A stretch of DNA of 64,000 bases from contig CANGCK010000009.1 in NCBI GenBank assembly GCA_947452295.1, forward strand, positions 1 to 64,000, in the 5' to 3' direction. This stretch comes from Sphingobacteriia bacterium (GTDB taxonomy: Bacteria > Bacteroidota > Bacteroidia > Chitinophagales > Chitinophagaceae). The position numbers and the translations under genes were made by a program. Under the pieces are notes generated by a model. It did not search any database. It was given only the letters and a program-made list of their open reading frames with translations, and was not told the DNA's origin. Each line of letters starts with the position of its first letter. Position 1 is the stretch's first letter. Below, piece after piece: positions 1-64,000 of the stretch.

Positions 1-7
1 AAAAAAA

Positions 8-30
8 AGAGACGCCAACATGGCGTCTCT
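8..30 (-). terminator. Intrinsic terminator of the peroxiredoxin gene; also a copy of a dispersed palindrome
   Basis: A perfect 10-bp inverted repeat (AGAGACGCCA / TGGCGTCTCT, 3-nt loop) lies just past the peroxiredoxin stop codon. Read on the minus strand it is followed by eight T residues, which is the layout of a Rho-independent terminator. The hairpin resembles imperfect palindromes at 27804-27826 and 31868-31887, so it also belongs to a small repeat family. Confidence 0.8.
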
Positions 31-38
31 ACGGAGTA

Positions 39-674
39 CTATTTATTGGGTTGAGGCGTATACCTTAAATATGGTTTTACCACATTAACACCTTTGGGGA
101 ACTTTTGAATAGCATCTTCTGTACTAACAGCAGGTACTACAATTACATCTTCTCCGTCTTTCCAGTCTGCCGGTGTTGCCACGCTATATTGTGCAGTTAA
201 TTGTAATGAATCTATAACACGTAGCACTTCATAAAAATTTCTTCCTGTAGATGCAGGGTAAGTAATCATCAACTTAACTTTCTTATCGGGTCCGATGATA
301 AACAACGAACGTACAGTAAATGTTTCGGATGCATTTGGATGTATCATTCCGTATGCATTGGCAATACTTTTATCTTCATCTGCTACAATTGGAAATCCAA
401 CATGCGTATTTTGTGTTTCATTGATGTCTTTAATCCAGCCCTCATGTTTTCCTAAACTGTCTACACTTAGCGCTAATACTTTTACGTTTCGCTTTTCAAA
501 CTCTCCCTGTAGTAATGCGGTTTTACCTAATTCGGTGGTACAAACTGGTGTATAATCGGCTGGATGTGAAAATAACACCCCCCAAGAATCTCCTAGAAAT
601 TCATAAAAATCAATATCACCTGCACTAGTTTTTGCTTTAAAATTGGGAGCAATATCCCCTAAACGTATACTCAT
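39..674 (-). CDS. 1-Cys peroxiredoxin (Prx6-type, AhpC/TSA family)
   Basis: Cytosolic thiol peroxidase that reduces hydrogen peroxide and organic hydroperoxides. The 211-residue protein has the peroxiredoxin thioredoxin fold with the active-site motif around HPADYTPVCTTE, placing the peroxidatic cysteine at about C45. The C-terminal extension with PADWKDGEDV and the length fit the Prx6 (1-Cys) subgroup rather than 2-Cys AhpC, and no clear resolving cysteine is visible. The ATG is preceded by a TAnnTTTG promoter element, and the gene ends at a terminator at the window edge. It appears monocistronic, separate from the dinB unit upstream. Confidence 0.93.
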   Translation of the reverse strand: MSIRLGDIAPNFKAKTSAGDIDFYEFLGDSWGVLFSHPADYTPVCTTELGKTALLQGEFEKRNVKVLALSVDSLGKHEGWIKDINETQNTHVGFPIVADEDKSIANAYGMIHPNASETFTVRSLFIIGPDKKVKLMITYPASTGRNFYEVLRVIDSLQLTAQYSVATPADWKDGEDVIVVPAVSTEDAIQKFPKGVNVVKPYLRYTPQPNK

Positions 675-692
675 ATTTTTATTATTAGGCTA

Positions 693-700
693 CAAATATA
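693..700 (-). promoter_or_regulatory. Bacteroidota -7 promoter element of the peroxiredoxin gene
   Basis: Minus-strand TATATTTG matches the TAnnTTTG consensus of the Bacteroidota primary sigma factor. It lies about 20 bp before the ATG. The -33 TTTG element is not convincing. Confidence 0.5.
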
Positions 701-742
701 TATAATCCTACTAAATAAGTAGACTAATTTATTTTATTGATG

Positions 743-1906
743 TTAATTTTCTTTGTTTCTGATTGAACGAGCCTTTTGTAAGGCAGATTTGCCAAATTGT
801 TGCTTTACCTCATCGATTGCTTTATAAAGTTCATTTTTCTTTTCGTCGGCAGTAAATAAACTGGCTTGTAACACATGGGAGGTTAATTCTGATAGACGAA
901 CGCCTAAAAGTCTTACAGCCGTTCCTTTTCTATATAATTTATGAAAAAGATCTTTTGCAATAGGTATAAGTTCATCATCACGAAGTGTATAATTGATGGC
1001 AATTTGCTTAGAGGTTGTTTCAAAATTGGGATACCTGATTTTCACTGCTACACAACCAGTTAATTTTTTATCGCATCTTAATTCGTAGGCTACTTTTTCT
1101 GTCATTCGAACCAACTCACTCAATAAAAAAGCTTCATCTGTTTGATTTGTTTCGAAGGTATTCTCTGTAGAAATGGATTTAGATTCGTGGTAAGGTTGTA
1201 CAATTCCATGGTGTATACCTTGTGATTTCTGCCAAAGATCGACTCCTTGTTTTCCCAATTTTTTTTCGAGTAATTCGATGGATGTATCGCTTAATTGTTG
1301 GATGGTAGAAATCCCCATCAACTTTAATTTTTCGTGTAAGCTTTCTCCTACACCCGAAAATTTATTTACGGGTAATGGTGCCAGGAATGTTTTTTCGAAG
1401 CCTGGTTTTACAAATAAATAGCCATTGGGTTTTGCCTCATCGGTGGCAATTTTAGCAATCATTTTGTTTGTGGCCAATCCAAATGAAATGGGCAACTGCG
1501 TTTTTTGAATAATCTCCTCCCTTAATTCAATGGTCCATTGCAGTGGATCGAAATATTTATCCATCCCGGTTAAATCGATGTAAAATTCATCGATCGAAGC
1601 TTTTTCAAACAAGGGAGCTTTTGCTGCAATGATATCGGTAACCCAACGAGAATAGCGGGTGTACTCACCTCTTGTACTTTTTACAATTAATGCATGAGGA
1701 CAAAGTTTCATAGCCTTATGCATGGGCATAGCGCTTCTTACACCAAATTTTCTGGCCTCATAACTGCAAGTTGTTACAACGCCTCTATCTCTTGATCCCC
1801 CAACTATTACAGCTTTACCTTTTAATGAAGGATTTAGAATCATTTCAACACTAACAAAAAATGAATCTAAATCTAAATGGGCAATATAGCGTTGAGGTTC
1901 AGTCAT
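743..1906 (-). CDS. dinB: DNA polymerase IV (Y-family translesion polymerase)
   Basis: Error-prone translesion DNA polymerase that extends past lesions and mismatched primers. The 387-residue protein shows the Y-family catalytic signatures: AHLDLDSFFVSVE near the N-terminus (metal Asp and steric residues), CSYEARKFGVRSAMP, and KASIDEFYIDLTG with the second metal ligands (SIDE). The thumb helix-hairpin-helix (KFSGVGESLHEKL) and little-finger domain follow at about residues 180-360. No C-terminal beta-clamp peptide is obvious. Its ATG begins 3 bp after the rimM stop codon, so the two are probably translationally coupled, an unusual pairing of repair with ribosome maturation. Confidence 0.95.
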   Translation of the reverse strand: MTEPQRYIAHLDLDSFFVSVEMILNPSLKGKAVIVGGSRDRGVVTTCSYEARKFGVRSAMPMHKAMKLCPHALIVKSTRGEYTRYSRWVTDIIAAKAPLFEKASIDEFYIDLTGMDKYFDPLQWTIELREEIIQKTQLPISFGLATNKMIAKIATDEAKPNGYLFVKPGFEKTFLAPLPVNKFSGVGESLHEKLKLMGISTIQQLSDTSIELLEKKLGKQGVDLWQKSQGIHHGIVQPYHESKSISTENTFETNQTDEAFLLSELVRMTEKVAYELRCDKKLTGCVAVKIRYPNFETTSKQIAINYTLRDDELIPIAKDLFHKLYRKGTAVRLLGVRLSELTSHVLQASLFTADEKKNELYKAIDEVKQQFGKSALQKARSIRNKEN

Positions 1907-1909
1907 CGG

Positions 1910-2428
1910 TTAACGATACACATCTAACAACCCATCGGGAAGGGTTACATAAACTTTTTTTGCGGGATGATCTATTTTGTCGAGGGTTTCTTGGTGTAAA
2001 GGGATGAGGGCCTCCTTTCCATCTAGCGAAATACGTAATAATACTTGATGGGGTTGTTCAATCACTTCTTCTATAGGGCCTAAATTTTCTGCTTCATCGG
2101 TAACTACATCGTAGCCCAATAATGAAATTGGTGCATTTTTTCCGGCCAGTTTTCTGAAGTCTGCATCTAATAACCAAACAGAGCGTGTATTTAATCGTGC
2201 AGCGGCTTCTTTAGAATGAATGCCTTCTAGTTTAACATACATTTCTTCATGATCTTTGGCTTTTGAAGATTCAATAAAGTATGGGAGATAAGAACCTTTT
2301 ACTTCTTCAACAAATAAGGCTGTTACGCCTGTTAGGGCAGTTTTTTTTCCTAGCGAATGTGTAAGAATAACTTCTCCTTTTAAACCAAAAGCGGCTACAA
2401 TTTTGCCGATATGTATATAATCGTTCAT
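1910..2428 (-). CDS. rimM: Ribosome maturation factor RimM
   Basis: 16S rRNA processing factor that binds ribosomal protein S19 and helps mature the 30S head. The N-terminal RimM beta-barrel begins IHIGKIVAAFGLKGEV, and the C-terminal PRC-barrel includes LLGYDVVTDE and ends KKVYVTLPDGLLDVY. I start it at the ATG at 2428 (172 residues); a TTG nine bases upstream would add three residues but the family begins close to this ATG. It lies downstream of rpsP, the common bacterial order, but a hairpin terminator separates the two here. Confidence 0.95.
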   Translation of the reverse strand: MNDYIHIGKIVAAFGLKGEVILTHSLGKKTALTGVTALFVEEVKGSYLPYFIESSKAKDHEEMYVKLEGIHSKEAAARLNTRSVWLLDADFRKLAGKNAPISLLGYDVVTDEAENLGPIEEVIEQPHQVLLRISLDGKEALIPLHQETLDKIDHPAKKVYVTLPDGLLDVYR

Positions 2429-2479
2429 TGAGTGCAAGTTACAAAATGATCATTGGTGCAGATAATAAATATCAATAAA

Positions 2480-2506
2480 AAAGGGTTCGAAAAATTCGAA
2501 CCCTTT
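2480..2506 (-). terminator. Hairpin terminator/attenuator between rpsP and rimM
   Basis: A perfect 12-bp stem (AAAGGGTTCGAA / TTCGAACCCTTT, 3-nt loop) is followed on the minus strand by a run of T. It sits 21 bp past the rpsP stop and 51 bp before rimM, so it would end most rpsP transcripts and allow partial read-through into rimM-dinB. Confidence 0.85.
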
Positions 2507-2527
2507 AATAATAAATTGAGTAAAACC

Positions 2528-2989
2528 TTAGGCTTCAGCAGGTGCTTCAGGAGCAGCTTCTTCGGCTTTAGTTTCAACTTTCTTTACAACAGGTACATAT
2601 ACTTTTTTAGCACGTTGTTTGCTCTTATGCTCATCATTTCTGCGAGAGATAGTAGCTTCATGCTCAGTATGCCAAGCTTGGAATTTGGTCATCGCTGCAG
2701 CATCATCAAACAAGCCTAATTTAACACCGCGTAAAAGGTGTTTCAAGTACATTACGCCTTTGAAAGAAAGGATTCTACGAACTGTGTCGGTAGGTTGCGC
2801 TCCTTTGTTTAACCACTCTAATGCTTTCTGACGATCTAATTGAATGGTTGCAGGAACTGTTAAAGGATTGTAAGTTCCGATTTTAGCGATAAACTTACCA
2901 TCTCTTGGTGCTCTGCCATCTGCTACTACGATAAAGTAGAATGGTCTTTTTTTACTCCCGTGTCTTTGGAGTCTCATCTTTACTGCCAT
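2528..2989 (-). CDS. rpsP: 30S ribosomal protein S16
   Basis: Structural protein of the small ribosomal subunit needed for 30S assembly. The N-terminus ([39 protein letters not shown]) is diagnostic of S16. At 153 residues it is longer than the roughly 80-90 residue bacterial core; the extra C-terminal part is Lys/Glu/Ala-rich and ends in an [14 protein letters not shown] tail, a feature I know from Bacteroidota S16. A TAnnTTTG promoter element lies 57 bp upstream. Confidence 0.97.
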
Positions 2990-3045
2990 AAATAGAAATT
3001 TAAGGGCTGTTAATAAATTAATTGAATCTGGTAGAAACCAGAATG

Positions 3046-3053
3046 CAAAAGTA
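3046..3053 (-). promoter_or_regulatory. Bacteroidota -7 promoter element of rpsP
   Basis: Minus-strand TACTTTTG matches TAnnTTTG, 57 bp before the rpsP ATG. It supports an rpsP transcript independent of ffh upstream. Confidence 0.5.
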
Positions 3054-3161
3054 TATTAATTTGGTAGTTTATCCAAAGAAAATGTTTACCCGGAGAAATT
3101 TACCTTTTGTTTAATGTAACAAACCTGCTTGTTAGGCAAACAATTCATTTTTAAAATACGA

Positions 3162-3361
3162 TGATGTTTGGGGCGACAATTGATGTTTTGGTGGGGCGCC
3201 AATTGATGTTTTGGTGGGTCGCCGATTTATGTTTTGGTGGGTCGCCAATTGATGTTTTGGTGGGTCGCCAATTGATGTTTTGGTGGGTCGCCAATTGATG
3301 TTTTGGTGGGTCGCCAATTGATGTTTTGGTGGGTCGCCAATTGATGTTTTGGTGGGTCGCC
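3162..3361. repeat. 23-bp tandem repeat array abutting ffh
   Basis: Seven full head-to-tail 23-bp units run from 3182 to 3342, with a degenerate partial unit on the left and a 19-bp partial unit (3343-3361) on the right. Each carries the core GGTGGGTCGCC followed by AATTGATGTTTT. The four full units nearest ffh are identical while the three distal ones carry point changes, which suggests expansion from the ffh side. The array lies in the ffh-rpsP gap. It has no spacers, and 23 bp is not a multiple of three. Confidence 0.95.
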
Positions 3362-3374
3362 GCTAGGGCGACCC
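3354..3374 (-). terminator. GC-rich hairpin directly after the ffh stop codon
   Basis: GGGTCGCC and GGCGACCC form a perfect 8-bp stem with a 5-nt loop, and the outer base touches the ffh stop codon. One arm is the core of the last 23-bp repeat unit. There is no T-run, so it could be an mRNA 3'-end stabilising structure or the seed of the array rather than an intrinsic terminator. Confidence 0.45.
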
Positions 3375-4697
3375 CTACCGTTTCATTCCAGGGAAACGGC
3401 CACCCATGGGCATATTATTCATCATTTTCATCATTTGTTTCATCTGCTCAAATTGCTTCATAAACGCATTTACCTCCTGTATTTCTTTACCGCTACCTTT
3501 AGCTATGCGCGCTCTTCTACTTTGAGAAAGCGCATCGGGGTTAGCGCGTTCAAATGGTGTCATAGAACTAATCATTGCTTCTATTCCTTTGAATGCATCA
3601 TCTTTTATGTCTACGTCTTTCACAGCTTTGCCAACGCCCGGAATCATACCCATCAAATCTTTAAGGTTTCCCATCTTTTTAATTTGCTGTAGCTGATCCA
3701 TAAAATCCTGGAAATCAAATTGGTTTTTTCGGATTTTCTTTTCTAGTTTTTTGGCTTCTGCTTCATTGTATTGGGCTTGTGCTTTTTCAACCAAAGTAGT
3801 AATATCTCCCATCCCCAAAATACGCTGGGCCATCCTTTCAGGATAGAATACATCCAGTGTATCCATTTTCTCGCCACTACTTACAAATTTTATAGGTTTA
3901 TCAACTGTGTACTTAATTGATAAAGCAGCTCCTCCTCTTGTATCACCATCTAATTTAGTTAATACAACACCCGAAAAATTCAACCGGTCATTAAACGCTT
4001 TGGCGGTATTAACTGCATCCTGACCCGTCATGGCATCTACCACAAACAATATCTCAGTAGGCTTAACAGCATCTTTTACATTGGCTACTTCTGTCATCAT
4101 CACCTCATCTATTGCCAAGCGACCAGCAGTATCGATAATCACTACATTTTTATTGGTAGCTTTTGCTTCTTTGATGGCATTTTGGGCAATAGAAACTGCA
4201 TCTTTGTTTTCCCGTTCGCTGTAAATGCTTACCCCTATTTGTTCTGCTAAAACAGTTAATTGATCAATCGCTGCAGGCCTATAAATATCGGCAGCCACTA
4301 CCATTGGTGATTTGCCTTTTTGGTTCTTTAAATAATTGGCCAATTTACCGGTAAATGTTGTTTTACCACTACCTTGTAAACCTGCAATTAAAATAACTGC
4401 CGGATTACCTTCTATTGTAAAAGCAGCTTCTTTTCCACCCATCAATTCGGTTAATTCATCCTGAACAATTTTTACCATTAATTGTCCGGGACTAATCGCA
4501 TTGATCACTTTTTCGCCAACAGCTTTGTCTCTAACTTTTTCAGTAAACTCTTTGGCGATTTTGAAATTCACATCGGCATCTAACAATGCGCGGCGAATAT
4601 CTTTTACCGTATTGGCAATATTTAATTCGTTGATTCTTGCTTCGCCTTTTAAATTTTTAAAGGCCGATTCTAATTTTTCCGATAAACTTTGAAACAT
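3375..4697 (-). CDS. ffh: Signal recognition particle GTPase Ffh (SRP54)
   Basis: SRP protein that binds signal sequences and 4.5S RNA and delivers nascent membrane proteins to FtsY. The 440-residue protein has the N helical bundle (1-85), the G domain with Walker A GLQGSGKTTFTGKLA, DTAGR, TKLDGDTRGG and the GEKMDTLDVFYPERMA closing segment, then the methionine-rich M domain (300-440) with the SRP RNA-binding SRRARIAKGSG stretch. It ends in a Met-rich tail. A TAnnTTTG element lies 31 bp upstream. No 4.5S RNA gene was recognised in the window. Confidence 0.98.
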   Translation of the reverse strand: MFQSLSEKLESAFKNLKGEARINELNIANTVKDIRRALLDADVNFKIAKEFTEKVRDKAVGEKVINAISPGQLMVKIVQDELTELMGGKEAAFTIEGNPAVILIAGLQGSGKTTFTGKLANYLKNQKGKSPMVVAADIYRPAAIDQLTVLAEQIGVSIYSERENKDAVSIAQNAIKEAKATNKNVVIIDTAGRLAIDEVMMTEVANVKDAVKPTEILFVVDAMTGQDAVNTAKAFNDRLNFSGVVLTKLDGDTRGGAALSIKYTVDKPIKFVSSGEKMDTLDVFYPERMAQRILGMGDITTLVEKAQAQYNEAEAKKLEKKIRKNQFDFQDFMDQLQQIKKMGNLKDLMGMIPGVGKAVKDVDIKDDAFKGIEAMISSMTPFERANPDALSQSRRARIAKGSGKEIQEVNAFMKQFEQMKQMMKMMNNMPMGGRFPGMKR

Positions 4698-5011
4698 AAA
4701 CTTCTCCCTCTATTAACAAATGAGTTGCAAATATACTAGGTTAAATAAAAGAGTACCCTCGATTTAAATAAGTGTTTTCAATAAAATGTATGTTTTTTAG
4801 GAGATGGTAATTTTATTTTAACTTTTTTTATAATTTTTATTAAATTATATTATTTTATTTATATTATTGTTTTTCAATGTTTTACGTGATCATTTAATTA
4901 TTAAATGCTATAAAAAAATGGATAAATGTGTATTCCTCAAAAAAAAACATTTGGGGGATAGCCATTATTTAATATTATTGCAGGGTACCGTTAATGGTTA
5001 AAGAGAATTTA
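4698..5011. other. AT-rich divergent intergenic region
   Basis: About 310 bp between the divergent ffh and START-domain genes. It contains the ffh -7 element (4728-4735) and several poly-A/poly-T stretches. I see no RNA gene, repeat or convincing small ORF. Confidence 0.6.
4728..4735 (-). promoter_or_regulatory. Bacteroidota -7 promoter element of ffh
   Basis: Minus-strand TATATTTG matches TAnnTTTG, 31 bp before the ffh ATG. Confidence 0.5.
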
Positions 5012-5395
5012 ATGAGTAAAAAGCAATTATTTACGTTAGAATTTCCGGTTAGATGTTCTCCCGTTATATTATATGATTTTTTAGCTACTCCTGCAGGTTT
5101 GCAAGAATGGTTTGCTGATAAGGTAGACGAATGGGAAAATGTTTATAGTTTTTCTTGGAGCGGTGGTGTTCCAGATAAAGCCGAAGTATTAGACAGAGAA
5201 GAGAATAAATTTATTCGCTTTCATTGGCTTCATGGTGAAAAAGGTGAGTATTTTGAGTTTAGAATAGAAAAAACTGAAATTTCAAATCAAACTATTTTAG
5301 TGATTAAAGATTTTGCAGAAAAGGGTGAAATTAAAGACCAGAGTCAACTTTGGGGGTATCAAATAAAGGAACTGTTTCATCGATTAGGTGCTTAA
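5012..5395 (+). CDS. START-like domain protein (Bacteroidota-specific)
   Basis: Small cytosolic protein of the START/AHSA1-like fold, a helix-grip fold that usually holds a hydrophobic ligand; the ligand of this subgroup is unknown. Characteristic features are TPAGLQEWFADKV, IRFHWLHGEKGEYFEFRIE and the C-terminal LWGYQIKELFHRLGA helix. I start at the second ATG (127 residues) because the family begins with a short Lys-rich lead into the first beta strand; the ATG at 4994 would add MVKENL. A strong terminator follows, so it is probably monocistronic. Confidence 0.82.
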   Translation: MSKKQLFTLEFPVRCSPVILYDFLATPAGLQEWFADKVDEWENVYSFSWSGGVPDKAEVLDREENKFIRFHWLHGEKGEYFEFRIEKTEISNQTILVIKDFAEKGEIKDQSQLWGYQIKELFHRLGA

Positions 5396-5455
5396 GATCC
5401 TTTTTATTCTCTATTGAATCATATTTATACGGTTTTTAACACCGCAAAATATATT

Positions 5456-5482
5456 TCCCACTCAATTGAGTGGGATTTTTTT
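5456..5482 (+). terminator. Intrinsic terminator of the START-like gene
   Basis: A perfect 20-bp palindrome TCCCACTCAATTGAGTGGGA is followed by seven T residues, 60 bp past the stop codon. Confidence 0.9.
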
Positions 5483-5525
5483 ATGTTGCATGCATAATTG
5501 TATGTTTAACCTTTTATGAAAGCAT

Positions 5526-5533
5526 TACTTTTG
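5526..5533 (+). promoter_or_regulatory. Bacteroidota -7 promoter element of the LptF/G-like permease gene
   Basis: TACTTTTG matches TAnnTTTG and sits between the preceding terminator and the GTG start, about 40 bp upstream of the latter. Confidence 0.5.
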
Positions 5534-5572
5534 CATGAAGCAGTTAGCCTATAAATATATAAGAAAGGACTA

Positions 5573-7000
5573 GTGATAAAAAAACTCGACATACTCATTA
5601 TTCGCGCATTTATAGGTCCATTTATTGCAGCATTCATTATTTCTGTTTTTGTACTAACCATGCAATTTTTTTGGTTGTACATAGACGATTTAGTTGGCAA
5701 AGGGCTAGATGTACTTACTGTATTGAAGTTAGTTGGGTTGGTAACTTTTTTTTGGATACCTACTGCACTACCAATGGCTTTGCTTTTTTCATCGATCATG
5801 ACTTTTGGCAACTTAGGTGAAAGTTTTGAATTAATCGCCATAAAAGCAGCCGGCATTCCCTTGTTGCGATTTATGCGACCATTAATGATTATTACCTTTT
5901 TTATTTGTGGATTGGCATTTGTTTTTGCCAACAATATCATTCCTGTTACACAACTTAAATTAGCCGCCCTTAAATATGATATTATTGTATCTAAACCCTC
6001 TATAGATATTAAAGAAGGGATTTTTTACGATAAAATAGATGGTTATGTAATTAAACTAGGTAAAAAAGAAAAAAACGATAGCATTATTCGTGATGTAGTG
6101 ATTTTTGAAAAGGGATTTGGCTCACAAGACAATATGCTCATAGCAGAAAAAGGGGTAATGCGCGTAACAAAAGACAAGCGTTTTCTTGAATTTGTATTGA
6201 AAAATGGATGGCGCTATGAAGAAAAAGGGGCCCGGCAAACTACTAACACGCAATTCACCAGAATGGGTTTCAAACAATACACCAAAGTGTTTGATTTAAA
6301 GAGTTTTCAAATGAGTCAAACCGGTGATAGTGTTTTTTATGATCCCAAAATGTTGAGTATTCGGCAGTTAAACAAAGCCATCGATTCCTTAAATCATATA
6401 GATACTTTATATGCAAAAAAGGCCAAAACAGAAATACATCCTTACTTGCGTTTTGCGCGCTATATGGACACTGGATGGTCAAATCCTACAGGCGCACTGC
6501 GCCCAACAGTTAATCCCAAGAAATTATTTGCCGACAGTTTAGACGATGCTATTTCATTATCTGCCAACAATCAATTAAATAGCATAAAATCTAACGTAGA
6601 GTTAATGGCTAAAGATTACGACGAAAAATACGCTTCATTGCAACTACATCAAATAGAATGGCATCGTAAGTTTACCCTATCTATTGCTTGTTTGGTGTTG
6701 TTTTTAATTGGAGCTCCTCTAGGATCAATTATACGTAAAGGAGGGTTGGGCACTCCCTTGGTATTTGCAATTGTATTCTTTGTAATTTTTCATCTTTTCA
6801 ACACGTTTGGAGAAAAGTTTGTTAAATCAGGCCAAAGCTCTGCAATGGTAGGCATGTGGCTATCTACCTTTATATTATTGCCCATTAGCGCTTTTTTGAT
6901 TTTTAAAGCCATGCGCGATTCGCAATTGTTTAATCAAGAGTTTTACTTTAGAACATTTAAAAGACTGCGTGGAATAATCGCTAACTTTAAAAGAAAATAA
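5573..7000 (+). CDS. LptF/LptG-family permease (YjgP/YjgQ)
   Basis: Inner-membrane permease of the lipopolysaccharide export ABC transporter (LptB2FG). The 475-residue protein has three N-terminal membrane segments (about 12-40, 50-75, 95-120), a periplasmic beta-jellyroll-like domain (about 130-350) and three C-terminal membrane segments (about 365-460). The start (LDILIIRAFIGPFIAAFIIS, then FFWLYIDDLVGKGL) is typical of Bacteroidota members. Translation begins at GTG with AAAGGA 5-10 bp upstream; no ATG is available near it. Whether it plays the LptF or LptG role cannot be told from sequence alone. Confidence 0.92.
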   Translation: MIKKLDILIIRAFIGPFIAAFIISVFVLTMQFFWLYIDDLVGKGLDVLTVLKLVGLVTFFWIPTALPMALLFSSIMTFGNLGESFELIAIKAAGIPLLRFMRPLMIITFFICGLAFVFANNIIPVTQLKLAALKYDIIVSKPSIDIKEGIFYDKIDGYVIKLGKKEKNDSIIRDVVIFEKGFGSQDNMLIAEKGVMRVTKDKRFLEFVLKNGWRYEEKGARQTTNTQFTRMGFKQYTKVFDLKSFQMSQTGDSVFYDPKMLSIRQLNKAIDSLNHIDTLYAKKAKTEIHPYLRFARYMDTGWSNPTGALRPTVNPKKLFADSLDDAISLSANNQLNSIKSNVELMAKDYDEKYASLQLHQIEWHRKFTLSIACLVLFLIGAPLGSIIRKGGLGTPLVFAIVFFVIFHLFNTFGEKFVKSGQSSAMVGMWLSTFILLPISAFLIFKAMRDSQLFNQEFYFRTFKRLRGIIANFKRK

Positions 7001-7003
7001 ACT

Positions 7004-7732
7004 ATGCAAAAGATAAACAGCAGAAGAAATTTTATCAAAGAAACCGGCATGGCAGGTATTGCAGCTGGGGTGGGATTAAATGTTTTACCATCAGTAGTAT
7101 TTGCTAAATCTGTTGGTATTTTAAGCGACTATACCCAACAACCTTTGCCGTATGGATATAATGCGCTAGAACCTGTGGTAGATGCCTTAACCATGGAAAT
7201 TCATTACACTAAACATGCTGCCGCCTATGCTAAAAATTTAGCAGAAGCCTGTGTTGCTGAAAAAGTTGATACTACCAATACCCCATTAAATGGTGTGCTG
7301 CGCAACATTTCGAAATATTCTGCTAAAATGAGAAATAATGGTGGAGGGCATTACAACCATGAATTATTTTGGAAATGCATGAAAGGTGGTGCTGTAACTA
7401 AACCTACTGGTACCCTTGCAACTGCTATAGATCAAGCATTTGGCTCTTTTGATGCTTTTAAAACACAATTTTCTGAGGCCGGAAAAAATCGTTTTGGCAG
7501 TGGATGGGCATGGTTGGTGCAAACAGCTGATCATAAATTGGTAATCGGCTCAACGCCAAACCAAGATAACCCATTGATGGACATTTGTGAATTAAAAGGA
7601 ACTCCTTTACTTGGACTAGATGTTTGGGAACATGCCTATTATTTAAAATATCAAAATAAAAGAGTTGATTACATGAATAACTGGTGGAATGTGGTGAATT
7701 GGGAATTTGTAGCAAGCAGATTCAACCCTTAA
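7004..7732 (+). CDS. Fe/Mn superoxide dismutase with Tat signal
   Basis: Converts superoxide to hydrogen peroxide and oxygen. The 242-residue protein begins with a twin-arginine signal (SRRNFIKE, R7-R8, then an Ala/Gly-rich hydrophobic stretch), so a folded metalloenzyme is probably exported. Metal ligands are visible in MEIHYTKHAAAYAKNL (first His), GGHYNHELFW (second His) and LDVWEHAYYLKY (Asp and third His). GSGWAWLV and the C-terminal DYMNNWWNVVNW are family signatures. Mn versus Fe use cannot be fixed here. It starts 3 bp after the permease stop codon. Confidence 0.95.
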   Translation: MQKINSRRNFIKETGMAGIAAGVGLNVLPSVVFAKSVGILSDYTQQPLPYGYNALEPVVDALTMEIHYTKHAAAYAKNLAEACVAEKVDTTNTPLNGVLRNISKYSAKMRNNGGGHYNHELFWKCMKGGAVTKPTGTLATAIDQAFGSFDAFKTQFSEAGKNRFGSGWAWLVQTADHKLVIGSTPNQDNPLMDICELKGTPLLGLDVWEHAYYLKYQNKRVDYMNNWWNVVNWEFVASRFNP

Positions 7733-7773
7733 TCGATTGGCTTTATTATAACTACTATTATATACTATTTTAT

Positions 7774-8187
7774 ATGAAGGTAACTACCACCTGGAAAGAA
7801 GCGATGGCTTTTGATTGTACTTCCGACAATGGCCATACCATACGATTAGATACTACCAAAGAAAATGGTAGTTTAGATAGTGGTATGAATCCAAAAAAAT
7901 TGCTATTAGGTTCATTAAGTGGTTGCAGTGCAATGGATGTAGTAGACATTTTAACCAAGATGAAAGTACCTTTTAGTAACTTATCTGTTGTTGCTACAGC
8001 TGAACAGACGGAAGACATGCCAAAAGTATTTACGTATATTCAGTTAGAATATGCTTGTAAAATTGCTACTGAACATGAAGATAAATTTAAACGTGCAGTT
8101 GCGCTATCTATGGAAAAATATTGTGGAATAGCTGCGATGCTAGAAAAGCATTGTCCCATCAATGTTACCACTAAAATTATTGCATAA
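7774..8187 (+). CDS. OsmC/Ohr-family protein
   Basis: Thiol-dependent hydroperoxide-reductase fold protein, 137 residues. The second half has LSGCSAMDVVDILTKMK with the first redox Cys and YCGIAAMLEKHCPI carrying the second region, consistent with OsmC/YhfA-type proteins. I place the start at the ATG at 7774; the reading frame is open upstream into the sod gene but those residues are not family-like. It follows superoxide dismutase by 41 bp, giving a small oxidative-stress pair. The cysteine spacing is closer to the YhfA branch than to Ohr. Confidence 0.88.
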   Translation: MKVTTTWKEAMAFDCTSDNGHTIRLDTTKENGSLDSGMNPKKLLLGSLSGCSAMDVVDILTKMKVPFSNLSVVATAEQTEDMPKVFTYIQLEYACKIATEHEDKFKRAVALSMEKYCGIAAMLEKHCPINVTTKIIA

Positions 8188-8225
8188 ATTAATTCGGACG
8201 AATTAGCGCAGAAACATGATTGCCC

Positions 8226-9209
8226 ATGCATAAGAATCAACAGAATTATATTGTTCAAAAGTGGGTAACCATTTTAAGCATTGTTTTATTCGTCATAAAA
8301 ATAACCGCCTATTATCTTACTAATTCGTTGGCCATACTTTCGGATGCACTTGAAAGTATTGTAAACATCATTGCGGGTTTTATTGGATTGTACAGTTTAT
8401 TTGTTGCGGCAAAACCTAAAGATTTAGACCATCCATACGGGCATGGCAAAGCTGAGTTTATTTCAGCTGCTGCCGAAGGAAGTTTGGTTATTGCCGCCGG
8501 CATTATTATTATTTATGAAACTATTTTAAATATATTAAACAATACTACTACAAAAGAATTAGACCAGGGTATTTGGCTTATTGCTGTTACAGCGATGCTG
8601 AATTATTTTGCTGGATTTATTTGTATTAAAATTGGCAAAAAAAACAACTCATTGGCACTTACTTCTAGTGGCAAGCATTTACAAATAGACACTTATTCTA
8701 CCGTTGGGGTTTTGGTTGCCATTGCGCTTATTTATTTTACCCAAGTATATTGGTTAGACAAAGCCATCGCCCTAACATTAAGCTTGTGGATTATATACAA
8801 TGGTTACACCATTCTTCGCAAATCATTAGCCGGTATTATGGATGAAGCAGATACGGCTTTACTCAATCAATTTATTGAAGAATTAAATACCCACAAAAAA
8901 GACAATTGGATAGACCTCCATAATTTACGAGTGATTAAGTATGGAGATTTATTGCACATCGACTGTCACTTTACCCTGCCCTGGTATTTAAACATCAATG
9001 AAGGGCATGCTGAAATAGACGCATTATCAGATCTTATTAAAAACAAATTTGGTGATAAAATTGAGTTGTTTGTACATACAGATGGCTGCGTTGAATACAG
9101 CTGTGCCATCTGTGTAAAAACAAACTGCAATCAAAGAATACATCCGTTTGAAAAGCAATTGAAATGGACGATGGAAAATGTAATTTCGAATTATAAACAC
9201 AGGATGTAA
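8226..9209 (+). CDS. Cation diffusion facilitator (CDF) family metal transporter
   Basis: Proton-coupled divalent metal exporter of the inner membrane. Six predicted membrane segments fill the first 210 residues. Family marks are SLAILSDALES in TM2, DLDHPYGHGKAE in the TM2-3 loop and HLQID (HxxxD) in TM5. The C-terminal cytosolic domain ends with a Cys-rich stretch (DGCVEYSCAICVKTNC) that may bind metal. The ATG at 8226 is preferred over the in-frame TTG six bases upstream. The substrate (Zn, Fe or Mn) is not determined. Confidence 0.92.
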   Translation: MHKNQQNYIVQKWVTILSIVLFVIKITAYYLTNSLAILSDALESIVNIIAGFIGLYSLFVAAKPKDLDHPYGHGKAEFISAAAEGSLVIAAGIIIIYETILNILNNTTTKELDQGIWLIAVTAMLNYFAGFICIKIGKKNNSLALTSSGKHLQIDTYSTVGVLVAIALIYFTQVYWLDKAIALTLSLWIIYNGYTILRKSLAGIMDEADTALLNQFIEELNTHKKDNWIDLHNLRVIKYGDLLHIDCHFTLPWYLNINEGHAEIDALSDLIKNKFGDKIELFVHTDGCVEYSCAICVKTNCNQRIHPFEKQLKWTMENVISNYKHRM

Positions 9210-9243
9210 AATTCAAAAGTAAAAAGTAAAAAATCAAAAAATA
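9210..9243. repeat. A-rich AAAAGTAAAAAGT-type low-complexity tract
   Basis: Loose repeats of AAGTAAAAA and ATCAAAAAA fill the CDF to M20 peptidase gap. Similar tracts occur at 14084-14116, 27828-27862, 31795-31916 and 39690-39755. Confidence 0.6.
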
Positions 9244-9249
9244 TAGGTT

Positions 9250-10620
9250 ATGCAAGTTTGGAAAGATTATCAGGAACAACATAAAGACAGGTTTTTAAAT
9301 GAGTTATTAGATTTATTACGTATACCGAGTATAAGTGCCAAAGCAGAACACAAAGATGACATGTTGCATTGCGCAGAAGAGGTTAAAGCACGCTTATTAG
9401 AGGCGGGTGCCGACTTGGTTACTATTTATCCCACTGATGGGCACCCGATTGTATATGGTGAAAAAATTGTAGACCCAACAAAACCTACTGTACTTGTATA
9501 CGGACACTATGATGTACAACCTGCAGACCCACTTGAATTGTGGAATAGTGGCCCATTTGATCCAGTTATAGTAGATGGAAAAATATTCGCTCGCGGTTCA
9601 TGCGATGACAAAGGTCAATTTTACATGCATGTAAAAGCCTTAGAAACTTTTACTAAAACAAATACCTTACAAACGAATATTAAATTTATTATAGAAGGAG
9701 AAGAAGAAATTGGTAGTCCGAATTTAGCCACTTTTGTTACCAACAATAAAGCATTGTTAAAAGCAGATGTAATATTAATTAGCGATACATCTATGTTAAG
9801 TATGGAGAATCCCTCTATAGATATTGGTGTAAGAGGATTAAGTTATATTGAAGTAGAAGTTACCGGAGCTAATAGAGATTTACATAGTGGCGTATATGGT
9901 GGTGCCGTTGCGAACCCACTTACAATTCTATCTAAAATGATTGCGTCTTGTCATGATGAAAACAATCATATTACCATACCCGGATTTTATGATGATGTGG
10001 TAGAAGCAACTCCAGAAGAAAGAGAAAAAATGGCGCAAGCACCATTTGATGAAGCTGAATACAAAGAAGATTTAGGGATTAAGGAAGTATGGGGGGAGCA
10101 AGGATTTACTACAAATGAAAGGACAGGAACAAGACCAACTATTGAAGTAAATGGCATGTGGGGTGGTTATACCGGTGAGGGTGCTAAAACAGTGCTTCCT
10201 TCAAAAGCATTTGCTAAAATTTCTGCACGATTGGTTCCTAATCAGTCTTCTGCAGTAATTACAAAGAAATTATTGGATTATTTTACTTCCATTGCACCAA
10301 AAGGTGTTACTGTAAAAGCAGCGGAACACCATGGCGGAGAGCCTTATATGACACCCATTGATTCTGTAGCATACAAAGCAGCATCAAAGGCAGTATTAGC
10401 AACATTTGGGAAAGAACCTATTCCAGTGCGTGGCGGTGGAAGCATTCCTATATGTGCTTTGTTTGAAAAAGAATTGGGATTAAAGATTGTATTTTTAGGA
10501 TTTGGTTTAGACAGTGACAACCTCCATAGTCCGAACGAAAAATACAATGTATTCAATTTTTACAAAGGCATAGAAACGATTCCTTATTTCCATCAATACT
10601 TTGCAGAAATGAATGCATAA
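9250..10620 (+). CDS. M20-family dipeptidase
   Basis: Zinc-dependent cytosolic peptidase of family M20 (dipeptidase/ArgE-like), 456 residues. Metal and catalytic residues are visible in VYGHYDVQPADP (His and Asp), ARGSCDDKGQFYMH (bridging Asp), IEGEEEIGSPNL (Glu pair) and NLHSPNEKYN near the C-terminus (His). The lid/dimerisation domain is inserted at about residues 195-340 (DLHSGVYGG start). The stop codon is followed 4 bp later by the S4-domain gene, so the two are probably co-transcribed. Confidence 0.93.
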   Translation: MQVWKDYQEQHKDRFLNELLDLLRIPSISAKAEHKDDMLHCAEEVKARLLEAGADLVTIYPTDGHPIVYGEKIVDPTKPTVLVYGHYDVQPADPLELWNSGPFDPVIVDGKIFARGSCDDKGQFYMHVKALETFTKTNTLQTNIKFIIEGEEEIGSPNLATFVTNNKALLKADVILISDTSMLSMENPSIDIGVRGLSYIEVEVTGANRDLHSGVYGGAVANPLTILSKMIASCHDENNHITIPGFYDDVVEATPEEREKMAQAPFDEAEYKEDLGIKEVWGEQGFTTNERTGTRPTIEVNGMWGGYTGEGAKTVLPSKAFAKISARLVPNQSSAVITKKLLDYFTSIAPKGVTVKAAEHHGGEPYMTPIDSVAYKAASKAVLATFGKEPIPVRGGGSIPICALFEKELGLKIVFLGFGLDSDNLHSPNEKYNVFNFYKGIETIPYFHQYFAEMNA

Positions 10621-10624
10621 TACC

Positions 10625-11011
10625 ATGAGCACTGAAAAAGAAAAACTCAGGATTGATAAATACCTATGGTCGATTCGTTTGTTTAAAACAAGAAGCCAGG
10701 CAGGCGATGCATGCAGTAAAGGGAAGGTAAAGTTTAATGGCGATAATGTAAAAGCCTCCAGAGTAGTAGGGATTGGAGATGAATATGAAGTAAAGACAGA
10801 AGCCAAAAAATGGCGGATTAAAGTTACTGGACTATTGCATACCAGAGTTCAATACAGCGAAGCCATTAAATTTTACATTGATATTACACCAGAAGAAGAG
10901 GTAGACAAAGTGACATTTGTGGCATCTAGTTTTCATACCGGAAAAAGGTTAAGTAAAGTGGGGCGACCAACTAAAAAAGAACGAAGGGATTTGGGCGATT
11001 TTATGGAATAG
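10625..11011 (+). CDS. S4-domain RNA-binding protein (Hsp15-like)
   Basis: Small RNA-binding protein of the HslR/Hsp15 type, which in E. coli binds 50S subunits stalled with peptidyl-tRNA. The S4 fold is at residues 8-65 (LRIDKYLWSIRLFKTRSQAG, then KGKVKFNGDNVKASRVVGIGDEYEV), followed by a basic tail with KVGRPTKKERRDL. I start at the ATG at 10625 (128 residues); the upstream ATG at 10613 would overlap the peptidase gene by 8 bp and add four residues. Confidence 0.9.
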   Translation: MSTEKEKLRIDKYLWSIRLFKTRSQAGDACSKGKVKFNGDNVKASRVVGIGDEYEVKTEAKKWRIKVTGLLHTRVQYSEAIKFYIDITPEEEVDKVTFVASSFHTGKRLSKVGRPTKKERRDLGDFME

Positions 11012-11065
11012 CTGGTACTATTTCAACAGTAACTATTCGCAACTTATTTCAAGTAAAAATTAATT

Positions 11066-11746
11066 ATGATCATCGATATTATAACTGTTGTACCCGAATT
11101 GTTGGCAAGTCCATTTGGCCACAGTATCATGAAACGAGCACAAGAAAAAGGTTTGCTTACTGTAAATGTCCACAATTTACGCAAGTGGGCTATAAACAAA
11201 CATGCACAGGTTGATGATTACCCGTATGGTGGAGGTGCAGGAATGGTGCTAATGTGTGAGCCCTTGGCAAATGCCATAGATGAATTACAAAAAGAAAAAA
11301 CGTTTGACGAAATTATTTATATGACACCCGATGGAAATCGGTTTAACCAGCAAGCAGCCAACCAACTCTCGTTAAAAGAAAATTTGCTGATTATTTGCGG
11401 GCATTATAAAGGGATTGATGAACGTATTAGGGCACAATACGTAACCATGGAGATATCGATAGGGGATTATGTTTTAAGTGGAGGAGAACTGGCAGCAGCA
11501 GTTGTAGTAGATGCAATAGGTAGATTAATACCAGGCGTATTAAGTGATGAAACATCTGCCCTATTCGATTCTTTCCAAGATAATTTGTTGGCACCTCCTG
11601 TTTATACCCGCCCTGCCGATTTTAGGGGAGACAAAGTACCTGAAATATTATTACAAGGCGATCCAAAAAAAGTAGAAGCATGGCGCTATGAACAGTCGCT
11701 TCAAAGAACGCAATTAAGACGACCCGATTTGTTGAATGAACAATAA
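11066..11746 (+). CDS. trmD: tRNA (guanine37-N1)-methyltransferase
   Basis: Methylates G37 of tRNAs next to the anticodon and prevents frameshifting; SPOUT-class trefoil-knot enzyme. The 226 residues include [11 protein letters not shown] at the start, [18 protein letters not shown] (substrate loop), the SAM-binding knot [13 protein letters not shown] and [23 protein letters not shown], and the C-terminal DNA/tRNA-binding [10 protein letters not shown]. Length is normal. It is separated from rimM and rpsP, with which it shares an operon in many bacteria. Confidence 0.97.
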
Positions 11747-11863
11747 GTTGTGTTCACTCATCCTTCATTTGTACCATTCGGAGAATATAACAGAATGGTT
11801 TGCAATATATACTTCATTTTTGCGTGCTTTTATTTAAATATGCAATACCAATAGATCTTTTTT

Positions 11864-14083
11864 ATGAAATTCTTTTTTTTATTACTATCATTTGTATTAA
11901 TTACTGGAGGCAACGCACAAAATAGCGATGTAGCATCAATTCAAAAAAATTACCAATTACTCATAAAACGAGTAAATACCCCAATTAAAATAGATGGAAT
12001 TATACAGGATGAAGAATGGTCCGGCGCTAAAATAATTAATTCACTTTGGCAGAAATACCCCAATGATAAGAATAAAGCAACGCGCAAAACGGAAGTAAGA
12101 ACAGCATACGACGATAAAAATTTATATGTTGCTTTTACTTGTTATGATTCGGGGAAAGTATTTATACAAAGTTTGAAAAGAGATTTTGGTCATGACGCAA
12201 ATGATTGTGTAGCCTTAATTATAGACCCAATTAATAGCCACAATAATGGGTTCTTTTTTATTGTAAATGCATTTAATGCGCAAAGTGAAGATCAACTTAC
12301 TGCTGCAGGTCCTAATGGTTTGAATTTTAGTTGGGACCAAAAATGGATTTCGGCAACGCAAAGATATAACGACAGATGGGTGGCAGAAATGGCCATTCCA
12401 TTTAAAACACTCCGATATGCTGCCGATAAAAAAACTTGGGGTATTAACTTTTTGCGGGTAGATACCAAAACAAATGAATATGGTGTTTGGACGAATGTAC
12501 CGGTGAATTTCCCTTCGTATGATTTAGGATATACAGGTGCATTGGTTTGGGAAGAGGCACCTCCTAAACCGGGCAGTAATACTGTATTAATTCCATATGT
12601 AACCGCTCAGGTAGACCAAAATAAGCAGGAAAGCAACCACGTTAATACAACACCCAATGCCGGATTTGATGCAAAAATTGGACTTACTTCTGCACTGAAT
12701 TTAGACCTAACCATGAATCCCGATTTCTCTCAGGTAGAAGTAGATAATCAGGTTACCAACTTAACGCGATTCAATATTTTTTTACCGGAAAGAAGAACCT
12801 TTTTCTTAGAAAATGCCGATCTGTTTTCTGGATATGGCATAGACCCCATTCGGCCTTTTTACTCTAGAAGAATTGGGTTGGATGCCGATGGCAACAAAAT
12901 TCCCATTATATTAGGAGCAAGGGTTTCGGGTAATTTAACAAAAAATACTCGGCTAGGATTTATGAACATGCAAACGGGCAGAAAAGGAAGTTATTCTCCG
13001 GAAAACTACACTGCGTTATCGGTAGACCAGCGTGTATTTAAACGATCGAGCATTAAAGCTTATATGCTCAACAGACAAGGTTTTATGACGGAGCAAGAAA
13101 AACAACAAAATCCTTTAAATGAATTTGGAAGAAATGCAGGAGTAGAATTTAACTATTCAGATTTAGCCGGAAAATGGGGTGCTTGGGCAACTTACCATCA
13201 TTCATTTAAACCAACAATCACCAACGCCAATCAATATTATAGCACGGGCATTAACTACAATTCCAGGAACCTTTCTGCGGTAATAGATTTAACCAATGTA
13301 GGAACAAATTATTATACCGATATGGGTTATGTTGAAAGGATTGAAAATTATGATGCTGCGAGAGATACCGTTATTCGGCTCGGTTTTAAACATGCTTATG
13401 GCAATGTTGAATATAGAATAATTCCTAAAACAGGACAAGTAACCCGTTATACGCTTACAGCTGAAAACTATTTGGTTTACAACCCTAATAATAGTTTTAA
13501 TGAAATGAATACCAGTTTAATGTTTAATACGCAATTTAGAAGCACTCAAAATGTGGTTTTTTCGGTTAATAATTCGCTGGTAGATTTACTGTATCCTATT
13601 TCATTTACAGGAGCCACCCCTATACCTTCGGGAAAATACGAATATAAAAAGGTGGATGTTAGATACAACTCCGATTTCAGAAAATCTTTTAGTTATTTTT
13701 TTGCTGGAGGTTACGGTAATTTTTATAATGGAACCAATACTAATATCAACACTGGCATCACTTTTAGACATTTACCCCACTTAACACTGAACCTTAATTT
13801 TCAATACAACAAACTTCAGTTTCCAGCTCAATATGGTTCTACCGAATTGTTCTTAATTGCTCAACGCACCGAAATTAATTTTTCAACCAAGCTATTCTGG
13901 ACTACTTTTTTACAATACAATACACAACGCAACAATATCAACATTAATAGCCGTCTACAATATCGATTTAAGCCCATGAGTGATTTGTTTTTAGTGTATA
14001 CCGACAATTATTTTACGGATCCATTTTTTACCAATAAAAATAGGGCGTTGGTATTGAAGATTAATTATTGGCTGAACTTATAA
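11864..14083 (+). CDS. CBM9-like/DUF5916 outer-membrane protein
   Basis: Exported 739-residue protein with an N-terminal signal peptide (MKFFFLLLSFVLITGGNAQ). Residues 35-230 look like a carbohydrate-binding family 9-type beta sandwich (PIKIDGIIQDEEWSGAK, YDDKNLYVAFTCYD). The rest matches the DUF5916 pattern, with NPDFSQVEVDNQVTNLTRF and PERRTFFLENADLF followed by alternating beta strands suggesting an outer-membrane barrel. It ends in an aromatic-rich strand, as barrel proteins do. The substrate is unknown; such proteins are common in Bacteroidota and often annotated only as hydrolase-like. Confidence 0.8.
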   Translation: MKFFFLLLSFVLITGGNAQNSDVASIQKNYQLLIKRVNTPIKIDGIIQDEEWSGAKIINSLWQKYPNDKNKATRKTEVRTAYDDKNLYVAFTCYDSGKVFIQSLKRDFGHDANDCVALIIDPINSHNNGFFFIVNAFNAQSEDQLTAAGPNGLNFSWDQKWISATQRYNDRWVAEMAIPFKTLRYAADKKTWGINFLRVDTKTNEYGVWTNVPVNFPSYDLGYTGALVWEEAPPKPGSNTVLIPYVTAQVDQNKQESNHVNTTPNAGFDAKIGLTSALNLDLTMNPDFSQVEVDNQVTNLTRFNIFLPERRTFFLENADLFSGYGIDPIRPFYSRRIGLDADGNKIPIILGARVSGNLTKNTRLGFMNMQTGRKGSYSPENYTALSVDQRVFKRSSIKAYMLNRQGFMTEQEKQQNPLNEFGRNAGVEFNYSDLAGKWGAWATYHHSFKPTITNANQYYSTGINYNSRNLSAVIDLTNVGTNYYTDMGYVERIENYDAARDTVIRLGFKHAYGNVEYRIIPKTGQVTRYTLTAENYLVYNPNNSFNEMNTSLMFNTQFRSTQNVVFSVNNSLVDLLYPISFTGATPIPSGKYEYKKVDVRYNSDFRKSFSYFFAGGYGNFYNGTNTNINTGITFRHLPHLTLNLNFQYNKLQFPAQYGSTELFLIAQRTEINFSTKLFWTTFLQYNTQRNNININSRLQYRFKPMSDLFLVYTDNYFTDPFFTNKNRALVLKINYWLNL

Positions 14084-14116
14084 AAAGTAAAAAATCAAAA
14101 TCAAAAAATAAAAATT
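14084..14116. repeat. A-rich AAAAAGTAAAAAATC low-complexity tract
   Basis: The tract directly follows the DUF5916 stop codon and resembles the one after the CDF gene at 9210-9243. Confidence 0.55.
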
Positions 14117-14220
14117 TGCATTATTTGGGTGCATATTCATAAAATCTAGTTCTTTTTTGATTGATAAGGTTTTATGACTTTTTGAAATATTGACTTTTTA
14201 ATTGTTATCATAACAATTTT

Positions 14221-14300
14221 TGATTGCATTCCTAAAATATTATAACAATTTAGGAATGTAATCCTAATTTATTATGTATTTTTGGGATTACAATCCTAAA
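14221..14300. promoter_or_regulatory. Three copies of an 18-bp pseudo-palindrome upstream of the AAA-DUF4143 gene
   Basis: The motif TTAGGAWTGYAATCCNAA occurs at 14250-14267 (plus) and inverted at 14282-14299 (reads TTAGGATTGTAATCCCAA on the minus strand), with a shorter inverted copy at 14221-14235. The left and middle copies also pair as 10-bp arms CATTCCTAAA / TTTAGGAATG with a 12-bp spacer. The last copy ends 3 bp before the ATG. Position and symmetry suggest operator sites, possibly for the gene's own winged-helix segment. Confidence 0.65.
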
Positions 14301-14302
14301 AT

Positions 14303-15430
14303 ATGATAAAAAGGGTATTATTAAACAGTGTTCAAGCCAAGTTTAATAAGGGGAAAGCCATATTATTATTCGGTCCAAGGCAGGTGGGTAAATCTACCTT
14401 AATAGAAAACCTGCTTCAAGGGAACGAGCATATATATATGACAGGCGATGATTTTAATGATCGTCAATTGCTTACCAATTCCAGTATATCAGGATTAAAA
14501 TCGATCATAGGTAAAAACACCATTTTATTTATTGATGAGGCACAAATAATACCCAATATTGGATTAACCATTAAGTTGATTACAGATCATATAAAGCAGG
14601 TGCAGGTAATAGCAACCGGCTCTTCGGCATTTGAATTAGCCGATAAAATGAATGAGCCTTTAACAGGCCGCGAATATGAGTTTTATTTATACCCAATTAG
14701 CTTCCAGGAAATGGTAGCCCACCACGGTTTATTACAAGAAAAAAGAATGCTCGATCATCGATTGGTATATGGCTATTATCCGGAGATTGTAATGAAACAA
14801 GGAGAAGAAAAAGAATTGCTGCAATTATTGGCCGGCAGCTATTTATATAAAGACTTGTTGAAATTAGAACAAATAAAAAAGCCACAAATACTAGAAAATT
14901 TATTGAAAGCATTGGCACTTCAAATAGGCAATGAAGTGAATTATAATGAATTGGGGCAAACCATTGGAGCGGATAACAAAACGGTGGAGAAATACATAGA
15001 TTTATTAGAAAAAGCGTTTGTAGTATTTAAACTTCCGGCATTTAACCGGAATGTGCGCAACGAATTAAAGAAAGGAAAGAAAATATATTTTTATGATTGC
15101 GGCGTCAGAAACGCCATCATCAATGAATTTAAACCATTTGAAATTCGGCAAGATAAAGGAGCGCTTTGGGAGAATTTTGTTTTGGCGGAGCGCATGAAAT
15201 ACTTACGCTACAACCATATCACAACCAAACAATATTTTTGGCGAACAACTCAGCAACAGGAAATTGATTTAATTGAAGAATACGGCAAGAAACTAAAAGC
15301 ATTTGAAATAAAATTGCACGCAAAAGAAAAAGTTCGGTTCTCGGAAACATTTACCGGCAACTACCCAAATACGGAATTACATAAAATATGTAAAGAGAAT
15401 TTGGAAGAGTATTTGTTGGAAAGTGATTAA
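14303..15430 (+). CDS. AAA-family ATPase with DUF4143 domain
   Basis: Stand-alone ATPase of the COG1373 type, 375 residues. The AAA_14 part has Walker A GPRQVGKST (24-32) and Walker B ILFIDEAQ. A winged-helix-like segment follows at about 205-240 (NELGQTIGADNKTVEKYIDLL). The C-terminal DUF4143 part shows a PD-(D/E)xK-like set: LWENF, EIDLI and AFEIKL. No partner gene is adjacent. The role of this family is not established; a nuclease or regulatory function is inference only. The upstream gap carries three copies of a palindrome unique to this gene. Confidence 0.88.
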   Translation: MIKRVLLNSVQAKFNKGKAILLFGPRQVGKSTLIENLLQGNEHIYMTGDDFNDRQLLTNSSISGLKSIIGKNTILFIDEAQIIPNIGLTIKLITDHIKQVQVIATGSSAFELADKMNEPLTGREYEFYLYPISFQEMVAHHGLLQEKRMLDHRLVYGYYPEIVMKQGEEKELLQLLAGSYLYKDLLKLEQIKKPQILENLLKALALQIGNEVNYNELGQTIGADNKTVEKYIDLLEKAFVVFKLPAFNRNVRNELKKGKKIYFYDCGVRNAIINEFKPFEIRQDKGALWENFVLAERMKYLRYNHITTKQYFWRTTQQQEIDLIEEYGKKLKAFEIKLHAKEKVRFSETFTGNYPNTELHKICKENLEEYLLESD

Positions 15431-15443
15431 AGAGGAGGTGAAT

Positions 15444-15539
15444 ATGAATATAGATTTTAAGTGTATTTCTTCCACTCCATTGTATGTTAAAGCGGTAGTT
15501 TTATTGTTGGAGAAGGACTTCCTCGATCTGAAGATATAA
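15444..15539 (+). CDS. Possible small ORF (31 codons) with a strong ribosome binding site
   Basis: An ATG follows AGGAGGTG at optimal spacing, 13 bp after the DUF4143 ATPase stop codon, and opens a 31-residue frame (begins MNIDFKC, ends FLDLKI). Such a perfect Shine-Dalgarno sequence is rare in this window. I recognise no family. It may be a real small protein, the 5' end of a decayed gene, or chance. Confidence 0.25.
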   Translation: MNIDFKCISSTPLYVKAVVLLLEKDFLDLKI

Positions 15540-15655
15540 TACTGGTATTTTTTTTTTGAATACATCCCAAACAATTGAATAGTTTATCCATATGTAGTCG
15601 AGAATAAGACGAGATCGCAAAATGATAATAGTTCGATTACAATAGCACACATACA

Positions 15656-16771
15656 TCAACTATCACCCTCCGCTACAAGCACATAAGATGTATTTTTACC
15701 CAAACCCTCTTCTTTCTTCAACATATTCTTCTCCATTAAATCCGTTATATCTCTGAGGGCTGTGTCTCTTGAACACTTTGTTATTTTTGCATACTTGGTA
15801 GTAGTAAACTTTCCTTCAAAGCCATCTAATAATTTATTAATGATTATATGCTGACGGCCATTCAACGCTACCATTGCATTTCTGTTCCAAAAAGAAGCTT
15901 TTGTTAAAACCGAAGACAAAATTATTTCAGTAGCAGCATATGCTCTTGCTAAACAACCCAAAAACCATTGCACCCAAATGGTAATATCCAATGATCCTTT
16001 TTGTGTTTGTTCTAAAATAAAATAATACTCTTTTCGCTCTTTGCTAATTTGTACACTCATGCTGTAGAAACAAAACGGAGTATTGTCATTTTTTGCTAAT
16101 TGCAAATCAGCAACTGCTCTTGCAATACGGCCATTTCCATCTTCAAAAGGATGCAGTGTAACAAACCACAAGTGAGCAATAGCTGCTTTTAATAACCCAT
16201 TCAAGTCTGTTTGATTGTACCACAACAAAAAACTGTCCATTTGCTCATTCAATGTATCGGAAGATGGTGCTTTAAAGTGAACCTGCTCTTTCCCCATAGG
16301 ACCGGAAATCACTTGCATTGGATCATCCGCTGAATTTTTCCTCCAACCGGCTACTTCAATTTTATTCATTCCACTATAACCCGTTGGAAACAATGCAGCA
16401 TGCCAGGCAAAGAGCCTGTCTTTACTAAGATCTGTATTGTAGTTTTGTGTTGCATCAATCATCATTTCTACCACTCCATCTACGTGTCGGTCTGAAGGTA
16501 CAAGTCCGGCTATTTCTATTCCCAGTTTACGAGCAACCGATGATCGTACCTGATGAATATCTAAAATTTCTCCTTCAATTTCACTTGTTTTAATAACATC
16601 CTGTGTAAGTGTTTCTAAATTAGCTTCGGTTTTTAACTCAAACCCTAATGTCTCCATCCTTCCTAATAATTTCCCCTGCTGCGAACTTAGTTGGAGCAAT
16701 AACGGATTGATTGCTTCCTGATTCCATGTAAATGATGGCCAATTGGCTAATTGATAGATATATTTACTCAC
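15656..16771 (-). CDS. Fic-family protein with DUF4172 N-terminal domain and winged-helix C-terminus
   Basis: Predicted AMP-transferase of the Fic fold, 371 residues. Residues 5-85 match DUF4172 and contain the class II autoinhibitory motif [S/T]xxxE[G/N] at 62-67 (TSEIEG). The catalytic loop HPFEDGNGR is at 207-215, with His207 as the expected base, so the enzyme looks intact and self-inhibited. A winged-helix-like tail lies at about 305-365. The start is GTG (16771). Eleven bases upstream begin two nested palindromes, so self-regulation through the winged helix is a reasonable inference. Targets are unknown. Confidence 0.92.
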   Translation of the reverse strand: MSKYIYQLANWPSFTWNQEAINPLLLQLSSQQGKLLGRMETLGFELKTEANLETLTQDVIKTSEIEGEILDIHQVRSSVARKLGIEIAGLVPSDRHVDGVVEMMIDATQNYNTDLSKDRLFAWHAALFPTGYSGMNKIEVAGWRKNSADDPMQVISGPMGKEQVHFKAPSSDTLNEQMDSFLLWYNQTDLNGLLKAAIAHLWFVTLHPFEDGNGRIARAVADLQLAKNDNTPFCFYSMSVQISKERKEYYFILEQTQKGSLDITIWVQWFLGCLARAYAATEIILSSVLTKASFWNRNAMVALNGRQHIIINKLLDGFEGKFTTTKYAKITKCSRDTALRDITDLMEKNMLKKEEGLGKNTSYVLVAEGDS

Positions 16772-16781
16772 TTTAACCTAG

Positions 16782-16850
16782 TATTTAAGGCGAATATACC
16801 AACTATTCGCCTTAAATACTGTTATTCGCCTTATAAAATAAGGCAAATAA
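16782..16850. promoter_or_regulatory. Paired palindromes upstream of the first fic gene
   Basis: A perfect 15-bp inverted repeat (TATTTAAGGCGAATA at 16782-16796 and its complement at 16804-16818, 7-bp spacer) is followed by a second 13-bp pair (TTATTCGCCTTAT at 16822-16834 and a one-mismatch complement at 16838-16850). All four arms share TTCGCCTTA. They lie in the 5' region of the minus-strand fic gene and look like a double operator. Confidence 0.7.
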
Positions 16851-16900
16851 GGTATGACAAACTAAATAGGAAGTAAAAAACATTGATATTTTATTTACTA

Positions 16901-16992
16901 AAAGTAAAATTATTTATATTTAATTTTACTTTATCGGTTTAAAGTAAAATTACTTTTGTTTAATTTTACTTTATCGGATTATAGTAAAATTA
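16901..16992. promoter_or_regulatory. 40-bp tandem palindromes upstream of the second fic gene
   Basis: Two 40-bp tandem units (16901-16940 and 16941-16980) each contain the perfect 12-bp inverted repeat AAAGTAAAATTA / TAATTTTACTTT with an 8-bp spacer, followed by ATCGG. A third half-site starts at 16981. The set ends 28 bp before the ATG of the plus-strand fic gene and differs in sequence from the palindromes of the divergent fic gene. Confidence 0.7.
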
Positions 16993-17020
16993 AACATATT
17001 AAACTGTATATTTTTTATAT

Positions 17021-18166
17021 ATGAAGGCTAAAAGTATCTCCATAGAAACTTTTGAATCCGGACACTTTGAGAAAGGATTTTCATATAAATATTTTGTGCC
17101 AAATACAATAAATGCACAATGGGAATGGTCTGACCCCGATTTAAATACATTATTAGAAAAGGCTTCCATAAAATTAGGGGAATTAAATTCTTTCGCGAAA
17201 ATTGTACCGAATATTGATTTATTTATTCAATTACATGTTACTAAAGAAGCAGTAATATCAAGTAGGATTGAGGGTACACAAACCAATATTGAGGAAGCAT
17301 TATTTCCTGTAGAAGAAATAAGTCCGGAGAGAAGAAATGATTGGCAGGAAGTAAAGAATTATATCGATGCGCTGAATAATGCAATTGTTGAATTAAATCA
17401 TTTTCCATTATCATCCCGAATATTGTGCAATGCGCATAGAACTTTACTAACCAGCGTAAGGGGTGACCATAAGCAGCCCGGCGAATTTCGAAATAGTCAG
17501 AACTGGATTGGTGGGGCATCCCTTTCAGATGCCGTTTTTATACCACCAGCCAGTCATTTAGTACATCAATTAATGAGTGACTTAGAAAATTTTTTACATA
17601 ATTCAACCATCAAAGTTCCTTCGCTTATAAAAATTGGAATTGCTCATTATCAATTTGAAACAATACATCCATATTTAGATGGTAATGGAAGAATTGGTAG
17701 ATTATTAATTACGTTGTATTTGGTTTCAGAGAATGTTTTAACAAAACCGCTATTGTATCTAAGTACTTTCTTTGAAAACAATAAGACGGTCTATTATAAT
17801 AATTTAACCGGGGTAAGGGACAAAAATAATTTATTGCAATGGTTAAAATACTTCCTGGTTGGTATAGAGGAAACCTCTGCAAAAGCCGTTGAAACATTAT
17901 CTAGTATTCTTCAATTAAAGCTGCAACTAGAGCTGGAAATTAATACAAAACTGGGGCGAAGAAGTCGGAGTGGAATAACTTTATTGTCTTTTTTATTTCA
18001 ACAACCAATCATTAATGTAAAGGATATTGCTTCTGTTTGTAAGTTGAGCAATAAAGCAGCCTATGATTTGGTTGATCAATTTGAAAAATTGGGAATTTTA
18101 AAACAAGCCGGAAAAGGTATCAGGTATAAAGTTTTTTCATTTGAATCTTATCTGAAACTTTTTTAA
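17021..18166 (+). CDS. Fic-family protein with Fic_N domain and C-terminal winged helix
   Basis: Second predicted Fic AMP-transferase, 381 residues and a different subfamily from its divergent neighbour. The N-terminal Fic_N region (about 25-110) carries the autoinhibitory motif at 80-85 (SSRIEG). The catalytic loop HPYLDGNGR is at 216-224, so the active site looks complete. The C-terminus (about 318-381) is winged-helix-like (VKDIASVCKLSNKAAYDLVDQF). It is transcribed away from the other fic gene across a 249-bp gap in which each gene has its own palindromes. The target protein is unknown. Confidence 0.92.
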   Translation: MKAKSISIETFESGHFEKGFSYKYFVPNTINAQWEWSDPDLNTLLEKASIKLGELNSFAKIVPNIDLFIQLHVTKEAVISSRIEGTQTNIEEALFPVEEISPERRNDWQEVKNYIDALNNAIVELNHFPLSSRILCNAHRTLLTSVRGDHKQPGEFRNSQNWIGGASLSDAVFIPPASHLVHQLMSDLENFLHNSTIKVPSLIKIGIAHYQFETIHPYLDGNGRIGRLLITLYLVSENVLTKPLLYLSTFFENNKTVYYNNLTGVRDKNNLLQWLKYFLVGIEETSAKAVETLSSILQLKLQLELEINTKLGRRSRSGITLLSFLFQQPIINVKDIASVCKLSNKAAYDLVDQFEKLGILKQAGKGIRYKVFSFESYLKLF

Positions 18167-18256
18167 AAAATTACAATAGTTACACTCTCCTATTAGTAAA
18201 ATAACTTTATACTATTCAACTACCGCTAATTTTTTATTACTACCTCCCAATAAACA

Positions 18257-18280
18257 AGTAAGGGGCTTTCGCCCCTTACT
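18257..18280. terminator. Bidirectional terminator between fic and the Asp-box protein gene
   Basis: A perfect 10-bp stem AGTAAGGGGC / GCCCCTTACT with a TTTC loop lies between the convergent genes and is flanked by T-rich sequence on both strands. Confidence 0.88.
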
Positions 18281-18286
18281 TTATTT

Positions 18287-21200
18287 TTACTTCACCCCTA
18301 TTACCGGGATTTGTTGTTGATTGATTAGTTGATTGAGCTGTTTAATATCTGTTTCCAGCATTGATTTTAGTTTGTTTAATTGAACATCTGCCTGACTACT
18401 TAAATCGGCAAACGCCTCTTTCACCTGCTTGCTTGGCGGGTTGTTTCCACTTGCGGCAACACCATATAAACCGGAAATTTTATCGTTCAAACGTATCGGG
18501 AAATTCAATACATCTTGTCCGCTCTTGGCTTTGGTTTGATACAATGCTTCTTCTATTTTAGTCAATGATTTTACCATACTATCGGCCAACTGTTTCACCT
18601 CTTTATTGGTTTTGGCGTCTAATCTTTCGGTTATGTCTTTTATTTGTGAACGAAGTGTTCTTATTTGTTGAATGGCTTTTTGTATTTCGCTGAATTTATC
18701 TCTTACTTGTAACAAAAATCCAACTTGTGCATCGTAATCGGCATCTGTCATTTTATAAACCGGGTCGGCCTTAATTACGAATGCAACATCAACTGAATCA
18801 TTGTTATATCTTACACGTGCAGTGTACTTGCCGGGTGCAGCTTTCACCGAGCCTATAGATCCATTCCATAAAATCATGCCATCTGCTTTTTCAGCTGGGG
18901 GATAATTCATGTCCCACGCAAACTGATTCATGCCTTCATTGAAGCCTAACTTGTCGGTTGTTTCTTTGGCTGTTTTACTGAATGTTTTAATGGCTTGACG
19001 TGCTTTATCGAAAATAGTTATCGATACTTTTGAACTGTCGTTTACATTTTTTAGATAGTAATTAAGTACCACGCCGGCAACAGGATTTTCGCCGGTATTG
19101 GGTTCTTGGGTTGACTGACCACGACGGCCACGGCGACCACCACCTTCTAAACGATACGCATCATTCACCGGAAATACATGTAAGTTTTTATTGGCAACAG
19201 CAATGTCTTTTAACTGTACCAGGGTTAAATCATCCAATACCCAAAATGCCCTACCCTGTGTTGCTACAATTAAATCATTGTTCTTAATCGTTAAATCGGT
19301 AATAGGCACTATAGGTAAGTTCAATTGGAATGATTGCCAGTTGGCACCGCCATCATAACTGATGTACATGCCATATTCGGTGCCGGCATATAATAACCCG
19401 GGACGCACTTTGTCGGCACGCATGGCTCTGGTGAAATGCATTGCATTTATGCCATTGGTAATTTTTTCCCAGGTTTTACCATAATCTTCTGTTATGAAAA
19501 TGTAGGGGGCAAAGTCATCTGACTTGTATTTTGTACCTACTATATAAGCTGTACCTTTTTTAAACGGGTCTGTTTCAATACAATTCCACATCATCCATTT
19601 ACCGGCTTCGGCAGGGGTAACATTTTCCCAGTTCTTTCCTCCATCTTTACTCACATGTACTAAACCATCATCGCTTCCGGTCCATAATAAATCTTGTTCT
19701 AACACCGACTCTGTAGCGGTAAAAATGGTAGAATAATATTCCACCGAAGTATTGTCTTGCGTAATAGGTCCGCCACTGGAAGCTTGCTTGCTTTTATCGT
19801 TGGTGGTTAAATCCGGACTAATGGTTTCCCAGCTTTGTCCCTCATTGGTAGTGGCAAATAAGTGATTGCCGGCGGTATACAATTTTTTAGGATTATGGGG
19901 CGAGAAGAAAATCGGAAAATTCCATTGGAAACGATATTTCTGTACATCGGCACCGGCACCCATTGGGTTATCGGGCCAAACATTGATGGCACGATTCTCT
20001 CCGGTTTTATGATCTAATCGCGAAAGATAACCACCATAGTTGCCACCATATACAACATCAGGATTTAATGGATCTGCCACAACATAACCACTTTCGGCAC
20101 CGGCAGTTACATCCCAATCGCGTTCGGTAATACCTGAGCCAGAAGTTCTACTTTTAATGCGTACGGTTGAATTGTCTTGCTGAGCACCTAATATGCGATA
20201 AGGAACAGCATTATCGGTACTTACCCTATAGAATTGAGCGGTAGGCTGATTCATTAATGAACTCCAGTTATTTCCTGCGTCGAAACTTACCTGAGCACCA
20301 CCATCATCAGCAATAATCATTCTATTCCCATCTTGTGGATCAATCCACAAATCGTGGTGATCTCCATGCGGTGTGTTAACTGCAGAGAATGTTTTACCAC
20401 CGTCTCTACTCCGCATAAACTCAACATTTAGACAATACACTAAATTTTCATTTTTAGGATCTACAAACACTTTACTGTAATACCATGCTCGTTGGCGAAT
20501 ATTATTGTCGCTACTACTTAAAGACCATGTTTCACCACCATCGGAACTGGTATATAAACCACCATCTTTATTTTCTATTAAAGCATATAGTTTATCGGCG
20601 TTAGAAGGTGCTACTGCAACTCCTACAATACCCCAAACTCCCTTGGGCAAGCCTTTGCTTTTGGTGATAGCCTCCCATGTTTCGCCACCATCTATACTTT
20701 TGTACAAGCCACTGCCTTCACCACCACTTTCCATGCTGTAAGGTGTTCTTTTAACGTTCCACATTCCGGCATAAAAAACAGACGGGTTACCGGGTTCCAT
20801 CACTAAATCGGAACAACCTGTTTGACTGTTTACAAACAATGTTTTTTTCCAGGTTTTACCCCCATCGGTAGTTTTGTACACGCCACGATCACTATTGGGT
20901 CCAAATAAATGACCCACAACAGCAACCCAAACAGTATTGGGATCACGAGGGTGAATGATAATGCGTATGATATGACGACCTTCTTTTAACCCAAGATTTT
21001 GCCATGTTCTACCGGCATCATCGCTGCGCCAAATTCCACCTAAACCTTCAGCAACATTGCCTCTCATGGTATTTTCGCCCTCACCTACATATACAACACT
21101 TTCATCACTAGGAGCAATTGCTACAGCACCAATTGTACCACCAAAATATTTATCACTGGTATTTTTCCAGTTACTTCCGCCATCTGTAGTTTTCCATACA

Positions 21201-21433
21201 CCACCACCGGTAGCTCCCATGTAAAAGGTGGTTTTGTTTTTGTAACTACCAGTAACAGCAGCACTTCTTCCACCTCTAAATGGACCAATTGAACGGTACT
21301 TTACTTTTTCAAAAAGTGCAATAGTATTGCTGCTTTCCTTTACAACTGTAGTGGCTGGTTTTATCCTTTTTTGTGCATTAACTGTAATGAGTGTAACTAA
21401 GCACAACAAAAGGATGTACATTTTTTTATCCAT
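18287..21433 (-). CDS. Exported Asp-box (BNR/VPS10-like) propeller protein
   Basis: Large secreted protein of 1048 residues with a signal peptide ending near NAQ (about residue 20). Residues 40-780 hold many Asp-box repeats of the form (S/T)xDGGxTW, typical of sialidase/sortilin-like propellers; several are perfect (TTDGGSNWK, SDDAGRTWQ, SSDGGETWS). The Arg/Gly-rich segment at about 785-800 precedes a C-terminal beta domain and an alpha-helical tail (920-1048). No glycosidase catalytic residues can be assigned, so a binding or scaffold role is as likely as enzymatic activity. Confidence 0.85.
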   Translation of the reverse strand: MDKKMYILLLCLVTLITVNAQKRIKPATTVVKESSNTIALFEKVKYRSIGPFRGGRSAAVTGSYKNKTTFYMGATGGGVWKTTDGGSNWKNTSDKYFGGTIGAVAIAPSDESVVYVGEGENTMRGNVAEGLGGIWRSDDAGRTWQNLGLKEGRHIIRIIIHPRDPNTVWVAVVGHLFGPNSDRGVYKTTDGGKTWKKTLFVNSQTGCSDLVMEPGNPSVFYAGMWNVKRTPYSMESGGEGSGLYKSIDGGETWEAITKSKGLPKGVWGIVGVAVAPSNADKLYALIENKDGGLYTSSDGGETWSLSSSDNNIRQRAWYYSKVFVDPKNENLVYCLNVEFMRSRDGGKTFSAVNTPHGDHHDLWIDPQDGNRMIIADDGGAQVSFDAGNNWSSLMNQPTAQFYRVSTDNAVPYRILGAQQDNSTVRIKSRTSGSGITERDWDVTAGAESGYVVADPLNPDVVYGGNYGGYLSRLDHKTGENRAINVWPDNPMGAGADVQKYRFQWNFPIFFSPHNPKKLYTAGNHLFATTNEGQSWETISPDLTTNDKSKQASSGGPITQDNTSVEYYSTIFTATESVLEQDLLWTGSDDGLVHVSKDGGKNWENVTPAEAGKWMMWNCIETDPFKKGTAYIVGTKYKSDDFAPYIFITEDYGKTWEKITNGINAMHFTRAMRADKVRPGLLYAGTEYGMYISYDGGANWQSFQLNLPIVPITDLTIKNNDLIVATQGRAFWVLDDLTLVQLKDIAVANKNLHVFPVNDAYRLEGGGRRGRRGQSTQEPNTGENPVAGVVLNYYLKNVNDSSKVSITIFDKARQAIKTFSKTAKETTDKLGFNEGMNQFAWDMNYPPAEKADGMILWNGSIGSVKAAPGKYTARVRYNNDSVDVAFVIKADPVYKMTDADYDAQVGFLLQVRDKFSEIQKAIQQIRTLRSQIKDITERLDAKTNKEVKQLADSMVKSLTKIEEALYQTKAKSGQDVLNFPIRLNDKISGLYGVAASGNNPPSKQVKEAFADLSSQADVQLNKLKSMLETDIKQLNQLINQQQIPVIGVK

Positions 21434-21566
21434 AGCAATAAAAATTAGAGCAGTAATTTACTTATTGCAATGGATGACGCAAAATATTTATGATGAAGGG
21501 AAAGGAGAATTGATTGAAACGCATCCATATCCTCACCTCAGATTGTAACTATTTATCTAACATAAC

Positions 21567-23171
21567 TTAATAGTTAACCCTATTTGTCGATTTTTTTTCA
21601 AGATAAGTTTCTCTCCATGCTTTGAGTGTGGGCGGATTGGTTAATAACGACCATTTTCGCATTGCAGGATAATGATTTGAAATGCATTTAACAGGATTCA
21701 CCAAAAAATAATCTTCCCCCCAAGTTACATCCATTAAATACCATTTTTTGTTTATGCGCACAGCATTCCATGCATGACCGCCAAGTGGGGTAGTTCCATG
21801 TATTTTAATTGATTGAATACCGGATTGCTCACATAAATGGTTGAACAAGTTAGCATACCCTTCGCACACACCTACTCGCTTTTTAAGTACATCTGGCACT
21901 TCGTATGTCCGTTGATTGAGTGCCAGTCCAACATAATCGTACTGAATGTTTTTATGCATCCAATAAAATATTGCCCTTACTTTTTCTAATTCGGATTTCC
22001 ACGGTTTTGTTAAGATAATACCCAGTTTAGATTCATCTACTATACCCAATTTATTTACCAGTGAATCTACTTTGCTGAAATTAGTAGCACCATCAAAAAT
22101 TCCGATACTATCTTCTGGAAATGCTGGTGATGGAGCATCTGCAGTTAAATGAATAATATTAACTTTAACAGTTGACTCATCGGGTTCTGTTGTTCTTCCA
22201 ATAAAATAATAATCAAAAGCACTATCCGCTTCTATATCATTAACGTGCGAACTAAAATGAAATGAAGAAAAGTTGTACTCGTTTTCTGACAATAAATTAG
22301 CCGCTCTATCTTGTAAAGTTTTAGTAGCATTTATATAATAAGTGAATTCATTGGTTTTATATGAAATTTCATTGCTGATTAAATTATTTTTCAATTCTTT
22401 AATGTCTTTACTATCCATAAATACAGATTTTTCATTGAAATAAACGGTATCTTCTAATCTATTCGCAAGGTTTTTATTAACAGGTTTATTAATAAAAAAA
22501 TTTAAAATAGAATCGTCGGGATGATTAATTAAATTAATGCTTTTAAATGGTGAAGCATTAAAAGTAAACTCATCAAATAAAATAGTAACTATATAACTAC
22601 CCATTTTATTTTCATCAATTGAAACACCTGCCTGATTATCAATTCCTGAGAAATAATTGCGAAATAAAAAGCCGTGTTCACCAGTGCTGGTAAATAACTC
22701 AAGTAACATCTCTACGGCATTGTGCGCGTTTAAGTTTGCAATGGTGCCTTTTCTATTTTCTGGCAAAAGTGTTAATATATTTTCGGCATCAATCGCATCA
22801 TTGTTGTTGATGATAGATTTTGCTTGTTTAATTAATGGAGTTGAAGGATACAACATGGAAGAGTTATTCTGCGCAATCATTTTACTGATGACAATATTAG
22901 CAGCCTCTGAATAAGCATGATTTTTAAAATAAGGATTTAACACTGTTTGTCGGAATAAAGAAGGGCTTAATCTTGCTAGATTGATGATTTGTAAAAATTC
23001 TTTTTCAAGTGGAGATAAATATTTGTTTAACGCTGCTGTATTGGCTTTGTTAAAACTTTTGTTTTCCCATTTAGGAGAGAATGCCGAAAGTGGATTCTTT
23101 TCTGCATACGCAGCAGTAGCAACAAAAAAAAGTATATTGGTAAATATACCTATGAATAGTTTAAAGCGCAT
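21567..23171 (-). CDS. Exported transglutaminase-like domain protein
   Basis: 534-residue protein with an N-terminal signal peptide (ends near AYAEK). Residues 55-200 begin with a CAP-like helix (LSPLEKEFLQIINLARLSP), but the CAP fold is not certain. The C-terminal transglutaminase-like core has the Cys-His-Asp triad C436 (VGVCEGYANL), H466 (GGHAWNAV) and D481 (MDVTWGEDYF), so it should be a cysteine protease or cross-linking-type enzyme acting outside the cytoplasm. The substrate is unknown. Confidence 0.82.
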   Translation of the reverse strand: MRFKLFIGIFTNILFFVATAAYAEKNPLSAFSPKWENKSFNKANTAALNKYLSPLEKEFLQIINLARLSPSLFRQTVLNPYFKNHAYSEAANIVISKMIAQNNSSMLYPSTPLIKQAKSIINNNDAIDAENILTLLPENRKGTIANLNAHNAVEMLLELFTSTGEHGFLFRNYFSGIDNQAGVSIDENKMGSYIVTILFDEFTFNASPFKSINLINHPDDSILNFFINKPVNKNLANRLEDTVYFNEKSVFMDSKDIKELKNNLISNEISYKTNEFTYYINATKTLQDRAANLLSENEYNFSSFHFSSHVNDIEADSAFDYYFIGRTTEPDESTVKVNIIHLTADAPSPAFPEDSIGIFDGATNFSKVDSLVNKLGIVDESKLGIILTKPWKSELEKVRAIFYWMHKNIQYDYVGLALNQRTYEVPDVLKKRVGVCEGYANLFNHLCEQSGIQSIKIHGTTPLGGHAWNAVRINKKWYLMDVTWGEDYFLVNPVKCISNHYPAMRKWSLLTNPPTLKAWRETYLEKKSTNRVNY

Positions 23172-23331
23172 TAGACAATTGTTTAAGCAGACAGTAAATA
23201 ATTATAGGTATAAATAGTATCTATTGGATAGATTTAGTGTAAAGCGAAAATAAGCATTAGTCCTATTTTTTTTAATAAAGGAATGTTAAGAAGATAAGAC
23301 GAAGAAGAAAAAGATTTACTTCTTTATCCGC

Positions 23332-23339
23332 TAACTTTG
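23332..23339 (+). promoter_or_regulatory. Bacteroidota -7 promoter element of adenine deaminase
   Basis: TAACTTTG matches TAnnTTTG, 18 bp before the ATG, implying a very short leader. Confidence 0.55.
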
Positions 23340-23357
23340 TACTTCTTATAACTTAAT

Positions 23358-25019
23358 ATGCAACCAAACAATTTTTCTCTCAAAGCGCAGGTAGTTAACA
23401 TTTTTAATCAAACTACTTCACCGGCAGAAATAAAAGTAGTGAATGGATTTATTGAATCTATTCAACCCATCAGCGAAGCGGAAATAACTACTCCAGGTTT
23501 TGTGCTACCCGGATTTGTAGATAGTCATGTACATATTGAAAGTAGCATGCTTATACCAAGTGAGTTTGCGAGAATTGCGGTATTGCATGGTACTGTTGGA
23601 ACTGTTAGTGACCCGCATGAAATTGCCAATGTATGTGGGAAAGAGGGTGTTGAGTTTATGATTGAGAATGGAAATAAAGTCCCTTTTAAATTTAATTTTG
23701 GAGCACCTAGTTGTGTGCCTGCTACTATTTTTGAAACGGCAGGAGCTGCTATAAACAGTGATGATGTAGCGGCACTACTTCAACGGAAAGAAATAAGGTA
23801 TTTAAGTGAGATGATGAATTTTCCTGGGGTACTGAATAAAGACCCGGAAGTGATGAAAAAAATAGCAGCAGCACATTTGGCGGGCAAACCAATTGATGGA
23901 CATGCGCCAGGCTTAAGAGGTGCAATGGCAAAAGATTATATAGAAGCAGGTATCTCTACCGACCACGAATGTTTTACCATTGAAGAAGCCCTTGATAAGT
24001 TAGCGCATGGGATGAAAATTATTATTAGAGAAGGAAGTGCCGCTAAGAACTTTGAAGCGTTGATAGATTTGGTGGAAGACCATCCAAAGATGATCTTGTT
24101 TTGTAGTGATGACAAACATCCGGATAGTTTAGTAGAAGGCCATATCAACCAACTATGTGCACGTGCTGTTGCAAAAGGCATCAACGTATTTAACGTATTA
24201 AAAGCTGCATGCATTAACCCTGTTATTCATTACCAATTAGATATTGGCCTGTTAAGGGTAGGAGACCACGCCGATTTTATCGTAGTAAATAACCTCCAAG
24301 ACTTTCATGTGCAACAAACCTATATTAATGGGCAAGCATTGTTAAATAACGGCAAATCAATAATACAATCGGTAAACTGTTCCCCTATTAACCAATTTAA
24401 TTGTTTGCCGATCAATGCATCAATGCTGGCTTTGCCAATAGCTAATTACCCTGCAACTGATAATTTAATCCCGGTAATTGAGGCACTCGATGGACAGTTA
24501 ATTACCAATAAAATTTTCTTAAAGGGTAAAGTAGACAATGCTTGTTGGGTAGCTGATACGAATGAAGATGTTTTAAAAATGGTGGTGGTAAATCGTTACA
24601 ACTCGGCACCAATAGCCAAATGTTTTATCAAAAATTTTGGGTTTAAAAATGGAGCTATTGCCTCTACCGTAGCGCATGATAGCCATAATATTGTTGCTGT
24701 TGGCGTTACAGATGACGCACTTACAGAAGCCATTAATTGTGTAATTGAAGCACAAGGCGGAGTGAGTTGCGTAGACGGTGCCGGATTATTTAAAGTATTG
24801 CCATTACCCATTGCAGGCTTAATGAGTGCAGCCGATGGTTTTGAAGTTGCCAATCAGTACACTGCTATTGATGCGATGGCTAAATCTTTAGGTTCTAAAC
24901 TTTCCGCCCCCTTTATGACCCTAAGCTTTATGGCACTTTTAGTGATTCCCCATTTAAAACTGAGTGATAAAGGTCTTTTTGATGGAGATAGCTTTAGCTT
25001 TAATGCCGATACACAATAA
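23358..25019 (+). CDS. ade: Adenine deaminase
   Basis: Deaminates adenine to hypoxanthine plus ammonia in purine salvage. The 553-residue amidohydrolase has the metal-binding PGFVDSHVHIESSM near residue 50, VSDPHEIANVCG, GHAPGL, ISTDHECF, and the C-terminal CVDGAGLFKVLPLPIAGLMSA typical of bacterial Ade. Length is close to the E. coli and Bacillus enzymes. A promoter element precedes it, and the pyrimidine-salvage gene upp follows 80 bp downstream. Confidence 0.96.
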   Translation: MQPNNFSLKAQVVNIFNQTTSPAEIKVVNGFIESIQPISEAEITTPGFVLPGFVDSHVHIESSMLIPSEFARIAVLHGTVGTVSDPHEIANVCGKEGVEFMIENGNKVPFKFNFGAPSCVPATIFETAGAAINSDDVAALLQRKEIRYLSEMMNFPGVLNKDPEVMKKIAAAHLAGKPIDGHAPGLRGAMAKDYIEAGISTDHECFTIEEALDKLAHGMKIIIREGSAAKNFEALIDLVEDHPKMILFCSDDKHPDSLVEGHINQLCARAVAKGINVFNVLKAACINPVIHYQLDIGLLRVGDHADFIVVNNLQDFHVQQTYINGQALLNNGKSIIQSVNCSPINQFNCLPINASMLALPIANYPATDNLIPVIEALDGQLITNKIFLKGKVDNACWVADTNEDVLKMVVVNRYNSAPIAKCFIKNFGFKNGAIASTVAHDSHNIVAVGVTDDALTEAINCVIEAQGGVSCVDGAGLFKVLPLPIAGLMSAADGFEVANQYTAIDAMAKSLGSKLSAPFMTLSFMALLVIPHLKLSDKGLFDGDSFSFNADTQ

Positions 25020-25099
25020 CTCATGTAATTTTTTTAATATATAAATATAATATTCAATTATCGTAGAATGGCCTTATTTTCGCAAAATAACTGTTTATT

Positions 25100-25753
25100 A
25101 TGGTAATCAATCTAAGCGAACAGCATAGTCTTGTTAGCAACTGGATATCTGAAATAAGGAATGTAGACATTCAAAATGACAGCATGCGTTTTCGCAGGAA
25201 CTTAGAAAGAATTGGTGAGGTTGCCGCATACGAAATCAGTAAAAAACTTCCTTGGAAACAGCAGGAAACAACTACTCCATTAGGTATTCATCATAGTAAA
25301 GTATTGAGTCAACAACCTGTTTTGGCTACTATATTAAGAGCAGGGCTACCTTTACACAATGGGATGCTGAATTATTTTGACAGGGCAGACAATGCATTTG
25401 TTTCTGCATACAGAAAACATAATAACGACGGGAGTTTTGAAATCAGCCTAGAATACATGAGCTCACCCGCAATAGACAATCGGGTACTTATCATTAGTGA
25501 TCCTATGTTAGCAACAGGTGCATCAATTGTAAAAACCATTCAACATATGAAAAATGAAGGAAATCCTTCGAAGATACATATTGTTGTAGCTATTGCTTGT
25601 ACAGTTGGGATTAACAACATTATTCGGGAATGTGGTGAAGATATTACCATTTGGTGTGGAGATATTGATGTAGAACTCACTGCAAAAGGTTATATTGTAC
25701 CAGGATTAGGAGATGCGGGAGATTTAGCTTACGGAAAAAAAATTCAGCAATAA
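25100..25753 (+). CDS. upp: Uracil phosphoribosyltransferase
   Basis: Makes UMP from uracil and PRPP in pyrimidine salvage. The 217-residue protein has RAGLPLHNGMLNYFD and the PRPP-binding loop VLIISDPMLATGASIV, with the uracil-contacting C-terminus VPGLGDAGDLAYG. It belongs with ade as a nucleobase-salvage pair, and the EI24 gene starts 16 bp after its stop codon. Confidence 0.95.
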   Translation: MVINLSEQHSLVSNWISEIRNVDIQNDSMRFRRNLERIGEVAAYEISKKLPWKQQETTTPLGIHHSKVLSQQPVLATILRAGLPLHNGMLNYFDRADNAFVSAYRKHNNDGSFEISLEYMSSPAIDNRVLIISDPMLATGASIVKTIQHMKNEGNPSKIHIVVAIACTVGINNIIRECGEDITIWCGDIDVELTAKGYIVPGLGDAGDLAYGKKIQQ

Positions 25754-25769
25754 TTAAAAATAACATACG

Positions 25770-26537
25770 CTGTTAAAAGAAATCATCATAGGAATACGTG
25801 CTTTTTTTCAAGCCCACCGATTTATTAGAGACAATAAATTGTGGAAATGGATTATAGTGCCTGGTATTTTATATACTGCATTGTTTTTAGTTACGATGTA
25901 CATATTTGGCAGTACATCTAGCAATGCAATTGAATGGATTGCGTTAAAAACCGGATTAAAAAATTGGCTAGATAAAGACGACAGTGGATGGTTTGGTTTT
26001 ATATTTACAATGGGAGGGCTAATACTTTGGATCATTTTAATGTTGTTTTATTTTTCTTTATTTAAATATATTTTTTTAATTGTTTGTTCTCCGTTATTTA
26101 GCTACCTCAGTGAAAAAACAGAAGCTATAATTGAAGGGAAAAAATTTCCTTTTAATCCTTTACAACTATTAAAAGATATCATCAGGGGCATCAAGATTGC
26201 TGTAAGGAATAGTCTTTGGCAAACAGTATATATTTTATCAATTGTTTTATTTAGCTTAATACCAATTATTGGATGGCTCACCCCAATTATGGCTATATTA
26301 ATTGAGTGTTACTACTATGGATTTTCTATGTTAGACTATAGCATGGAGCGAAATAAAAAATCTGAAGCAGAAAGTGTATTTTTCATTAGCAATCACAAAG
26401 GGTTAGCACTAGGAAATGGCATGATGTTTTATTTAATGCATTTTATTCCTATCCTTGGTTGGATTTTAGCCCCTACCTATGCTGTGGTAGCTGCAACATT
26501 AAGCCTATACCCTCTTAAGCAAAAAGCGGAGGCTTAA
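25770..26537 (+). CDS. EI24-domain (CysZ-like) membrane protein, apparent CTG start
   Basis: Multi-pass inner-membrane protein of the EI24/CysZ family; the cargo of the Bacteroidota members is unknown. The frame contains four or five hydrophobic segments. The conserved EI24 start (LKEIIIGIRAFFQAHRFIRD) is encoded from 25773, directly after a CTG, and there is no ATG, GTG or TTG between it and the in-frame stop at 25761. The first conventional start is a TTG at 25839, which would remove 23 conserved-looking residues. I therefore favour CTG initiation, with the shorter form as the alternative. Confidence 0.75.
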   Translation: MLKEIIIGIRAFFQAHRFIRDNKLWKWIIVPGILYTALFLVTMYIFGSTSSNAIEWIALKTGLKNWLDKDDSGWFGFIFTMGGLILWIILMLFYFSLFKYIFLIVCSPLFSYLSEKTEAIIEGKKFPFNPLQLLKDIIRGIKIAVRNSLWQTVYILSIVLFSLIPIIGWLTPIMAILIECYYYGFSMLDYSMERNKKSEAESVFFISNHKGLALGNGMMFYLMHFIPILGWILAPTYAVVAATLSLYPLKQKAEA

Positions 26538-26597
26538 TTAATTGCTGATAATATAAAGTTTATACTTTTCAATAATTGCATACAATTATAGAGATAC

Positions 26598-27299
26598 ATG
26601 AAGCCTGGAAAAGTTTATTTAATACCCACTGTTTTACAAGAAGACGCCATTGAAACCATTCCGCCTTATATTTTAGATGCTGTAAAAAATTGTGCTGTTT
26701 TTTTTGTTGAAACAGAAAAAACTACGCGCCGTTTCTTTAAAAAAATTTGGAAAGAAATGGTGATTGATGATTATAAATGGTATACGATTCACAAAGCAGA
26801 AGATGCGGTAAAAAAAGCATTTATTGCAGAACTATTAGCTGGTAATAATATTGGGGTTGTTAGTGAAGCGGGTTGTCCTGGAATTGCTGATCCTGGGCAG
26901 CTTTTGATTGAAGCAGCTCAACAACAGTCTATTATAGTTCAGCCATTGGTTGGACCAAGTTCTATCCTATTGGCTTTAATGGCAAGTGGTATGAATGGAC
27001 AATGTTTTCAGTTTAACGGTTATTTGCCTATTGATGGACTAGAAAAAAAGAAGAAAATCAAAGAATTGGAAACTGAGTCGGAACGAAAAAAAATGACCCA
27101 GATTTTTATTGAAACGCCTTACAGAAATAATCAATTATTGAAAGATCTTGTACAATGTTGCAAGCCAACTACGCTAATTTGTGTTGGCAAAGATATTACC
27201 GGTCCAACAGAAAGTATCCGAACACTTTCTGCAAAAAATTGGCAAAGTCAACTTCCGGAGTTACATAAAATTCCAACTATATTTTTATTGCAAGCTTAG
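26598..27299 (+). CDS. Tetrapyrrole-methylase-fold SAM methyltransferase (RsmI-related)
   Basis: SAM-dependent methyltransferase of the tetrapyrrole methylase fold, 233 residues. Marks are KVYLIPTVLQED at the start, FFVETEKTTRRF, NIGVVSEAGCPGIADPG and VGPSSILLALMASG. RsmI methylates C1402 of 16S rRNA, but this protein is shorter than the 280-290 residue RsmI and lacks its C-terminal part, so the rRNA substrate is inferred only. It converges with the next gene, leaving 2 bp between stop codons. Confidence 0.85.
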   Translation: MKPGKVYLIPTVLQEDAIETIPPYILDAVKNCAVFFVETEKTTRRFFKKIWKEMVIDDYKWYTIHKAEDAVKKAFIAELLAGNNIGVVSEAGCPGIADPGQLLIEAAQQQSIIVQPLVGPSSILLALMASGMNGQCFQFNGYLPIDGLEKKKKIKELETESERKKMTQIFIETPYRNNQLLKDLVQCCKPTTLICVGKDITGPTESIRTLSAKNWQSQLPELHKIPTIFLLQA

Positions 27300-27301
27300 T
27301 A

Positions 27302-27694
27302 CTATTTAGGAGATAATATTGTTTCCCCGGCATTGGTTCTGACTTCCAATACACTATCTACAATATAGGATTGTAAGCCTCTCCAAGGAAGTGCTCCTAA
27401 GTACCTTTTGTAATGTAAGTTTAATTCGCGACCAGAATTTCTCTCTAAAATTTCTGCCACTTTTTTATCGGTCACACTAAATTCGAACTCATTACTTTGC
27501 ACATTGGCTTTAAATCCACTCTGAATAATTTTTCCTTCGTAAGTTTTATATAAAAATCCTTTTTGCTGAAATGTATTTAACTGTCCGGCTTTGGTTCCTT
27601 GTGCAAATACAAAATAATATTTCCAGTATATAAATCCGGCAAGTGCCAACAACAAAATCATTAAAACGCTCCAAATAATTGATTTAAATTTCAT
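27302..27694 (-). CDS. Hypothetical membrane-anchored protein
   Basis: 130-residue protein with one N-terminal membrane anchor (about 5-27, MILLLALAGFIYW) and a predicted extracytoplasmic alpha/beta domain containing KGFLYKTYEGKIIQSG and LHYKRYLGALPWRG. I recall relatives in Bacteroidota carrying a 6-phosphogluconate dehydrogenase label, but nothing in this short sequence resembles that enzyme. Function unknown. Confidence 0.75.
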   Translation of the reverse strand: MKFKSIIWSVLMILLLALAGFIYWKYYFVFAQGTKAGQLNTFQQKGFLYKTYEGKIIQSGFKANVQSNEFEFSVTDKKVAEILERNSGRELNLHYKRYLGALPWRGLQSYIVDSVLEVRTNAGETILSPK

Positions 27695-27794
27695 GTGTAT
27701 ATAATTATTATTTTTTAGTAGTCACATGAAATACGCCTGATAAACATTTTGGTTGGTATGCAACCCTTGCTAATAGCTATTACATGCGTTATTA

Positions 27795-27865
27795 TTGAAT
27801 TTTAAAGACGCCAGTATGTCGTCTCTACGTTTACTTTTTTTGTTTTTACTTTTTTACTTTTGACT
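27795..27865. repeat. Dispersed composite repeat, copy 2 (hairpin plus ACTTTTT tract)
   Basis: TTGAATTTTAA precedes an imperfect palindrome AGACGCCA gta TGTCGTCT, then CTAC and a tract of ACTTTTT-type units up to the M28 peptidase stop codon. The same order recurs at 31856-31916, and the palindrome alone at 8-30. Confidence 0.7.
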
Positions 27866-27866
27866 T

Positions 27867-29237
27867 TTATAACCCGTATTGATCAATTAAATAAATTAAT
27901 GCAGCCATGTTAACTGCACCCAATAAGAGTTCTCGTTTATTTACGTTTTCGAATACATCGCTACGCGCATGGTGTATATCAAAATAACGTTGTGCATCTG
28001 GGATTAAACCTCCCAAGGCGGTTCCGAATGCAGTTTTTAAAGGGCCAATGTCGGCACCTCCGCCGCCCATATTTAATGTTTCTGTTCCATAAGGTTGTAA
28101 TAAATGCAACCAGGCTTTTACTTTTGCCAATTGATTTTCACTCATGGTAAAACCAAAACCTCTTGGAGTAAAACCACCTTCATCGCTTTCTAAAGCAAAA
28201 ATATGATTTTCATTTTTAGCCTTAGCCTCTTCGGCATATTTCAATCCTCCTTTTAATCCATTTTCTTCATTGGCAAAAAGTACAAAGCGAAGTGAGTGTT
28301 TAGGTTGGTAACCCAATGCTTTTAATGTTCTTAATACTTCAATGGTTTGTACAATACCGGCACCGTCATCGTGTGCACCTTCATTTACATCCCAACTGTC
28401 TAGATGGCCTCCTATTGCAATATATTCATTAGGATAGGTGGTACCTGTTAATTCAGCAACAACATTATGGCCTTTTGCATCGGGCAAAAAATGTCCATTT
28501 GTTGTTATAGAAACGGTAATAGCTGTTTTATTACAAAGTTCCCAGATATAATCTGCATCATATCCGCCAAGCGCTACGGCTGGGATTTTTGGAAAAGCTT
28601 CATCGTAAGCTGTAGCGCCTGTATGGGGATTATTATCGGTAGCTTCGGTAAGAGAACGAATCATTACGCCAACAGCGCCATATTTTGCAGCAGCACTTGG
28701 TCCATTTCTGCGGTATTGTCCTACTTCACCATAAGAAGTGAAAGGATGTATATTGGTAGGATTAAATTTGTAATTGAAATAAACAATCTTTCCTTTTACC
28801 AACTCTTTCTTTGCTTCTAAATCTGCAAAATCAGCGACGCCAATTACTTCGGCAATAACAGGTTTCCCACCACTTCCCATAGAATTGCCTAACGCTAATA
28901 CATCTAATGCTCTGCTGGTTTTATTTTTATTGATTTGAATAATTATTGCATTGTCTTTACCCCCTCTTTGCCAATTGGGCATCATGCATTCTTGTAAAAA
29001 AACTTTATTGGCTCCTGCATTTTTTAAAGCACTAGCCCCCCATTCAACCGCTTTAGAAAACTGGGGAGAACCGGCCAAACGACCGCCTATTTCTTTGGTT
29101 AAAATACGCAATAAATCGTGTGCCTTTCCATTGCGTAAAATTTCGTTAGAAATATTTTTTATATAAATAGAGTCAATGTTTGATTGAGCAATCATACTTA
29201 AAGGACTCAATAAAAGAAATAATAACAATTTTTTCAT
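27867..29237 (-). CDS. Exported M28-family peptidase with PA domain
   Basis: Zinc aminopeptidase-like exopeptidase of family M28, 456 residues with a signal peptide (start to about MIAQS). A protease-associated insert occupies about 110-240. The catalytic core shows IGGHLDSWDVNEGAHDDGAG (His and bridging Asp ligands), LFANEENGLKGGLKYA (Glu base and ligand), LESDEGGFTP (Asp ligand) and FDIHHARSDVFENV (His ligand). I start at the ATG at 29237 rather than the TTG six bases upstream. Confidence 0.92.
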   Translation of the reverse strand: MKKLLLFLLLSPLSMIAQSNIDSIYIKNISNEILRNGKAHDLLRILTKEIGGRLAGSPQFSKAVEWGASALKNAGANKVFLQECMMPNWQRGGKDNAIIIQINKNKTSRALDVLALGNSMGSGGKPVIAEVIGVADFADLEAKKELVKGKIVYFNYKFNPTNIHPFTSYGEVGQYRRNGPSAAAKYGAVGVMIRSLTEATDNNPHTGATAYDEAFPKIPAVALGGYDADYIWELCNKTAITVSITTNGHFLPDAKGHNVVAELTGTTYPNEYIAIGGHLDSWDVNEGAHDDGAGIVQTIEVLRTLKALGYQPKHSLRFVLFANEENGLKGGLKYAEEAKAKNENHIFALESDEGGFTPRGFGFTMSENQLAKVKAWLHLLQPYGTETLNMGGGGADIGPLKTAFGTALGGLIPDAQRYFDIHHARSDVFENVNKRELLLGAVNMAALIYLIDQYGL

Positions 29238-29358
29238 AATCAATCAATATTATATAGTATGAAGATAAACAATTGTTATGGTTCGCCATCCATATAGTTG
29301 GATTAAACATAATCAAAAAATAGTTGTTAATTGCAGTGTAGAATTCAAATTGTATATT

Positions 29359-30492
29359 ATGCGTATTGGAATTGTTTGCTATCCTACATTTGGTGGCAGT
29401 GGTGTATTGGCAACAGAATTAGGAAAGGCGTTGGCAGATGAGGGGCATCAGGTTCATTTTATAACCTATCAGCAACCAGTTCGGTTAAATGTATTTAATG
29501 CCAATATTTTTTACCATGAAGTACGTGTTCCCACCTATCCATTATTTGATTATCCTCCTTATGAAGTTGCATTAGCAAGTACAATGGTTGATGTGATTAT
29601 TAACCACGATTTAGATTTGCTGCATGTACACTATGCTATTCCGCATGCTTCAGCGGCATATATGGCCAAACAAATAGTGAAGCAAAAGAATGGCAGAAAT
29701 ATCCCTGTAATTACCACTTTACATGGCACAGATATTACATTGGTAGGAAAAGATAAAATGTATGAACCGGTAGTTACTTTTTCAATTAACCAAAGTGATG
29801 CGATTACAGCAGTATCAGAAAATTTACGGGATGAAACCTATCATTCATTTGCTATTGAAAAAGAAATTGAAGTGATTTACAATTTTGTAGATGTAGCTCG
29901 CTTTAATAAAAAACCTATTGATGCTTTCAGAAAAGTTATTGCGCCCAATAACGAAAAGATTTTAATGCATGCTTCAAATTTCAGGAAGGTTAAAAGAGTA
30001 ACTGATGTAATTGAAGTTTTTGCTAATGTTCGAAAAGAAATTCCTGCAAAATTATTGATGGTAGGCGATGGTCCAGAGCGACATATTTGTGAAGAATTAG
30101 CCAGAGAATTAGGTGTAATAGATGATGTGCGATTTTTAGGCAAACAAGAGCAAATTGAAGATGTATTAGCAGTAAGTGATGTATTTATTTTACCATCAGA
30201 ATATGAGAGTTTTGGATTGGCTGCACTAGAAGCAATGGCTGCTAGAACAGTTGTTATTAGTACCAATGCAGGTGGGTTAAACGAAATTAATGTACACGGA
30301 GCAACCGGTTATATGGCCAATATTGGTGATGTTCATGCAATGAGTGGTTTTGCCATCGACCTACTTAAAAGCGAAGTGAAATTAAACACAATGAAAGAAG
30401 CAGCTTATCAACAAGCACTTTTATTTGATATTAAAAACATCATCCCGATATACGAGACATTGTATGGAAGGTTTTGTAGGATGAATAATTGA
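29359..30492 (+). CDS. bshA: N-acetyl-alpha-D-glucosaminyl L-malate synthase (bacillithiol synthesis)
   Basis: GT4 glycosyltransferase that joins UDP-GlcNAc to L-malate in the first step of bacillithiol synthesis. The 377 residues begin with RIGIVCYPTFGGSGVLATELG, the BshA-specific donor loop, and include ITTLHGTDITLVG and the C-terminal nucleotide site ESFGLAALEAMAARTVVIST. I start at ATG 29359; the open frame continues 27 codons upstream but those residues do not match the family. bshB and bshC are not in the window. Confidence 0.92.
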   Translation: MRIGIVCYPTFGGSGVLATELGKALADEGHQVHFITYQQPVRLNVFNANIFYHEVRVPTYPLFDYPPYEVALASTMVDVIINHDLDLLHVHYAIPHASAAYMAKQIVKQKNGRNIPVITTLHGTDITLVGKDKMYEPVVTFSINQSDAITAVSENLRDETYHSFAIEKEIEVIYNFVDVARFNKKPIDAFRKVIAPNNEKILMHASNFRKVKRVTDVIEVFANVRKEIPAKLLMVGDGPERHICEELARELGVIDDVRFLGKQEQIEDVLAVSDVFILPSEYESFGLAALEAMAARTVVISTNAGGLNEINVHGATGYMANIGDVHAMSGFAIDLLKSEVKLNTMKEAAYQQALLFDIKNIIPIYETLYGRFCRMNN

Positions 30493-30522
30493 CAATGGTT
30501 AATTGTTAATTGTTAATTGTCA
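30491..30522. repeat. 7-bp tandem repeat at a convergent gene end
   Basis: Three tandem TTAATTG/GTTAATT units, bounded by GACAAT and ATTGTC so that the block can fold on itself, span the convergent ends of bshA and the aminotransferase gene. The last codons of the aminotransferase lie inside it. Confidence 0.6.
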
Positions 30523-31705
30523 ATTCAACTTCCTCAATACTTTGTAATATAATTGAACACATTTCTACTATCTGATCATGCGTAATAATAAGTGGAGGTG
30601 CAATTCTTAACCGATCGGGCGCAAATAAAAACCAATCCGTTACAACGCCATTTAATACACATTGATGTACAATTGCCTGCGCCTTTTTGGCTGTTGCAAA
30701 TTGTAGTGATACCCACAATCCATGATGATTAACAGATATTATTGCAGGGTGTTGTAATAACTGTAATAGTTGTTGTTCTTTAGATTTTACTTCATTGATA
30801 TAATTTTGTTGAAGTAATACTTCGAAGGCGGCTTTGCCTGCTGCGCATGAAACAGGATGCCCACCAAAAGTGGTGATATGTCCTAACACGGGGTCATGTG
30901 TTAATGTACGCATGAGTTGATTACTTGCAATAAATGCACCCAGTGGCATTCCACCTCCTAATGCCTTTCCTAACAACAATATATCGGGCACTACCTCAAA
31001 TTGCTCGAATGCCCATAATGTACCTGTTCTGCCAAAACCAGCCTGAATCTCATCGAAAATCAATAAAACACAATGTTCCAAACATTTTTGCCGAATAGCT
31101 TTCAGCCAATTTCTGTCGGGGGGATTTATTCCGCTTTCAGCTTGTACTGTTTCAATTAACACACAAGAAGTATGCTCATCAATTGAATTTATTAAATCAT
31201 TACTACCAAAATTAAAATGGTGAACATCAGGTAATAAGGGACGAAAAGCATTTCTCCAGTATTCATCTCCCATTACACTTAAAGAACCTTGTGTACTTCC
31301 ATGATATGCATTATTACAAGCGATAATTTTTGTACGATTGGTAACACGTTTTGCCAATTTCATAGCGCCCTCTGTTGCCTCAGATCCGCTATTGGTGAAA
31401 TATACACAATTTAGATTGTCGGGTAAATGGTTCGCCAATAAAGAAGCATACGATACCTGTGGCGATTCTATAAACTCTCCATAAACAATTACATGCATGT
31501 ATGCCGCCGCTTGCTCTTGCACTGCTTTTACTACTTGAAGATTTCCATGACCAATATTGCACACACTAAATCCAGCAATTGCATCTATGTATTTTTTACC
31601 AGTTGTGTCCCACAAATAAATGCCATCTGCCCTTGCCATTTCTATGCCAATTGGCTTTGGCGAAGTTTGTGCCACGTGTGATAGAAATAATTGCCTGTTG
31701 TTCAT
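30506..31705 (-). CDS. Class III PLP-dependent aminotransferase
   Basis: Fold-type I aminotransferase of the ornithine/acetylornithine group, 399 residues. PLP-site features are NSGSEATEGAMKLAKR (phosphate loop), LLIFDEIQAGFGRTG (Asp binding the pyridine N) and LLGKALGGGMPLGAF with the Schiff-base Lys, then THDPVLGHITTFGGHPVSCAA. The amino donor cannot be fixed from sequence. A TAnnTTTG element lies only 4 bp before the ATG, so the mRNA may be nearly leaderless. Confidence 0.92.
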   Translation of the reverse strand: MNNRQLFLSHVAQTSPKPIGIEMARADGIYLWDTTGKKYIDAIAGFSVCNIGHGNLQVVKAVQEQAAAYMHVIVYGEFIESPQVSYASLLANHLPDNLNCVYFTNSGSEATEGAMKLAKRVTNRTKIIACNNAYHGSTQGSLSVMGDEYWRNAFRPLLPDVHHFNFGSNDLINSIDEHTSCVLIETVQAESGINPPDRNWLKAIRQKCLEHCVLLIFDEIQAGFGRTGTLWAFEQFEVVPDILLLGKALGGGMPLGAFIASNQLMRTLTHDPVLGHITTFGGHPVSCAAGKAAFEVLLQQNYINEVKSKEQQLLQLLQHPAIISVNHHGLWVSLQFATAKKAQAIVHQCVLNGVVTDWFLFAPDRLRIAPPLIITHDQIVEMCSIILQSIEEVELTINN

Positions 31706-31709
31706 ACCT

Positions 31710-31717
31710 CAAACTTA
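31710..31717 (-). promoter_or_regulatory. Bacteroidota -7 promoter element of the aminotransferase gene
   Basis: Minus-strand TAAGTTTG matches TAnnTTTG. It is close enough to the ATG to imply a leader of about zero to a few nucleotides. Confidence 0.45.
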
Positions 31718-31855
31718 AATGAAGTACAGCAATTAATGCCGCATTTGATCAATAAATCATTAAAATGTATAGCTGGCTTTATCGCTTAGTGCAGTTTTTT
31801 ACTTTTGGCTTTGTACTTTTATCTATTTAATTTCGTTAAGATTGTTGTTGTTTTT

Positions 31856-31916
31856 TTGAATTTTAATGGCGCCAGCATATCGTCTCTACTTTTTTACTTT
31901 TTAATTTTTACTTTTT
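31856..31916. repeat. Dispersed composite repeat, copy 3
   Basis: TTGAATTTTAA, then GGCGCCAgcaTaTCGTCTCTAC, then ACTTTTT-like units that run up to the ATG of the carbonic anhydrase gene. It parallels 27795-27865 base for base over the first 34 bp with few mismatches. Confidence 0.7.
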
Positions 31917-32453
31917 ATGGCTGTTATACTACCCGTTTTAGGCAAGCACCCTCAGTTTGGGGCCGACTGTTTTATTGCGCCCAATGCTACAATTGTAGGA
32001 GATGTAATGATGGGTAATGAATGTAGTATTTGGTTTAATGCGGTTATTAGAGGAGATGTGCATTATATAAAAATTGGTAACAAAGTAAATATTCAGGATG
32101 GAGCTATTATTCACTGTACTTACCAAAAAAATCCTACAGAAATAGGCAATCGGGTTTCTATTGGTCATAATGCGATGGTACATGGTTGTACTGTTCATGA
32201 CGATGTATTGATTGGTATGGGGGCTATTGTAATGGATCGTTGTGTAATTCATTCTAATTCCATCATTGCTGCTGGTGCAGTTGTTTTAGAAGGAACTGTT
32301 GTAGAAGCAGGAAGTATTTATGCCGGCATCCCTGCTAAGAAAGTGAAAGACATTTCACCTGATATGGTACATGGAGAAATTGATCGGATTGCCAACAACT
32401 ATGTTAAATATGCCGGTTGGTTTAGCGATTACAACCATAATTTCCTGAAATAA
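31917..32453 (+). CDS. Gamma-class carbonic anhydrase-like protein
   Basis: Left-handed beta-helix trimer protein of the gamma carbonic anhydrase/YrdA family, 178 residues. Hexapeptide repeats run throughout (IVGDVMMGNECSIWFNAVIRGD, RVSIGHNAMVHGCTVHDDVLIGMGAIV). The three zinc histidines appear retained in IIHCTY, GHNAMVHGC. Carbonic anhydrase activity is not proven for most family members. The ATG directly follows a repeat copy, so the promoter may lie within or beyond it. Confidence 0.9.
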   Translation: MAVILPVLGKHPQFGADCFIAPNATIVGDVMMGNECSIWFNAVIRGDVHYIKIGNKVNIQDGAIIHCTYQKNPTEIGNRVSIGHNAMVHGCTVHDDVLIGMGAIVMDRCVIHSNSIIAAGAVVLEGTVVEAGSIYAGIPAKKVKDISPDMVHGEIDRIANNYVKYAGWFSDYNHNFLK

Positions 32454-32631
32454 ATTAATATTGATTTTGTAATTGCTTTATAGATTTTTTTGATAATATA
32501 ATTTTGAAGCAAGGCGCTTTTTAATTTTTGTTTTTCAAATAATTCTATACATCAAACGTTATAATGTTAGGTATTTCCAAACCAAAGAAATCCATTAATT
32601 TTAAGGGGTGTTTAAAGTAATCAATCCGTCA

Positions 32632-32820
32632 ATGAACAAGAAAATTATTTTCCTATTTATACTTGCATTTACGCTCAGTTCATGTAGTTTTTTGAGAAAT
32701 ACATTTAAAAGAAAAGAGGGATGTAAAAGCAATGGCAAAAATGTAGGTGCCGAAAAAATAGTTTCGGGCAATGGCAAAAAAATTAAACAACCCAGGTATA
32801 AACTAAAGAAGGGATTTTAA
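32632..32820 (+). CDS. Small lipoprotein
   Basis: 62-residue protein with a lipoprotein signal: MNKKIIFLFILAFTLSSC with LSSC as lipobox, followed by a basic Lys/Gly-rich segment. I start at ATG 32632; an ATG eight codons upstream gives a less typical signal peptide. Function unknown. It is convergent with rsgA and leaves 2 bp between stop codons. Confidence 0.7.
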   Translation: MNKKIIFLFILAFTLSSCSFLRNTFKRKEGCKSNGKNVGAEKIVSGNGKKIKQPRYKLKKGF

Positions 32821-32822
32821 TA

Positions 32823-33749
32823 CTAATAATTTTTATCATCCATCGTATCTAATATTGTAAGGTAGCTTACATAGCGATCTTCTGAAACAGTTCCTATTCC
32901 CACTTGTGCCTTCACAGCGCATCCTGGCTCATTGGTATGCATACAATTATTAAATTGACAATCATTTAATAAAGCCAACATTTCGGGAAAGTAGTGCGAC
33001 AATTCTTTTTTGGAAATATCTACTAATCCAAACTCTCTTACACCGGGCGTATCTATTACCTGACTATGCTCATTTAAATCGAACATCTCAGCAAAGGTGG
33101 TAGTATGCAACCCTTTTCCACTCCAGTTGCTTACTTCTTGTGTTCTTAAATTAAACTGCGGAAATAATTGATTGATTAGGGTTGATTTACCTACCCCACT
33201 GTGTCCGCTTAATAAAGTGGTTTTGTTTTGCAATAATTCCCTCACTTTTTCTAAACCCTGCTGTTGTTCTACACTGGTTAGCACCACTGTATATCCAATG
33301 GCAGTATAAATATCGTTGAGTTCATTGAATTTTTCCAATTCTTTCTTTCCATATAAATCTGCTTTATTAAAAATAATTACAGCAGGTATGTGGTGCGATT
33401 CGCATGAAATTAAAAACCGATCGATGAAACCTTGAGAGGTTTTAGGTGATTTAAGGGTAGCAAATAATAAGCTTTGGTTTACATTAGACGCAATAATATG
33501 GTGTTGGTATTTGTTGTGTGGCGAAACTCTGGCTACATAATTCCTCCGATCATGAATGGTTTGAATGATGGCCGATTCTTCTTGAACTGCCTCTATGTCC
33601 ATGTCTACATAATCACCCACTGCAATAGGATTGGTAGAAGTGATGCCTTCTATTTTAAATGCTCCTTTTGCCCGGGCATTATATACCCTTCCATCGGCCC
33701 CTTTAGCTACATACCAGCTACCTGTTGATTTATAAATTCTTGCTTTCAA
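32823..33749 (-). CDS. rsgA: Ribosome small subunit-dependent GTPase A
   Basis: Circularly permuted GTPase that checks late 30S assembly. The 308 residues have an N-terminal OB fold, then G4 NKAD, G1 GHSGVGKST, G3 DTPGVREFG in permuted order, and the C-terminal zinc cluster CQFNNCMHTNEPGCAVK. Translation begins at TTG (33749): an in-frame TAG lies two codons upstream and no ATG follows within the OB fold. A TATCTTCG element close upstream suggests a short leader. Confidence 0.95.
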   Translation of the reverse strand: MKARIYKSTGSWYVAKGADGRVYNARAKGAFKIEGITSTNPIAVGDYVDMDIEAVQEESAIIQTIHDRRNYVARVSPHNKYQHHIIASNVNQSLLFATLKSPKTSQGFIDRFLISCESHHIPAVIIFNKADLYGKKELEKFNELNDIYTAIGYTVVLTSVEQQQGLEKVRELLQNKTTLLSGHSGVGKSTLINQLFPQFNLRTQEVSNWSGKGLHTTTFAEMFDLNEHSQVIDTPGVREFGLVDISKKELSHYFPEMLALLNDCQFNNCMHTNEPGCAVKAQVGIGTVSEDRYVSYLTILDTMDDKNY

Positions 33750-33847
33750 TTGCTACGAAGATACAGCTATTGTTATTTTTTGCTTAATATTAACCTAATA
33801 TATGGGATTTTGCCCTAGTTTAAACGCAAAAAAGGGTGTAAAAAGAA

Positions 33848-33855
33848 TATCTTTG
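33848..33855 (+). promoter_or_regulatory. Bacteroidota -7 promoter element of ubiE
   Basis: TATCTTTG matches TAnnTTTG exactly and ends 4 bp before the ATG, so transcription should start at or within the start codon region, giving a leaderless mRNA. Confidence 0.5.
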
Positions 33856-33859
33856 CATA

Positions 33860-34603
33860 ATGGCTAAATTTGCTCACGACGAAATAGTGCCTTTTAAAGA
33901 AAGTGGACTGGCTAAAAAAGATCAGGTAGCAGAAATGTTTAACCGCATTGCGTTTAAGTATGATTTTTTGAACCGATTTTTAAGTGCAGGGATAGATATT
34001 AGCTGGCGCAAAAAAGCCATTAAAGAGCTCCAATCACTTCAACCTAAAACAATATTAGATGTTGCAACCGGTACTGCCGATGTTGCAATTCTTACCCATC
34101 AGTTGATACATCCAGAAAAAATTATTGGTATTGATATTTCGGATGGTATGTTAGAGGTGGGTCGTAAAAAGTTAATTGATAAAAAATTAGACCAGGTTAT
34201 TACGCTGCAAAATGCCGACAGCGCCGAATTGCCTTTTGCCGATAATAGTTTTGATGCAATTACGGTTGCATTTGGCGTTCGAAATTTTCAGCAATTAGAG
34301 AGAGGCATGAAAGAAATGTACCGGGTTTTACAACCAGGCGGCAAACTGGTGGTACTAGAATTTTCAAAGCCTACTATGCCAGTTTTTAAGCAGATGTATC
34401 AGCTGTATATGAACGGTATTACACCAGCCATTGGCAAAATTTTTTCTAAAGACAACAACGCATATCAATACCTGAACGATAGTGTTCAGGCTTTTCCGGA
34501 AGGGAAATCATTTTTAAATATCATGAATGAAGCAAGTTTTACCCAAACGTATTTAAAAAAACTCAGTTTCGGAATATGCACCATTTATTGCGGAAGCAAA
34601 TAA
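33860..34603 (+). CDS. ubiE: Demethylmenaquinone methyltransferase UbiE/MenG
   Basis: SAM-dependent C-methyltransferase for the last step of menaquinone synthesis. The 247 residues include VAEMFNRIAFKYDFLNRFLSAG, the SAM site ILDVATGTADVA, GIDISDGMLEVGR and VLQPGGKLVVLEFSKP. The 3' end overlaps the porT-like gene by 28 bp in another frame. Bacteroidota respire with menaquinone, so the menaquinone role is favoured over ubiquinone. Confidence 0.95.
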   Translation: MAKFAHDEIVPFKESGLAKKDQVAEMFNRIAFKYDFLNRFLSAGIDISWRKKAIKELQSLQPKTILDVATGTADVAILTHQLIHPEKIIGIDISDGMLEVGRKKLIDKKLDQVITLQNADSAELPFADNSFDAITVAFGVRNFQQLERGMKEMYRVLQPGGKLVVLEFSKPTMPVFKQMYQLYMNGITPAIGKIFSKDNNAYQYLNDSVQAFPEGKSFLNIMNEASFTQTYLKKLSFGICTIYCGSK

Positions 34604-35301
34604 TCTTGTTGACATTTTGTTGCATCGGGATTTCTATGCAGTCCTATGCCCAATTACGCCAACAATATCGTATGCACTCAGAAAATCAATTGTATTATTT
34701 TGGCATTACGCTAGGATACAACAATTCCTATTTGCAACTTACAAAGTCGCCCAACTATTTAAACGACAGTATACTTTCTGTAACGCCCTTATCGAGTGGA
34801 GGCATTACGATGGGGTTGCTGGCTACTGTAAGAATGACCGATCATTTTCAAGCAAGATTTAATCCTCAATTAATGATTGGCGGAGGAAAAGCCATACAAT
34901 ATACGCTGGGTGAAAAAAGAATGCCGGGTGAAAACATAGATCAGTTGAAGATTCTACCTTCTACCATGATGAGTTTTCCATTGCAAATAAAATTTAATTC
35001 AGATAGAATTGATAATTTCAGGGCATACCTATTGGGAGGAATGAAATTTGATATCGACTTGTCGAACAATGCCACTTCTCGCAATGCCGAAGACATGATT
35101 AAGCTTAAAAAATATGATGTTGGTTTAGAAGCTGGTATTGGCATCAATTTATACTTGCCTTTCGTAACCATCTCTCCCGAAATAAAAATTAGTTACGGGC
35201 TATCCGATGTTCACAAAACAGATCCTACTTTAAAATATTCAAACGTGTTAGATAAATTACAATCTAGAATGATTGTATTCTCTATTCATTTAGAAGATTA
35301 A
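34576..35301 (+). CDS. porT: PorT-like outer-membrane protein (type IX secretion)
   Basis: Predicted outer-membrane beta-barrel of the PorT family, needed for type IX secretion and gliding in relatives. The 241-residue protein has a signal peptide ending near SYAQ, then alternating beta strands (YYFGITLGYNNSYLQL, GLLATVRMTDHFQARFNPQLMIGGG, KKYDVGLEAGIGINLYLP). The ubiE-porT order is a pattern I know from other Bacteroidota and strengthens the call. Its stop codon shares TTAA with the stop of the convergent gene. Confidence 0.85.
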   Translation: MHHLLRKQIILLTFCCIGISMQSYAQLRQQYRMHSENQLYYFGITLGYNNSYLQLTKSPNYLNDSILSVTPLSSGGITMGLLATVRMTDHFQARFNPQLMIGGGKAIQYTLGEKRMPGENIDQLKILPSTMMSFPLQIKFNSDRIDNFRAYLLGGMKFDIDLSNNATSRNAEDMIKLKKYDVGLEAGIGINLYLPFVTISPEIKISYGLSDVHKTDPTLKYSNVLDKLQSRMIVFSIHLED

Positions 35302-36986
35302 AACATAAATTCTCTTTTAGCCATATTCCAACGCAATCCGGTAGAAATAACAGTAGCATCGGGCAATACGCCGTTTAATTGTGTTTTATAGCTTCTGCGA
35401 TTAAATGACAGATCTAAAAAGAAATTTTCTGCAAATTCGTAAGAAGCGTTTAACATTATTTGTAAACAGTTGGCCTGATTGCCACTGCCTACCATCCATC
35501 CATTGTCACGGGGCCTGGTAGTGTATAATTCCAATGGATTATTGCCCATATTTATGCCTAAAGAATCTAACCCCTGCTTGTAATACATTAATTTAGCATT
35601 AAGGTACAAACGCTTTAATGGTTGTGCTTTTATTACTGCGATATATTCCTGAAAATTAGATCCCAAGGGGTGTGCCAAAGGTTGATTGTAGTGCGTCCAG
35701 CTGCTAACACTATCTAAGTGCGAGTAGGTAAACGGGCGAACACGATTGCTTTCTAATTGCAGGTCTACATTCTTCAAACCCAATACATCTATATATTTCA
35801 AACCCAGTTGATAGGCATATTTACTGGTCCATGCATTTTTGCTGGAGAACAATTCTTTGGTATAAAACTCATCGAAATTTACTTGTCCATATAATTGAAT
35901 TCTTTTGGCCAAATTGGCTTTGAAATCAACCCCCAACATATTGTTATCGGGGCTTCCTAATTGTTGTTGTCCGGGCATTAAAAACAAAATAGGATTAAGG
36001 TACATAAAATCAAAATGATCTGCACGCCCAAACATCACCGCATCAAAAATGCCCATGTTTAGCCATTTAAAAACATTCAAACTAATATGGTTCATTCTAA
36101 AATATTTCTTAGGCATCAACTTTCCACCATTGGGAATATAAGGATTGGTAGCAGTTAGCTCCATAAAAAGGTTTTCGTAGTTGAGTTTCCAGAATTTTGT
36201 ATTGATTTTTAAAAACAATTCAGGATTGCCAAAATCACTTAAAAAAACACTTCTAATTCCGTTGCCAATAAAATTTCTATCATAGCCAAATTGCATATCA
36301 ATCATCTTCGTAACTCTCCAGTTGATAGACCCTCTCACTTCGGTATAATCGTAGCCTTCTACAATGCCCAATGGTTTAAAATAGCCGGCACCAGGTATTG
36401 CAAGGTGTTGAGCCACCCAGGACTGCACATAGCGAGGTGCACGCTCTTGGTTATCTGTAAAGTACAAATCAAACCCTATTTTATCTGCAAGTTTTGCCCG
36501 TACACTAATTCCACGAGCACTATGATAAACCATTTTATTATATCCATCTTCCTTGCCATATTCTAACGTCATTAAAGGACTCAATTGAAAATAAACGTCT
36601 TTATTGTGAACTTCAACAAAATTGCTCTTTGTGTTAAAGAAATGATGAAATATATTTTGTGGTTTTTTCCATGCTGGGCTTGAAGTCCATTCGGCATTAT
36701 TTGTTAAAAATCTATTGATATTGTATTGATCTACCTTGCTAAAACGTTCTGCAAAATCGCCACCTGTTTTTATTAAACTATCTAATTGTTCTACTTGTTG
36801 AGTATATAAACGCCTGTTTAATGGTTTTATGTGGCTAAAATTTAATTCGGGATGCTGGCTTTTTATTTCCAATCTTTCTATCAACGAATAATCTTTCATG
36901 CCCAATGGGATGTAAGTTGATTGTGCTGACACGAAAAATGGGCTTAAATAAATAAGGGCTAAGCAAAAGGATTTAATAAATTGCAT
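35298..36986 (-). CDS. Outer-membrane barrel protein, Wzi/RemB-like (tentative)
   Basis: 562-residue exported protein with a signal peptide (MQFIKSFCLALIYLSPFFVSAQ region). The rest is rich in amphipathic beta strands with aromatic ends and closes with RWNMAKREFMF, an outer-membrane-type final strand. The pattern resembles capsule-assembly Wzi or gliding RemB proteins of Bacteroidota, but I cannot separate these. I start at ATG 36986, which gives a standard signal peptide; an in-frame start at 37055 would overlap pyrC. Confidence 0.62.
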   Translation of the reverse strand: MQFIKSFCLALIYLSPFFVSAQSTYIPLGMKDYSLIERLEIKSQHPELNFSHIKPLNRRLYTQQVEQLDSLIKTGGDFAERFSKVDQYNINRFLTNNAEWTSSPAWKKPQNIFHHFFNTKSNFVEVHNKDVYFQLSPLMTLEYGKEDGYNKMVYHSARGISVRAKLADKIGFDLYFTDNQERAPRYVQSWVAQHLAIPGAGYFKPLGIVEGYDYTEVRGSINWRVTKMIDMQFGYDRNFIGNGIRSVFLSDFGNPELFLKINTKFWKLNYENLFMELTATNPYIPNGGKLMPKKYFRMNHISLNVFKWLNMGIFDAVMFGRADHFDFMYLNPILFLMPGQQQLGSPDNNMLGVDFKANLAKRIQLYGQVNFDEFYTKELFSSKNAWTSKYAYQLGLKYIDVLGLKNVDLQLESNRVRPFTYSHLDSVSSWTHYNQPLAHPLGSNFQEYIAVIKAQPLKRLYLNAKLMYYKQGLDSLGINMGNNPLELYTTRPRDNGWMVGSGNQANCLQIMLNASYEFAENFFLDLSFNRRSYKTQLNGVLPDATVISTGLRWNMAKREFMF

Positions 36987-37014
36987 CTCAGTTGAGTTTT
37001 GGATTTTAAATACT

Positions 37015-38367
37015 ATGCTTATGCAACATAATATAATTATTAAAGATACGTGCATTGTTAATGAAGGACAAAGGATTTATGGAGATATTCTAATAAAAAA
37101 CGGCAGAATCGAGAAAATAGGTGGCAGTATAGATATAAAAGCCAAGTCGGAGGACTTCATTGGAACAAATAAAGTACTGTTACCGGGTGTTATTGACGAT
37201 CAGGTTCATTTTAGAGAGCCGGGGTTAACGCATAAAGCCACCATTTATTCTGAAGCAAGGGCTGCTGTAGCAGGAGGCACTACTTCATTTATGGAGATGC
37301 CCAATACAAAGCCACCAACTTTTACGCTCGATTTACTAGAACAAAAATATATGCGTGCCAAGGAAAGTTCATTGGCCAATTATTCGTTTTTCATGGGCAC
37401 ATCGAATGACAATTTAGAAGATATTTTACAAGCCAACCGATTTAAAAATAGCATTTGTGGCTTGAAGATTTTCATGGGGTCATCAACTGGTAACTTATTG
37501 GTAAATAGTCCATTGGTTTTAGAAAGAGTGTTTGGCAGTTCGGAGATGCTGATAGCTACACATTGTGAAGACGAGCCCTTGTTTACTGAAAAATATCATC
37601 AACTTAAAAACTCGAAACAACGCTTAGTACCCGCTGACCATCCGATTATACGCGACGAAGAAGTATGTTTTGAATCATCATTTAAAGCCATACAATATGC
37701 CAAAAGAAATGGCAGTCGTTTGCATATACTGCATATTTCTACCGCAAAAGAATTACAATTGTTTACCAATATGATTCCATTGGGTGACAAACAAATTACT
37801 GCAGAAGTATGTGTACACCATTTACATTTTACGGCAGATGATTATGATCGATTGGGTAATCAAATAAAATGCAACCCTGCAATTAAAGCAGCAAATAACA
37901 GAGATGCTTTATGGACTGCATTATTAGATGACCGATTAGACATTATTGCCACCGATCATGCCCCTCATACTTGGGGAGAAAAACAAGGAGATTATGAGCA
38001 AGCGCATGCAGGATTACCATTGGTACAACATTCGTTGCAATTGATGTTGCATTATGTGCGTGAAGGTAAAATTAGTTTGGAAAAAGTAGTCCAGAAAATG
38101 AGTCACGCTGTAGCCGATTGTTTTCAAATTAAAGAACGTGGGTATATTAGGGAAGGCTATTTTGCCGACTTAGTGATGGTAGATATGAATCAACCCAACA
38201 CCATCAGTAAAGAAAACATATTGTACAAATGCGGTTGGAGCCCTTTAGAAGGGTTCACCGTTCCTGCCACAATAGACTATACTTTTGTAAATGGGCATCC
38301 TGTTTATGGAAAAGGGCAGTTTAATGAATCACAATGGGGAGAACGACTATTATTTAATAGAGAATAA
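37015..38367 (+). CDS. pyrC: Dihydroorotase
   Basis: Third step of de novo pyrimidine synthesis, cyclising carbamoyl-aspartate. The 450-residue amidohydrolase has GVIDDQVHFREPGLTHKATIYSEARAAVAGGTTSF with the HxH-type site (here VHF) and substrate Arg, KIFMGSSTG (position of the metal Lys or equivalent), HCEDE, HILHIST and IIATDHAPHTWGEK. It resembles the class I type common in Bacteroidota. Only 28 bp separate it from the divergent barrel gene, so the promoters must overlap coding DNA. Confidence 0.93.
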   Translation: MLMQHNIIIKDTCIVNEGQRIYGDILIKNGRIEKIGGSIDIKAKSEDFIGTNKVLLPGVIDDQVHFREPGLTHKATIYSEARAAVAGGTTSFMEMPNTKPPTFTLDLLEQKYMRAKESSLANYSFFMGTSNDNLEDILQANRFKNSICGLKIFMGSSTGNLLVNSPLVLERVFGSSEMLIATHCEDEPLFTEKYHQLKNSKQRLVPADHPIIRDEEVCFESSFKAIQYAKRNGSRLHILHISTAKELQLFTNMIPLGDKQITAEVCVHHLHFTADDYDRLGNQIKCNPAIKAANNRDALWTALLDDRLDIIATDHAPHTWGEKQGDYEQAHAGLPLVQHSLQLMLHYVREGKISLEKVVQKMSHAVADCFQIKERGYIREGYFADLVMVDMNQPNTISKENILYKCGWSPLEGFTVPATIDYTFVNGHPVYGKGQFNESQWGERLLFNRE

Positions 38368-38375
38368 TTCATTTT

Positions 38376-39689
38376 ATGCAGGTTGACAAAATAACCCAAA
38401 ACGATCTTTCGATTTTTAATACAGAAGAAGATCAGTCTATTTTTCATCATATAAATTTTACCACTACCAATGGTGGGAGAGAATATTTGCGGTTATTATT
38501 ATCGAATCCCCTTGAATCTTCGGATGCAATCATTCAAACGCAAAAAACGATTCAGCATTTACAATCTATTGTTTTACAATGGCCGGTAAATCCTACCAAC
38601 GGCACCATCATGGTATTAGAAAAATATTACGAAACGGCTGTAGATAATTACCCTGCAGTGCCCGAATATTTTAATAGTTGGTGGTATAAGTTTTGGCATA
38701 AAGACGATTACTCCTTTACAATGTTTTCGGTACAACATACAATGGATTTTGTAAAGGGCATGCAAATAATTGTAGACAATATTTCTATCAACAACCAAAG
38801 CAATCATCTCCATACAATTGCACAAGAGCTTACCCTTTTGCTTGATAAGCCTATTATTCAGGAGATGATACAGAAAAATAAAAACACATTAACTCCTATT
38901 GAAATGCTTGTTTATGCCAACTTTATAAAATATCGGTTTAAACAACAAGCAATTGCATTAATGAATATTTACCACCAACTAGATGCCTATATGAGTTTGG
39001 CAAAAGCCGGTATAAAATATGATTTTTGTTTACCAGAATTCGTAGAGCAAACAGCGCCATTAATGGCGGTAGATGGATTGTATCATTTTCTAGTTCAACA
39101 CCCAATAGATTATACAGTTAATCTTCATGAGAAAGAAAATTTTTTATTTCTTACGGGAGCAAATATGGCAGGCAAGAGCACGTTTATTAAAGCTGCGGGA
39201 ATTGCGGTGTACTTAGCGCATATAGGAATGGGTGTTCCTGCTCAAAAAATGAGACTCACCTACTTTGATGGACTACTGAGTAATATTCAGGTGATGGACA
39301 ATATTGCAAAAGGAGAAAGTTTTTTCTTCAATGAAGTACAAAGAATTAAAAGTACCATCAACAGAATAAGTGATGGAAAAAAATGGCTGATACTAATTGA
39401 CGAGTTGTTTAAAGGCACCAATCAGCAAGATGCGGTAAAGTGCAGCACCACTGTAATTGAGGGGTTAAGAAAAATGAATAATGCCTTATTTATTTTATCC
39501 ACGCATTTATATGAAATTGGAGAACCATTAAAGCAGTACAGCAATATACAATTTCGCTATTTTGAAACCAGTGTGCATAATGATCAACTTTCTTTTAGTT
39601 ACCAACTAAAAGAAGGGATTAGTAACGACCGCCTGGGTTATTTGATTTTAAAAAGAGAAGGGGTGGTTGATTTGTTGGAGAAATGTTGA
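38376..39689 (+). CDS. MutS-like ATPase without mismatch-recognition domain
   Basis: 437-residue protein with only the lever/clamp-like middle and the MutS ATPase domain. The ATPase shows Walker A TGANMAGKST, QVMDNIAKGESFFFNEVQRI and Walker B LILIDELFKGTN followed by STHLYEI. No N-terminal mismatch-binding domain and no Smr domain are present, so it is neither MutS1 nor full MutS2. Such short MutS-related proteins are frequent in Bacteroidota and their role is unknown. It starts 8 bp after pyrC. Confidence 0.87.
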   Translation: MQVDKITQNDLSIFNTEEDQSIFHHINFTTTNGGREYLRLLLSNPLESSDAIIQTQKTIQHLQSIVLQWPVNPTNGTIMVLEKYYETAVDNYPAVPEYFNSWWYKFWHKDDYSFTMFSVQHTMDFVKGMQIIVDNISINNQSNHLHTIAQELTLLLDKPIIQEMIQKNKNTLTPIEMLVYANFIKYRFKQQAIALMNIYHQLDAYMSLAKAGIKYDFCLPEFVEQTAPLMAVDGLYHFLVQHPIDYTVNLHEKENFLFLTGANMAGKSTFIKAAGIAVYLAHIGMGVPAQKMRLTYFDGLLSNIQVMDNIAKGESFFFNEVQRIKSTINRISDGKKWLILIDELFKGTNQQDAVKCSTTVIEGLRKMNNALFILSTHLYEIGEPLKQYSNIQFRYFETSVHNDQLSFSYQLKEGISNDRLGYLILKREGVVDLLEKC

Positions 39690-39755
39690 ATTAGACTTTT
39701 GAGTTTTCACTTTTTACTTTTGAATTTTTACGTTTTACTTTTGACTTTTTACTTT
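39690..39755. repeat. T-rich ACTTTTT low-complexity tract
   Basis: About nine loose units of (G)ACTTTT(T) or GAATTTTT follow the MutS-like stop codon. It is the longest tract of this type in the window. Confidence 0.65.
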
Positions 39756-39868
39756 ATCTTTATATTGTTTGTAACCTCTCTAATTTTTCATCCCCAAGAG
39801 AGGTAGTTGAATTTACTGCATTGTGTCAATTATTTTCGTTGCTTCTTTTGGCTAATTTTTAAAAAATT

Positions 39869-41416
39869 ATGCTGGTTAAAACATTTGGCAGCGCTGTGTA
39901 TGGCGTTGAGGCGATCACTATTACTATTGAAGTAAATGTTAGCATGGGGCAAGGTTATGCGATTGTAGGTCTTCCGGACAATGCGGTAAGAGAAAGTTTA
40001 CAAAGAACAGAAAGTGCAATTAAAACCAATGGTTTTCATATGCCCCGTACTAAAGTAGTAGTAAACCTTGCTCCTGCCGACATTAAAAAAACGGGCTCGG
40101 CTTTTGATTTACCGATTGCCATTGGTGTATTAGCGGCTAGTGAACAGTTGGCTAATGCCGAAGAGCTTTCACATTATGTTATTATGGGTGAATTAGGGTT
40201 AGATGGATCTGTGCAGCCTATTAAGGGTGCCTTACCCATTGCAATACAAGCGCGTAAAGAAGGATTTAAAGGCTTGATTGTTCCTAAACCCAATGTTCGG
40301 GAGGCGGCGATGGTAAATCAATTAAACGTATATGGGGTAGACCACATCAATCAAGTGGTATCGTTTTTTGAAAATGAAGCAACCCTTGAACCTGAGGTGG
40401 TGAATACACGTGATGATTTTTTTAATACCCAAGATCAATATGATTTTGATTTTACGGATGTAAAAGGGCAAGAAAATATAAAGCGGGCATTGGAAATAGC
40501 CGCCGCAGGCGGACATAATGCAATTTTAATAGGCCCGCCGGGCGCTGGTAAAACCATGCTAGCCAAGCGAATGCCCACAATATTACCACCTTTGTCACTT
40601 CAAGAAGCATTAGAAACAACTAAAATTCATAGTGTTGCAGGCAAACTACCTACAGGCAGTGCTTTGATTAACAAACGACCATTTAGGTCGCCCCACCACA
40701 CAATATCAGATATGGCCTTAGTGGGAGGTGGTAGCAATCCTCAACCAGGAGAAATCTCCTTAGCACACAATGGTGTATTGTTTTTAGATGAGCTACCCGA
40801 ATTTAAACGTACTGTATTAGAAGTAATGCGCCAACCAATGGAAGAGCGGAAAGTAAGTATCTCTCGGACAAAGATGGCACTTGATTTTCCGGCAAACTTC
40901 ATGTTACTGGCTTCTATGAACCCATGCCCTTGTGGATTTTACAATCACCCCGAAAAAGACTGCACCTGCGGTTCTGGCATCGTTCAAAAATATTTGAATA
41001 AGGTATCGGGGCCATTATTAGATCGCATCGATTTACATGTAGAAGTTACACCCGTTTCGTTTACTGCTCTTACCAATACTCAAGAGCAGCTTGGCGAAAC
41101 ATCTGCCAATATTAGGCAAAGAGTAATTAAAGCACGAGCAATACAAGCAAATCGTTTTAAGGAGCTAGAAGGTATTTATGCAAATGCACAAATGGGTTCG
41201 GGTACATTAAGAACAGTATGTGTGTTGAATAAGGTTTCGGAAAGTCTGCTAAAAAAAGCCATGGAAAGGTTAAACCTAAGTGCCCGCGCTTACGACAGGA
41301 TATTAAAAGTTAGCAGAACCATTGCCGATTTAGCAGATTCTGAAGATATTCAATCTGAACATGTTGCCGAAGCCATTCAATACAGAAGTTTGGACAGAGA
41401 GGGATGGGGAGGGTAA
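39869..41416 (+). CDS. YifB-family Mg-chelatase-like AAA+ ATPase (ComM type)
   Basis: 515-residue AAA+ protein of the YifB/ComM family; ComM acts as a branch-migration helicase in natural transformation of Vibrio and Haemophilus. The N-terminal lon-protease-like fold spans 1-180 (GYAIVGLPDNAVRESLQR), the ATPase core follows with Walker A GPPGAGKTMLAKR and LFLDELPEF, then a four-Cys zinc motif CPCGFYNHPEKDCTCG and the SARAYDRILKVSRTIADL C-terminus. A transformation role in this organism is inferred. Confidence 0.93.
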   Translation: MLVKTFGSAVYGVEAITITIEVNVSMGQGYAIVGLPDNAVRESLQRTESAIKTNGFHMPRTKVVVNLAPADIKKTGSAFDLPIAIGVLAASEQLANAEELSHYVIMGELGLDGSVQPIKGALPIAIQARKEGFKGLIVPKPNVREAAMVNQLNVYGVDHINQVVSFFENEATLEPEVVNTRDDFFNTQDQYDFDFTDVKGQENIKRALEIAAAGGHNAILIGPPGAGKTMLAKRMPTILPPLSLQEALETTKIHSVAGKLPTGSALINKRPFRSPHHTISDMALVGGGSNPQPGEISLAHNGVLFLDELPEFKRTVLEVMRQPMEERKVSISRTKMALDFPANFMLLASMNPCPCGFYNHPEKDCTCGSGIVQKYLNKVSGPLLDRIDLHVEVTPVSFTALTNTQEQLGETSANIRQRVIKARAIQANRFKELEGIYANAQMGSGTLRTVCVLNKVSESLLKKAMERLNLSARAYDRILKVSRTIADLADSEDIQSEHVAEAIQYRSLDREGWGG

Positions 41417-41495
41417 AAATGGCTTTTTTATTAGCTAAATTGTAAAAAAGACAGAAAAATGGACAAATAAGCAACAAATCAGGACTTTATTATGG

Positions 41496-41561
41496 GTTAG
41501 TTTGGGTTGTACCAATTGGAGAACCAATAATTTTAGAACCAATCCAATACCAAAACTAACT
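41496..41561 (+). promoter_or_regulatory. Repeated AGAACCAAT boxes upstream of the sensor-phosphatase operon
   Basis: AGAACCAAT occurs at 41520-41528 and 41535-41543, exactly 15 bp apart, with a third ACCAAT at 41511. The block is bracketed by TTAGTTTGG and CCAAAACTAA. It lies just before the first gene of the operon and may be an activator or repressor site. Confidence 0.4.
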
Positions 41562-41565
41562 ACTT

Positions 41566-44500
41566 ATGCGGTCAGCTTTTTTGCTCCTCATATTACTTAA
41601 GGGCGTCATTTGTTTTTGCCAATTACCATCCGATTACAAATTTCAAAGTATTAGCATTGCACAAGGTTTATCGCAAAGCTCTGCTTATAGCGTTTTTCAA
41701 GATCATCTGGGGTATATATGGGCTGGTACCCAAGGGGGAATGAATCGTTATGATGGGTATAGCGTTAAAAAATTCGAGCCAATATCTAGCGATAGTAATA
41801 CGATAAGTATCGGTTGGAGAACCGGTGCAATGGAAGACAACAAAGGAAATATTTGGACTGGAACTAGCATGGGAAATATTTCGATGTATGACCGCAAAAA
41901 AGATGAATGGAAAAACTACAACCCGGGTTATGCAGCTGCATTTAGAAAACAATTTCCCAATTTACAATCTTCAACCCTTGGATTAATACTTAACTTTTAT
42001 TTAGATTCTACTCGACAACTACTCTACATCACTTCTTTTTCAACTGGATTAATTGTATTAGACCTAAAAACAGGAAAATTCAACAGGCATTGGTTTCCGG
42101 AAGCACTTGATAGAAACCTAAAATGGTTAGATAACTCGTTTGTATCTGTTGTTCCCATCGATGGACATACCTTATTGATAACAACTGGCAATGGGGTTGT
42201 ATTCTTTGATCAACGCAGTCAAAAATTTACCCGCCGTTTCTTTAAAAGTGCGGATCCCGCCGACCAATTATTTTGTTTTCAGGCTGTTAAAATCAGCAGC
42301 AACGAATACATGATTGGAAGTTCGAAAGGATTGGTAAAACTTAATGTAAAAACGGGCGAAAGCACCAAGTATTTGCATGACAACAATCAATCCAATTCGA
42401 TTTCTGCCGGACAAATCAGGTCTCTTTGTCTAACTAAAGATAAAAAGAAGATATGGATGGGGATTGACGGGTTGGGGTTGGAGATAATGGATCTAGCTAC
42501 CGGTAATTTCACACATATCAACAAAAGTACAGCGCCCAATTCAGGAATAAAAAGTGATGTATTTTATAATATAATTGAAGACAAAGAAGGGAATATTTGG
42601 ATAGGAAGCTCTGCATCGGGCATGCTTAAATATGATCCAAATCTAAAAAAAATGAATTACCTCTTATCAAAAGAGCCTGCAGAGATGCCCTTGGGATTTT
42701 CAGAAACATGGGGTACTTTCTTTGATTCTAAAAATAATTTATGGCTTGGAGGTTTAGAAGCAGGTGCAGGTATAACAATGATTAATCGAGAAAAAAGAAC
42801 AGCTACACGCTATTTAAACGATGCAAAATCGCTGGAATCGAGAAGATGGGTTTTTGGTGAAGACCATACTGGTGCTATTTATACAATGGGGTCATCTAAA
42901 GCAGGAAGAATATTATATAGAAAACGTAATACCGATAAAGTTTTCTCGGAAATAACCAATCTTACAAAAGATTATAAAGCCGGTAAATTGGCGGCGCTTC
43001 CTAATCAATCATTTTTTTATCTCACAAAAACCGGTGATTTAATAACTGGTGGAGATACTTGCATTGTAATAGCAGATAAAAATGGGGTAATACAAATGAA
43101 GGCCTATACACCATTGTTAAAAATCAACTCTAGGATAAAATATATCATCAATAAGGGAGAAGGTAAAACCTATTTGCTCACCAATAAACATTTTTGGAGA
43201 TGGAATGAACAAACGGGTGAGCTAACTAATCTAACTCCTTGGATTGAGTTAAATACAGTTCAATATTTAATTATGTCGTATGCCGATGTGTTAAATGATC
43301 AATTCGTATATATTCCAACATTTGGCTATGGATTAATGGAGCTTAACTTAAAAACAAAAACGCATAAAATACTTAACCTAAAAGATGGTATACCCAACCA
43401 ATATTTATATGATGCAATAGTAGATAAAAATGGAATGGTATGGAGCTCGAGTAATTTTGGAATTATTCGATATGATCCAAAAAGAAAAACATTCAAAGGT
43501 TTTTATAAAAATGATGGCGCGCAAGATTATGAATACAACGCAACATCTTTTGCAAAAAGTAAAGACGGAGAATTGGCTTATGGTGGACTGGTAGGAGCTA
43601 ATTATTTCTTTCCAGAAACAGTTAAAGACAATCCTAATGCGCCAGATGTAATTATACAATCAATTGCTAAAAAAGGAAAAACAATTAATATTGAAGCAAC
43701 AGCATCTTCAGAAGTGATTGAAGTGAAGTACAACGAAAATCAACTCTCGCTAGAATTTATAGCATTCAATTATAAAAGTCCCGAGTTCAATCAATACGCT
43801 TATAAAATGGAAGGGTATGATAATAATTGGAATTATTCGGGAGGTAGGCATTTTGCAAGCTATACTAATTTGCCATCGGGTACCTATACATTTAAGGTAA
43901 AAGCCAGTAACAATGATGGAGTATGGAATGAAAAAGGTGCAACACTAACAATACATGTTTACCCCGCACCTTGGTTCTCGTGGTGGGCATTGTTAATTTA
44001 TATTGTAGCCATCGGATTTCTCATCAAACTATTTGTAAAGTACAGAGAAACACAGCAAAAGAAAAAGTTAGAAGACGAACGGAAAAACACTGAATTACAA
44101 GCTGCTAAAGATTTTCAACAAAGCATGTTGCCAAAAACGCTTCCTTTGAGAAGTGATTTAGTAATTGCTACCTACCTAAGGTCTTCTACTGAAATAGGAG
44201 GAGATTATTATGATTTCTTTGAACAGCAAAATGGAGACCTGTTTGTTGTTTGTGGTGATGCAACCGGTCATGGAATTATTTCTGGCATGATGGTGTCAAT
44301 TGCAAAAGCAGGCTTAAATGGCATCAGTGTATCTCAGCCAAATAACATACTAAAACAGCTGAATGAAGTGATTAAAAAAGTTGATTTAGGTACGATGCGC
44401 ATGAGTTTAAATATGCTTCAGATTACCGATAACAAAGTAATGATGAGTTCCGCTGCAATGCCTCCGATTTACCATTATGTAGCAGCAAGCGGCAAAGTAG

Positions 44501-44796
44501 AAGAAATCCAAATGAGTGGATTGCCTTTGGGGGGATTAAGAAAAGAGTGCTTTGATTTAGAAGAGCGGACATTTAATCAGGGAGATGCATTTGTGCTTTT
44601 ATCGGATGGATTGCCTGAAGCACCTAATAAAGAAGGCAACTTGTTTGATTATTTTCGCATTCATGAACTAATTGAAAAACATGGCTCAAACGAAGCGAAT
44701 GTGATTAAAGACGAACTTATTAATGCTGTTGATAGTTGGCTTGAAGGCGAAAATAATCCCGATGACATTACCATTATTGTCATCAAGAAAAACTAA
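41566..44796 (+). CDS. Transmembrane sensor: Reg_prop propeller, Y_Y_Y and SpoIIE/PP2C phosphatase
   Basis: 1076-residue signalling protein. A signal peptide (1-19) leads a periplasmic beta-propeller of Reg_prop repeats (about 25-700; the first is QGLSQSSAYSVFQDHLGYIW), a Y_Y_Y domain (about 724-797) and one membrane helix (803-825). A short coiled linker (AAKDFQQSMLPK) joins the cytoplasmic PP2C/SpoIIE phosphatase, whose metal residues lie in EIGGDYYDFF (~876), VCGDATGHG (~897), SDGLPEAPN (~1011) and PDDITIIV. No histidine kinase part is present: the propeller, usually tied to kinases, is tied to a phosphatase. First gene of the operon. Confidence 0.93.
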   Translation: MRSAFLLLILLKGVICFCQLPSDYKFQSISIAQGLSQSSAYSVFQDHLGYIWAGTQGGMNRYDGYSVKKFEPISSDSNTISIGWRTGAMEDNKGNIWTGTSMGNISMYDRKKDEWKNYNPGYAAAFRKQFPNLQSSTLGLILNFYLDSTRQLLYITSFSTGLIVLDLKTGKFNRHWFPEALDRNLKWLDNSFVSVVPIDGHTLLITTGNGVVFFDQRSQKFTRRFFKSADPADQLFCFQAVKISSNEYMIGSSKGLVKLNVKTGESTKYLHDNNQSNSISAGQIRSLCLTKDKKKIWMGIDGLGLEIMDLATGNFTHINKSTAPNSGIKSDVFYNIIEDKEGNIWIGSSASGMLKYDPNLKKMNYLLSKEPAEMPLGFSETWGTFFDSKNNLWLGGLEAGAGITMINREKRTATRYLNDAKSLESRRWVFGEDHTGAIYTMGSSKAGRILYRKRNTDKVFSEITNLTKDYKAGKLAALPNQSFFYLTKTGDLITGGDTCIVIADKNGVIQMKAYTPLLKINSRIKYIINKGEGKTYLLTNKHFWRWNEQTGELTNLTPWIELNTVQYLIMSYADVLNDQFVYIPTFGYGLMELNLKTKTHKILNLKDGIPNQYLYDAIVDKNGMVWSSSNFGIIRYDPKRKTFKGFYKNDGAQDYEYNATSFAKSKDGELAYGGLVGANYFFPETVKDNPNAPDVIIQSIAKKGKTINIEATASSEVIEVKYNENQLSLEFIAFNYKSPEFNQYAYKMEGYDNNWNYSGGRHFASYTNLPSGTYTFKVKASNNDGVWNEKGATLTIHVYPAPWFSWWALLIYIVAIGFLIKLFVKYRETQQKKKLEDERKNTELQAAKDFQQSMLPKTLPLRSDLVIATYLRSSTEIGGDYYDFFEQQNGDLFVVCGDATGHGIISGMMVSIAKAGLNGISVSQPNNILKQLNEVIKKVDLGTMRMSLNMLQITDNKVMMSSAAMPPIYHYVAASGKVEEIQMSGLPLGGLRKECFDLEERTFNQGDAFVLLSDGLPEAPNKEGNLFDYFRIHELIEKHGSNEANVIKDELINAVDSWLEGENNPDDITIIVIKKN

Positions 44797-44822
44797 TTTT
44801 TTAACCTATCCAATATTTAATT

Positions 44823-47800
44823 ATGCGCTTACTATTCACTGCAATTGCATTGACAACTATCATTGGTGTATTTGGACAAGGAAATCCAATGGAGCAGGGG
44901 AATTATTTCATCAGTAAATATACAAGAGACTTCTTTAATGGCAGAGGTGCTAACTGGACGATTGCACAAGATACCAATGGCATTATTTTAGTAGGCAACC
45001 ATATGAATGGCATTGCTGTATATGATGGAAAACGAGTAAAACAATTAAAGTTAAAAGGTGTACCCTATAATGCAGAGGGTAGAAAAATAGAAATTGATAC
45101 AAAAGGAAAAATGTATGTTGCTTCTAACTTTAATTTTGGATACATTAAAAAAAGTGCAGCAAACCAATATGAATATGTATCGCTTTCAAATTCGCTTCCT
45201 GAAAAAGATAAAGTAACAAGTCGGGTATGGGGGTTGGTTTTAAAAAATGACACAGTATTTTTTCAGGCTGATAGTGCGATTTATAAATATTACAACAACA
45301 AATGTTTGAAAGTATGGCACTTTTATCCGGATATACACATAATGCATAAAGCTGGTAATAGAATATTCATTAGGCAATGGGGTGTTGGTTTGAAAGAATT
45401 AATAGGCGATGAATTTGTATTATTAAAAGGTGCTGAAATATTTGCCAAAAATAGAGTAGAAGCCATGTACCAGCTCAACAATGGAAATATACTTTTAGCT
45501 TCAAGAAATATTGGTTTTTGGTTATTACAAAAAAATGGGGTATTCACAAAAACAATAACACCTAAACTAGATGAACTAATAATAAAAGGAGAAGTTTATT
45601 TAACAAATACTGTATTACACAATGGATTAATACCTGTGGGTACTTCTAAATTTGGATTGCTAATTCTTGACCAACAACTTAATCTTATCAAAATTATCAA
45701 TACAGCGGTTGGGCTAGAATCAAATTATGTTGCTGATATTTTTCAGGATAGAAACAACGATATCTGGGTAAGTGGCCGAGGTGCATCAGCTATTACAACA
45801 GATCCGTCGCTTACTTATTTTACCACTACTAATGGATTATATGGAAGCGTAGGTGATATTGTAAGATTGAATGGTAGGTTGTATGTAAAAACTTCTATCG
45901 ACTTATATGAACTGATGCCACCTAAAGATAATTTTGGATCGATCATATTTAAATCGCAAGGTGTAGATGAAACAGGTAATGATATAGGAATTTTCGATAA
46001 CCTTTTGATAACCTCCAATAATTATAATATAAAAAGCTCTAAAAATGCACAAACAAGTATAATTAAAACACAATATTATACTAGTGTATCTAAACAAAGT
46101 TTACTTAATAAGCAATTGCTTATATCTGCAGGCAAAGGACTAACCATACACAAATTTCAAAATAATCAATGGAAAGAATTGCCAATAAAGAATAATATTA
46201 AAAATTACATTTCAGATTTTGTAGAATCAGCGCCTGGAAAATTATTGCTAAATACTGTTGATGGTCCATTAATTTACACTTATACAATTGATGGCGCAGG
46301 TACATTTCACGAATTGATACCCAATAAGAAATTTAGCAATTCAAAAACTTTTCGCTTTTTTCAATCAGGCATAAATCAATACCATGCAGTAGATTCATCG
46401 AATCGTATTTTTAGTATGGATGGTAAAAAATATGAATTAAATTTTACAGGTTGGAGTTTAGATAGCATAGTAAAGAACAATGTATTGTCTATAACATACA
46501 ATGAAGCATCCGGCACCAATTGGATAAAAACATTAAAAGGGTTGTATAAATTACAGATCAACCAAAATCAACCGCCATCAATAATAAAATATCCGTTTGA
46601 AAAAGTAAACATGACTGAATTATCGAACGGTTTTTTTGCTGAAGGAAAGGGCGACAATGAAATACTATGGATAGGCTCACAAGATGACAAGTTATTTAGG
46701 TATGTTCCATCAATTGCAATAAAAAATAAATCTACAGTTTATAATGCATTAATCACTGCCGTATATTATCAGGATTCTGCTATAAACGTAGATCATCAAA
46801 AGTTGCCTTTTAATAAAAATCAACTCACTTTTGAAGTAGCATACCCCATATTTGGAAACGAGCAAAAAATTCAATTTAGCTATTGGTTAGAAGGGCAAGA
46901 TGATGATTGGAGTAACTATACAATTGATTCGAAAAAAGAATACACTAATCTACGAGAAGGAAAATATATACTGCATGTAAGAGCAATTGATGCAAGCTTG
47001 CAGATTAGTAAAGAAGCTACTATGGAGTTTACCATTTTGCCTCCATGGTACAGAACTTGGTGGGCATATATCATATATTTAATTGCATTAGGGTTTGGGA
47101 TCTATTTATTTGGGAAATACCAATCTAAAAGATCATTAGATAAAGCTGAAAATGAAAGAAGATCAGACGAATTAAAGGCAGCAAAAGATTTTCAACAAAG
47201 CATGTTACCTAAACAACTTCCCAACAGAGTAGATTTAGAAATTGCTACATTCCTGAGATCCTCTACGGAAATTGGTGGTGATTATTATGATTTCTTTGAA
47301 CAAGAAAATGGAGACTTGTTTGTTGTTTGTGGTGATGCAACTGGTCATGGGATTATATCTGGCATGATGGTTTCTATTGCTAAAGCAGGCTTAAATGGCA
47401 TTACTGCTGAATTACCCAATGATATACTTAAGCAATTGAACAAGGTAATTAAAAAAGTGGATTTAGGTACCATGCGCATGAGTCTCAATATATTAAAAAT
47501 CAAGGAATCGAGTATTTCATTGAGTTCAGCTGCTATGCCTCCTGTCTATTATTTCAATGCTGAAAATAACAATGTAGAAGAAATAGAATTAAGTGGACTC
47601 CCATTAGGTGGCTTAAGGGATGAATATTTTGACGAAACAACAAGATCATTTAATGCAGGGGATGTAATAGTATTGATATCAGATGGATTACCAGAAGCGC
47701 CAAATAAAGAAGGTGAACTATTCGACTACCAAAGAGTACATCAGGTTATTGAACAAGTTGCTAAAGAAAATGCATTGGCTATTAAAGACAAGCTCATAGA

Positions 47801-47873
47801 GTCGGTAGATAACTGGTTGAATGGAAAAAATAATCCGGATGATATTACCATTATTGTAATTAAAAAAAAGTAG
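44823..47873 (+). CDS. Second sensor phosphatase (propeller, Y_Y_Y, SpoIIE/PP2C)
   Basis: 1016-residue paralogue of the preceding gene, 26 bp downstream. Signal peptide 1-19, a propeller with weak Reg_prop repeats (about 25-650), Y_Y_Y (about 660-740), one membrane helix (745-768) and PP2C/SpoIIE (about 790-1016). The cytoplasmic half is nearly identical to its neighbour (AAKDFQQSMLPK, EIGGDYYDFFEQ, VCGDATGHGIISG, SDGLPEAPNKEG), while the periplasmic half is strongly diverged. This implies duplication with one output and two different inputs. Confidence 0.92.
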   Translation: MRLLFTAIALTTIIGVFGQGNPMEQGNYFISKYTRDFFNGRGANWTIAQDTNGIILVGNHMNGIAVYDGKRVKQLKLKGVPYNAEGRKIEIDTKGKMYVASNFNFGYIKKSAANQYEYVSLSNSLPEKDKVTSRVWGLVLKNDTVFFQADSAIYKYYNNKCLKVWHFYPDIHIMHKAGNRIFIRQWGVGLKELIGDEFVLLKGAEIFAKNRVEAMYQLNNGNILLASRNIGFWLLQKNGVFTKTITPKLDELIIKGEVYLTNTVLHNGLIPVGTSKFGLLILDQQLNLIKIINTAVGLESNYVADIFQDRNNDIWVSGRGASAITTDPSLTYFTTTNGLYGSVGDIVRLNGRLYVKTSIDLYELMPPKDNFGSIIFKSQGVDETGNDIGIFDNLLITSNNYNIKSSKNAQTSIIKTQYYTSVSKQSLLNKQLLISAGKGLTIHKFQNNQWKELPIKNNIKNYISDFVESAPGKLLLNTVDGPLIYTYTIDGAGTFHELIPNKKFSNSKTFRFFQSGINQYHAVDSSNRIFSMDGKKYELNFTGWSLDSIVKNNVLSITYNEASGTNWIKTLKGLYKLQINQNQPPSIIKYPFEKVNMTELSNGFFAEGKGDNEILWIGSQDDKLFRYVPSIAIKNKSTVYNALITAVYYQDSAINVDHQKLPFNKNQLTFEVAYPIFGNEQKIQFSYWLEGQDDDWSNYTIDSKKEYTNLREGKYILHVRAIDASLQISKEATMEFTILPPWYRTWWAYIIYLIALGFGIYLFGKYQSKRSLDKAENERRSDELKAAKDFQQSMLPKQLPNRVDLEIATFLRSSTEIGGDYYDFFEQENGDLFVVCGDATGHGIISGMMVSIAKAGLNGITAELPNDILKQLNKVIKKVDLGTMRMSLNILKIKESSISLSSAAMPPVYYFNAENNNVEEIELSGLPLGGLRDEYFDETTRSFNAGDVIVLISDGLPEAPNKEGELFDYQRVHQVIEQVAKENALAIKDKLIESVDNWLNGKNNPDDITIIVIKKK

Positions 47874-47905
47874 AATAACATCATACACATTAAAAACCAT
47901 CAAAC

Positions 47906-48319
47906 ATGGATAAACCAACAATTGAACTAAAATTGCCGGTGATACCCGACATGGAGTTAATTGCAACCCATACGGCAGAGCTGGTAGGCAATCACATGGG
48001 GCTTACAGAAGAGCAATCCGCTGAAATTAGCATGGCCCTTATTGAAGCATGCATTAATGCATTTGAACATTCATTGTCTAACAATAATGTATTTATACAT
48101 TTTATTATTGATGATGAATCTTTAATAATTAAAGTAATAGATCAGGGTATTGGATTTGACAAGTCGAAAGTAGCAATACCAAAAATTGAAAACAAATTAG
48201 CAGGAGAAAGAAAGCGTGGCTGGGGGCTTGAATTAATTAAAGCGCTAGTCGACTCAGTTGAGTTTGAATCAAATGAAGATGGTACAACAGTAACAATGAT
48301 TAAAAAGAAAAATATATGA
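47906..48319 (+). CDS. RsbW/SpoIIAB-type anti-sigma-like serine kinase
   Basis: 137-residue GHKL ATPase. The N box ALIEACINAFEHS, G1 box DQGIGFD and G2 region GERKRGWGLELIKALVD are intact, followed by GTTVTMIKK. RsbW-type kinases phosphorylate a STAS antagonist and sequester a partner, usually a sigma factor. Its 3' end overlaps the STAS gene by 4 bp (ATGA), the arrangement expected for a kinase and its substrate. No sigma factor gene is nearby, so its client here is unknown. Confidence 0.92.
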   Translation: MDKPTIELKLPVIPDMELIATHTAELVGNHMGLTEEQSAEISMALIEACINAFEHSLSNNNVFIHFIIDDESLIIKVIDQGIGFDKSKVAIPKIENKLAGERKRGWGLELIKALVDSVEFESNEDGTTVTMIKKKNI

Positions 48320-48657
48320 ACGATTTTAAAATAGTAACGAAGCAAGTAAATGATGTAATTGTAATAGCAACAGAAGGCTACCTTAACAATATTGGTGGCG
48401 AACAAATTTCAACTGTATGCTACGAAAAGATGTCGGAAGGTATCAATAAGTTTTTGTTGAATATGGGGGGCACTAAGGTGGTAAACAGCATTGGTGTTTC
48501 GATACTCATTGAAATTATTGAAAAACTTCAACAAGTAGACGGTAAACTAGGCTATTGTAATTTGGCGCCCATAGTAAATAAAACATTTAACATCATGGGG
48601 ATTACTAAATATTCTACTGTTTTTGAAGACGAAGAAGAAGGTGTAAAATCTCTTTAA
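48316..48657 (+). CDS. STAS-domain antagonist (SpoIIAA/RsbV type)
   Basis: 113-residue single STAS domain. The phosphorylation loop reads VVNSIGVSIL, with Ser58 at the position of the phosphorylated Ser of SpoIIAA/RsbV (usual motif DSSG). The Asp before it is replaced by Asn57. It should cycle between phosphorylation by the adjacent kinase and dephosphorylation by the two membrane PP2C proteins. An acidic tail (FEDEEEGVKSL) follows the domain. Confidence 0.9.
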   Translation: MNDFKIVTKQVNDVIVIATEGYLNNIGGEQISTVCYEKMSEGINKFLLNMGGTKVVNSIGVSILIEIIEKLQQVDGKLGYCNLAPIVNKTFNIMGITKYSTVFEDEEEGVKSL

Positions 48658-48668
48658 CCAATTTATTA

Positions 48669-50771
48669 ATGGCCAAAGACGAACTTCTTTTAAAGCAACT
48701 TGAGTTAGAAACTCTTTTAGAGATAACTAATTCATTGCTTGAATTTGAGAATGTGCAAGAATTGTTGCAAGAAATACTGTATAAAGCGTGCAGTATTTTA
48801 GATGCATCAGGAGGTTTTATTCTTACTGAAGAAAAAACGACTGAACTTTTTGTGCCTAGAACTTCTTTCAACATAAACAATTACGAGTTAAATGCAATAA
48901 TCTTCAATCGAAAAAGAGGGTTTTTAAGTAAACTAAATTCCTCTAGAATTGCTAAATCAGAAATCGAGGTAGATGCACTAGTTTTGCAAAAACTAGGCAA
49001 GAAATTTTCAATCATAGCTCCATTAACAGAAAAAAAGAAAGTAATTGGTGCTATTGTTTTACTCGACAAAGAACTAAGAACCGGATTAAGCCCTTTTACC
49101 CCCAACGATAGAAGTATGCTTTCGGCTATTGCAGCTCAAGCTAGTATTGCATACAGTAATACATCGTTACTAGATACCTTAATTGAATCGCAACGATTTA
49201 ATACTAGTGTAATGGAATCTATACATACCGGTGTTATTACTACTAATTTATTTGGAGAGGTAGATCTGGTGAACAATGCAGCATTGGAGATTCTTCAACT
49301 TCAGCGCAATGAAATAATTGGCAATCATTATGAAATTGTGTTTGAACACAATCAGCCACTAATTGAATTTTTACAAAAAGTAGAAACCGATTCGGCCACA
49401 CTAAAAGAAAGTAATCATCAGTTAATGGTTAATGGTGCTGATATTTTAGTGAATCTCTCCATTTCGCCATTGATTGATGAAATGAAAGGATCTATTGGTT
49501 TAGTAATTGCCTTGGAAGATATTTCAAACCTAGATAAAATAAAATCTACATTTAAGAAATATGTGTCAAAACAAATTGTAGACCAAATTTTAGAACATGA
49601 AGGGCACTTAAATTTAGGGGGTCAAGAGCTAGAAGTAACTACCCTATTTAGCGATATAAGAGGATTTACCTCAATGAGTGAGAAGATGAGTGCAAGTGAT
49701 GTAGTTGATACACTAAACGAATACTTCGATAAAATGATTGAAGTAGTGTTTAAATACAATGGTACTCTTGATAAAATAATTGGTGATGCATTGATGGTAA
49801 TTTATGGTGCACCGCTTGGATCAGACAATGATGTAGAGCGAGCTTTACTTACTGCAATTGAAATGCAACAAAAATTAGAAGAGTTAAATGTTAGCAGAAA
49901 GAAAAAAAATCAATTGCCTCTTGAAATTGGTATCGGACTAAATACAGGTAAGGTTATTTCCGGAAATATTGGCTCGAAAGTTCAAATGAATTATACTGTA
50001 ATTGGTGACGCAGTAAACCTTTCTTCTCGTTTATGCTCGTATGCAAAAGCAGGACAGATTATAGTGTCGGAATCAGTATATAGTGCTTTAAAAGACAATT
50101 CAAGTTTTGCATTTAAAGCATTAGCGCCAATCTTAGTAAAGGGGAAGGAGAAACCAGTGAGCGTATTTGAAGTGCCGTTTTTTAAGAACGAATTGTTGAT
50201 CTCTATTGATGAAAAATATCTTCAAATAGAACAGTTTTTAATGAAAAACCTTCCGCCACACCTTACCTATCATAGCATTCATCATATAAGAGATGTTGTG
50301 GAAAAAAGTGAACTACACGGAATTAATGAAAAACTAAGTCCGCATCAACTCCACTTATTGAAAACTGCTGCTTGGTTACATGACATAGGATACATTTGGG
50401 ATGAAAAGCAGCACGAAGTAAGAGGCTGCCAATTTGCAAAAGAAAATTTACCAGCTTGGGGGTTTTCAGTAAAAGATATAGAGGTCATTTGCGGAATGAT
50501 TATGGCAACCAAAATACCACAATCTCCTACTAACCTTATGGAAGAAGTTATTTGCGATGCAGATTTAGATTATTTAGGAAGAGATGATTATTTTACAATC
50601 AGTGAAAATCTTTTTATTGAATTAAATCACAAAAGCATTCTTTCTTCAGAAGATTGGAAAACAATGCAATTGACTTTTTTTGACAAGCACCAATATTTCA
50701 CTTCTTCTGCAAAAGAAATGAGGGGGCAGCTAAAAATTAAAAATGCTAAAATAATAACCAATAAAAAATAA
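48669..50771 (+). CDS. GAF-PAS-adenylate cyclase-HD fusion
   Basis: 700-residue cytosolic signalling enzyme. GAF (about 12-165), PAS (about 175-290), class III nucleotide cyclase (about 310-495) and HD phosphohydrolase (about 520-660). The cyclase has both metal Asp (FSDIRGFT ~328, IGDALMV ~371), the purine-selecting Lys in TLDKIIGD and Asp in YTVIGDAVNLSSRL, predicting ATP as substrate. The HD domain keeps YHSIHH, WLHDIGY and CDADLD. Joining a cyclase to an HD hydrolase is unusual. It starts 11 bp after the STAS gene. Confidence 0.93.
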   Translation: MAKDELLLKQLELETLLEITNSLLEFENVQELLQEILYKACSILDASGGFILTEEKTTELFVPRTSFNINNYELNAIIFNRKRGFLSKLNSSRIAKSEIEVDALVLQKLGKKFSIIAPLTEKKKVIGAIVLLDKELRTGLSPFTPNDRSMLSAIAAQASIAYSNTSLLDTLIESQRFNTSVMESIHTGVITTNLFGEVDLVNNAALEILQLQRNEIIGNHYEIVFEHNQPLIEFLQKVETDSATLKESNHQLMVNGADILVNLSISPLIDEMKGSIGLVIALEDISNLDKIKSTFKKYVSKQIVDQILEHEGHLNLGGQELEVTTLFSDIRGFTSMSEKMSASDVVDTLNEYFDKMIEVVFKYNGTLDKIIGDALMVIYGAPLGSDNDVERALLTAIEMQQKLEELNVSRKKKNQLPLEIGIGLNTGKVISGNIGSKVQMNYTVIGDAVNLSSRLCSYAKAGQIIVSESVYSALKDNSSFAFKALAPILVKGKEKPVSVFEVPFFKNELLISIDEKYLQIEQFLMKNLPPHLTYHSIHHIRDVVEKSELHGINEKLSPHQLHLLKTAAWLHDIGYIWDEKQHEVRGCQFAKENLPAWGFSVKDIEVICGMIMATKIPQSPTNLMEEVICDADLDYLGRDDYFTISENLFIELNHKSILSSEDWKTMQLTFFDKHQYFTSSAKEMRGQLKIKNAKIITNKK

Positions 50772-50777
50772 AAAATC

Positions 50778-51458
50778 ATGTCAGAAGCAAAACACGACAA
50801 ATCGAAGATGCATTATCAGTTAGACCGAATTTCTTTTTTTAGTGACGGGGTTTTTGCCATTGCTATAACATTATTGGTAATAGAATTTAAAGTGCCTGTT
50901 ATAGAACATGCAACAGATGGTTTACTTTGGCAATCACTATCGCATATGGGTTTAAAGCTATTAGGATTTATTATTAGTTTTTTTATTGTAGGTTACTATT
51001 GGTCAGTTCATCACAGAATTTTTGGATATGTAGACAACTATACATCTCGTTTAATTTGGTTAAATCTGCTTTTTCTTTTCTCTGTAGTGTTACTGCCATT
51101 TAGTTCAGGATTATTGGGCGAATATAATTCTGATGTATCATTACACCTGCCTTATGGTATTTATGTAGCAAATATTATCTTAACAGCTATTATGAATGTA
51201 GTACTATGGCTATATGTAAGCAACCCATCTAAAAAATTATTAACACATGAAATATCGCCAGAACGCATTCGTTTGGGACTGTATTTCACGTTTGTAGTTC
51301 CTGTTATTTTTTTGGTCTCATTTCTATATACACTTGAATTTCCAATATTAGGCAGGTTGATTCCCGTATTCATACCAATTGTATTGAAATACGGCCTCAA
51401 TGGTTTAGCAAAGAAAGCACATGAAAATGAAGCAAGCCGAAAAAAAAATAATGCATAA
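50778..51458 (+). CDS. TMEM175-family potassium channel (DUF1211)
   Basis: 226-residue membrane protein with six hydrophobic segments and the family signature RISFFSDGVFAIAITLLV (RxxxFSD), which forms the pore-lining TM1 in bacterial TMEM175 channels. Bacterial forms have one six-helix repeat and act as tetramers conducting K+. It begins 6 bp after the cyclase and ends just before a terminator, so it is the last gene of the signalling operon. A link between cAMP and channel gating is inference from position only. Confidence 0.9.
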   Translation: MSEAKHDKSKMHYQLDRISFFSDGVFAIAITLLVIEFKVPVIEHATDGLLWQSLSHMGLKLLGFIISFFIVGYYWSVHHRIFGYVDNYTSRLIWLNLLFLFSVVLLPFSSGLLGEYNSDVSLHLPYGIYVANIILTAIMNVVLWLYVSNPSKKLLTHEISPERIRLGLYFTFVVPVIFLVSFLYTLEFPILGRLIPVFIPIVLKYGLNGLAKKAHENEASRKKNNA

Positions 51459-51479
51459 GAAATACTAAAAAATTGTTAG

Positions 51480-51511
51480 AGGAGTTAACGTAATCCGTTA
51501 ACTCCTTTTTT
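51480..51511 (+). terminator. Terminator of the signalling operon
   Basis: A perfect 11-bp stem AGGAGTTAACG / CGTTAACTCCT with a 5-nt loop runs into a T6 run, 21 bp after the TMEM175 stop codon. Confidence 0.92.
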
Positions 51512-51563
51512 ATTTAAAAATAGGTTAGCTTAAGTGGTCAATCAACTGTTTGAAGAACTTAAT

Positions 51564-51573
51564 CCCCCCCCCC
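51564..51573. repeat. C10 homopolymer
   Basis: Ten consecutive C residues in the gap before the trpB gene, about 107 bp from its ATG. Homopolymers of this length in AT-rich DNA are slippage-prone. Confidence 0.85.
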
Positions 51574-51679
51574 ATTTGAATACAGCATTGCCAGTATTCA
51601 AGGATGAAGTACTATTATTTTTTTATTATAATGTATAAGTTTTGTAACTTCCAAATAATAAAAAACCAAATAAACTACC

Positions 51680-53044
51680 ATGAGCAAAAAGATCTTTCTA
51701 AACGAAAATGACATGCCAAGGCAATGGTACAATATTGTAGCAGACATGCCCAACAAGCCCCTTCCTCCATTACATCCCGGAACTAAGCAGCCTGTTGGCC
51801 CTGAGGATTTGGCGCCTTTGTTTCCAATGGAATTAATTAAGCAGGAAGTATCTACTGAACAGTATATTGATATACCCGACGAAGTACTTGACATTTATAA
51901 AATATGGCGACCTTCACCCCTTTTTAGGGCTACAGGGTTTGAAAAACTATTAGATGCACCTGTAAAAATTTATTACAAATACGAAGGCGGAAGTCCTAGT
52001 GGATCACATAAGCCCAATACAGCTGTTGCACAAGCTTATTATAGTAAGCAAGAGGGTGTAAAAAAAATCACAACTGAAACAGGTGCAGGTCAATGGGGAA
52101 CAGCATTAAGTTTTGCTTGTAAGCAATTTGGCATTGATTGCGACGTATATATGGTACGAATCAGCCACGACCAAAAACCTTACCGTAAAATTATGATGAA
52201 TATGTTCGGCGCAAATGTGTACGCTTCCCCTAGCAACAGAACACAAGCAGGCAGAAATATTCTTGCCAAAGACCCACATGCAACAGGAAGTTTAGGTATT
52301 GCCATTTCTGAAGCCATTGAAATGGCGGCTCAAGACGCAAATACAAAATATGCATTAGGCTCTGTATTAAATCATGTTTTATTACACCAAACAATTATAG
52401 GCCAAGAGGCTGAAAAACAAATGGCAATGGCTGGCGATTACCCCGATATTGTAATTGCCCCATTGGGTGGCGGCTCTAACTTTGCAGGTCTTGCATTTCC
52501 GTTTTTAAAACACAAAATTAATGGAACAAGAAATGTGAGAGCAATAGCAGTAGAACCAGCATCTTGCCCTAAATTAACAAAAGGTAAATTCATGTATGAT
52601 TTTGGTGATACTGCAGGCTATACACCATTATTGCCAATGTATACATTGGGTCATAATTTTAGTCCGGCTGCTATTCACGCAGGAGGCTTAAGATACCATG
52701 GCGCAAGTGTTTTATGCAGCCAGTTACTAAAGGATAATTTAATTGAAGCGCAAGCATTGCAACAATTAGAATGTTTTGAAGCCGGTGTTTTGTTTGCCAA
52801 AGCAGAGGGTATTATTCCTGCTCCTGAAGCAACGCACGCTATAGCACAAGTAATTAGAGAAGCGAAGAAAGCCAAAGAAGAAGGCGTTCAAAAAACTATT
52901 TTATTTAATCTTTGTGGTCATGGATTTGTTGACATGCAAGCTTATGCAGATTATTTTGAAGGTAAATTAACCAATCACGAATTTACTGATGATGAATTAT
53001 CCTCTGCATTACCTGAAGTAGAAGCTTTACAGCCAAATAAATAA
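51680..53044 (+). CDS. trpB: TrpB2-type tryptophan synthase beta chain
   Basis: PLP enzyme that makes L-tryptophan from indole and serine, 454 residues. The long form (about 450 rather than 400 residues), the opening WYNIVADMP, LHPGTKQPVGPEDL and the PLP Lys in GSPSGSHKPNTA identify the TrpB2 branch; PLP-phosphate binding is at LGGGSNFAG. No trpA is adjacent, as is usual for TrpB2, which is thought to salvage free indole. It has its own downstream terminator and looks monocistronic. Confidence 0.92.
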   Translation: MSKKIFLNENDMPRQWYNIVADMPNKPLPPLHPGTKQPVGPEDLAPLFPMELIKQEVSTEQYIDIPDEVLDIYKIWRPSPLFRATGFEKLLDAPVKIYYKYEGGSPSGSHKPNTAVAQAYYSKQEGVKKITTETGAGQWGTALSFACKQFGIDCDVYMVRISHDQKPYRKIMMNMFGANVYASPSNRTQAGRNILAKDPHATGSLGIAISEAIEMAAQDANTKYALGSVLNHVLLHQTIIGQEAEKQMAMAGDYPDIVIAPLGGGSNFAGLAFPFLKHKINGTRNVRAIAVEPASCPKLTKGKFMYDFGDTAGYTPLLPMYTLGHNFSPAAIHAGGLRYHGASVLCSQLLKDNLIEAQALQQLECFEAGVLFAKAEGIIPAPEATHAIAQVIREAKKAKEEGVQKTILFNLCGHGFVDMQAYADYFEGKLTNHEFTDDELSSALPEVEALQPNK

Positions 53045-53070
53045 GACTGTAATCATTTATATTTCATAAA

Positions 53071-53105
53071 AAAGGAGTTAGCGCATAAATTGCTAACTCC
53101 TTTTT
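53071..53105 (+). terminator. Terminator of trpB
   Basis: AAAGGAGTTAGC pairs with GCTAACTCCTTT (12 bp, 9-nt loop) ahead of a T-run. The stem shares GGAGTTA with the previous terminator 1.6 kb upstream. Confidence 0.88.
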
Positions 53106-53138
53106 ATTATTTATAATTCAGCCGGAAAATTTGGTCAT

Positions 53139-54143
53139 TTAAAATACAATCATTTCATATACTTTACCTTCATCTCCTTCCAAAGAAACGGTAACTTTTG
53201 TTTCCCGATTTTTTTTGTTGATTTTTATTAATCCGAAGTTAATCGGATATACCAATTGACCTTTACGCATTGAATTGTACTCGACTCTGGGCTTTGACCA
53301 AGGATTAGTTAAGCTACTGCTGGTTACATCAATAATTGGATAATTAAATCCCTCCAAGTTTGTAAGCGATATTTCACCCACATGCCTATCACCACTAATA
53401 AAAAACATTTTTTTGGGCGGGTACGTTTGAAGTAATTGAAAAAGCCTTTTTTTAGCAGTGGGAAAATTACTCCATTTTTCAAAACGATGTCCAGTTGCCA
53501 ATACCTGTACTCCATTGGCAATAATGGTTAGGTCTGACTCATTGTTTTTTAATTCGTTTGCAAACCAATTCCATTGGTTGTTACCCAACATATCACCCGC
53601 TATATTGGGTATAATAGAATCTTTTAAATAAATAAGTGAATCTCTAAAATAACGAGTGTCTAAAAAAATGATTTTTACTGCAAGGTTATTTTGCTGAATG
53701 GTTTTACTGTAATATATGCCCCCTCTTTTTCTTCTCTCATCATCTTCACCCACACCTAAAAATTGCATCAACATGTTTTTAGTGCTGTCTTTATACACAT
53801 AATCCCTTCCACCGTTATTGGGGCCATAATCTCCATCATCCCAAATGCCTTCAATATTTGCAAAGTGCTGCAGTTTTTGATAGCCTGTATCGGCTAATAA
53901 TTTTGCGTAATTGCTTGTGAATACTGTTAAGTCTTTCTCATTGCCATAAATATTATCACCTAGCCATATCCAGTTACTGGGATTTTTTTCAATAATATCA
54001 TCCCACAACAGATTGGGATTTTTTACATCGTTGCAAGATCCAAATGCAATATTTAGTTCACTATTTTTTGGTGTGGCTATTTTATGTGGAGTTGAACAAG
54101 AAAATACAAATAAAATAAAGCAGTAAAATATTGTTTTATGCAT
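53139..54143 (-). CDS. PhoD-like alkaline phosphatase-family lipoprotein
   Basis: 334-residue metallophosphoesterase of the PhoD family, tethered as a lipoprotein (MHKTIFYCFILFVFSCSTP, lipobox FSCS). Catalytic features are IAFGSCNDVKNP, WIWLGDNIYG, IWDDGDYGPNNGG and FISGDRHVGEIS, matching the metal-binding GSC, GDN, DDHD-like and GDRH blocks. The third block reads WDDGDYG rather than DDHD. It lacks the N-terminal PhoD_N domain. The substrate may be a phosphodiester; not determinable here. Confidence 0.85.
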   Translation of the reverse strand: MHKTIFYCFILFVFSCSTPHKIATPKNSELNIAFGSCNDVKNPNLLWDDIIEKNPSNWIWLGDNIYGNEKDLTVFTSNYAKLLADTGYQKLQHFANIEGIWDDGDYGPNNGGRDYVYKDSTKNMLMQFLGVGEDDERRKRGGIYYSKTIQQNNLAVKIIFLDTRYFRDSLIYLKDSIIPNIAGDMLGNNQWNWFANELKNNESDLTIIANGVQVLATGHRFEKWSNFPTAKKRLFQLLQTYPPKKMFFISGDRHVGEISLTNLEGFNYPIIDVTSSSLTNPWSKPRVEYNSMRKGQLVYPINFGLIKINKKNRETKVTVSLEGDEGKVYEMIVF

Positions 54144-54153
54144 AATTCTTCTT

Positions 54154-54519
54154 CTAATATTGCCCTGTATTTAACATTACCAATGTACATGCTTCTATTG
54201 GTTCGATATTATTTGCTTTAGCCAGTGCAGACAATTCATCATTTTCGGTTCCTGGATTAAAAATAATTCGCTTAGGATGAAGGCTTACTATATATGTATA
54301 AAAATCTTTTTGTGCAGTGGGGTTAATATATAGCGTAACGGTATCTACTTCTTTTTCATTGGGCATATTGGTGATAATTGAAACATCGCTTACCATTCCT
54401 TCTTTTCTGCCAATAGCTATAACAGGATGAGCATATTTACGCAAGAGTTGCACTGCTAAATAACTATATCGATCTTTATTTTCAGATGCACCTATTACCA
54501 ATGTTTTTTTTGTGGGCAT
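54154..54519 (-). CDS. CoA-binding domain protein
   Basis: 121-residue Rossmann-fold protein of the CoA_binding_2 (YccU-like) family: KTLVIGASENKDRYSYLAVQLL, then IITNMPNEKEVDTVTLYINP, IIFNPGTENDEL and the closing EACTLVMLNTGQY. Function of the family is largely unknown. It precedes the PhoD-like gene by 10 bp on the same strand. Confidence 0.85.
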   Translation of the reverse strand: MPTKKTLVIGASENKDRYSYLAVQLLRKYAHPVIAIGRKEGMVSDVSIITNMPNEKEVDTVTLYINPTAQKDFYTYIVSLHPKRIIFNPGTENDELSALAKANNIEPIEACTLVMLNTGQY

Positions 54520-54575
54520 GTGTTCAATGTTTTATTTCATTTCATATACAACCTATTCAACCATTGCGCTTGGTA

Positions 54576-54788
54576 TTAAACCGTTTTGTTGTCAGTAGAA
54601 ATCAATTGCTTATGTGCGCCATCGCAATAGGGTTTATTGGCAGATGCGCCACAACCACAAAGCGATACTTTTTCTTTTTCCTCTACGGTACCATCTGCTT
54701 TAGTGACAATACATTTTGAAGGAATAATAATTGGCCCTGCGGCTTTTACTAACACTGTTGTTGCGGGTAGATTTTGTGCTTGTTCCAT
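54576..54788 (-). CDS. CDGSH-type iron-sulfur protein
   Basis: 70-residue protein with one CDGSH motif, CGCGASANKPYCDGAH, whose three Cys and one His bind a 2Fe-2S cluster. Short single-domain CDGSH proteins act in redox or iron handling, not further defined. It starts 3 bp after the dnaX stop codon. Confidence 0.9.
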   Translation of the reverse strand: MEQAQNLPATTVLVKAAGPIIIPSKCIVTKADGTVEEKEKVSLCGCGASANKPYCDGAHKQLISTDNKTV

Positions 54789-54791
54789 ATT

Positions 54792-56603
54792 TTAATAATC
54801 AATTTCTAATTTTAATTTTTCTTTCAACTCTTTCACCAATGGGTATTGTTCTGCAATTCGCTCGTATTTTTGTTTACTATTTAAGCGAAGATGCAATGGC
54901 ACATCTTCTTTTTCACTTGCTGAAACCAATACGGTAAAATTAATGGCTCTATTATTAAATGCTTTATGCAATTGCTCTAGCAATTCTAATTTTTCGTGTT
55001 CCACAAATCTTTGTGCTGTAAGCGCCGAAACTGTTACCGTAAAATGTATATCAGATTCAATTTCTAATCCGGCAATTTTAAATGTTCCTGCAGCAGAATG
55101 TTTCAATTGTTTTTCTAGCTGATGGGTATAATCATCCCAAAATAGTTGGAGTTTTTCTAAGGTAAGTATTTCAGCCTCTTTAACTTCTTGTATTTCATAT
55201 TGTGATCCAGCTTTTTCACGCAACGCATCTAGCAAACTTTTCTTTACACCTGGCTGGGCAATTGGCTTTATTTGTATTGGTGCAGGTGAATTTACTTCGG
55301 GTGTTGGAGTTGTTATTGAAGATTGATTGGCAGAAACTACATTGTTAATATTAGGAATTGCTACTGTAGGTTCTATTACTAATTTAGCTGCTGCGGGTAC
55401 AGTGGTATTTGGCGGTGCCATCGGCTGTATCTGCTTTGTTCTAAATGCTATAGGTCCATCAATCCGTTTTTTTTTAATTACCGCACCTTTATCAGTTGCT
55501 AATTGAATGGCTTGCTGTAAAAAACTAAGTTTTATTAAACAAAGTTCTACATGCAATCTTTTATTGCGTGCCATTTTAAAATGAATCTCCGCATCATTCA
55601 AAATATTCAATGCACTTACTAAATATGAAATGCCAGTATTGGATGCTACACTTACATATTTCGATTGTAAACCTTCTACTACTTCTAATAAGGAAGCCGA
55701 CTTGGCATCTTTACAAACCAATAAGTTTCTGATAAACTCTGCAAAGCCATTCAACACCAAATCACCTTCAAACCCTTTTCTGTTAATTGCATCATACAAC
55801 ATCATAGCGCCTGCCATATCTTGTTGTTGCATACATTCAAGTAGCTTAAAAAAATAATCTTCGTCTAAAATATTTAAGTGCTCTAATGTATTTTGATAGG
55901 TAACTTCTCCATTAGTAAAACTTACAATCTTATCTAAAATACTTAATGAATCGCGCATACAGCCTTCGCTCTTTTGCGCAATAACTTGTAATGCAGCTTT
56001 TTCGGCTTTAATAGATTCTTTATCTGCTATTTCCTGCAAATGTTCTACAGTATCATTATTGGTGATTCGTTTGAAATCAAAAATTTGACACCTACTTAAA
56101 ATAGTTGGTAAAATTTTATGTTTCTCTGTTGTTGCCAAAATAAATATTGCATAACCAGGCGGTTCTTCCAATGTTTTCAAGAAAGCATTAAATGCAGAGG
56201 CACTTAACATGTGTACCTCATCTACTATGTATACTTTAAACTTTCCGGCCTGTGGTGCAAACCTTACTTGTTCAACTAAAGCACGTATATCATCTACCGA
56301 GTTGTTGCTAGCAGCATCTAATTCATGAATATTCATTGAAGTGCCTGCATCAAACGATATACAACTGTTACACTCATTACATGCTTCGCCGTCTGGTGTT
56401 TGGTGTGTACAATTAATTGTTTTCGCTAAAATTCTTGCACAGGTAGTTTTACCAACACCACGCGGTCCGCAAAACAGAAATGCATGCGCCAGCTGATGAT
56501 TTTTAATAGCATTCTTCAACGTAGTGGTAATATGCTGCTGACCAACTACTGTATTAAATATTTGGGGGCGGTATTTTCTTGCCGATACAATAAAGTTATC
56601 CAT
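54792..56603 (-). CDS. dnaX: DNA polymerase III subunits gamma and tau
   Basis: Clamp-loader ATPase of the replicase. The 603 residues show Walker A GPRGVGKT (46-53), the zinc cysteines C65, C75, C78 and C81, VDEVHMLSASAFNAFLKTLEEPP and the sensor FILATTEKHKILPTILSRC. A Pro/Thr/Ala-rich linker (about 370-445) leads to a tau-like C-terminal domain. I did not identify a programmed frameshift signal for gamma. Confidence 0.96.
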   Translation of the reverse strand: MDNFIVSARKYRPQIFNTVVGQQHITTTLKNAIKNHQLAHAFLFCGPRGVGKTTCARILAKTINCTHQTPDGEACNECNSCISFDAGTSMNIHELDAASNNSVDDIRALVEQVRFAPQAGKFKVYIVDEVHMLSASAFNAFLKTLEEPPGYAIFILATTEKHKILPTILSRCQIFDFKRITNNDTVEHLQEIADKESIKAEKAALQVIAQKSEGCMRDSLSILDKIVSFTNGEVTYQNTLEHLNILDEDYFFKLLECMQQQDMAGAMMLYDAINRKGFEGDLVLNGFAEFIRNLLVCKDAKSASLLEVVEGLQSKYVSVASNTGISYLVSALNILNDAEIHFKMARNKRLHVELCLIKLSFLQQAIQLATDKGAVIKKKRIDGPIAFRTKQIQPMAPPNTTVPAAAKLVIEPTVAIPNINNVVSANQSSITTPTPEVNSPAPIQIKPIAQPGVKKSLLDALREKAGSQYEIQEVKEAEILTLEKLQLFWDDYTHQLEKQLKHSAAGTFKIAGLEIESDIHFTVTVSALTAQRFVEHEKLELLEQLHKAFNNRAINFTVLVSASEKEDVPLHLRLNSKQKYERIAEQYPLVKELKEKLKLEIDY

Positions 56604-56623
56604 AAATTGAACTGCAATTTAGC

Positions 56624-57796
56624 TTATTTATAATCCATCTCAGGATGTCTTTCAAAAGAATATTTATTATCGAAGATATAACGATAAGTAACCATTCGTC
56701 TACTTTGTGATCCGCCTAAACTTTTATATATGTTTACCATTTTGGGGTTCCAGTCGCCAGCCCAGCCCATCTCATATTCATAATACCAGCCTTTCCCACG
56801 CATATTTAATCCACATGCATAAATCAAATAACTATCGATTCCCAAAGACTGGTATTTAGGTACAACTCCAAAAGCCATGCCTGTTAACCGTTTATTGGCA
56901 TGAGTAAATTTCATCCACAATAAATGTAATTTTTGCCATAAGCCAAATTTGCCATTAAAGTGTTTAAAATATTGGTTTAAATCGGGGATATTAATAAACA
57001 TAGCAATCGGCTCTTCCTTGTAATATGCAAACCAAACAACTCGTTCATCCATTATTGGCTTCATTTTTTTAAAGAGTTTAATTACTTGTTCTTTCGTAAT
57101 TTCTTTGGCTTCACCATGTTGTGCCCATGCGGCATTATATACTGTGGCAAAGTCACCAGCATATTTTTCAAGCTCACTTAATTTTACATGCTTTGCAGCA
57201 TAATCGGGTTTGCTTTTAAACCTTTCATAACGCTCTGTAAAACGTGCAGGCAGTTCATCATCTACATTCATGTGATAATAAAACTGATTATAGTAATTTT
57301 GGAAACCGTATCCCTCTAATAAATCTTTGTAATATGTTGGATTGAATGACATTCCATACATAGGTGCTCGCTCAAAACCTTCTACCATTAAACCCCACCA
57401 TTTATCTCTGTCGCCAAAATTAATAGGCCCATCCATGGCTTCCATGCCTTTTTCTTTTAGCCAATTTTTAGCAGTATCAAATAATACATTTGCAGTTGCC
57501 TGGTCGTTTACACAATCAAAAAATCCCATTCCACCTGTTTCAAAGTCTGTGCCTTTATTAATGTATTTAGTATTTACAAAAGCCGCAATTCTTCCCAACA
57601 ATTTACCCTCGTCTGATTTTGCAATCCAGCGCTTTGCCTCTCCATATTTATAATGTTTGTTTTTTGTTGGGTCAAACACCTCATTTACTTCATTATTTAA
57701 AGCTCTAATATAAGCTGGATTCCCCGCATTCATTATAGCATTAACTTCCAAAAATTCTGCACAATCTATTTTATTAATTACTTCTATTACTTGCAT
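56624..57796 (-). CDS. GNAT-like acetyltransferase-fold protein, function unknown
   Basis: 390-residue protein, with its start placed at ATG 57796; an in-frame TTG at 57805 would abut the L,D-transpeptidase gene. The middle and C-terminal part reads like a GNAT/FemX-type fold (WIAKSDEGKLLGRIAAFVNTKY, GFFDCVNDQATANVLFDTAKNWLKEKGM, AMFINIPDLN, VPKYQSLGIDSYLIYACG). I recall similar uncharacterised proteins in Bacteroidota. The substrate is unknown; an aminoacyl- or lipid-transfer role cannot be assigned. Confidence 0.72.
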   Translation of the reverse strand: MQVIEVINKIDCAEFLEVNAIMNAGNPAYIRALNNEVNEVFDPTKNKHYKYGEAKRWIAKSDEGKLLGRIAAFVNTKYINKGTDFETGGMGFFDCVNDQATANVLFDTAKNWLKEKGMEAMDGPINFGDRDKWWGLMVEGFERAPMYGMSFNPTYYKDLLEGYGFQNYYNQFYYHMNVDDELPARFTERYERFKSKPDYAAKHVKLSELEKYAGDFATVYNAAWAQHGEAKEITKEQVIKLFKKMKPIMDERVVWFAYYKEEPIAMFINIPDLNQYFKHFNGKFGLWQKLHLLWMKFTHANKRLTGMAFGVVPKYQSLGIDSYLIYACGLNMRGKGWYYEYEMGWAGDWNPKMVNIYKSLGGSQSRRMVTYRYIFDNKYSFERHPEMDYK

Positions 57797-57805
57797 TGTT
57801 TTCAA

Positions 57806-59413
57806 TTATTTATTAAATAATTTTTCAGTCATTTTTTCATCATGCTTATAAATATCATTTCTAAAATTAAGCACTCCATTCATATCAACCCAAGCTGTAA
57901 AATACACCAAAAATACTGGTAGCGGTTTTTTAAGTGTTACCCATTTTTCTTTTGGCATATTCATTAAACTATCTATTTTTTTACTGTTCCATGTTAAGGT
58001 ATCTGCCCTCAATAAGTATTGAGCAAATTTTTTAGGATACTGCAATCGAATGCAACCATGACTTAAATTTCGTCCCGACTGTTCAAACAATCCTCTATTT
58101 GGTGTATCGTGAAAATAAATATTGTAATTGTTGGGAAACAAAAATTTAACATGCCCTAATGAATTGTTAGGTCCTGGCTTTTGTCTAACAATTGGCGTTT
58201 TTCCATTGTATCCGGTTATTTCCATGTTATTTTTGGCAATATAGTTTGGATTTTTTTCTATAATTGGCATCATCTCTTTCTTCACAATACTTTCGGGCAC
58301 ATTCCAATAAGGACTGAATACAATGTATTGCAGTTTGCCATTAAAAATTACTGAGTTGTTTATAGATGACCCAACAATTACATTCATTTCAGACACTTGT
58401 TTTCCACTATCAAAAATATGTAACTTGTATTCGGGAATATTTACTACAACATAATTGCTATCGGTTTCAGGAGGCATCCACCTCACACGTTCCATGTTTA
58501 CCAAAATTTGCTGAATTCTTTTCTTGATAGGCACATTTAATTCTGCAATCATTTTATTTCCTATTGTGCCATCAGCAAATAAACCGTGTCGTTTTTGAAA
58601 TCGTTTTACTGCCTTAAGCATTTGTGCATTAAACAAATAAGAACTGTCGAGCTTACTGCTGTCTTGCAATAAATTTAATCTTTGTTTAATTAACAAAATG
58701 GTCGGCCCTGTGGCGCCTTTTTTAATAGGCTTTGGTAAATATTGTATAGTGTCTGGCCTTTCTTTTTTTTCTTTTTCTAAAAACAAAATCAACTGTTTTT
58801 CTAGCGCTTTATATTGCTTATTCAACAGTGCATATTCATCTAAATTTTCTGCTTTTTTTTGAATTACCGAATCGAGCAAGGCAGTTAAATTAATTTTCTT
58901 TCGTGGAATAAACCAGCCTAGTTCATCTACTTTAATGTCACTGCCTTTGTAAACTTTTGCACTGTATTTAAAAAACTGACCAGTAAGTAATAGTTCAATA
59001 GTTTGTACTTTATTTTTATCTACTGTTTTCTTTTTCTGCTTATTATTCAATGAGTCGAATAATTGACTTAGTGTTTTGTTATAAACGCTACTATCGCTAT
59101 TAGAATTGATGTAATTATTCTGAAGGTTGAAGAAATTATGGGCTTGTTCCGATAATCCTGTAGAATCAAACCAAGCAAATTCAAAATTGCGTTGAATATA
59201 AAAGGATTTGTATTCGTTAGAAAATGAAGCGTACTCGGGATGATAAGCAATAAAAGTATCTATACTACTGCTGTCTAAAAATAAATTGTTGTAGGAGGTG
59301 ACTTTATTTATACTAAAATCACGTGTTAATGTGGTTTTGCTACCCTTAATCCATTCGCAAGCCATAAGAAAAAGAGAGGCGATTAAAACAAGGGGAATGG
59401 TTTTTTTAATCAT
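57806..59413 (-). CDS. L,D-transpeptidase (YcbB/LdtD-like)
   Basis: Peptidoglycan 3-3 cross-linking enzyme, 535 residues, exported with a lipoprotein-like signal (LIASLFLMACEW). A scaffold domain precedes a peptidoglycan-binding segment at about 225-290 (KGATGPTILLIKQRLNLL, KAVKRFQKRHGLFADGTIGNKMI). The YkuD catalytic domain follows with YVVVNIPEYKLHIF and the active-site motif SHGCIR, Cys near residue 453. The layout matches LdtD/YcbB of E. coli. Confidence 0.9.
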   Translation of the reverse strand: MIKKTIPLVLIASLFLMACEWIKGSKTTLTRDFSINKVTSYNNLFLDSSSIDTFIAYHPEYASFSNEYKSFYIQRNFEFAWFDSTGLSEQAHNFFNLQNNYINSNSDSSVYNKTLSQLFDSLNNKQKKKTVDKNKVQTIELLLTGQFFKYSAKVYKGSDIKVDELGWFIPRKKINLTALLDSVIQKKAENLDEYALLNKQYKALEKQLILFLEKEKKERPDTIQYLPKPIKKGATGPTILLIKQRLNLLQDSSKLDSSYLFNAQMLKAVKRFQKRHGLFADGTIGNKMIAELNVPIKKRIQQILVNMERVRWMPPETDSNYVVVNIPEYKLHIFDSGKQVSEMNVIVGSSINNSVIFNGKLQYIVFSPYWNVPESIVKKEMMPIIEKNPNYIAKNNMEITGYNGKTPIVRQKPGPNNSLGHVKFLFPNNYNIYFHDTPNRGLFEQSGRNLSHGCIRLQYPKKFAQYLLRADTLTWNSKKIDSLMNMPKEKWVTLKKPLPVFLVYFTAWVDMNGVLNFRNDIYKHDEKMTEKLFNK

Positions 59414-59436
59414 ACTAATGAGTTGTACTTTTAAAA

Positions 59437-60147
59437 TTATTTATGCTGAAGTAACACTGCAGCATAAATTCCTGCAGTTTCGGTTCTAAGTCTCGTATTA
59501 CCTAGGCTTACCGGAGAAAATCCTGCAAGTAATGCTTCCTTTATTTCAGCTGAAGTGAAATCGCCTTCTGGCCCTATCAGCATCAATTGTTCGTTTAATT
59601 GTTTCAATGAAGGAATTGTTTCTTTATTTCCATCTTCACAATGTGCAATCATCTTTAATCCGTTAAAAGGTTTATGTATTAAAGTTTTAACAGTTATGGG
59701 TTCATGCAATTGTGTTTTCCAAACTTGTTTACTCTGCAACATTGCCGATACAATAATATTTTCCCATCGTTCGGCTTTAAAATTTGTTCGTTCAGTTCGC
59801 TCGGCAATTAATGGATATATATTTGAAATCCCGATCTCTGTAGCTTTCTCCAAAAACCATTCCATTCTTGCCGCATTTTTTACAAAAGAAATAGCGATAC
59901 TCGTTTTGGTGGTTAAGGGGGGGGCTATTACCTTATTGGTTAAAGTTACAATTGTTTGTCGTTTATCGGCCGTTAAAATTCGGGCATCGTATTGAACTCC
60001 TAACCCGTTGGTTAAGGCAATTGCTTCACCGGGTTGCATTCGCAATACTTGTACGCAATGTTTGCTGGTGTCTGCAGAAAGGGCAAAGTGTTCAATATTT
60101 TCAGGCAACTGACTTTCGTAAAAAAATGGGACCGACATACTATTCAT
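59437..60147 (-). CDS. rsmE: 16S rRNA (uracil1498-N3)-methyltransferase
   Basis: SPOUT methyltransferase acting on 16S rRNA U1498, 236 residues. N-terminal PUA-like part (HCVQVLRMQPGEAIALTNGLG), then MEWFLEKATEIGISNIYPLIAERTERTNFKAERW and the knot LMLIGPEGDFTSAEI with SLGNTRLRTETAGIYA. The coding strand contains a C8 tract (59917-59924 as G8) encoding Ala-Pro-Pro. It starts 5 bp after the dnaB stop codon, so the two form one transcription unit. An in-frame ATG three codons in is an alternative start. Confidence 0.94.
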   Translation of the reverse strand: MNSMSVPFFYESQLPENIEHFALSADTSKHCVQVLRMQPGEAIALTNGLGVQYDARILTADKRQTIVTLTNKVIAPPLTTKTSIAISFVKNAARMEWFLEKATEIGISNIYPLIAERTERTNFKAERWENIIVSAMLQSKQVWKTQLHEPITVKTLIHKPFNGLKMIAHCEDGNKETIPSLKQLNEQLMLIGPEGDFTSAEIKEALLAGFSPVSLGNTRLRTETAGIYAAVLLQHK

Positions 60148-60152
60148 TTCAA

Positions 60153-61730
60153 TTAAAAGGGTTGTTCCTGGTCTTCTATTCCTTCATCAAAATCAACATC
60201 ATTCATTTTACTGCCAACGTTTACATATAATTTAGCTCCGTCATCTTTTCCTGCACCGCCAGAAGAAGGCATATTAGGCGTCATAGGCTTCCAGCCTGAA
60301 GCAGCAGAAGGTCCGCTACTATCGCTATCCCACTCTTCAAATTTTTGAATATCGAGCTTTGCGCGGAGTTTGATCGTTTCTAATGATCCATTCCTATGTT
60401 TTGCTATTCTTACATGTGTTTCTCCACTAGTACTCTCGCCCATTTCATTGTTCATTACTTCATAATATTCCGGACGATAGATAAACATTACCATATCGGC
60501 ATCTTGTTCAATTGCACCCGATTCTCTCAAATCACTCAACTGAGGCATCTTGCTTTCTTTTCTGGTTTCAACCGCACGACTCAACTGGCTCAAAGCAATA
60601 ATTGGCACTTTCAACTCTTTTGCCAATGCTTTTAAATTACGTGAAATAGTACTAATCTCTTGTTCACGATTGCCGCTTCCACTGCTACCGCTCATTAACT
60701 GTAAATAGTCGATGATGATAAGGCCTACATGGTATTTATTAACCATCCTTCTGGCTTTTGCCCTAAATTCAAAAATATTTAATGCTGCTGTATCATCAAT
60801 ATAGATAGGGGCAGTTTCTAGTTTTTTAATACCCTTACTGTGCAATTGCTGGTATTCGTAATCTTCTAATTTACCCCTGCTAATTTTCTCCATTTTGATT
60901 TCGCTCTCAGCACTTAAAATACGCTGCACCAACTGAGCAGCACTCATTTCTAACGAGAAGAAACCCACCCCAATCGGTTTGGTAGGGTGTAATGCGGCAC
61001 TTCGGGCAAGGTTAAGCGCGAAAGCTGTTTTACCCACAGCCGGACGAGCCGCCAATATTATTAAATCGGTAGGTTGCCAGCCATATGTAACTCTATCAAG
61101 GGTAGGAAATCCACTTGGCACTCCTGAAATTTCATCGGTTTTAGTTCTTAATTCATCAATACGAGCAATTGCCTCTACCAATACATTTCCAATATCTTCA
61201 AAATTCTTCTTTAAGTAATTGTTGGTGATCTCAAACATTTTCGTTTCACTGGCATCCAACAAATCAAATACATCGGTGCTGTCTTCATAAGCATCCCCAA
61301 TAATTTCTCCGCTAATTTTTATTAACTCACGTTGAATAAATTTTTGTAAAACAATACGGGCATGTGCATCGATATTGGCACTGGAAACCACCGAGTTGGT
61401 TAACTTGGTTACGTAATATGGCCCGCCAACTGCATCCAGCAAATTCAACATTTTCAATTCTTCAACTACTGTATAAATATCAATGGGTACGCTCTTCTGC
61501 TGAAGCGATTGCATTGCTTTGTAAATGTGTTGATTGGCGTCAAAGTAAAAACACTCTGGTTTTATAATTTCAGAAACGGTATCAAATGCGCTTTTTTCCA
61601 GCATTAAAGCGCCTAAAATAGCTTCTTCCAGTTCTTTTGCTTGTGGAGGAACTTTGCCGTAAACCATCGTACTCAAGTCTACCGTAGGCTTTCTTCTTTT
61701 GCGGTCGTTATTAGTATTCGTTAGTGCCAT
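60153..61730 (-). CDS. dnaB: Replicative DNA helicase DnaB
   Basis: Hexameric 5'-3' helicase of the replication fork, 525 residues. The N-terminal collar domain (PPQAKELEEAILGALMLEKSAF) is joined to the RecA-like core with Walker A ARPAVGKTAF at about 232-241, IIIDYLQLM, and QLSRAVETRKE/LSDLRESGAIEQDADMV. The C-terminus is Gly/Ser/Pro-rich and acidic. No intein is present, although DnaB is a frequent intein host. Confidence 0.97.
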   Translation of the reverse strand: MALTNTNNDRKRRKPTVDLSTMVYGKVPPQAKELEEAILGALMLEKSAFDTVSEIIKPECFYFDANQHIYKAMQSLQQKSVPIDIYTVVEELKMLNLLDAVGGPYYVTKLTNSVVSSANIDAHARIVLQKFIQRELIKISGEIIGDAYEDSTDVFDLLDASETKMFEITNNYLKKNFEDIGNVLVEAIARIDELRTKTDEISGVPSGFPTLDRVTYGWQPTDLIILAARPAVGKTAFALNLARSAALHPTKPIGVGFFSLEMSAAQLVQRILSAESEIKMEKISRGKLEDYEYQQLHSKGIKKLETAPIYIDDTAALNIFEFRAKARRMVNKYHVGLIIIDYLQLMSGSSGSGNREQEISTISRNLKALAKELKVPIIALSQLSRAVETRKESKMPQLSDLRESGAIEQDADMVMFIYRPEYYEVMNNEMGESTSGETHVRIAKHRNGSLETIKLRAKLDIQKFEEWDSDSSGPSAASGWKPMTPNMPSSGGAGKDDGAKLYVNVGSKMNDVDFDEGIEDQEQPF

Positions 61731-62168
61731 CTTAGGGTTATACGCTATTTTAATGTTTGCTGATTAATTATTCAACCGCCATTATTTTTTGACGTTCAAA
61801 TAACTGTTTATTCTTAATGGGGGGGTGCGAATATAAACGGAACTAATCGGAGGCTAAAATTTTTTATTCATCTATTTTATTCCACAAACTATTCAGCGGT
61901 TATGCACAGCAAAATTAGCGCTATTCACACTTAAAAACAGTTTATCCCCCATTTATAAAAGTTTTACGCTTTTTTTAACTGTAATTAACATTTGGGTGTG
62001 CAGAAAGAAATCTTTAGAAAACAGACTCCATTTAAACGGAATTGCTTACCTATACAACCACCGCTATGATCAATAAAAAATAACCTTACTTATTGCAATC
62101 AGTATTCCTTTTTTACTTCCCTCCGGCATATTCCCTTATTTTTGCCACTTTACAAAGCAGTATGTATT
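61731..62168. other. dnaB-pheT divergent intergenic region
   Basis: 438 bp without a gene. It holds the pheT -7 element (62137-62144), a weak dnaB element (TATATTCG, minus strand, 61828-61835), a G7 run (61819-61825), and a TTATGCACA DnaA-box-like match at 61900-61908. I found no RNA gene or convincing ORF. Confidence 0.6.
62137..62144 (+). promoter_or_regulatory. Bacteroidota -7 promoter element of pheT
   Basis: TATTTTTG matches TAnnTTTG, 24 bp before the pheT ATG. Confidence 0.5.
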
Positions 62169-64000
62169 ATGACTATTAGTTACAATTGGTTAAGTGAGTA
62201 TTTTCCCGAAGCATTAGAACCGGCTCAGTTATCGCATATCCTTACATCTATTGGGTTAGAAGTAGAAAGTTTAACCCAATACGAAAAAATAAAAGGTGGT
62301 TTAGCAGGATTGTTAATTGGTGAAGTGCTCGAATGTAACCCACACCCTAATGCAGATAAATTAAGGCTAACCTTAGTAAATACAGGTGGTGAAGCGCCTT
62401 TGAAAATAGTTTGTGGTGCGCCCAATGTTGCCAAAGGGCAGAAAGTGGTTGTTGCTCCGGTTGGCGCCACCATTTATCCGCTTACCGGCAACCCTATTAC
62501 CATGAAGCTGGCAAAAATTAGAGGGGAAGAAAGTCAAGGTATGATTTGTGCCGAAGATGAAATTGGAATAGGCCAAAGCCACGATGGGATTATCATATTA
62601 CCTGAAACGGCAGTTCCTGGCACTCCTGCTGCTAAACTATTTAACCCTTATTCCGATTGGATATATGAAATTGGACTTACCCCCAATCGGATGGATGCAA
62701 TGAGCCATTTAGGCGTTGCCAAAGATGTATGTGCCTATCTTACCCATCATCAAAGAGATACAAAAGTAAAATCTCCCTTTAACAACAATTTTAAGATTAC
62801 CAACAATAGTTTGCCAATAAAAGTCACTGTAGAAAATACAGAAGCCTGTCCCCGGTATGCGGGTGTAACCATTAGCGGTGTTACTGTAAAACCGTCTCCC
62901 GAATGGTTGGTAAACAAGCTTACTGCAATCGGACAACGCAGCATCAACAATATTGTAGATATTACCAATTATATTTTACACGAAACCGGACAACCATTAC
63001 ATGCATTTGATGCAGCGGCAATTACCGGCAATGAAATTGTGGTGAAGAATTTACCTACAGATACCACATTTATTACGTTAGATGATAAAGAAAGGAAATT
63101 ACATGTAGAAGATTTAATGATTTGCAATGCAACAGAGGCCATGTGTATTGCCGGTGTTTTTGGCGGAGCGAAAAGTGGCGTAACCGAAGCTACAACAGCC
63201 ATATTTTTAGAGAGCGCCTGCTTTCAGTCTACTGACATTCGAAAAACCTCCATCCGACATGGATTAAGAACAGATGCTGCTACAAGATTCGAAAAAGGAA
63301 TCGATATTTCTAATAGTGTTACAGTTTTAAAACGTGCGGCAGCATTAATCATTGAAGTTGCCGGCGGAGAAATATCCAGCGACGTTACAGATATCTACCC
63401 GCATCCCAAAGAAAAAACCACAGTTACTATTACCAATCATTACCTCAAAAAATTAAGCGGTAAAAATTATCATGCTGATAAAGTTAAAAATATACTGGTT
63501 GCATTAGGATTTAACATCGTTAGAGAAGGATTGGATGAATTAGTGGTAGAAGTTCCGTACAGTAAACCCGACATTAGTATACCCGCAGATATAGTAGAAG
63601 AAATTGTACGAATTGATGGATTAGATAATGTAGAAATCCCTACTACCATAACTATTAGTCCGGCTATTGAGCAACATAGCATTAAAGAAAATTTGCGCGA
63701 AAAAATTGCTAATTTTTTAGTAGGCAAAGGCTTTACCGAAATTGTTACCAATTCAATTACCAATAGTAAGTATTTCGATGAATCGGTGGGTGCTACTATG
63801 GTAAAAATGATCAACAATTTAAGTGCAGAGCTAGATGTACTTAGACCATCAATGTTAGAAAGCGGACTAGAAACCATTGCCTATAACCTCAACAGAAAAA
63901 ACAACAATTTACAATTATTTGAATTTGGTAAAACCTATAGCACCAAAGGAGAGTCGTTTTCTGAAGAAGAACATTTTTGTTTGTTTACTACAGGTAATAA
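62169..64000 (+). CDS. pheT: Phenylalanyl-tRNA synthetase beta subunit, 3' end missing
   Basis: Beta chain of the alpha2-beta2 PheRS, which charges tRNA-Phe. The frame is open from the ATG to the window edge (610 complete codons of the usual 800 or so). Visible parts are MTISYNWLSEYFPEAL, the tRNA-binding OB fold (NPHPNADKLRL, VVCGAPNVAKGQ-like), the B3/4 editing domain region with SIRHGLRTDAATRFEKGID, and the B5 DNA-binding-like fold. The catalytic-core-like C-terminus is cut off by the window. pheS is not adjacent upstream. Confidence 0.96.
   Translation, partial: MTISYNWLSEYFPEALEPAQLSHILTSIGLEVESLTQYEKIKGGLAGLLIGEVLECNPHPNADKLRLTLVNTGGEAPLKIVCGAPNVAKGQKVVVAPVGATIYPLTGNPITMKLAKIRGEESQGMICAEDEIGIGQSHDGIIILPETAVPGTPAAKLFNPYSDWIYEIGLTPNRMDAMSHLGVAKDVCAYLTHHQRDTKVKSPFNNNFKITNNSLPIKVTVENTEACPRYAGVTISGVTVKPSPEWLVNKLTAIGQRSINNIVDITNYILHETGQPLHAFDAAAITGNEIVVKNLPTDTTFITLDDKERKLHVEDLMICNATEAMCIAGVFGGAKSGVTEATTAIFLESACFQSTDIRKTSIRHGLRTDAATRFEKGIDISNSVTVLKRAAALIIEVAGGEISSDVTDIYPHPKEKTTVTITNHYLKKLSGKNYHADKVKNILVALGFNIVREGLDELVVEVPYSKPDISIPADIVEEIVRIDGLDNVEIPTTITISPAIEQHSIKENLREKIANFLVGKGFTEIVTNSITNSKYFDESVGATMVKMINNLSAELDVLRPSMLESGLETIAYNLNRKNNNLQLFEFGKTYSTKGESFSEEEHFCLFTTGN

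Follow-up and report, generated by a model that had tools for sequence, protein, structure and literature searches.

We describe a six-gene operon with the sequence features of a partner switch, namely a SpoIIE-type phosphatase, a GHKL kinase and a STAS protein with a phosphorylatable-type serine. In the reading that we hold with moderate confidence, its client is an adenylate cyclase instead of a sigma factor. The operon lies in a 64,000-nucleotide stretch of a Sphingobacteriia bacterium contig (CANGCK010000009.1, hereafter the window). An earlier note, made from the letters of this stretch, had proposed a self-contained switch without a recognised sigma factor and with the cyclase as a possible client. 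This part of its interpretation is supported, with the cyclase as the likely client: Pfam detects no sigma factor among the six genes, and kinase and STAS genes accompany the cyclase in 27 of 28 loci.

Gene organization

Six tightly packed open reading frames on the plus strand make up the operon (Table 1), with the gaps of 26, 32, -4, 11 and 6 bp given previously; the start placed before at 41496 is corrected to 41566, where the first gene begins. Pfam agrees with the earlier labels of kinase, STAS, cyclase-HD and TMEM175, and all operon domains score above the curated cut-off except the HD domain, which reaches 21.2 of the required 22 bits when scored in the whole cyclase protein and 23.6 bits in a scan of the isolated domain. 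Motif and alignment checks likewise confirmed the claim of intact key residues.

The terminator proposed at the end of the operon corresponds to a 13-pair terminator-like hairpin. A 12 kb scan gave four such sites, fewer than the 6.9 expected from shuffled sequences, and this one has the longest stem of the four. A promoter scan gave no excess (49 sites against 50.8 expected), and the Bacteroidota -33/-7 promoter pattern had no match in 41301-41600.

Table 1. Features of the operon (window positions unless given as amino acids, aa)
Feature	Position	Strand	Basis
PHOS1, sensor phosphatase (Reg_prop, Y_Y_Y, SpoIIE/PP2C)	41566..44796	+	Pfam, motifs, hydropathy
PHOS1 SpoIIE/PP2C domain	44230-44787	+	Pfam
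PHOS1 hydrophobic segment	aa 801-827	+	hydropathy
PHOS2, sensor phosphatase, paralogue of PHOS1	44823..47873	+	Pfam, motifs, hydropathy
PHOS2 SpoIIE/PP2C domain	47307-47864	+	Pfam
PHOS2 hydrophobic segment	aa 745-764	+	hydropathy
KIN, RsbW/SpoIIAB-like GHKL kinase, 137 aa	47906..48319	+	HATPase_c_2, RsbW match, conserved residues
STAS, anti-anti-sigma-like switch protein, 113 aa	48316..48657	+	Pfam STAS, alignment to SpoIIAA
CYC, GAF-PAS-cyclase-HD protein	48669..50771	+	Pfam, residues, HD model
CYC GAF domain	48753-49151	+	Pfam
CYC PAS domain	49230-49526	+	Pfam
CYC class III adenylate cyclase domain	49632-50159	+	Pfam Guanylate_cyc, PDB matches
CYC HD phosphohydrolase domain	50244-50738	+	Pfam, structure model
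TMEM175-family membrane channel, 226 aa, contains RISFFSDGVFAIAITLL	50778..51458	+	Pfam, profile match
Intrinsic-terminator-like hairpin, 13 pairs, followed by a T-rich run	51478..51508	+	terminator scan

Phosphatases, kinase and switch protein

The SpoIIE domains of PHOS1 and PHOS2 score 98 and 106 bits (Pfam cut-off 25), and both proteins carry the GGDYYD, GDATGHG, SDGLPEA and NPDDIT motifs. The two are 56% identical across 392 C-terminal residues, with diverged sensor parts. They had been described as propeller-phosphatases. The phosphatase half of that description is sound, and a propeller sensor is likely, though recovered only in part: Reg_prop passes its cut-off of 20.4 bits over the whole proteins (49 and 29 bits), while only one single repeat in PHOS1 and none in PHOS2 does so by itself.

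The closest solved structure to the kinase is RsbW (6m36, E 1.1e-10). Its residues E47, N51, D79, G105 and G107 are invariant in all 29 rows of an alignment that joins the window sequence to 28 copies found at 27 loci, and we take E47 and N51 to be the Glu and Asn of the GHKL N-box. In the same 29 rows S58 of STAS is invariant (VNSIG context in the window); it aligns to the SpoIIAA position occupied by Ser in 1th8 and by Ala in 1tid, presumably the phospho-serine. From their families, we infer that KIN phosphorylates STAS and that the phosphatases dephosphorylate it.

The cyclase and its HD domain

The cyclase domain belongs to PF00211, and no GGDEF match was found by Pfam in CYC at E 0.01. 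D329, K369, D373, T443, N450 and R454, which we assume to be the metal, adenine and transition-state residues, are invariant in the 28 of 29 rows covering them.

In the HD domain, H535, H539, D542, H571, D572, D630 and D632 are invariant in the covering rows (27-28 of 29). Its structure model (pLDDT 95) finds HD hydrolases as top Foldseek matches, and the class I cyclic nucleotide phosphodiesterases PDE2/4/5 more weakly (TMq ~0.65, TMt ~0.4-0.46, E 0.005 and above). By sequence profile the closest proteins are uncharacterised HD hydrolases, with a weak match to the HD-GYP protein 4mcw (E 0.0078); this profile search returned no class I phosphodiesterase. The HD domain fused to the cyclase is a putative phosphodiesterase that may break down cAMP.

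The membrane-protein slot

The last gene product matches PF06736 at 95 bits and prokaryotic TMEM175 (5vre) by profile at E 3.4e-19. Compared with the FSD motif of TMEM175 (5vre, human), the window copy keeps Ser in its FSD-type filter helix, whereas most copies of the operon family have Thr (Ser in 3 and Thr in 12 of 15, window included).

Wherever the gene after the cyclase can be seen (25 loci), it encodes a membrane protein: TMEM175 in 14 and the unrelated YitT-DUF2179 in 11. The K+ flux proposed as output is thus less well supported than the cyclase itself, as it could account for no more than one of the two membrane proteins used. Outside these loci, relatives of the HD domain often adjoin YitT too, within 400 bp downstream in 40 of 71 places (short loci L084, L086, L089, L095 and L097 were replaced by the longer L135-L139 from the same places), with a cyclase directly upstream in 9 of 71. 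There the HD domain is mostly stand-alone, or fused to YitT (L072), whereas the window has it joined to the cyclase, with TMEM175 as the next gene; across 24 HD-YitT pairs from the same family of genomes, the HD part is 38-50% identical. TMEM175 therefore takes a place where YitT is frequently found, a hint that YitT, too, may transport ions. The partial texts available to us state no molecular function for YitT-DUF2179, and its structure model (pLDDT 39.6) was too poor for use.

Conservation in other genomes

The gene set is rare but conserved in Bacteroidota. The 28 loci were retrieved with peptides of the cyclase and so cover the switch only where it accompanies this enzyme. By their record titles, the 27 with KIN and STAS span Chitinophagaceae, Saprospiraceae and Cytophagaceae, among others; in the 28th (L121) the contig begins inside the cyclase. 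The order kinase-STAS-cyclase recurs, mostly at near-zero spacing, and is therefore not due to chance. With starts called mechanically, 18 of the 28 loci have STAS and CYC overlapping by 1 nt, and six have 134-153 bp between the two; L115 and L116 are arranged as CYC-YitT-PHOS-KIN-STAS. The number of sensor phosphatases found per locus varies from 0 to 5. The earlier note had staked its reading on both cyclase and channel being conserved beside the switch genes: the cyclase is, the channel only partly, given the 14 of 25 above.

A kinase-first search gave the same association in two genomes. Searched against 394 genomes of the taxonomic family and 395 of the class, the kinase profile detected this kinase family in 2 and 1, namely G000 and G259, both of which carry CYC and TMEM175; locus L126 is identical letter for letter to part of the G259 stretch L051 and was counted as one genome with it. 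More distant SpoIIE-STAS-kinase sets, without such a cyclase in the stretch read, occur at L061 and L062. They are two of 20 neighbourhoods read; by Pfam, two others (L057 and L060) hold a DUF4175 protein, an ATPase and YbeY. The distant kinase matches in the order were set aside as candidate relatives of the switch.

The KIN+STAS tree conflicts with the CYC tree (rows below 500 aa omitted, L128) on L122 and L123, so pieces may have been exchanged. A plasmid origin was rejected: among 72,556 plasmid records, 3 matched the kinase and 13 the cyclase, all below 60% identity, and none of the 13 cyclase records covers 80% of the query.

Sigma factors in the window genome

The genome of the window encodes one HATPase_c_2 kinase above cut-off, one class III cyclase and two SpoIIE proteins, all in the operon. 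That there is no second kinase of this family above cut-off, no second class III cyclase and a single region-3 sigma factor agrees with a self-contained switch. This sigma factor, the only protein with Sigma70_r3, we take as RpoD, and a SigB- or SigF-type client in this genome was rejected accordingly. Sigma70_r2 has 12 matches, 11 of them beyond RpoD and without region 3; these, putative ECF sigma factors, are possible clients. For this genome, the question of a cognate sigma factor elsewhere is thus answered in the negative for the SigB/SigF type only.

Proposed mechanism and alternatives

We propose that sensor phosphatases of the cell envelope would dephosphorylate STAS and the RsbW-like kinase would phosphorylate it, and that one phospho-form of STAS would bind CYC and alter net cAMP. 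This could occur by switching the cyclase on or by shifting the balance between cyclase and fused HD hydrolase, the latter perhaps a cAMP phosphodiesterase. Control of the client probably runs through STAS binding to the cyclase, by analogy with published switches. The binding form would be dephosphorylated STAS if it behaves like SiaC; for HsbA, by contrast, it is the phosphorylated form that reportedly binds the cyclase. Where relatives encode several phosphatases with differing sensors, as many do, these would converge on a single kinase, STAS protein and cyclase. More tentatively, the local output would be the adjacent membrane protein, TMEM175 here and YitT-DUF2179 in relatives. A stronger version, which we consider doubtful, has the switch toggle a bifunctional cyclase and HD phosphodiesterase that governs the adjacent ion pathway. 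In that version TMEM175 and YitT-DUF2179 could replace each other as outputs, which would make YitT-DUF2179 proteins ion channels or transporters under the control of an HD enzyme and its nucleotide.

The effector could instead be the kinase: freed by STAS or captured by it, the kinase would hold a client, either the GAF/PAS part of the cyclase or an ECF or other sigma factor encoded elsewhere, like RsbW with sigma B; the cyclase would then be the kinase's target or merely co-transcribed. The earlier note had likewise let STAS release the kinase from its client. The structural match to RsbW, a kinase that binds a sigma factor according to the accessible part of PMC3999984, points this way, as do the 12 Sigma70_r2 matches. 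Yet the six genes include no sigma factor, region 3 occurs in one protein only, the presumed RpoD, and cyclase-linked switches run through a STAS or STAS-like protein in the portion of PMC8457831 available to us. We also counted the 1-nt overlap of STAS and CYC against kinase release. The cyclase remains the likely client, and we judge the kinase an unlikely effector. Also improbable, in our estimate, is loose co-transcription, in which the phosphatase, kinase and STAS genes form one module and the cyclase-HD and membrane protein genes a cAMP module, the two sharing a promoter and a theme without contact. The cyclase and membrane protein block preceding the switch genes in L115 and L116, the wider STAS-CYC gap in six loci, and the HD-YitT pairs in many genomes where the kinase profile matched nothing would all fit this reading, but 27 of 28 loci, from several families, keep the link despite varying neighbour phosphatases, and the window genome shows no other client of known type.

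A membrane protein gene after a cyclase also recalls Pycsar anti-phage defense, in which a cyclic pyrimidine nucleotide would be the cyclase product and cell killing the task of the membrane protein. Twelve PADLOC PycC models do match the cyclase domain (best 3e-26), but what they match is the class III cyclase fold, and K369 and T443, presumably the adenine-type specificity residues, are invariant in all 28 rows covering them. At E 0.01, neither the five remaining operon proteins nor the L105 YitT has a PADLOC match, and a multi-sensor phosphatase-kinase switch is not known to be part of Pycsar. With no effector model matching TMEM175 or this YitT, we rejected this explanation as extremely improbable.

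Were STAS control of the cyclase correct, partner switching, which has been described for sigma factors and c-di-GMP enzymes, would extend to cAMP. It would also give cAMP signalling in Bacteroidota, to our knowledge little described, a defined many-sensor input, and the sharing of one operon slot by TMEM175 and YitT would offer a testable handle on YitT-DUF2179.

Comparison with known systems

We found no paper describing this operon in the open-access literature. The cyclase domain best matches CyaB-type class III enzymes (6fht, a chimera with phytochrome; 2w01; CyaB, 3r5g), and GAF-PAS input is also found in CyaB1; CYC differs by its C-terminal HD domain and its partner-switch operon setting. 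With RsbU-RsbW-RsbV-SigB and SpoIIE-SpoIIAB-SpoIIAA-SigF the window shares the SpoIIE-type phosphatase, the GHKL kinase and the STAS serine, but it has no sigma gene in the operon, and none of that type was found in its genome.

STAS proteins control diguanylate cyclases in HsbR-HsbA-HsbD of Pseudomonas aeruginosa (PMC5085249) and BgrV-BgrR of Sinorhizobium meliloti (PMC8457831), and their phosphorylation state is essential according to the sections available. HsbD is said, in an excerpt of PMC6482189, to bind phosphorylated HsbA, opposite to SiaC. These cyclases make c-di-GMP, whereas that of the window is predicted to be of the adenylate type; the accessible parts of this literature mention no cyclase-HD fusion or channel. 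Where "adenylate cyclase" appears in the available text of PMC3999984 and PMC6482189, it denotes the two-hybrid method and once, apparently by a slip, HsbD.

SiaABCD of P. aeruginosa shares with the operon a phosphatase (SiaA), a kinase (SiaB), a switch protein (the DUF1987 protein SiaC) and a nucleotide cyclase (the diguanylate cyclase SiaD). SiaD is activated when SiaC binds it, an interaction blocked once SiaB has phosphorylated SiaC, as stated in the part of PMC8457831 at hand. The window has STAS, an RsbW-type kinase and an adenylate cyclase-HD protein in place of the GGDEF enzyme, and the operon family often has several phosphatases, together with a TMEM175 or YitT gene.

A constant kinase-STAS-cyclase core with exchangeable sensors

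Gene calls and domain matches agree on the six plus-strand genes, and on their parts, as proposed in the earlier note. The operon lies between a ComM-like Mg-chelatase gene on one side and a pyridoxal-enzyme gene on the other. Its sensor phosphatases PHOS1 and PHOS2 are paralogues in which a hydrophobic segment lies between the sensor part and a SpoIIE phosphatase with all four motifs intact; they share 56% identity across 392 C-terminal residues, and their sensor parts are barely alignable. The genes of the RsbW-like kinase (KIN, 137 aa) and the STAS switch protein (113 aa) overlap by 4 bp. They are followed by CYC, with the domain order GAF-PAS-cyclase-HD, then by the membrane channel family gene TMEM175 and a terminator-like hairpin.

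Two peptides taken from the CYC GAF part were used to scan the genome_contigs collection, described as covering 84,980 species, and yielded 28 loci (48-85% identity in the best segment); these were retrieved through CYC, and the frequency of the switch without CYC is not readable from them. Of these, 27 carry both KIN and STAS, the exception (L121) being a 3.1-kb contig that begins inside CYC and breaks off early in a PHOS2-like gene. SpoIIE-domain matches, some of them partial, occur at 25/28 loci. No such match was found in the 9.2 kb upstream of KIN in L114, and the contig of L126 (= L051) terminates within a gene that matches TPR weakly. One locus, L102, has a single intact phosphatase (PHOS2), preceded by an internally deleted PHOS1. 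The maximum is five phosphatases (L113), one long and four of 621-632 aa; the four are mutually alignable along their length, and the two checked by Pfam combine TPR matches with SpoIIE. Because KIN and STAS are steady and the phosphatases vary across loci, the constant core consists of the kinase, STAS and the cyclase, and the sensors are exchangeable.

The active sites are stable in an alignment of 29 rows comprising the window and copies from the CYC loci. E47, N51, D79 and the glycines of KIN are kept in all rows, as is S58 of STAS, whose aligned counterpart in SpoIIAA is Ser in PDB 1th8 and Ala in 1tid. In CYC, D329, K369, D373, T443, N450 and R454 are kept in all 28 rows covering them, a set that matches the class III adenylate cyclase pattern. 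The top PDB matches of this domain are the adenylate cyclases 6fht, 2w01 and 3r5g.

Two loci deserve separate mention. The kinase-STAS pair of L115 is present in two copies (755/755 nt identical) behind two different phosphatases, reflecting either a recent tandem duplication or an assembly effect. L124, a Comamonas-labelled contig with this Bacteroidota operon, adjoins L109 on the tree and is probably misbinned.

The module is rare and patchy. A kinase profile search (E 1e-20) detected the family in 2/394 family genomes and 1/395 class genomes, in all the own genome (G000) and that of a relative (G259, the genome of L126), which retains the order KIN-STAS-CYC-TMEM175. In a single-sequence search at order level, 187 of 396 genomes gave some match, with close matches only in the same two; the family, class and order draws overlap. 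Among the own-genus genomes listed, rather than every genome searched, the profile found the module in 2/10 and the single sequence a strong match in 2/15.

Coordinates of individual features
Feature	Location	Strand	Remark
Deleted PHOS1 ORF, 140 aa	L102:4756-5178		residues 1-75 fused to 1011-1075
Kinase-STAS copy 1	L115:16294-17048
Kinase-STAS copy 2	L115:19013-19767
Distant kinase-like HATPase protein	within L057:6208-12324		between DUF4175 protein and YbeY
Distant kinase-like HATPase protein	within L060:8588-12744		between DUF4175 protein and YbeY
HD and YitT as one chain	L072:574-2025	-
Other free-standing STAS, own genome	G000:C3:70908-71201 (L006:1474-1872)		VDETMA in place of the window's VNSIG
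CRP/FNR-like protein, own genome	G000:C34:27790-28041 (L130)
CRP/FNR-like protein, own genome	G000:C32:27948-28205 (L131)

The HD domain and the downstream membrane gene

The gene after CYC is visible in 25 of the 28 loci and is TMEM175 in 14 and YitT-DUF2179 in 11; in L110, L124 and L128 the contig terminates within CYC. The TMEM175 frame of L114 meets a stop after 83 aa, 106 bp short of the contig end. Searching 294 family genomes with CYC (E 1e-40 or better) returned 71 places besides the window, mostly via the HD part (survey loci L072-L100 and L135-L181). At 40 of these YitT-DUF2179 follows on the same strand within 400 bp, and two of the other 31 have less than 900 bp of downstream sequence. 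TMEM175 was found at none of the 71 in the stretch read, and a cyclase lies directly upstream at nine. From the 40/71 count, the fused chain of L072 and the comparison of loci, HD-YitT is therefore a common pair in the family, and TMEM175 in the window's clade occupies the position of YitT in relatives. In L153 and L172 (genomes G513 and G551), open reading frames 793 and 789 aa long contain an HD match, and a cyclase match lies upstream on the same strand; these are possibly further cyclase-HD fusions.

The CYC tree separates the TMEM175 and YitT types cleanly (100/100); the KIN+STAS tree groups the YitT-bearing L122 and L123 with the TMEM175 rows in a branch that is well supported (100/99) but poorly resolved internally. 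Another YitT is encoded elsewhere in the own genome with no HD match adjoining, so TMEM175 did not replace a sole YitT. From gene position alone, we propose that the two are equivalent. The DUF2179 part of the Borrelia protein BB0017, which is without the usual ligand residues, has been described as PII-like (PMC6516651). K+ flux, put forward in the earlier note as the output, is doubtful as a general one since 11/25 relatives carry a different membrane protein.

The HD model (pLDDT 95) is closest to HD hydrolases, with 2pq7, 2pjq and YpgQ of B. subtilis at the top (E 2e-4 to 9e-4). PDE5, PDE2 and PDE4 rank below them, at E values of 0.005 and above, with TMq about 0.65 and TMt about 0.4-0.46. 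The sequence profile returned 2pq7, YedJ, 3dto and 2pjq, plus a weak match to the HD-GYP protein 4mcw (E 0.0078), with no class I phosphodiesterase among the matches. The metal-type residues are invariant across the rows covering them. Because this domain is fused to a cyclase, a putative cAMP phosphodiesterase is an attractive reading.

Possible clients of the switch and comparison with known systems

The own genome encodes two SpoIIE proteins, both within the operon, one HATPase_c_2 protein over the cut-off (KIN; two weaker matches lie elsewhere), a single class III cyclase (CYC) and three STAS proteins. Its other free-standing STAS is, by its substituted motif, without a serine at the phosphosite. 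Sigma70_r2 gives twelve matches, 11 above cut-off; the only Sigma70_r3 protein is taken as RpoD, so no SigB/SigF-type client was found in this genome, in agreement with the earlier note, which saw no sigma factor. ECF factors are possible clients. A cAMP-binding pocket usually carries an Arg-Ser/Thr motif; none was obvious by eye in either of the two CRP/FNR-like proteins encoded here, which weakly hints at another site of action for cAMP.

The genomic context supports well the cyclase as putative client. How closely STAS and CYC are coupled can be weighed from gene spacing: their ORFs overlap by 1 nt in 18/28 loci (starts called mechanically), which argues for close coupling, but 134-153 bp separate them in six loci and the gene order differs in L115 and L116, which argues against it. 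Conservation within CYC peaks in the linker before the cyclase domain (residues 287-321, mean column conservation 0.905, with 292-305 invariant); the cyclase domain averages 0.79, and GAF and PAS 0.707 each. The linker is a candidate contact or signal-transfer site. Class III cyclases generally carry a conserved element just before the cyclase domain, and the 6fht alignment extends over part of the linker, so its conservation is no proof of STAS contact.

The published cyclase-linked switches compared here act through a STAS or STAS-like protein: SiaC, unless phosphorylated, binds the stalk of SiaD and activates this cyclase (PMC8457831), HsbA regulates HsbD and BgrV regulates BgrR (PMC8457831; PMC5085249). 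By analogy, STAS is a likelier contact of CYC than the kinase; release of the kinase from a client, as the earlier note had it, seems less likely than STAS binding. HsbD is reported to bind phosphorylated HsbA (PMC6482189), the opposite phospho-state to SiaC-SiaD, so the effect of STAS on CYC could run in either direction. No description of such a system was found among the open-access papers listed.
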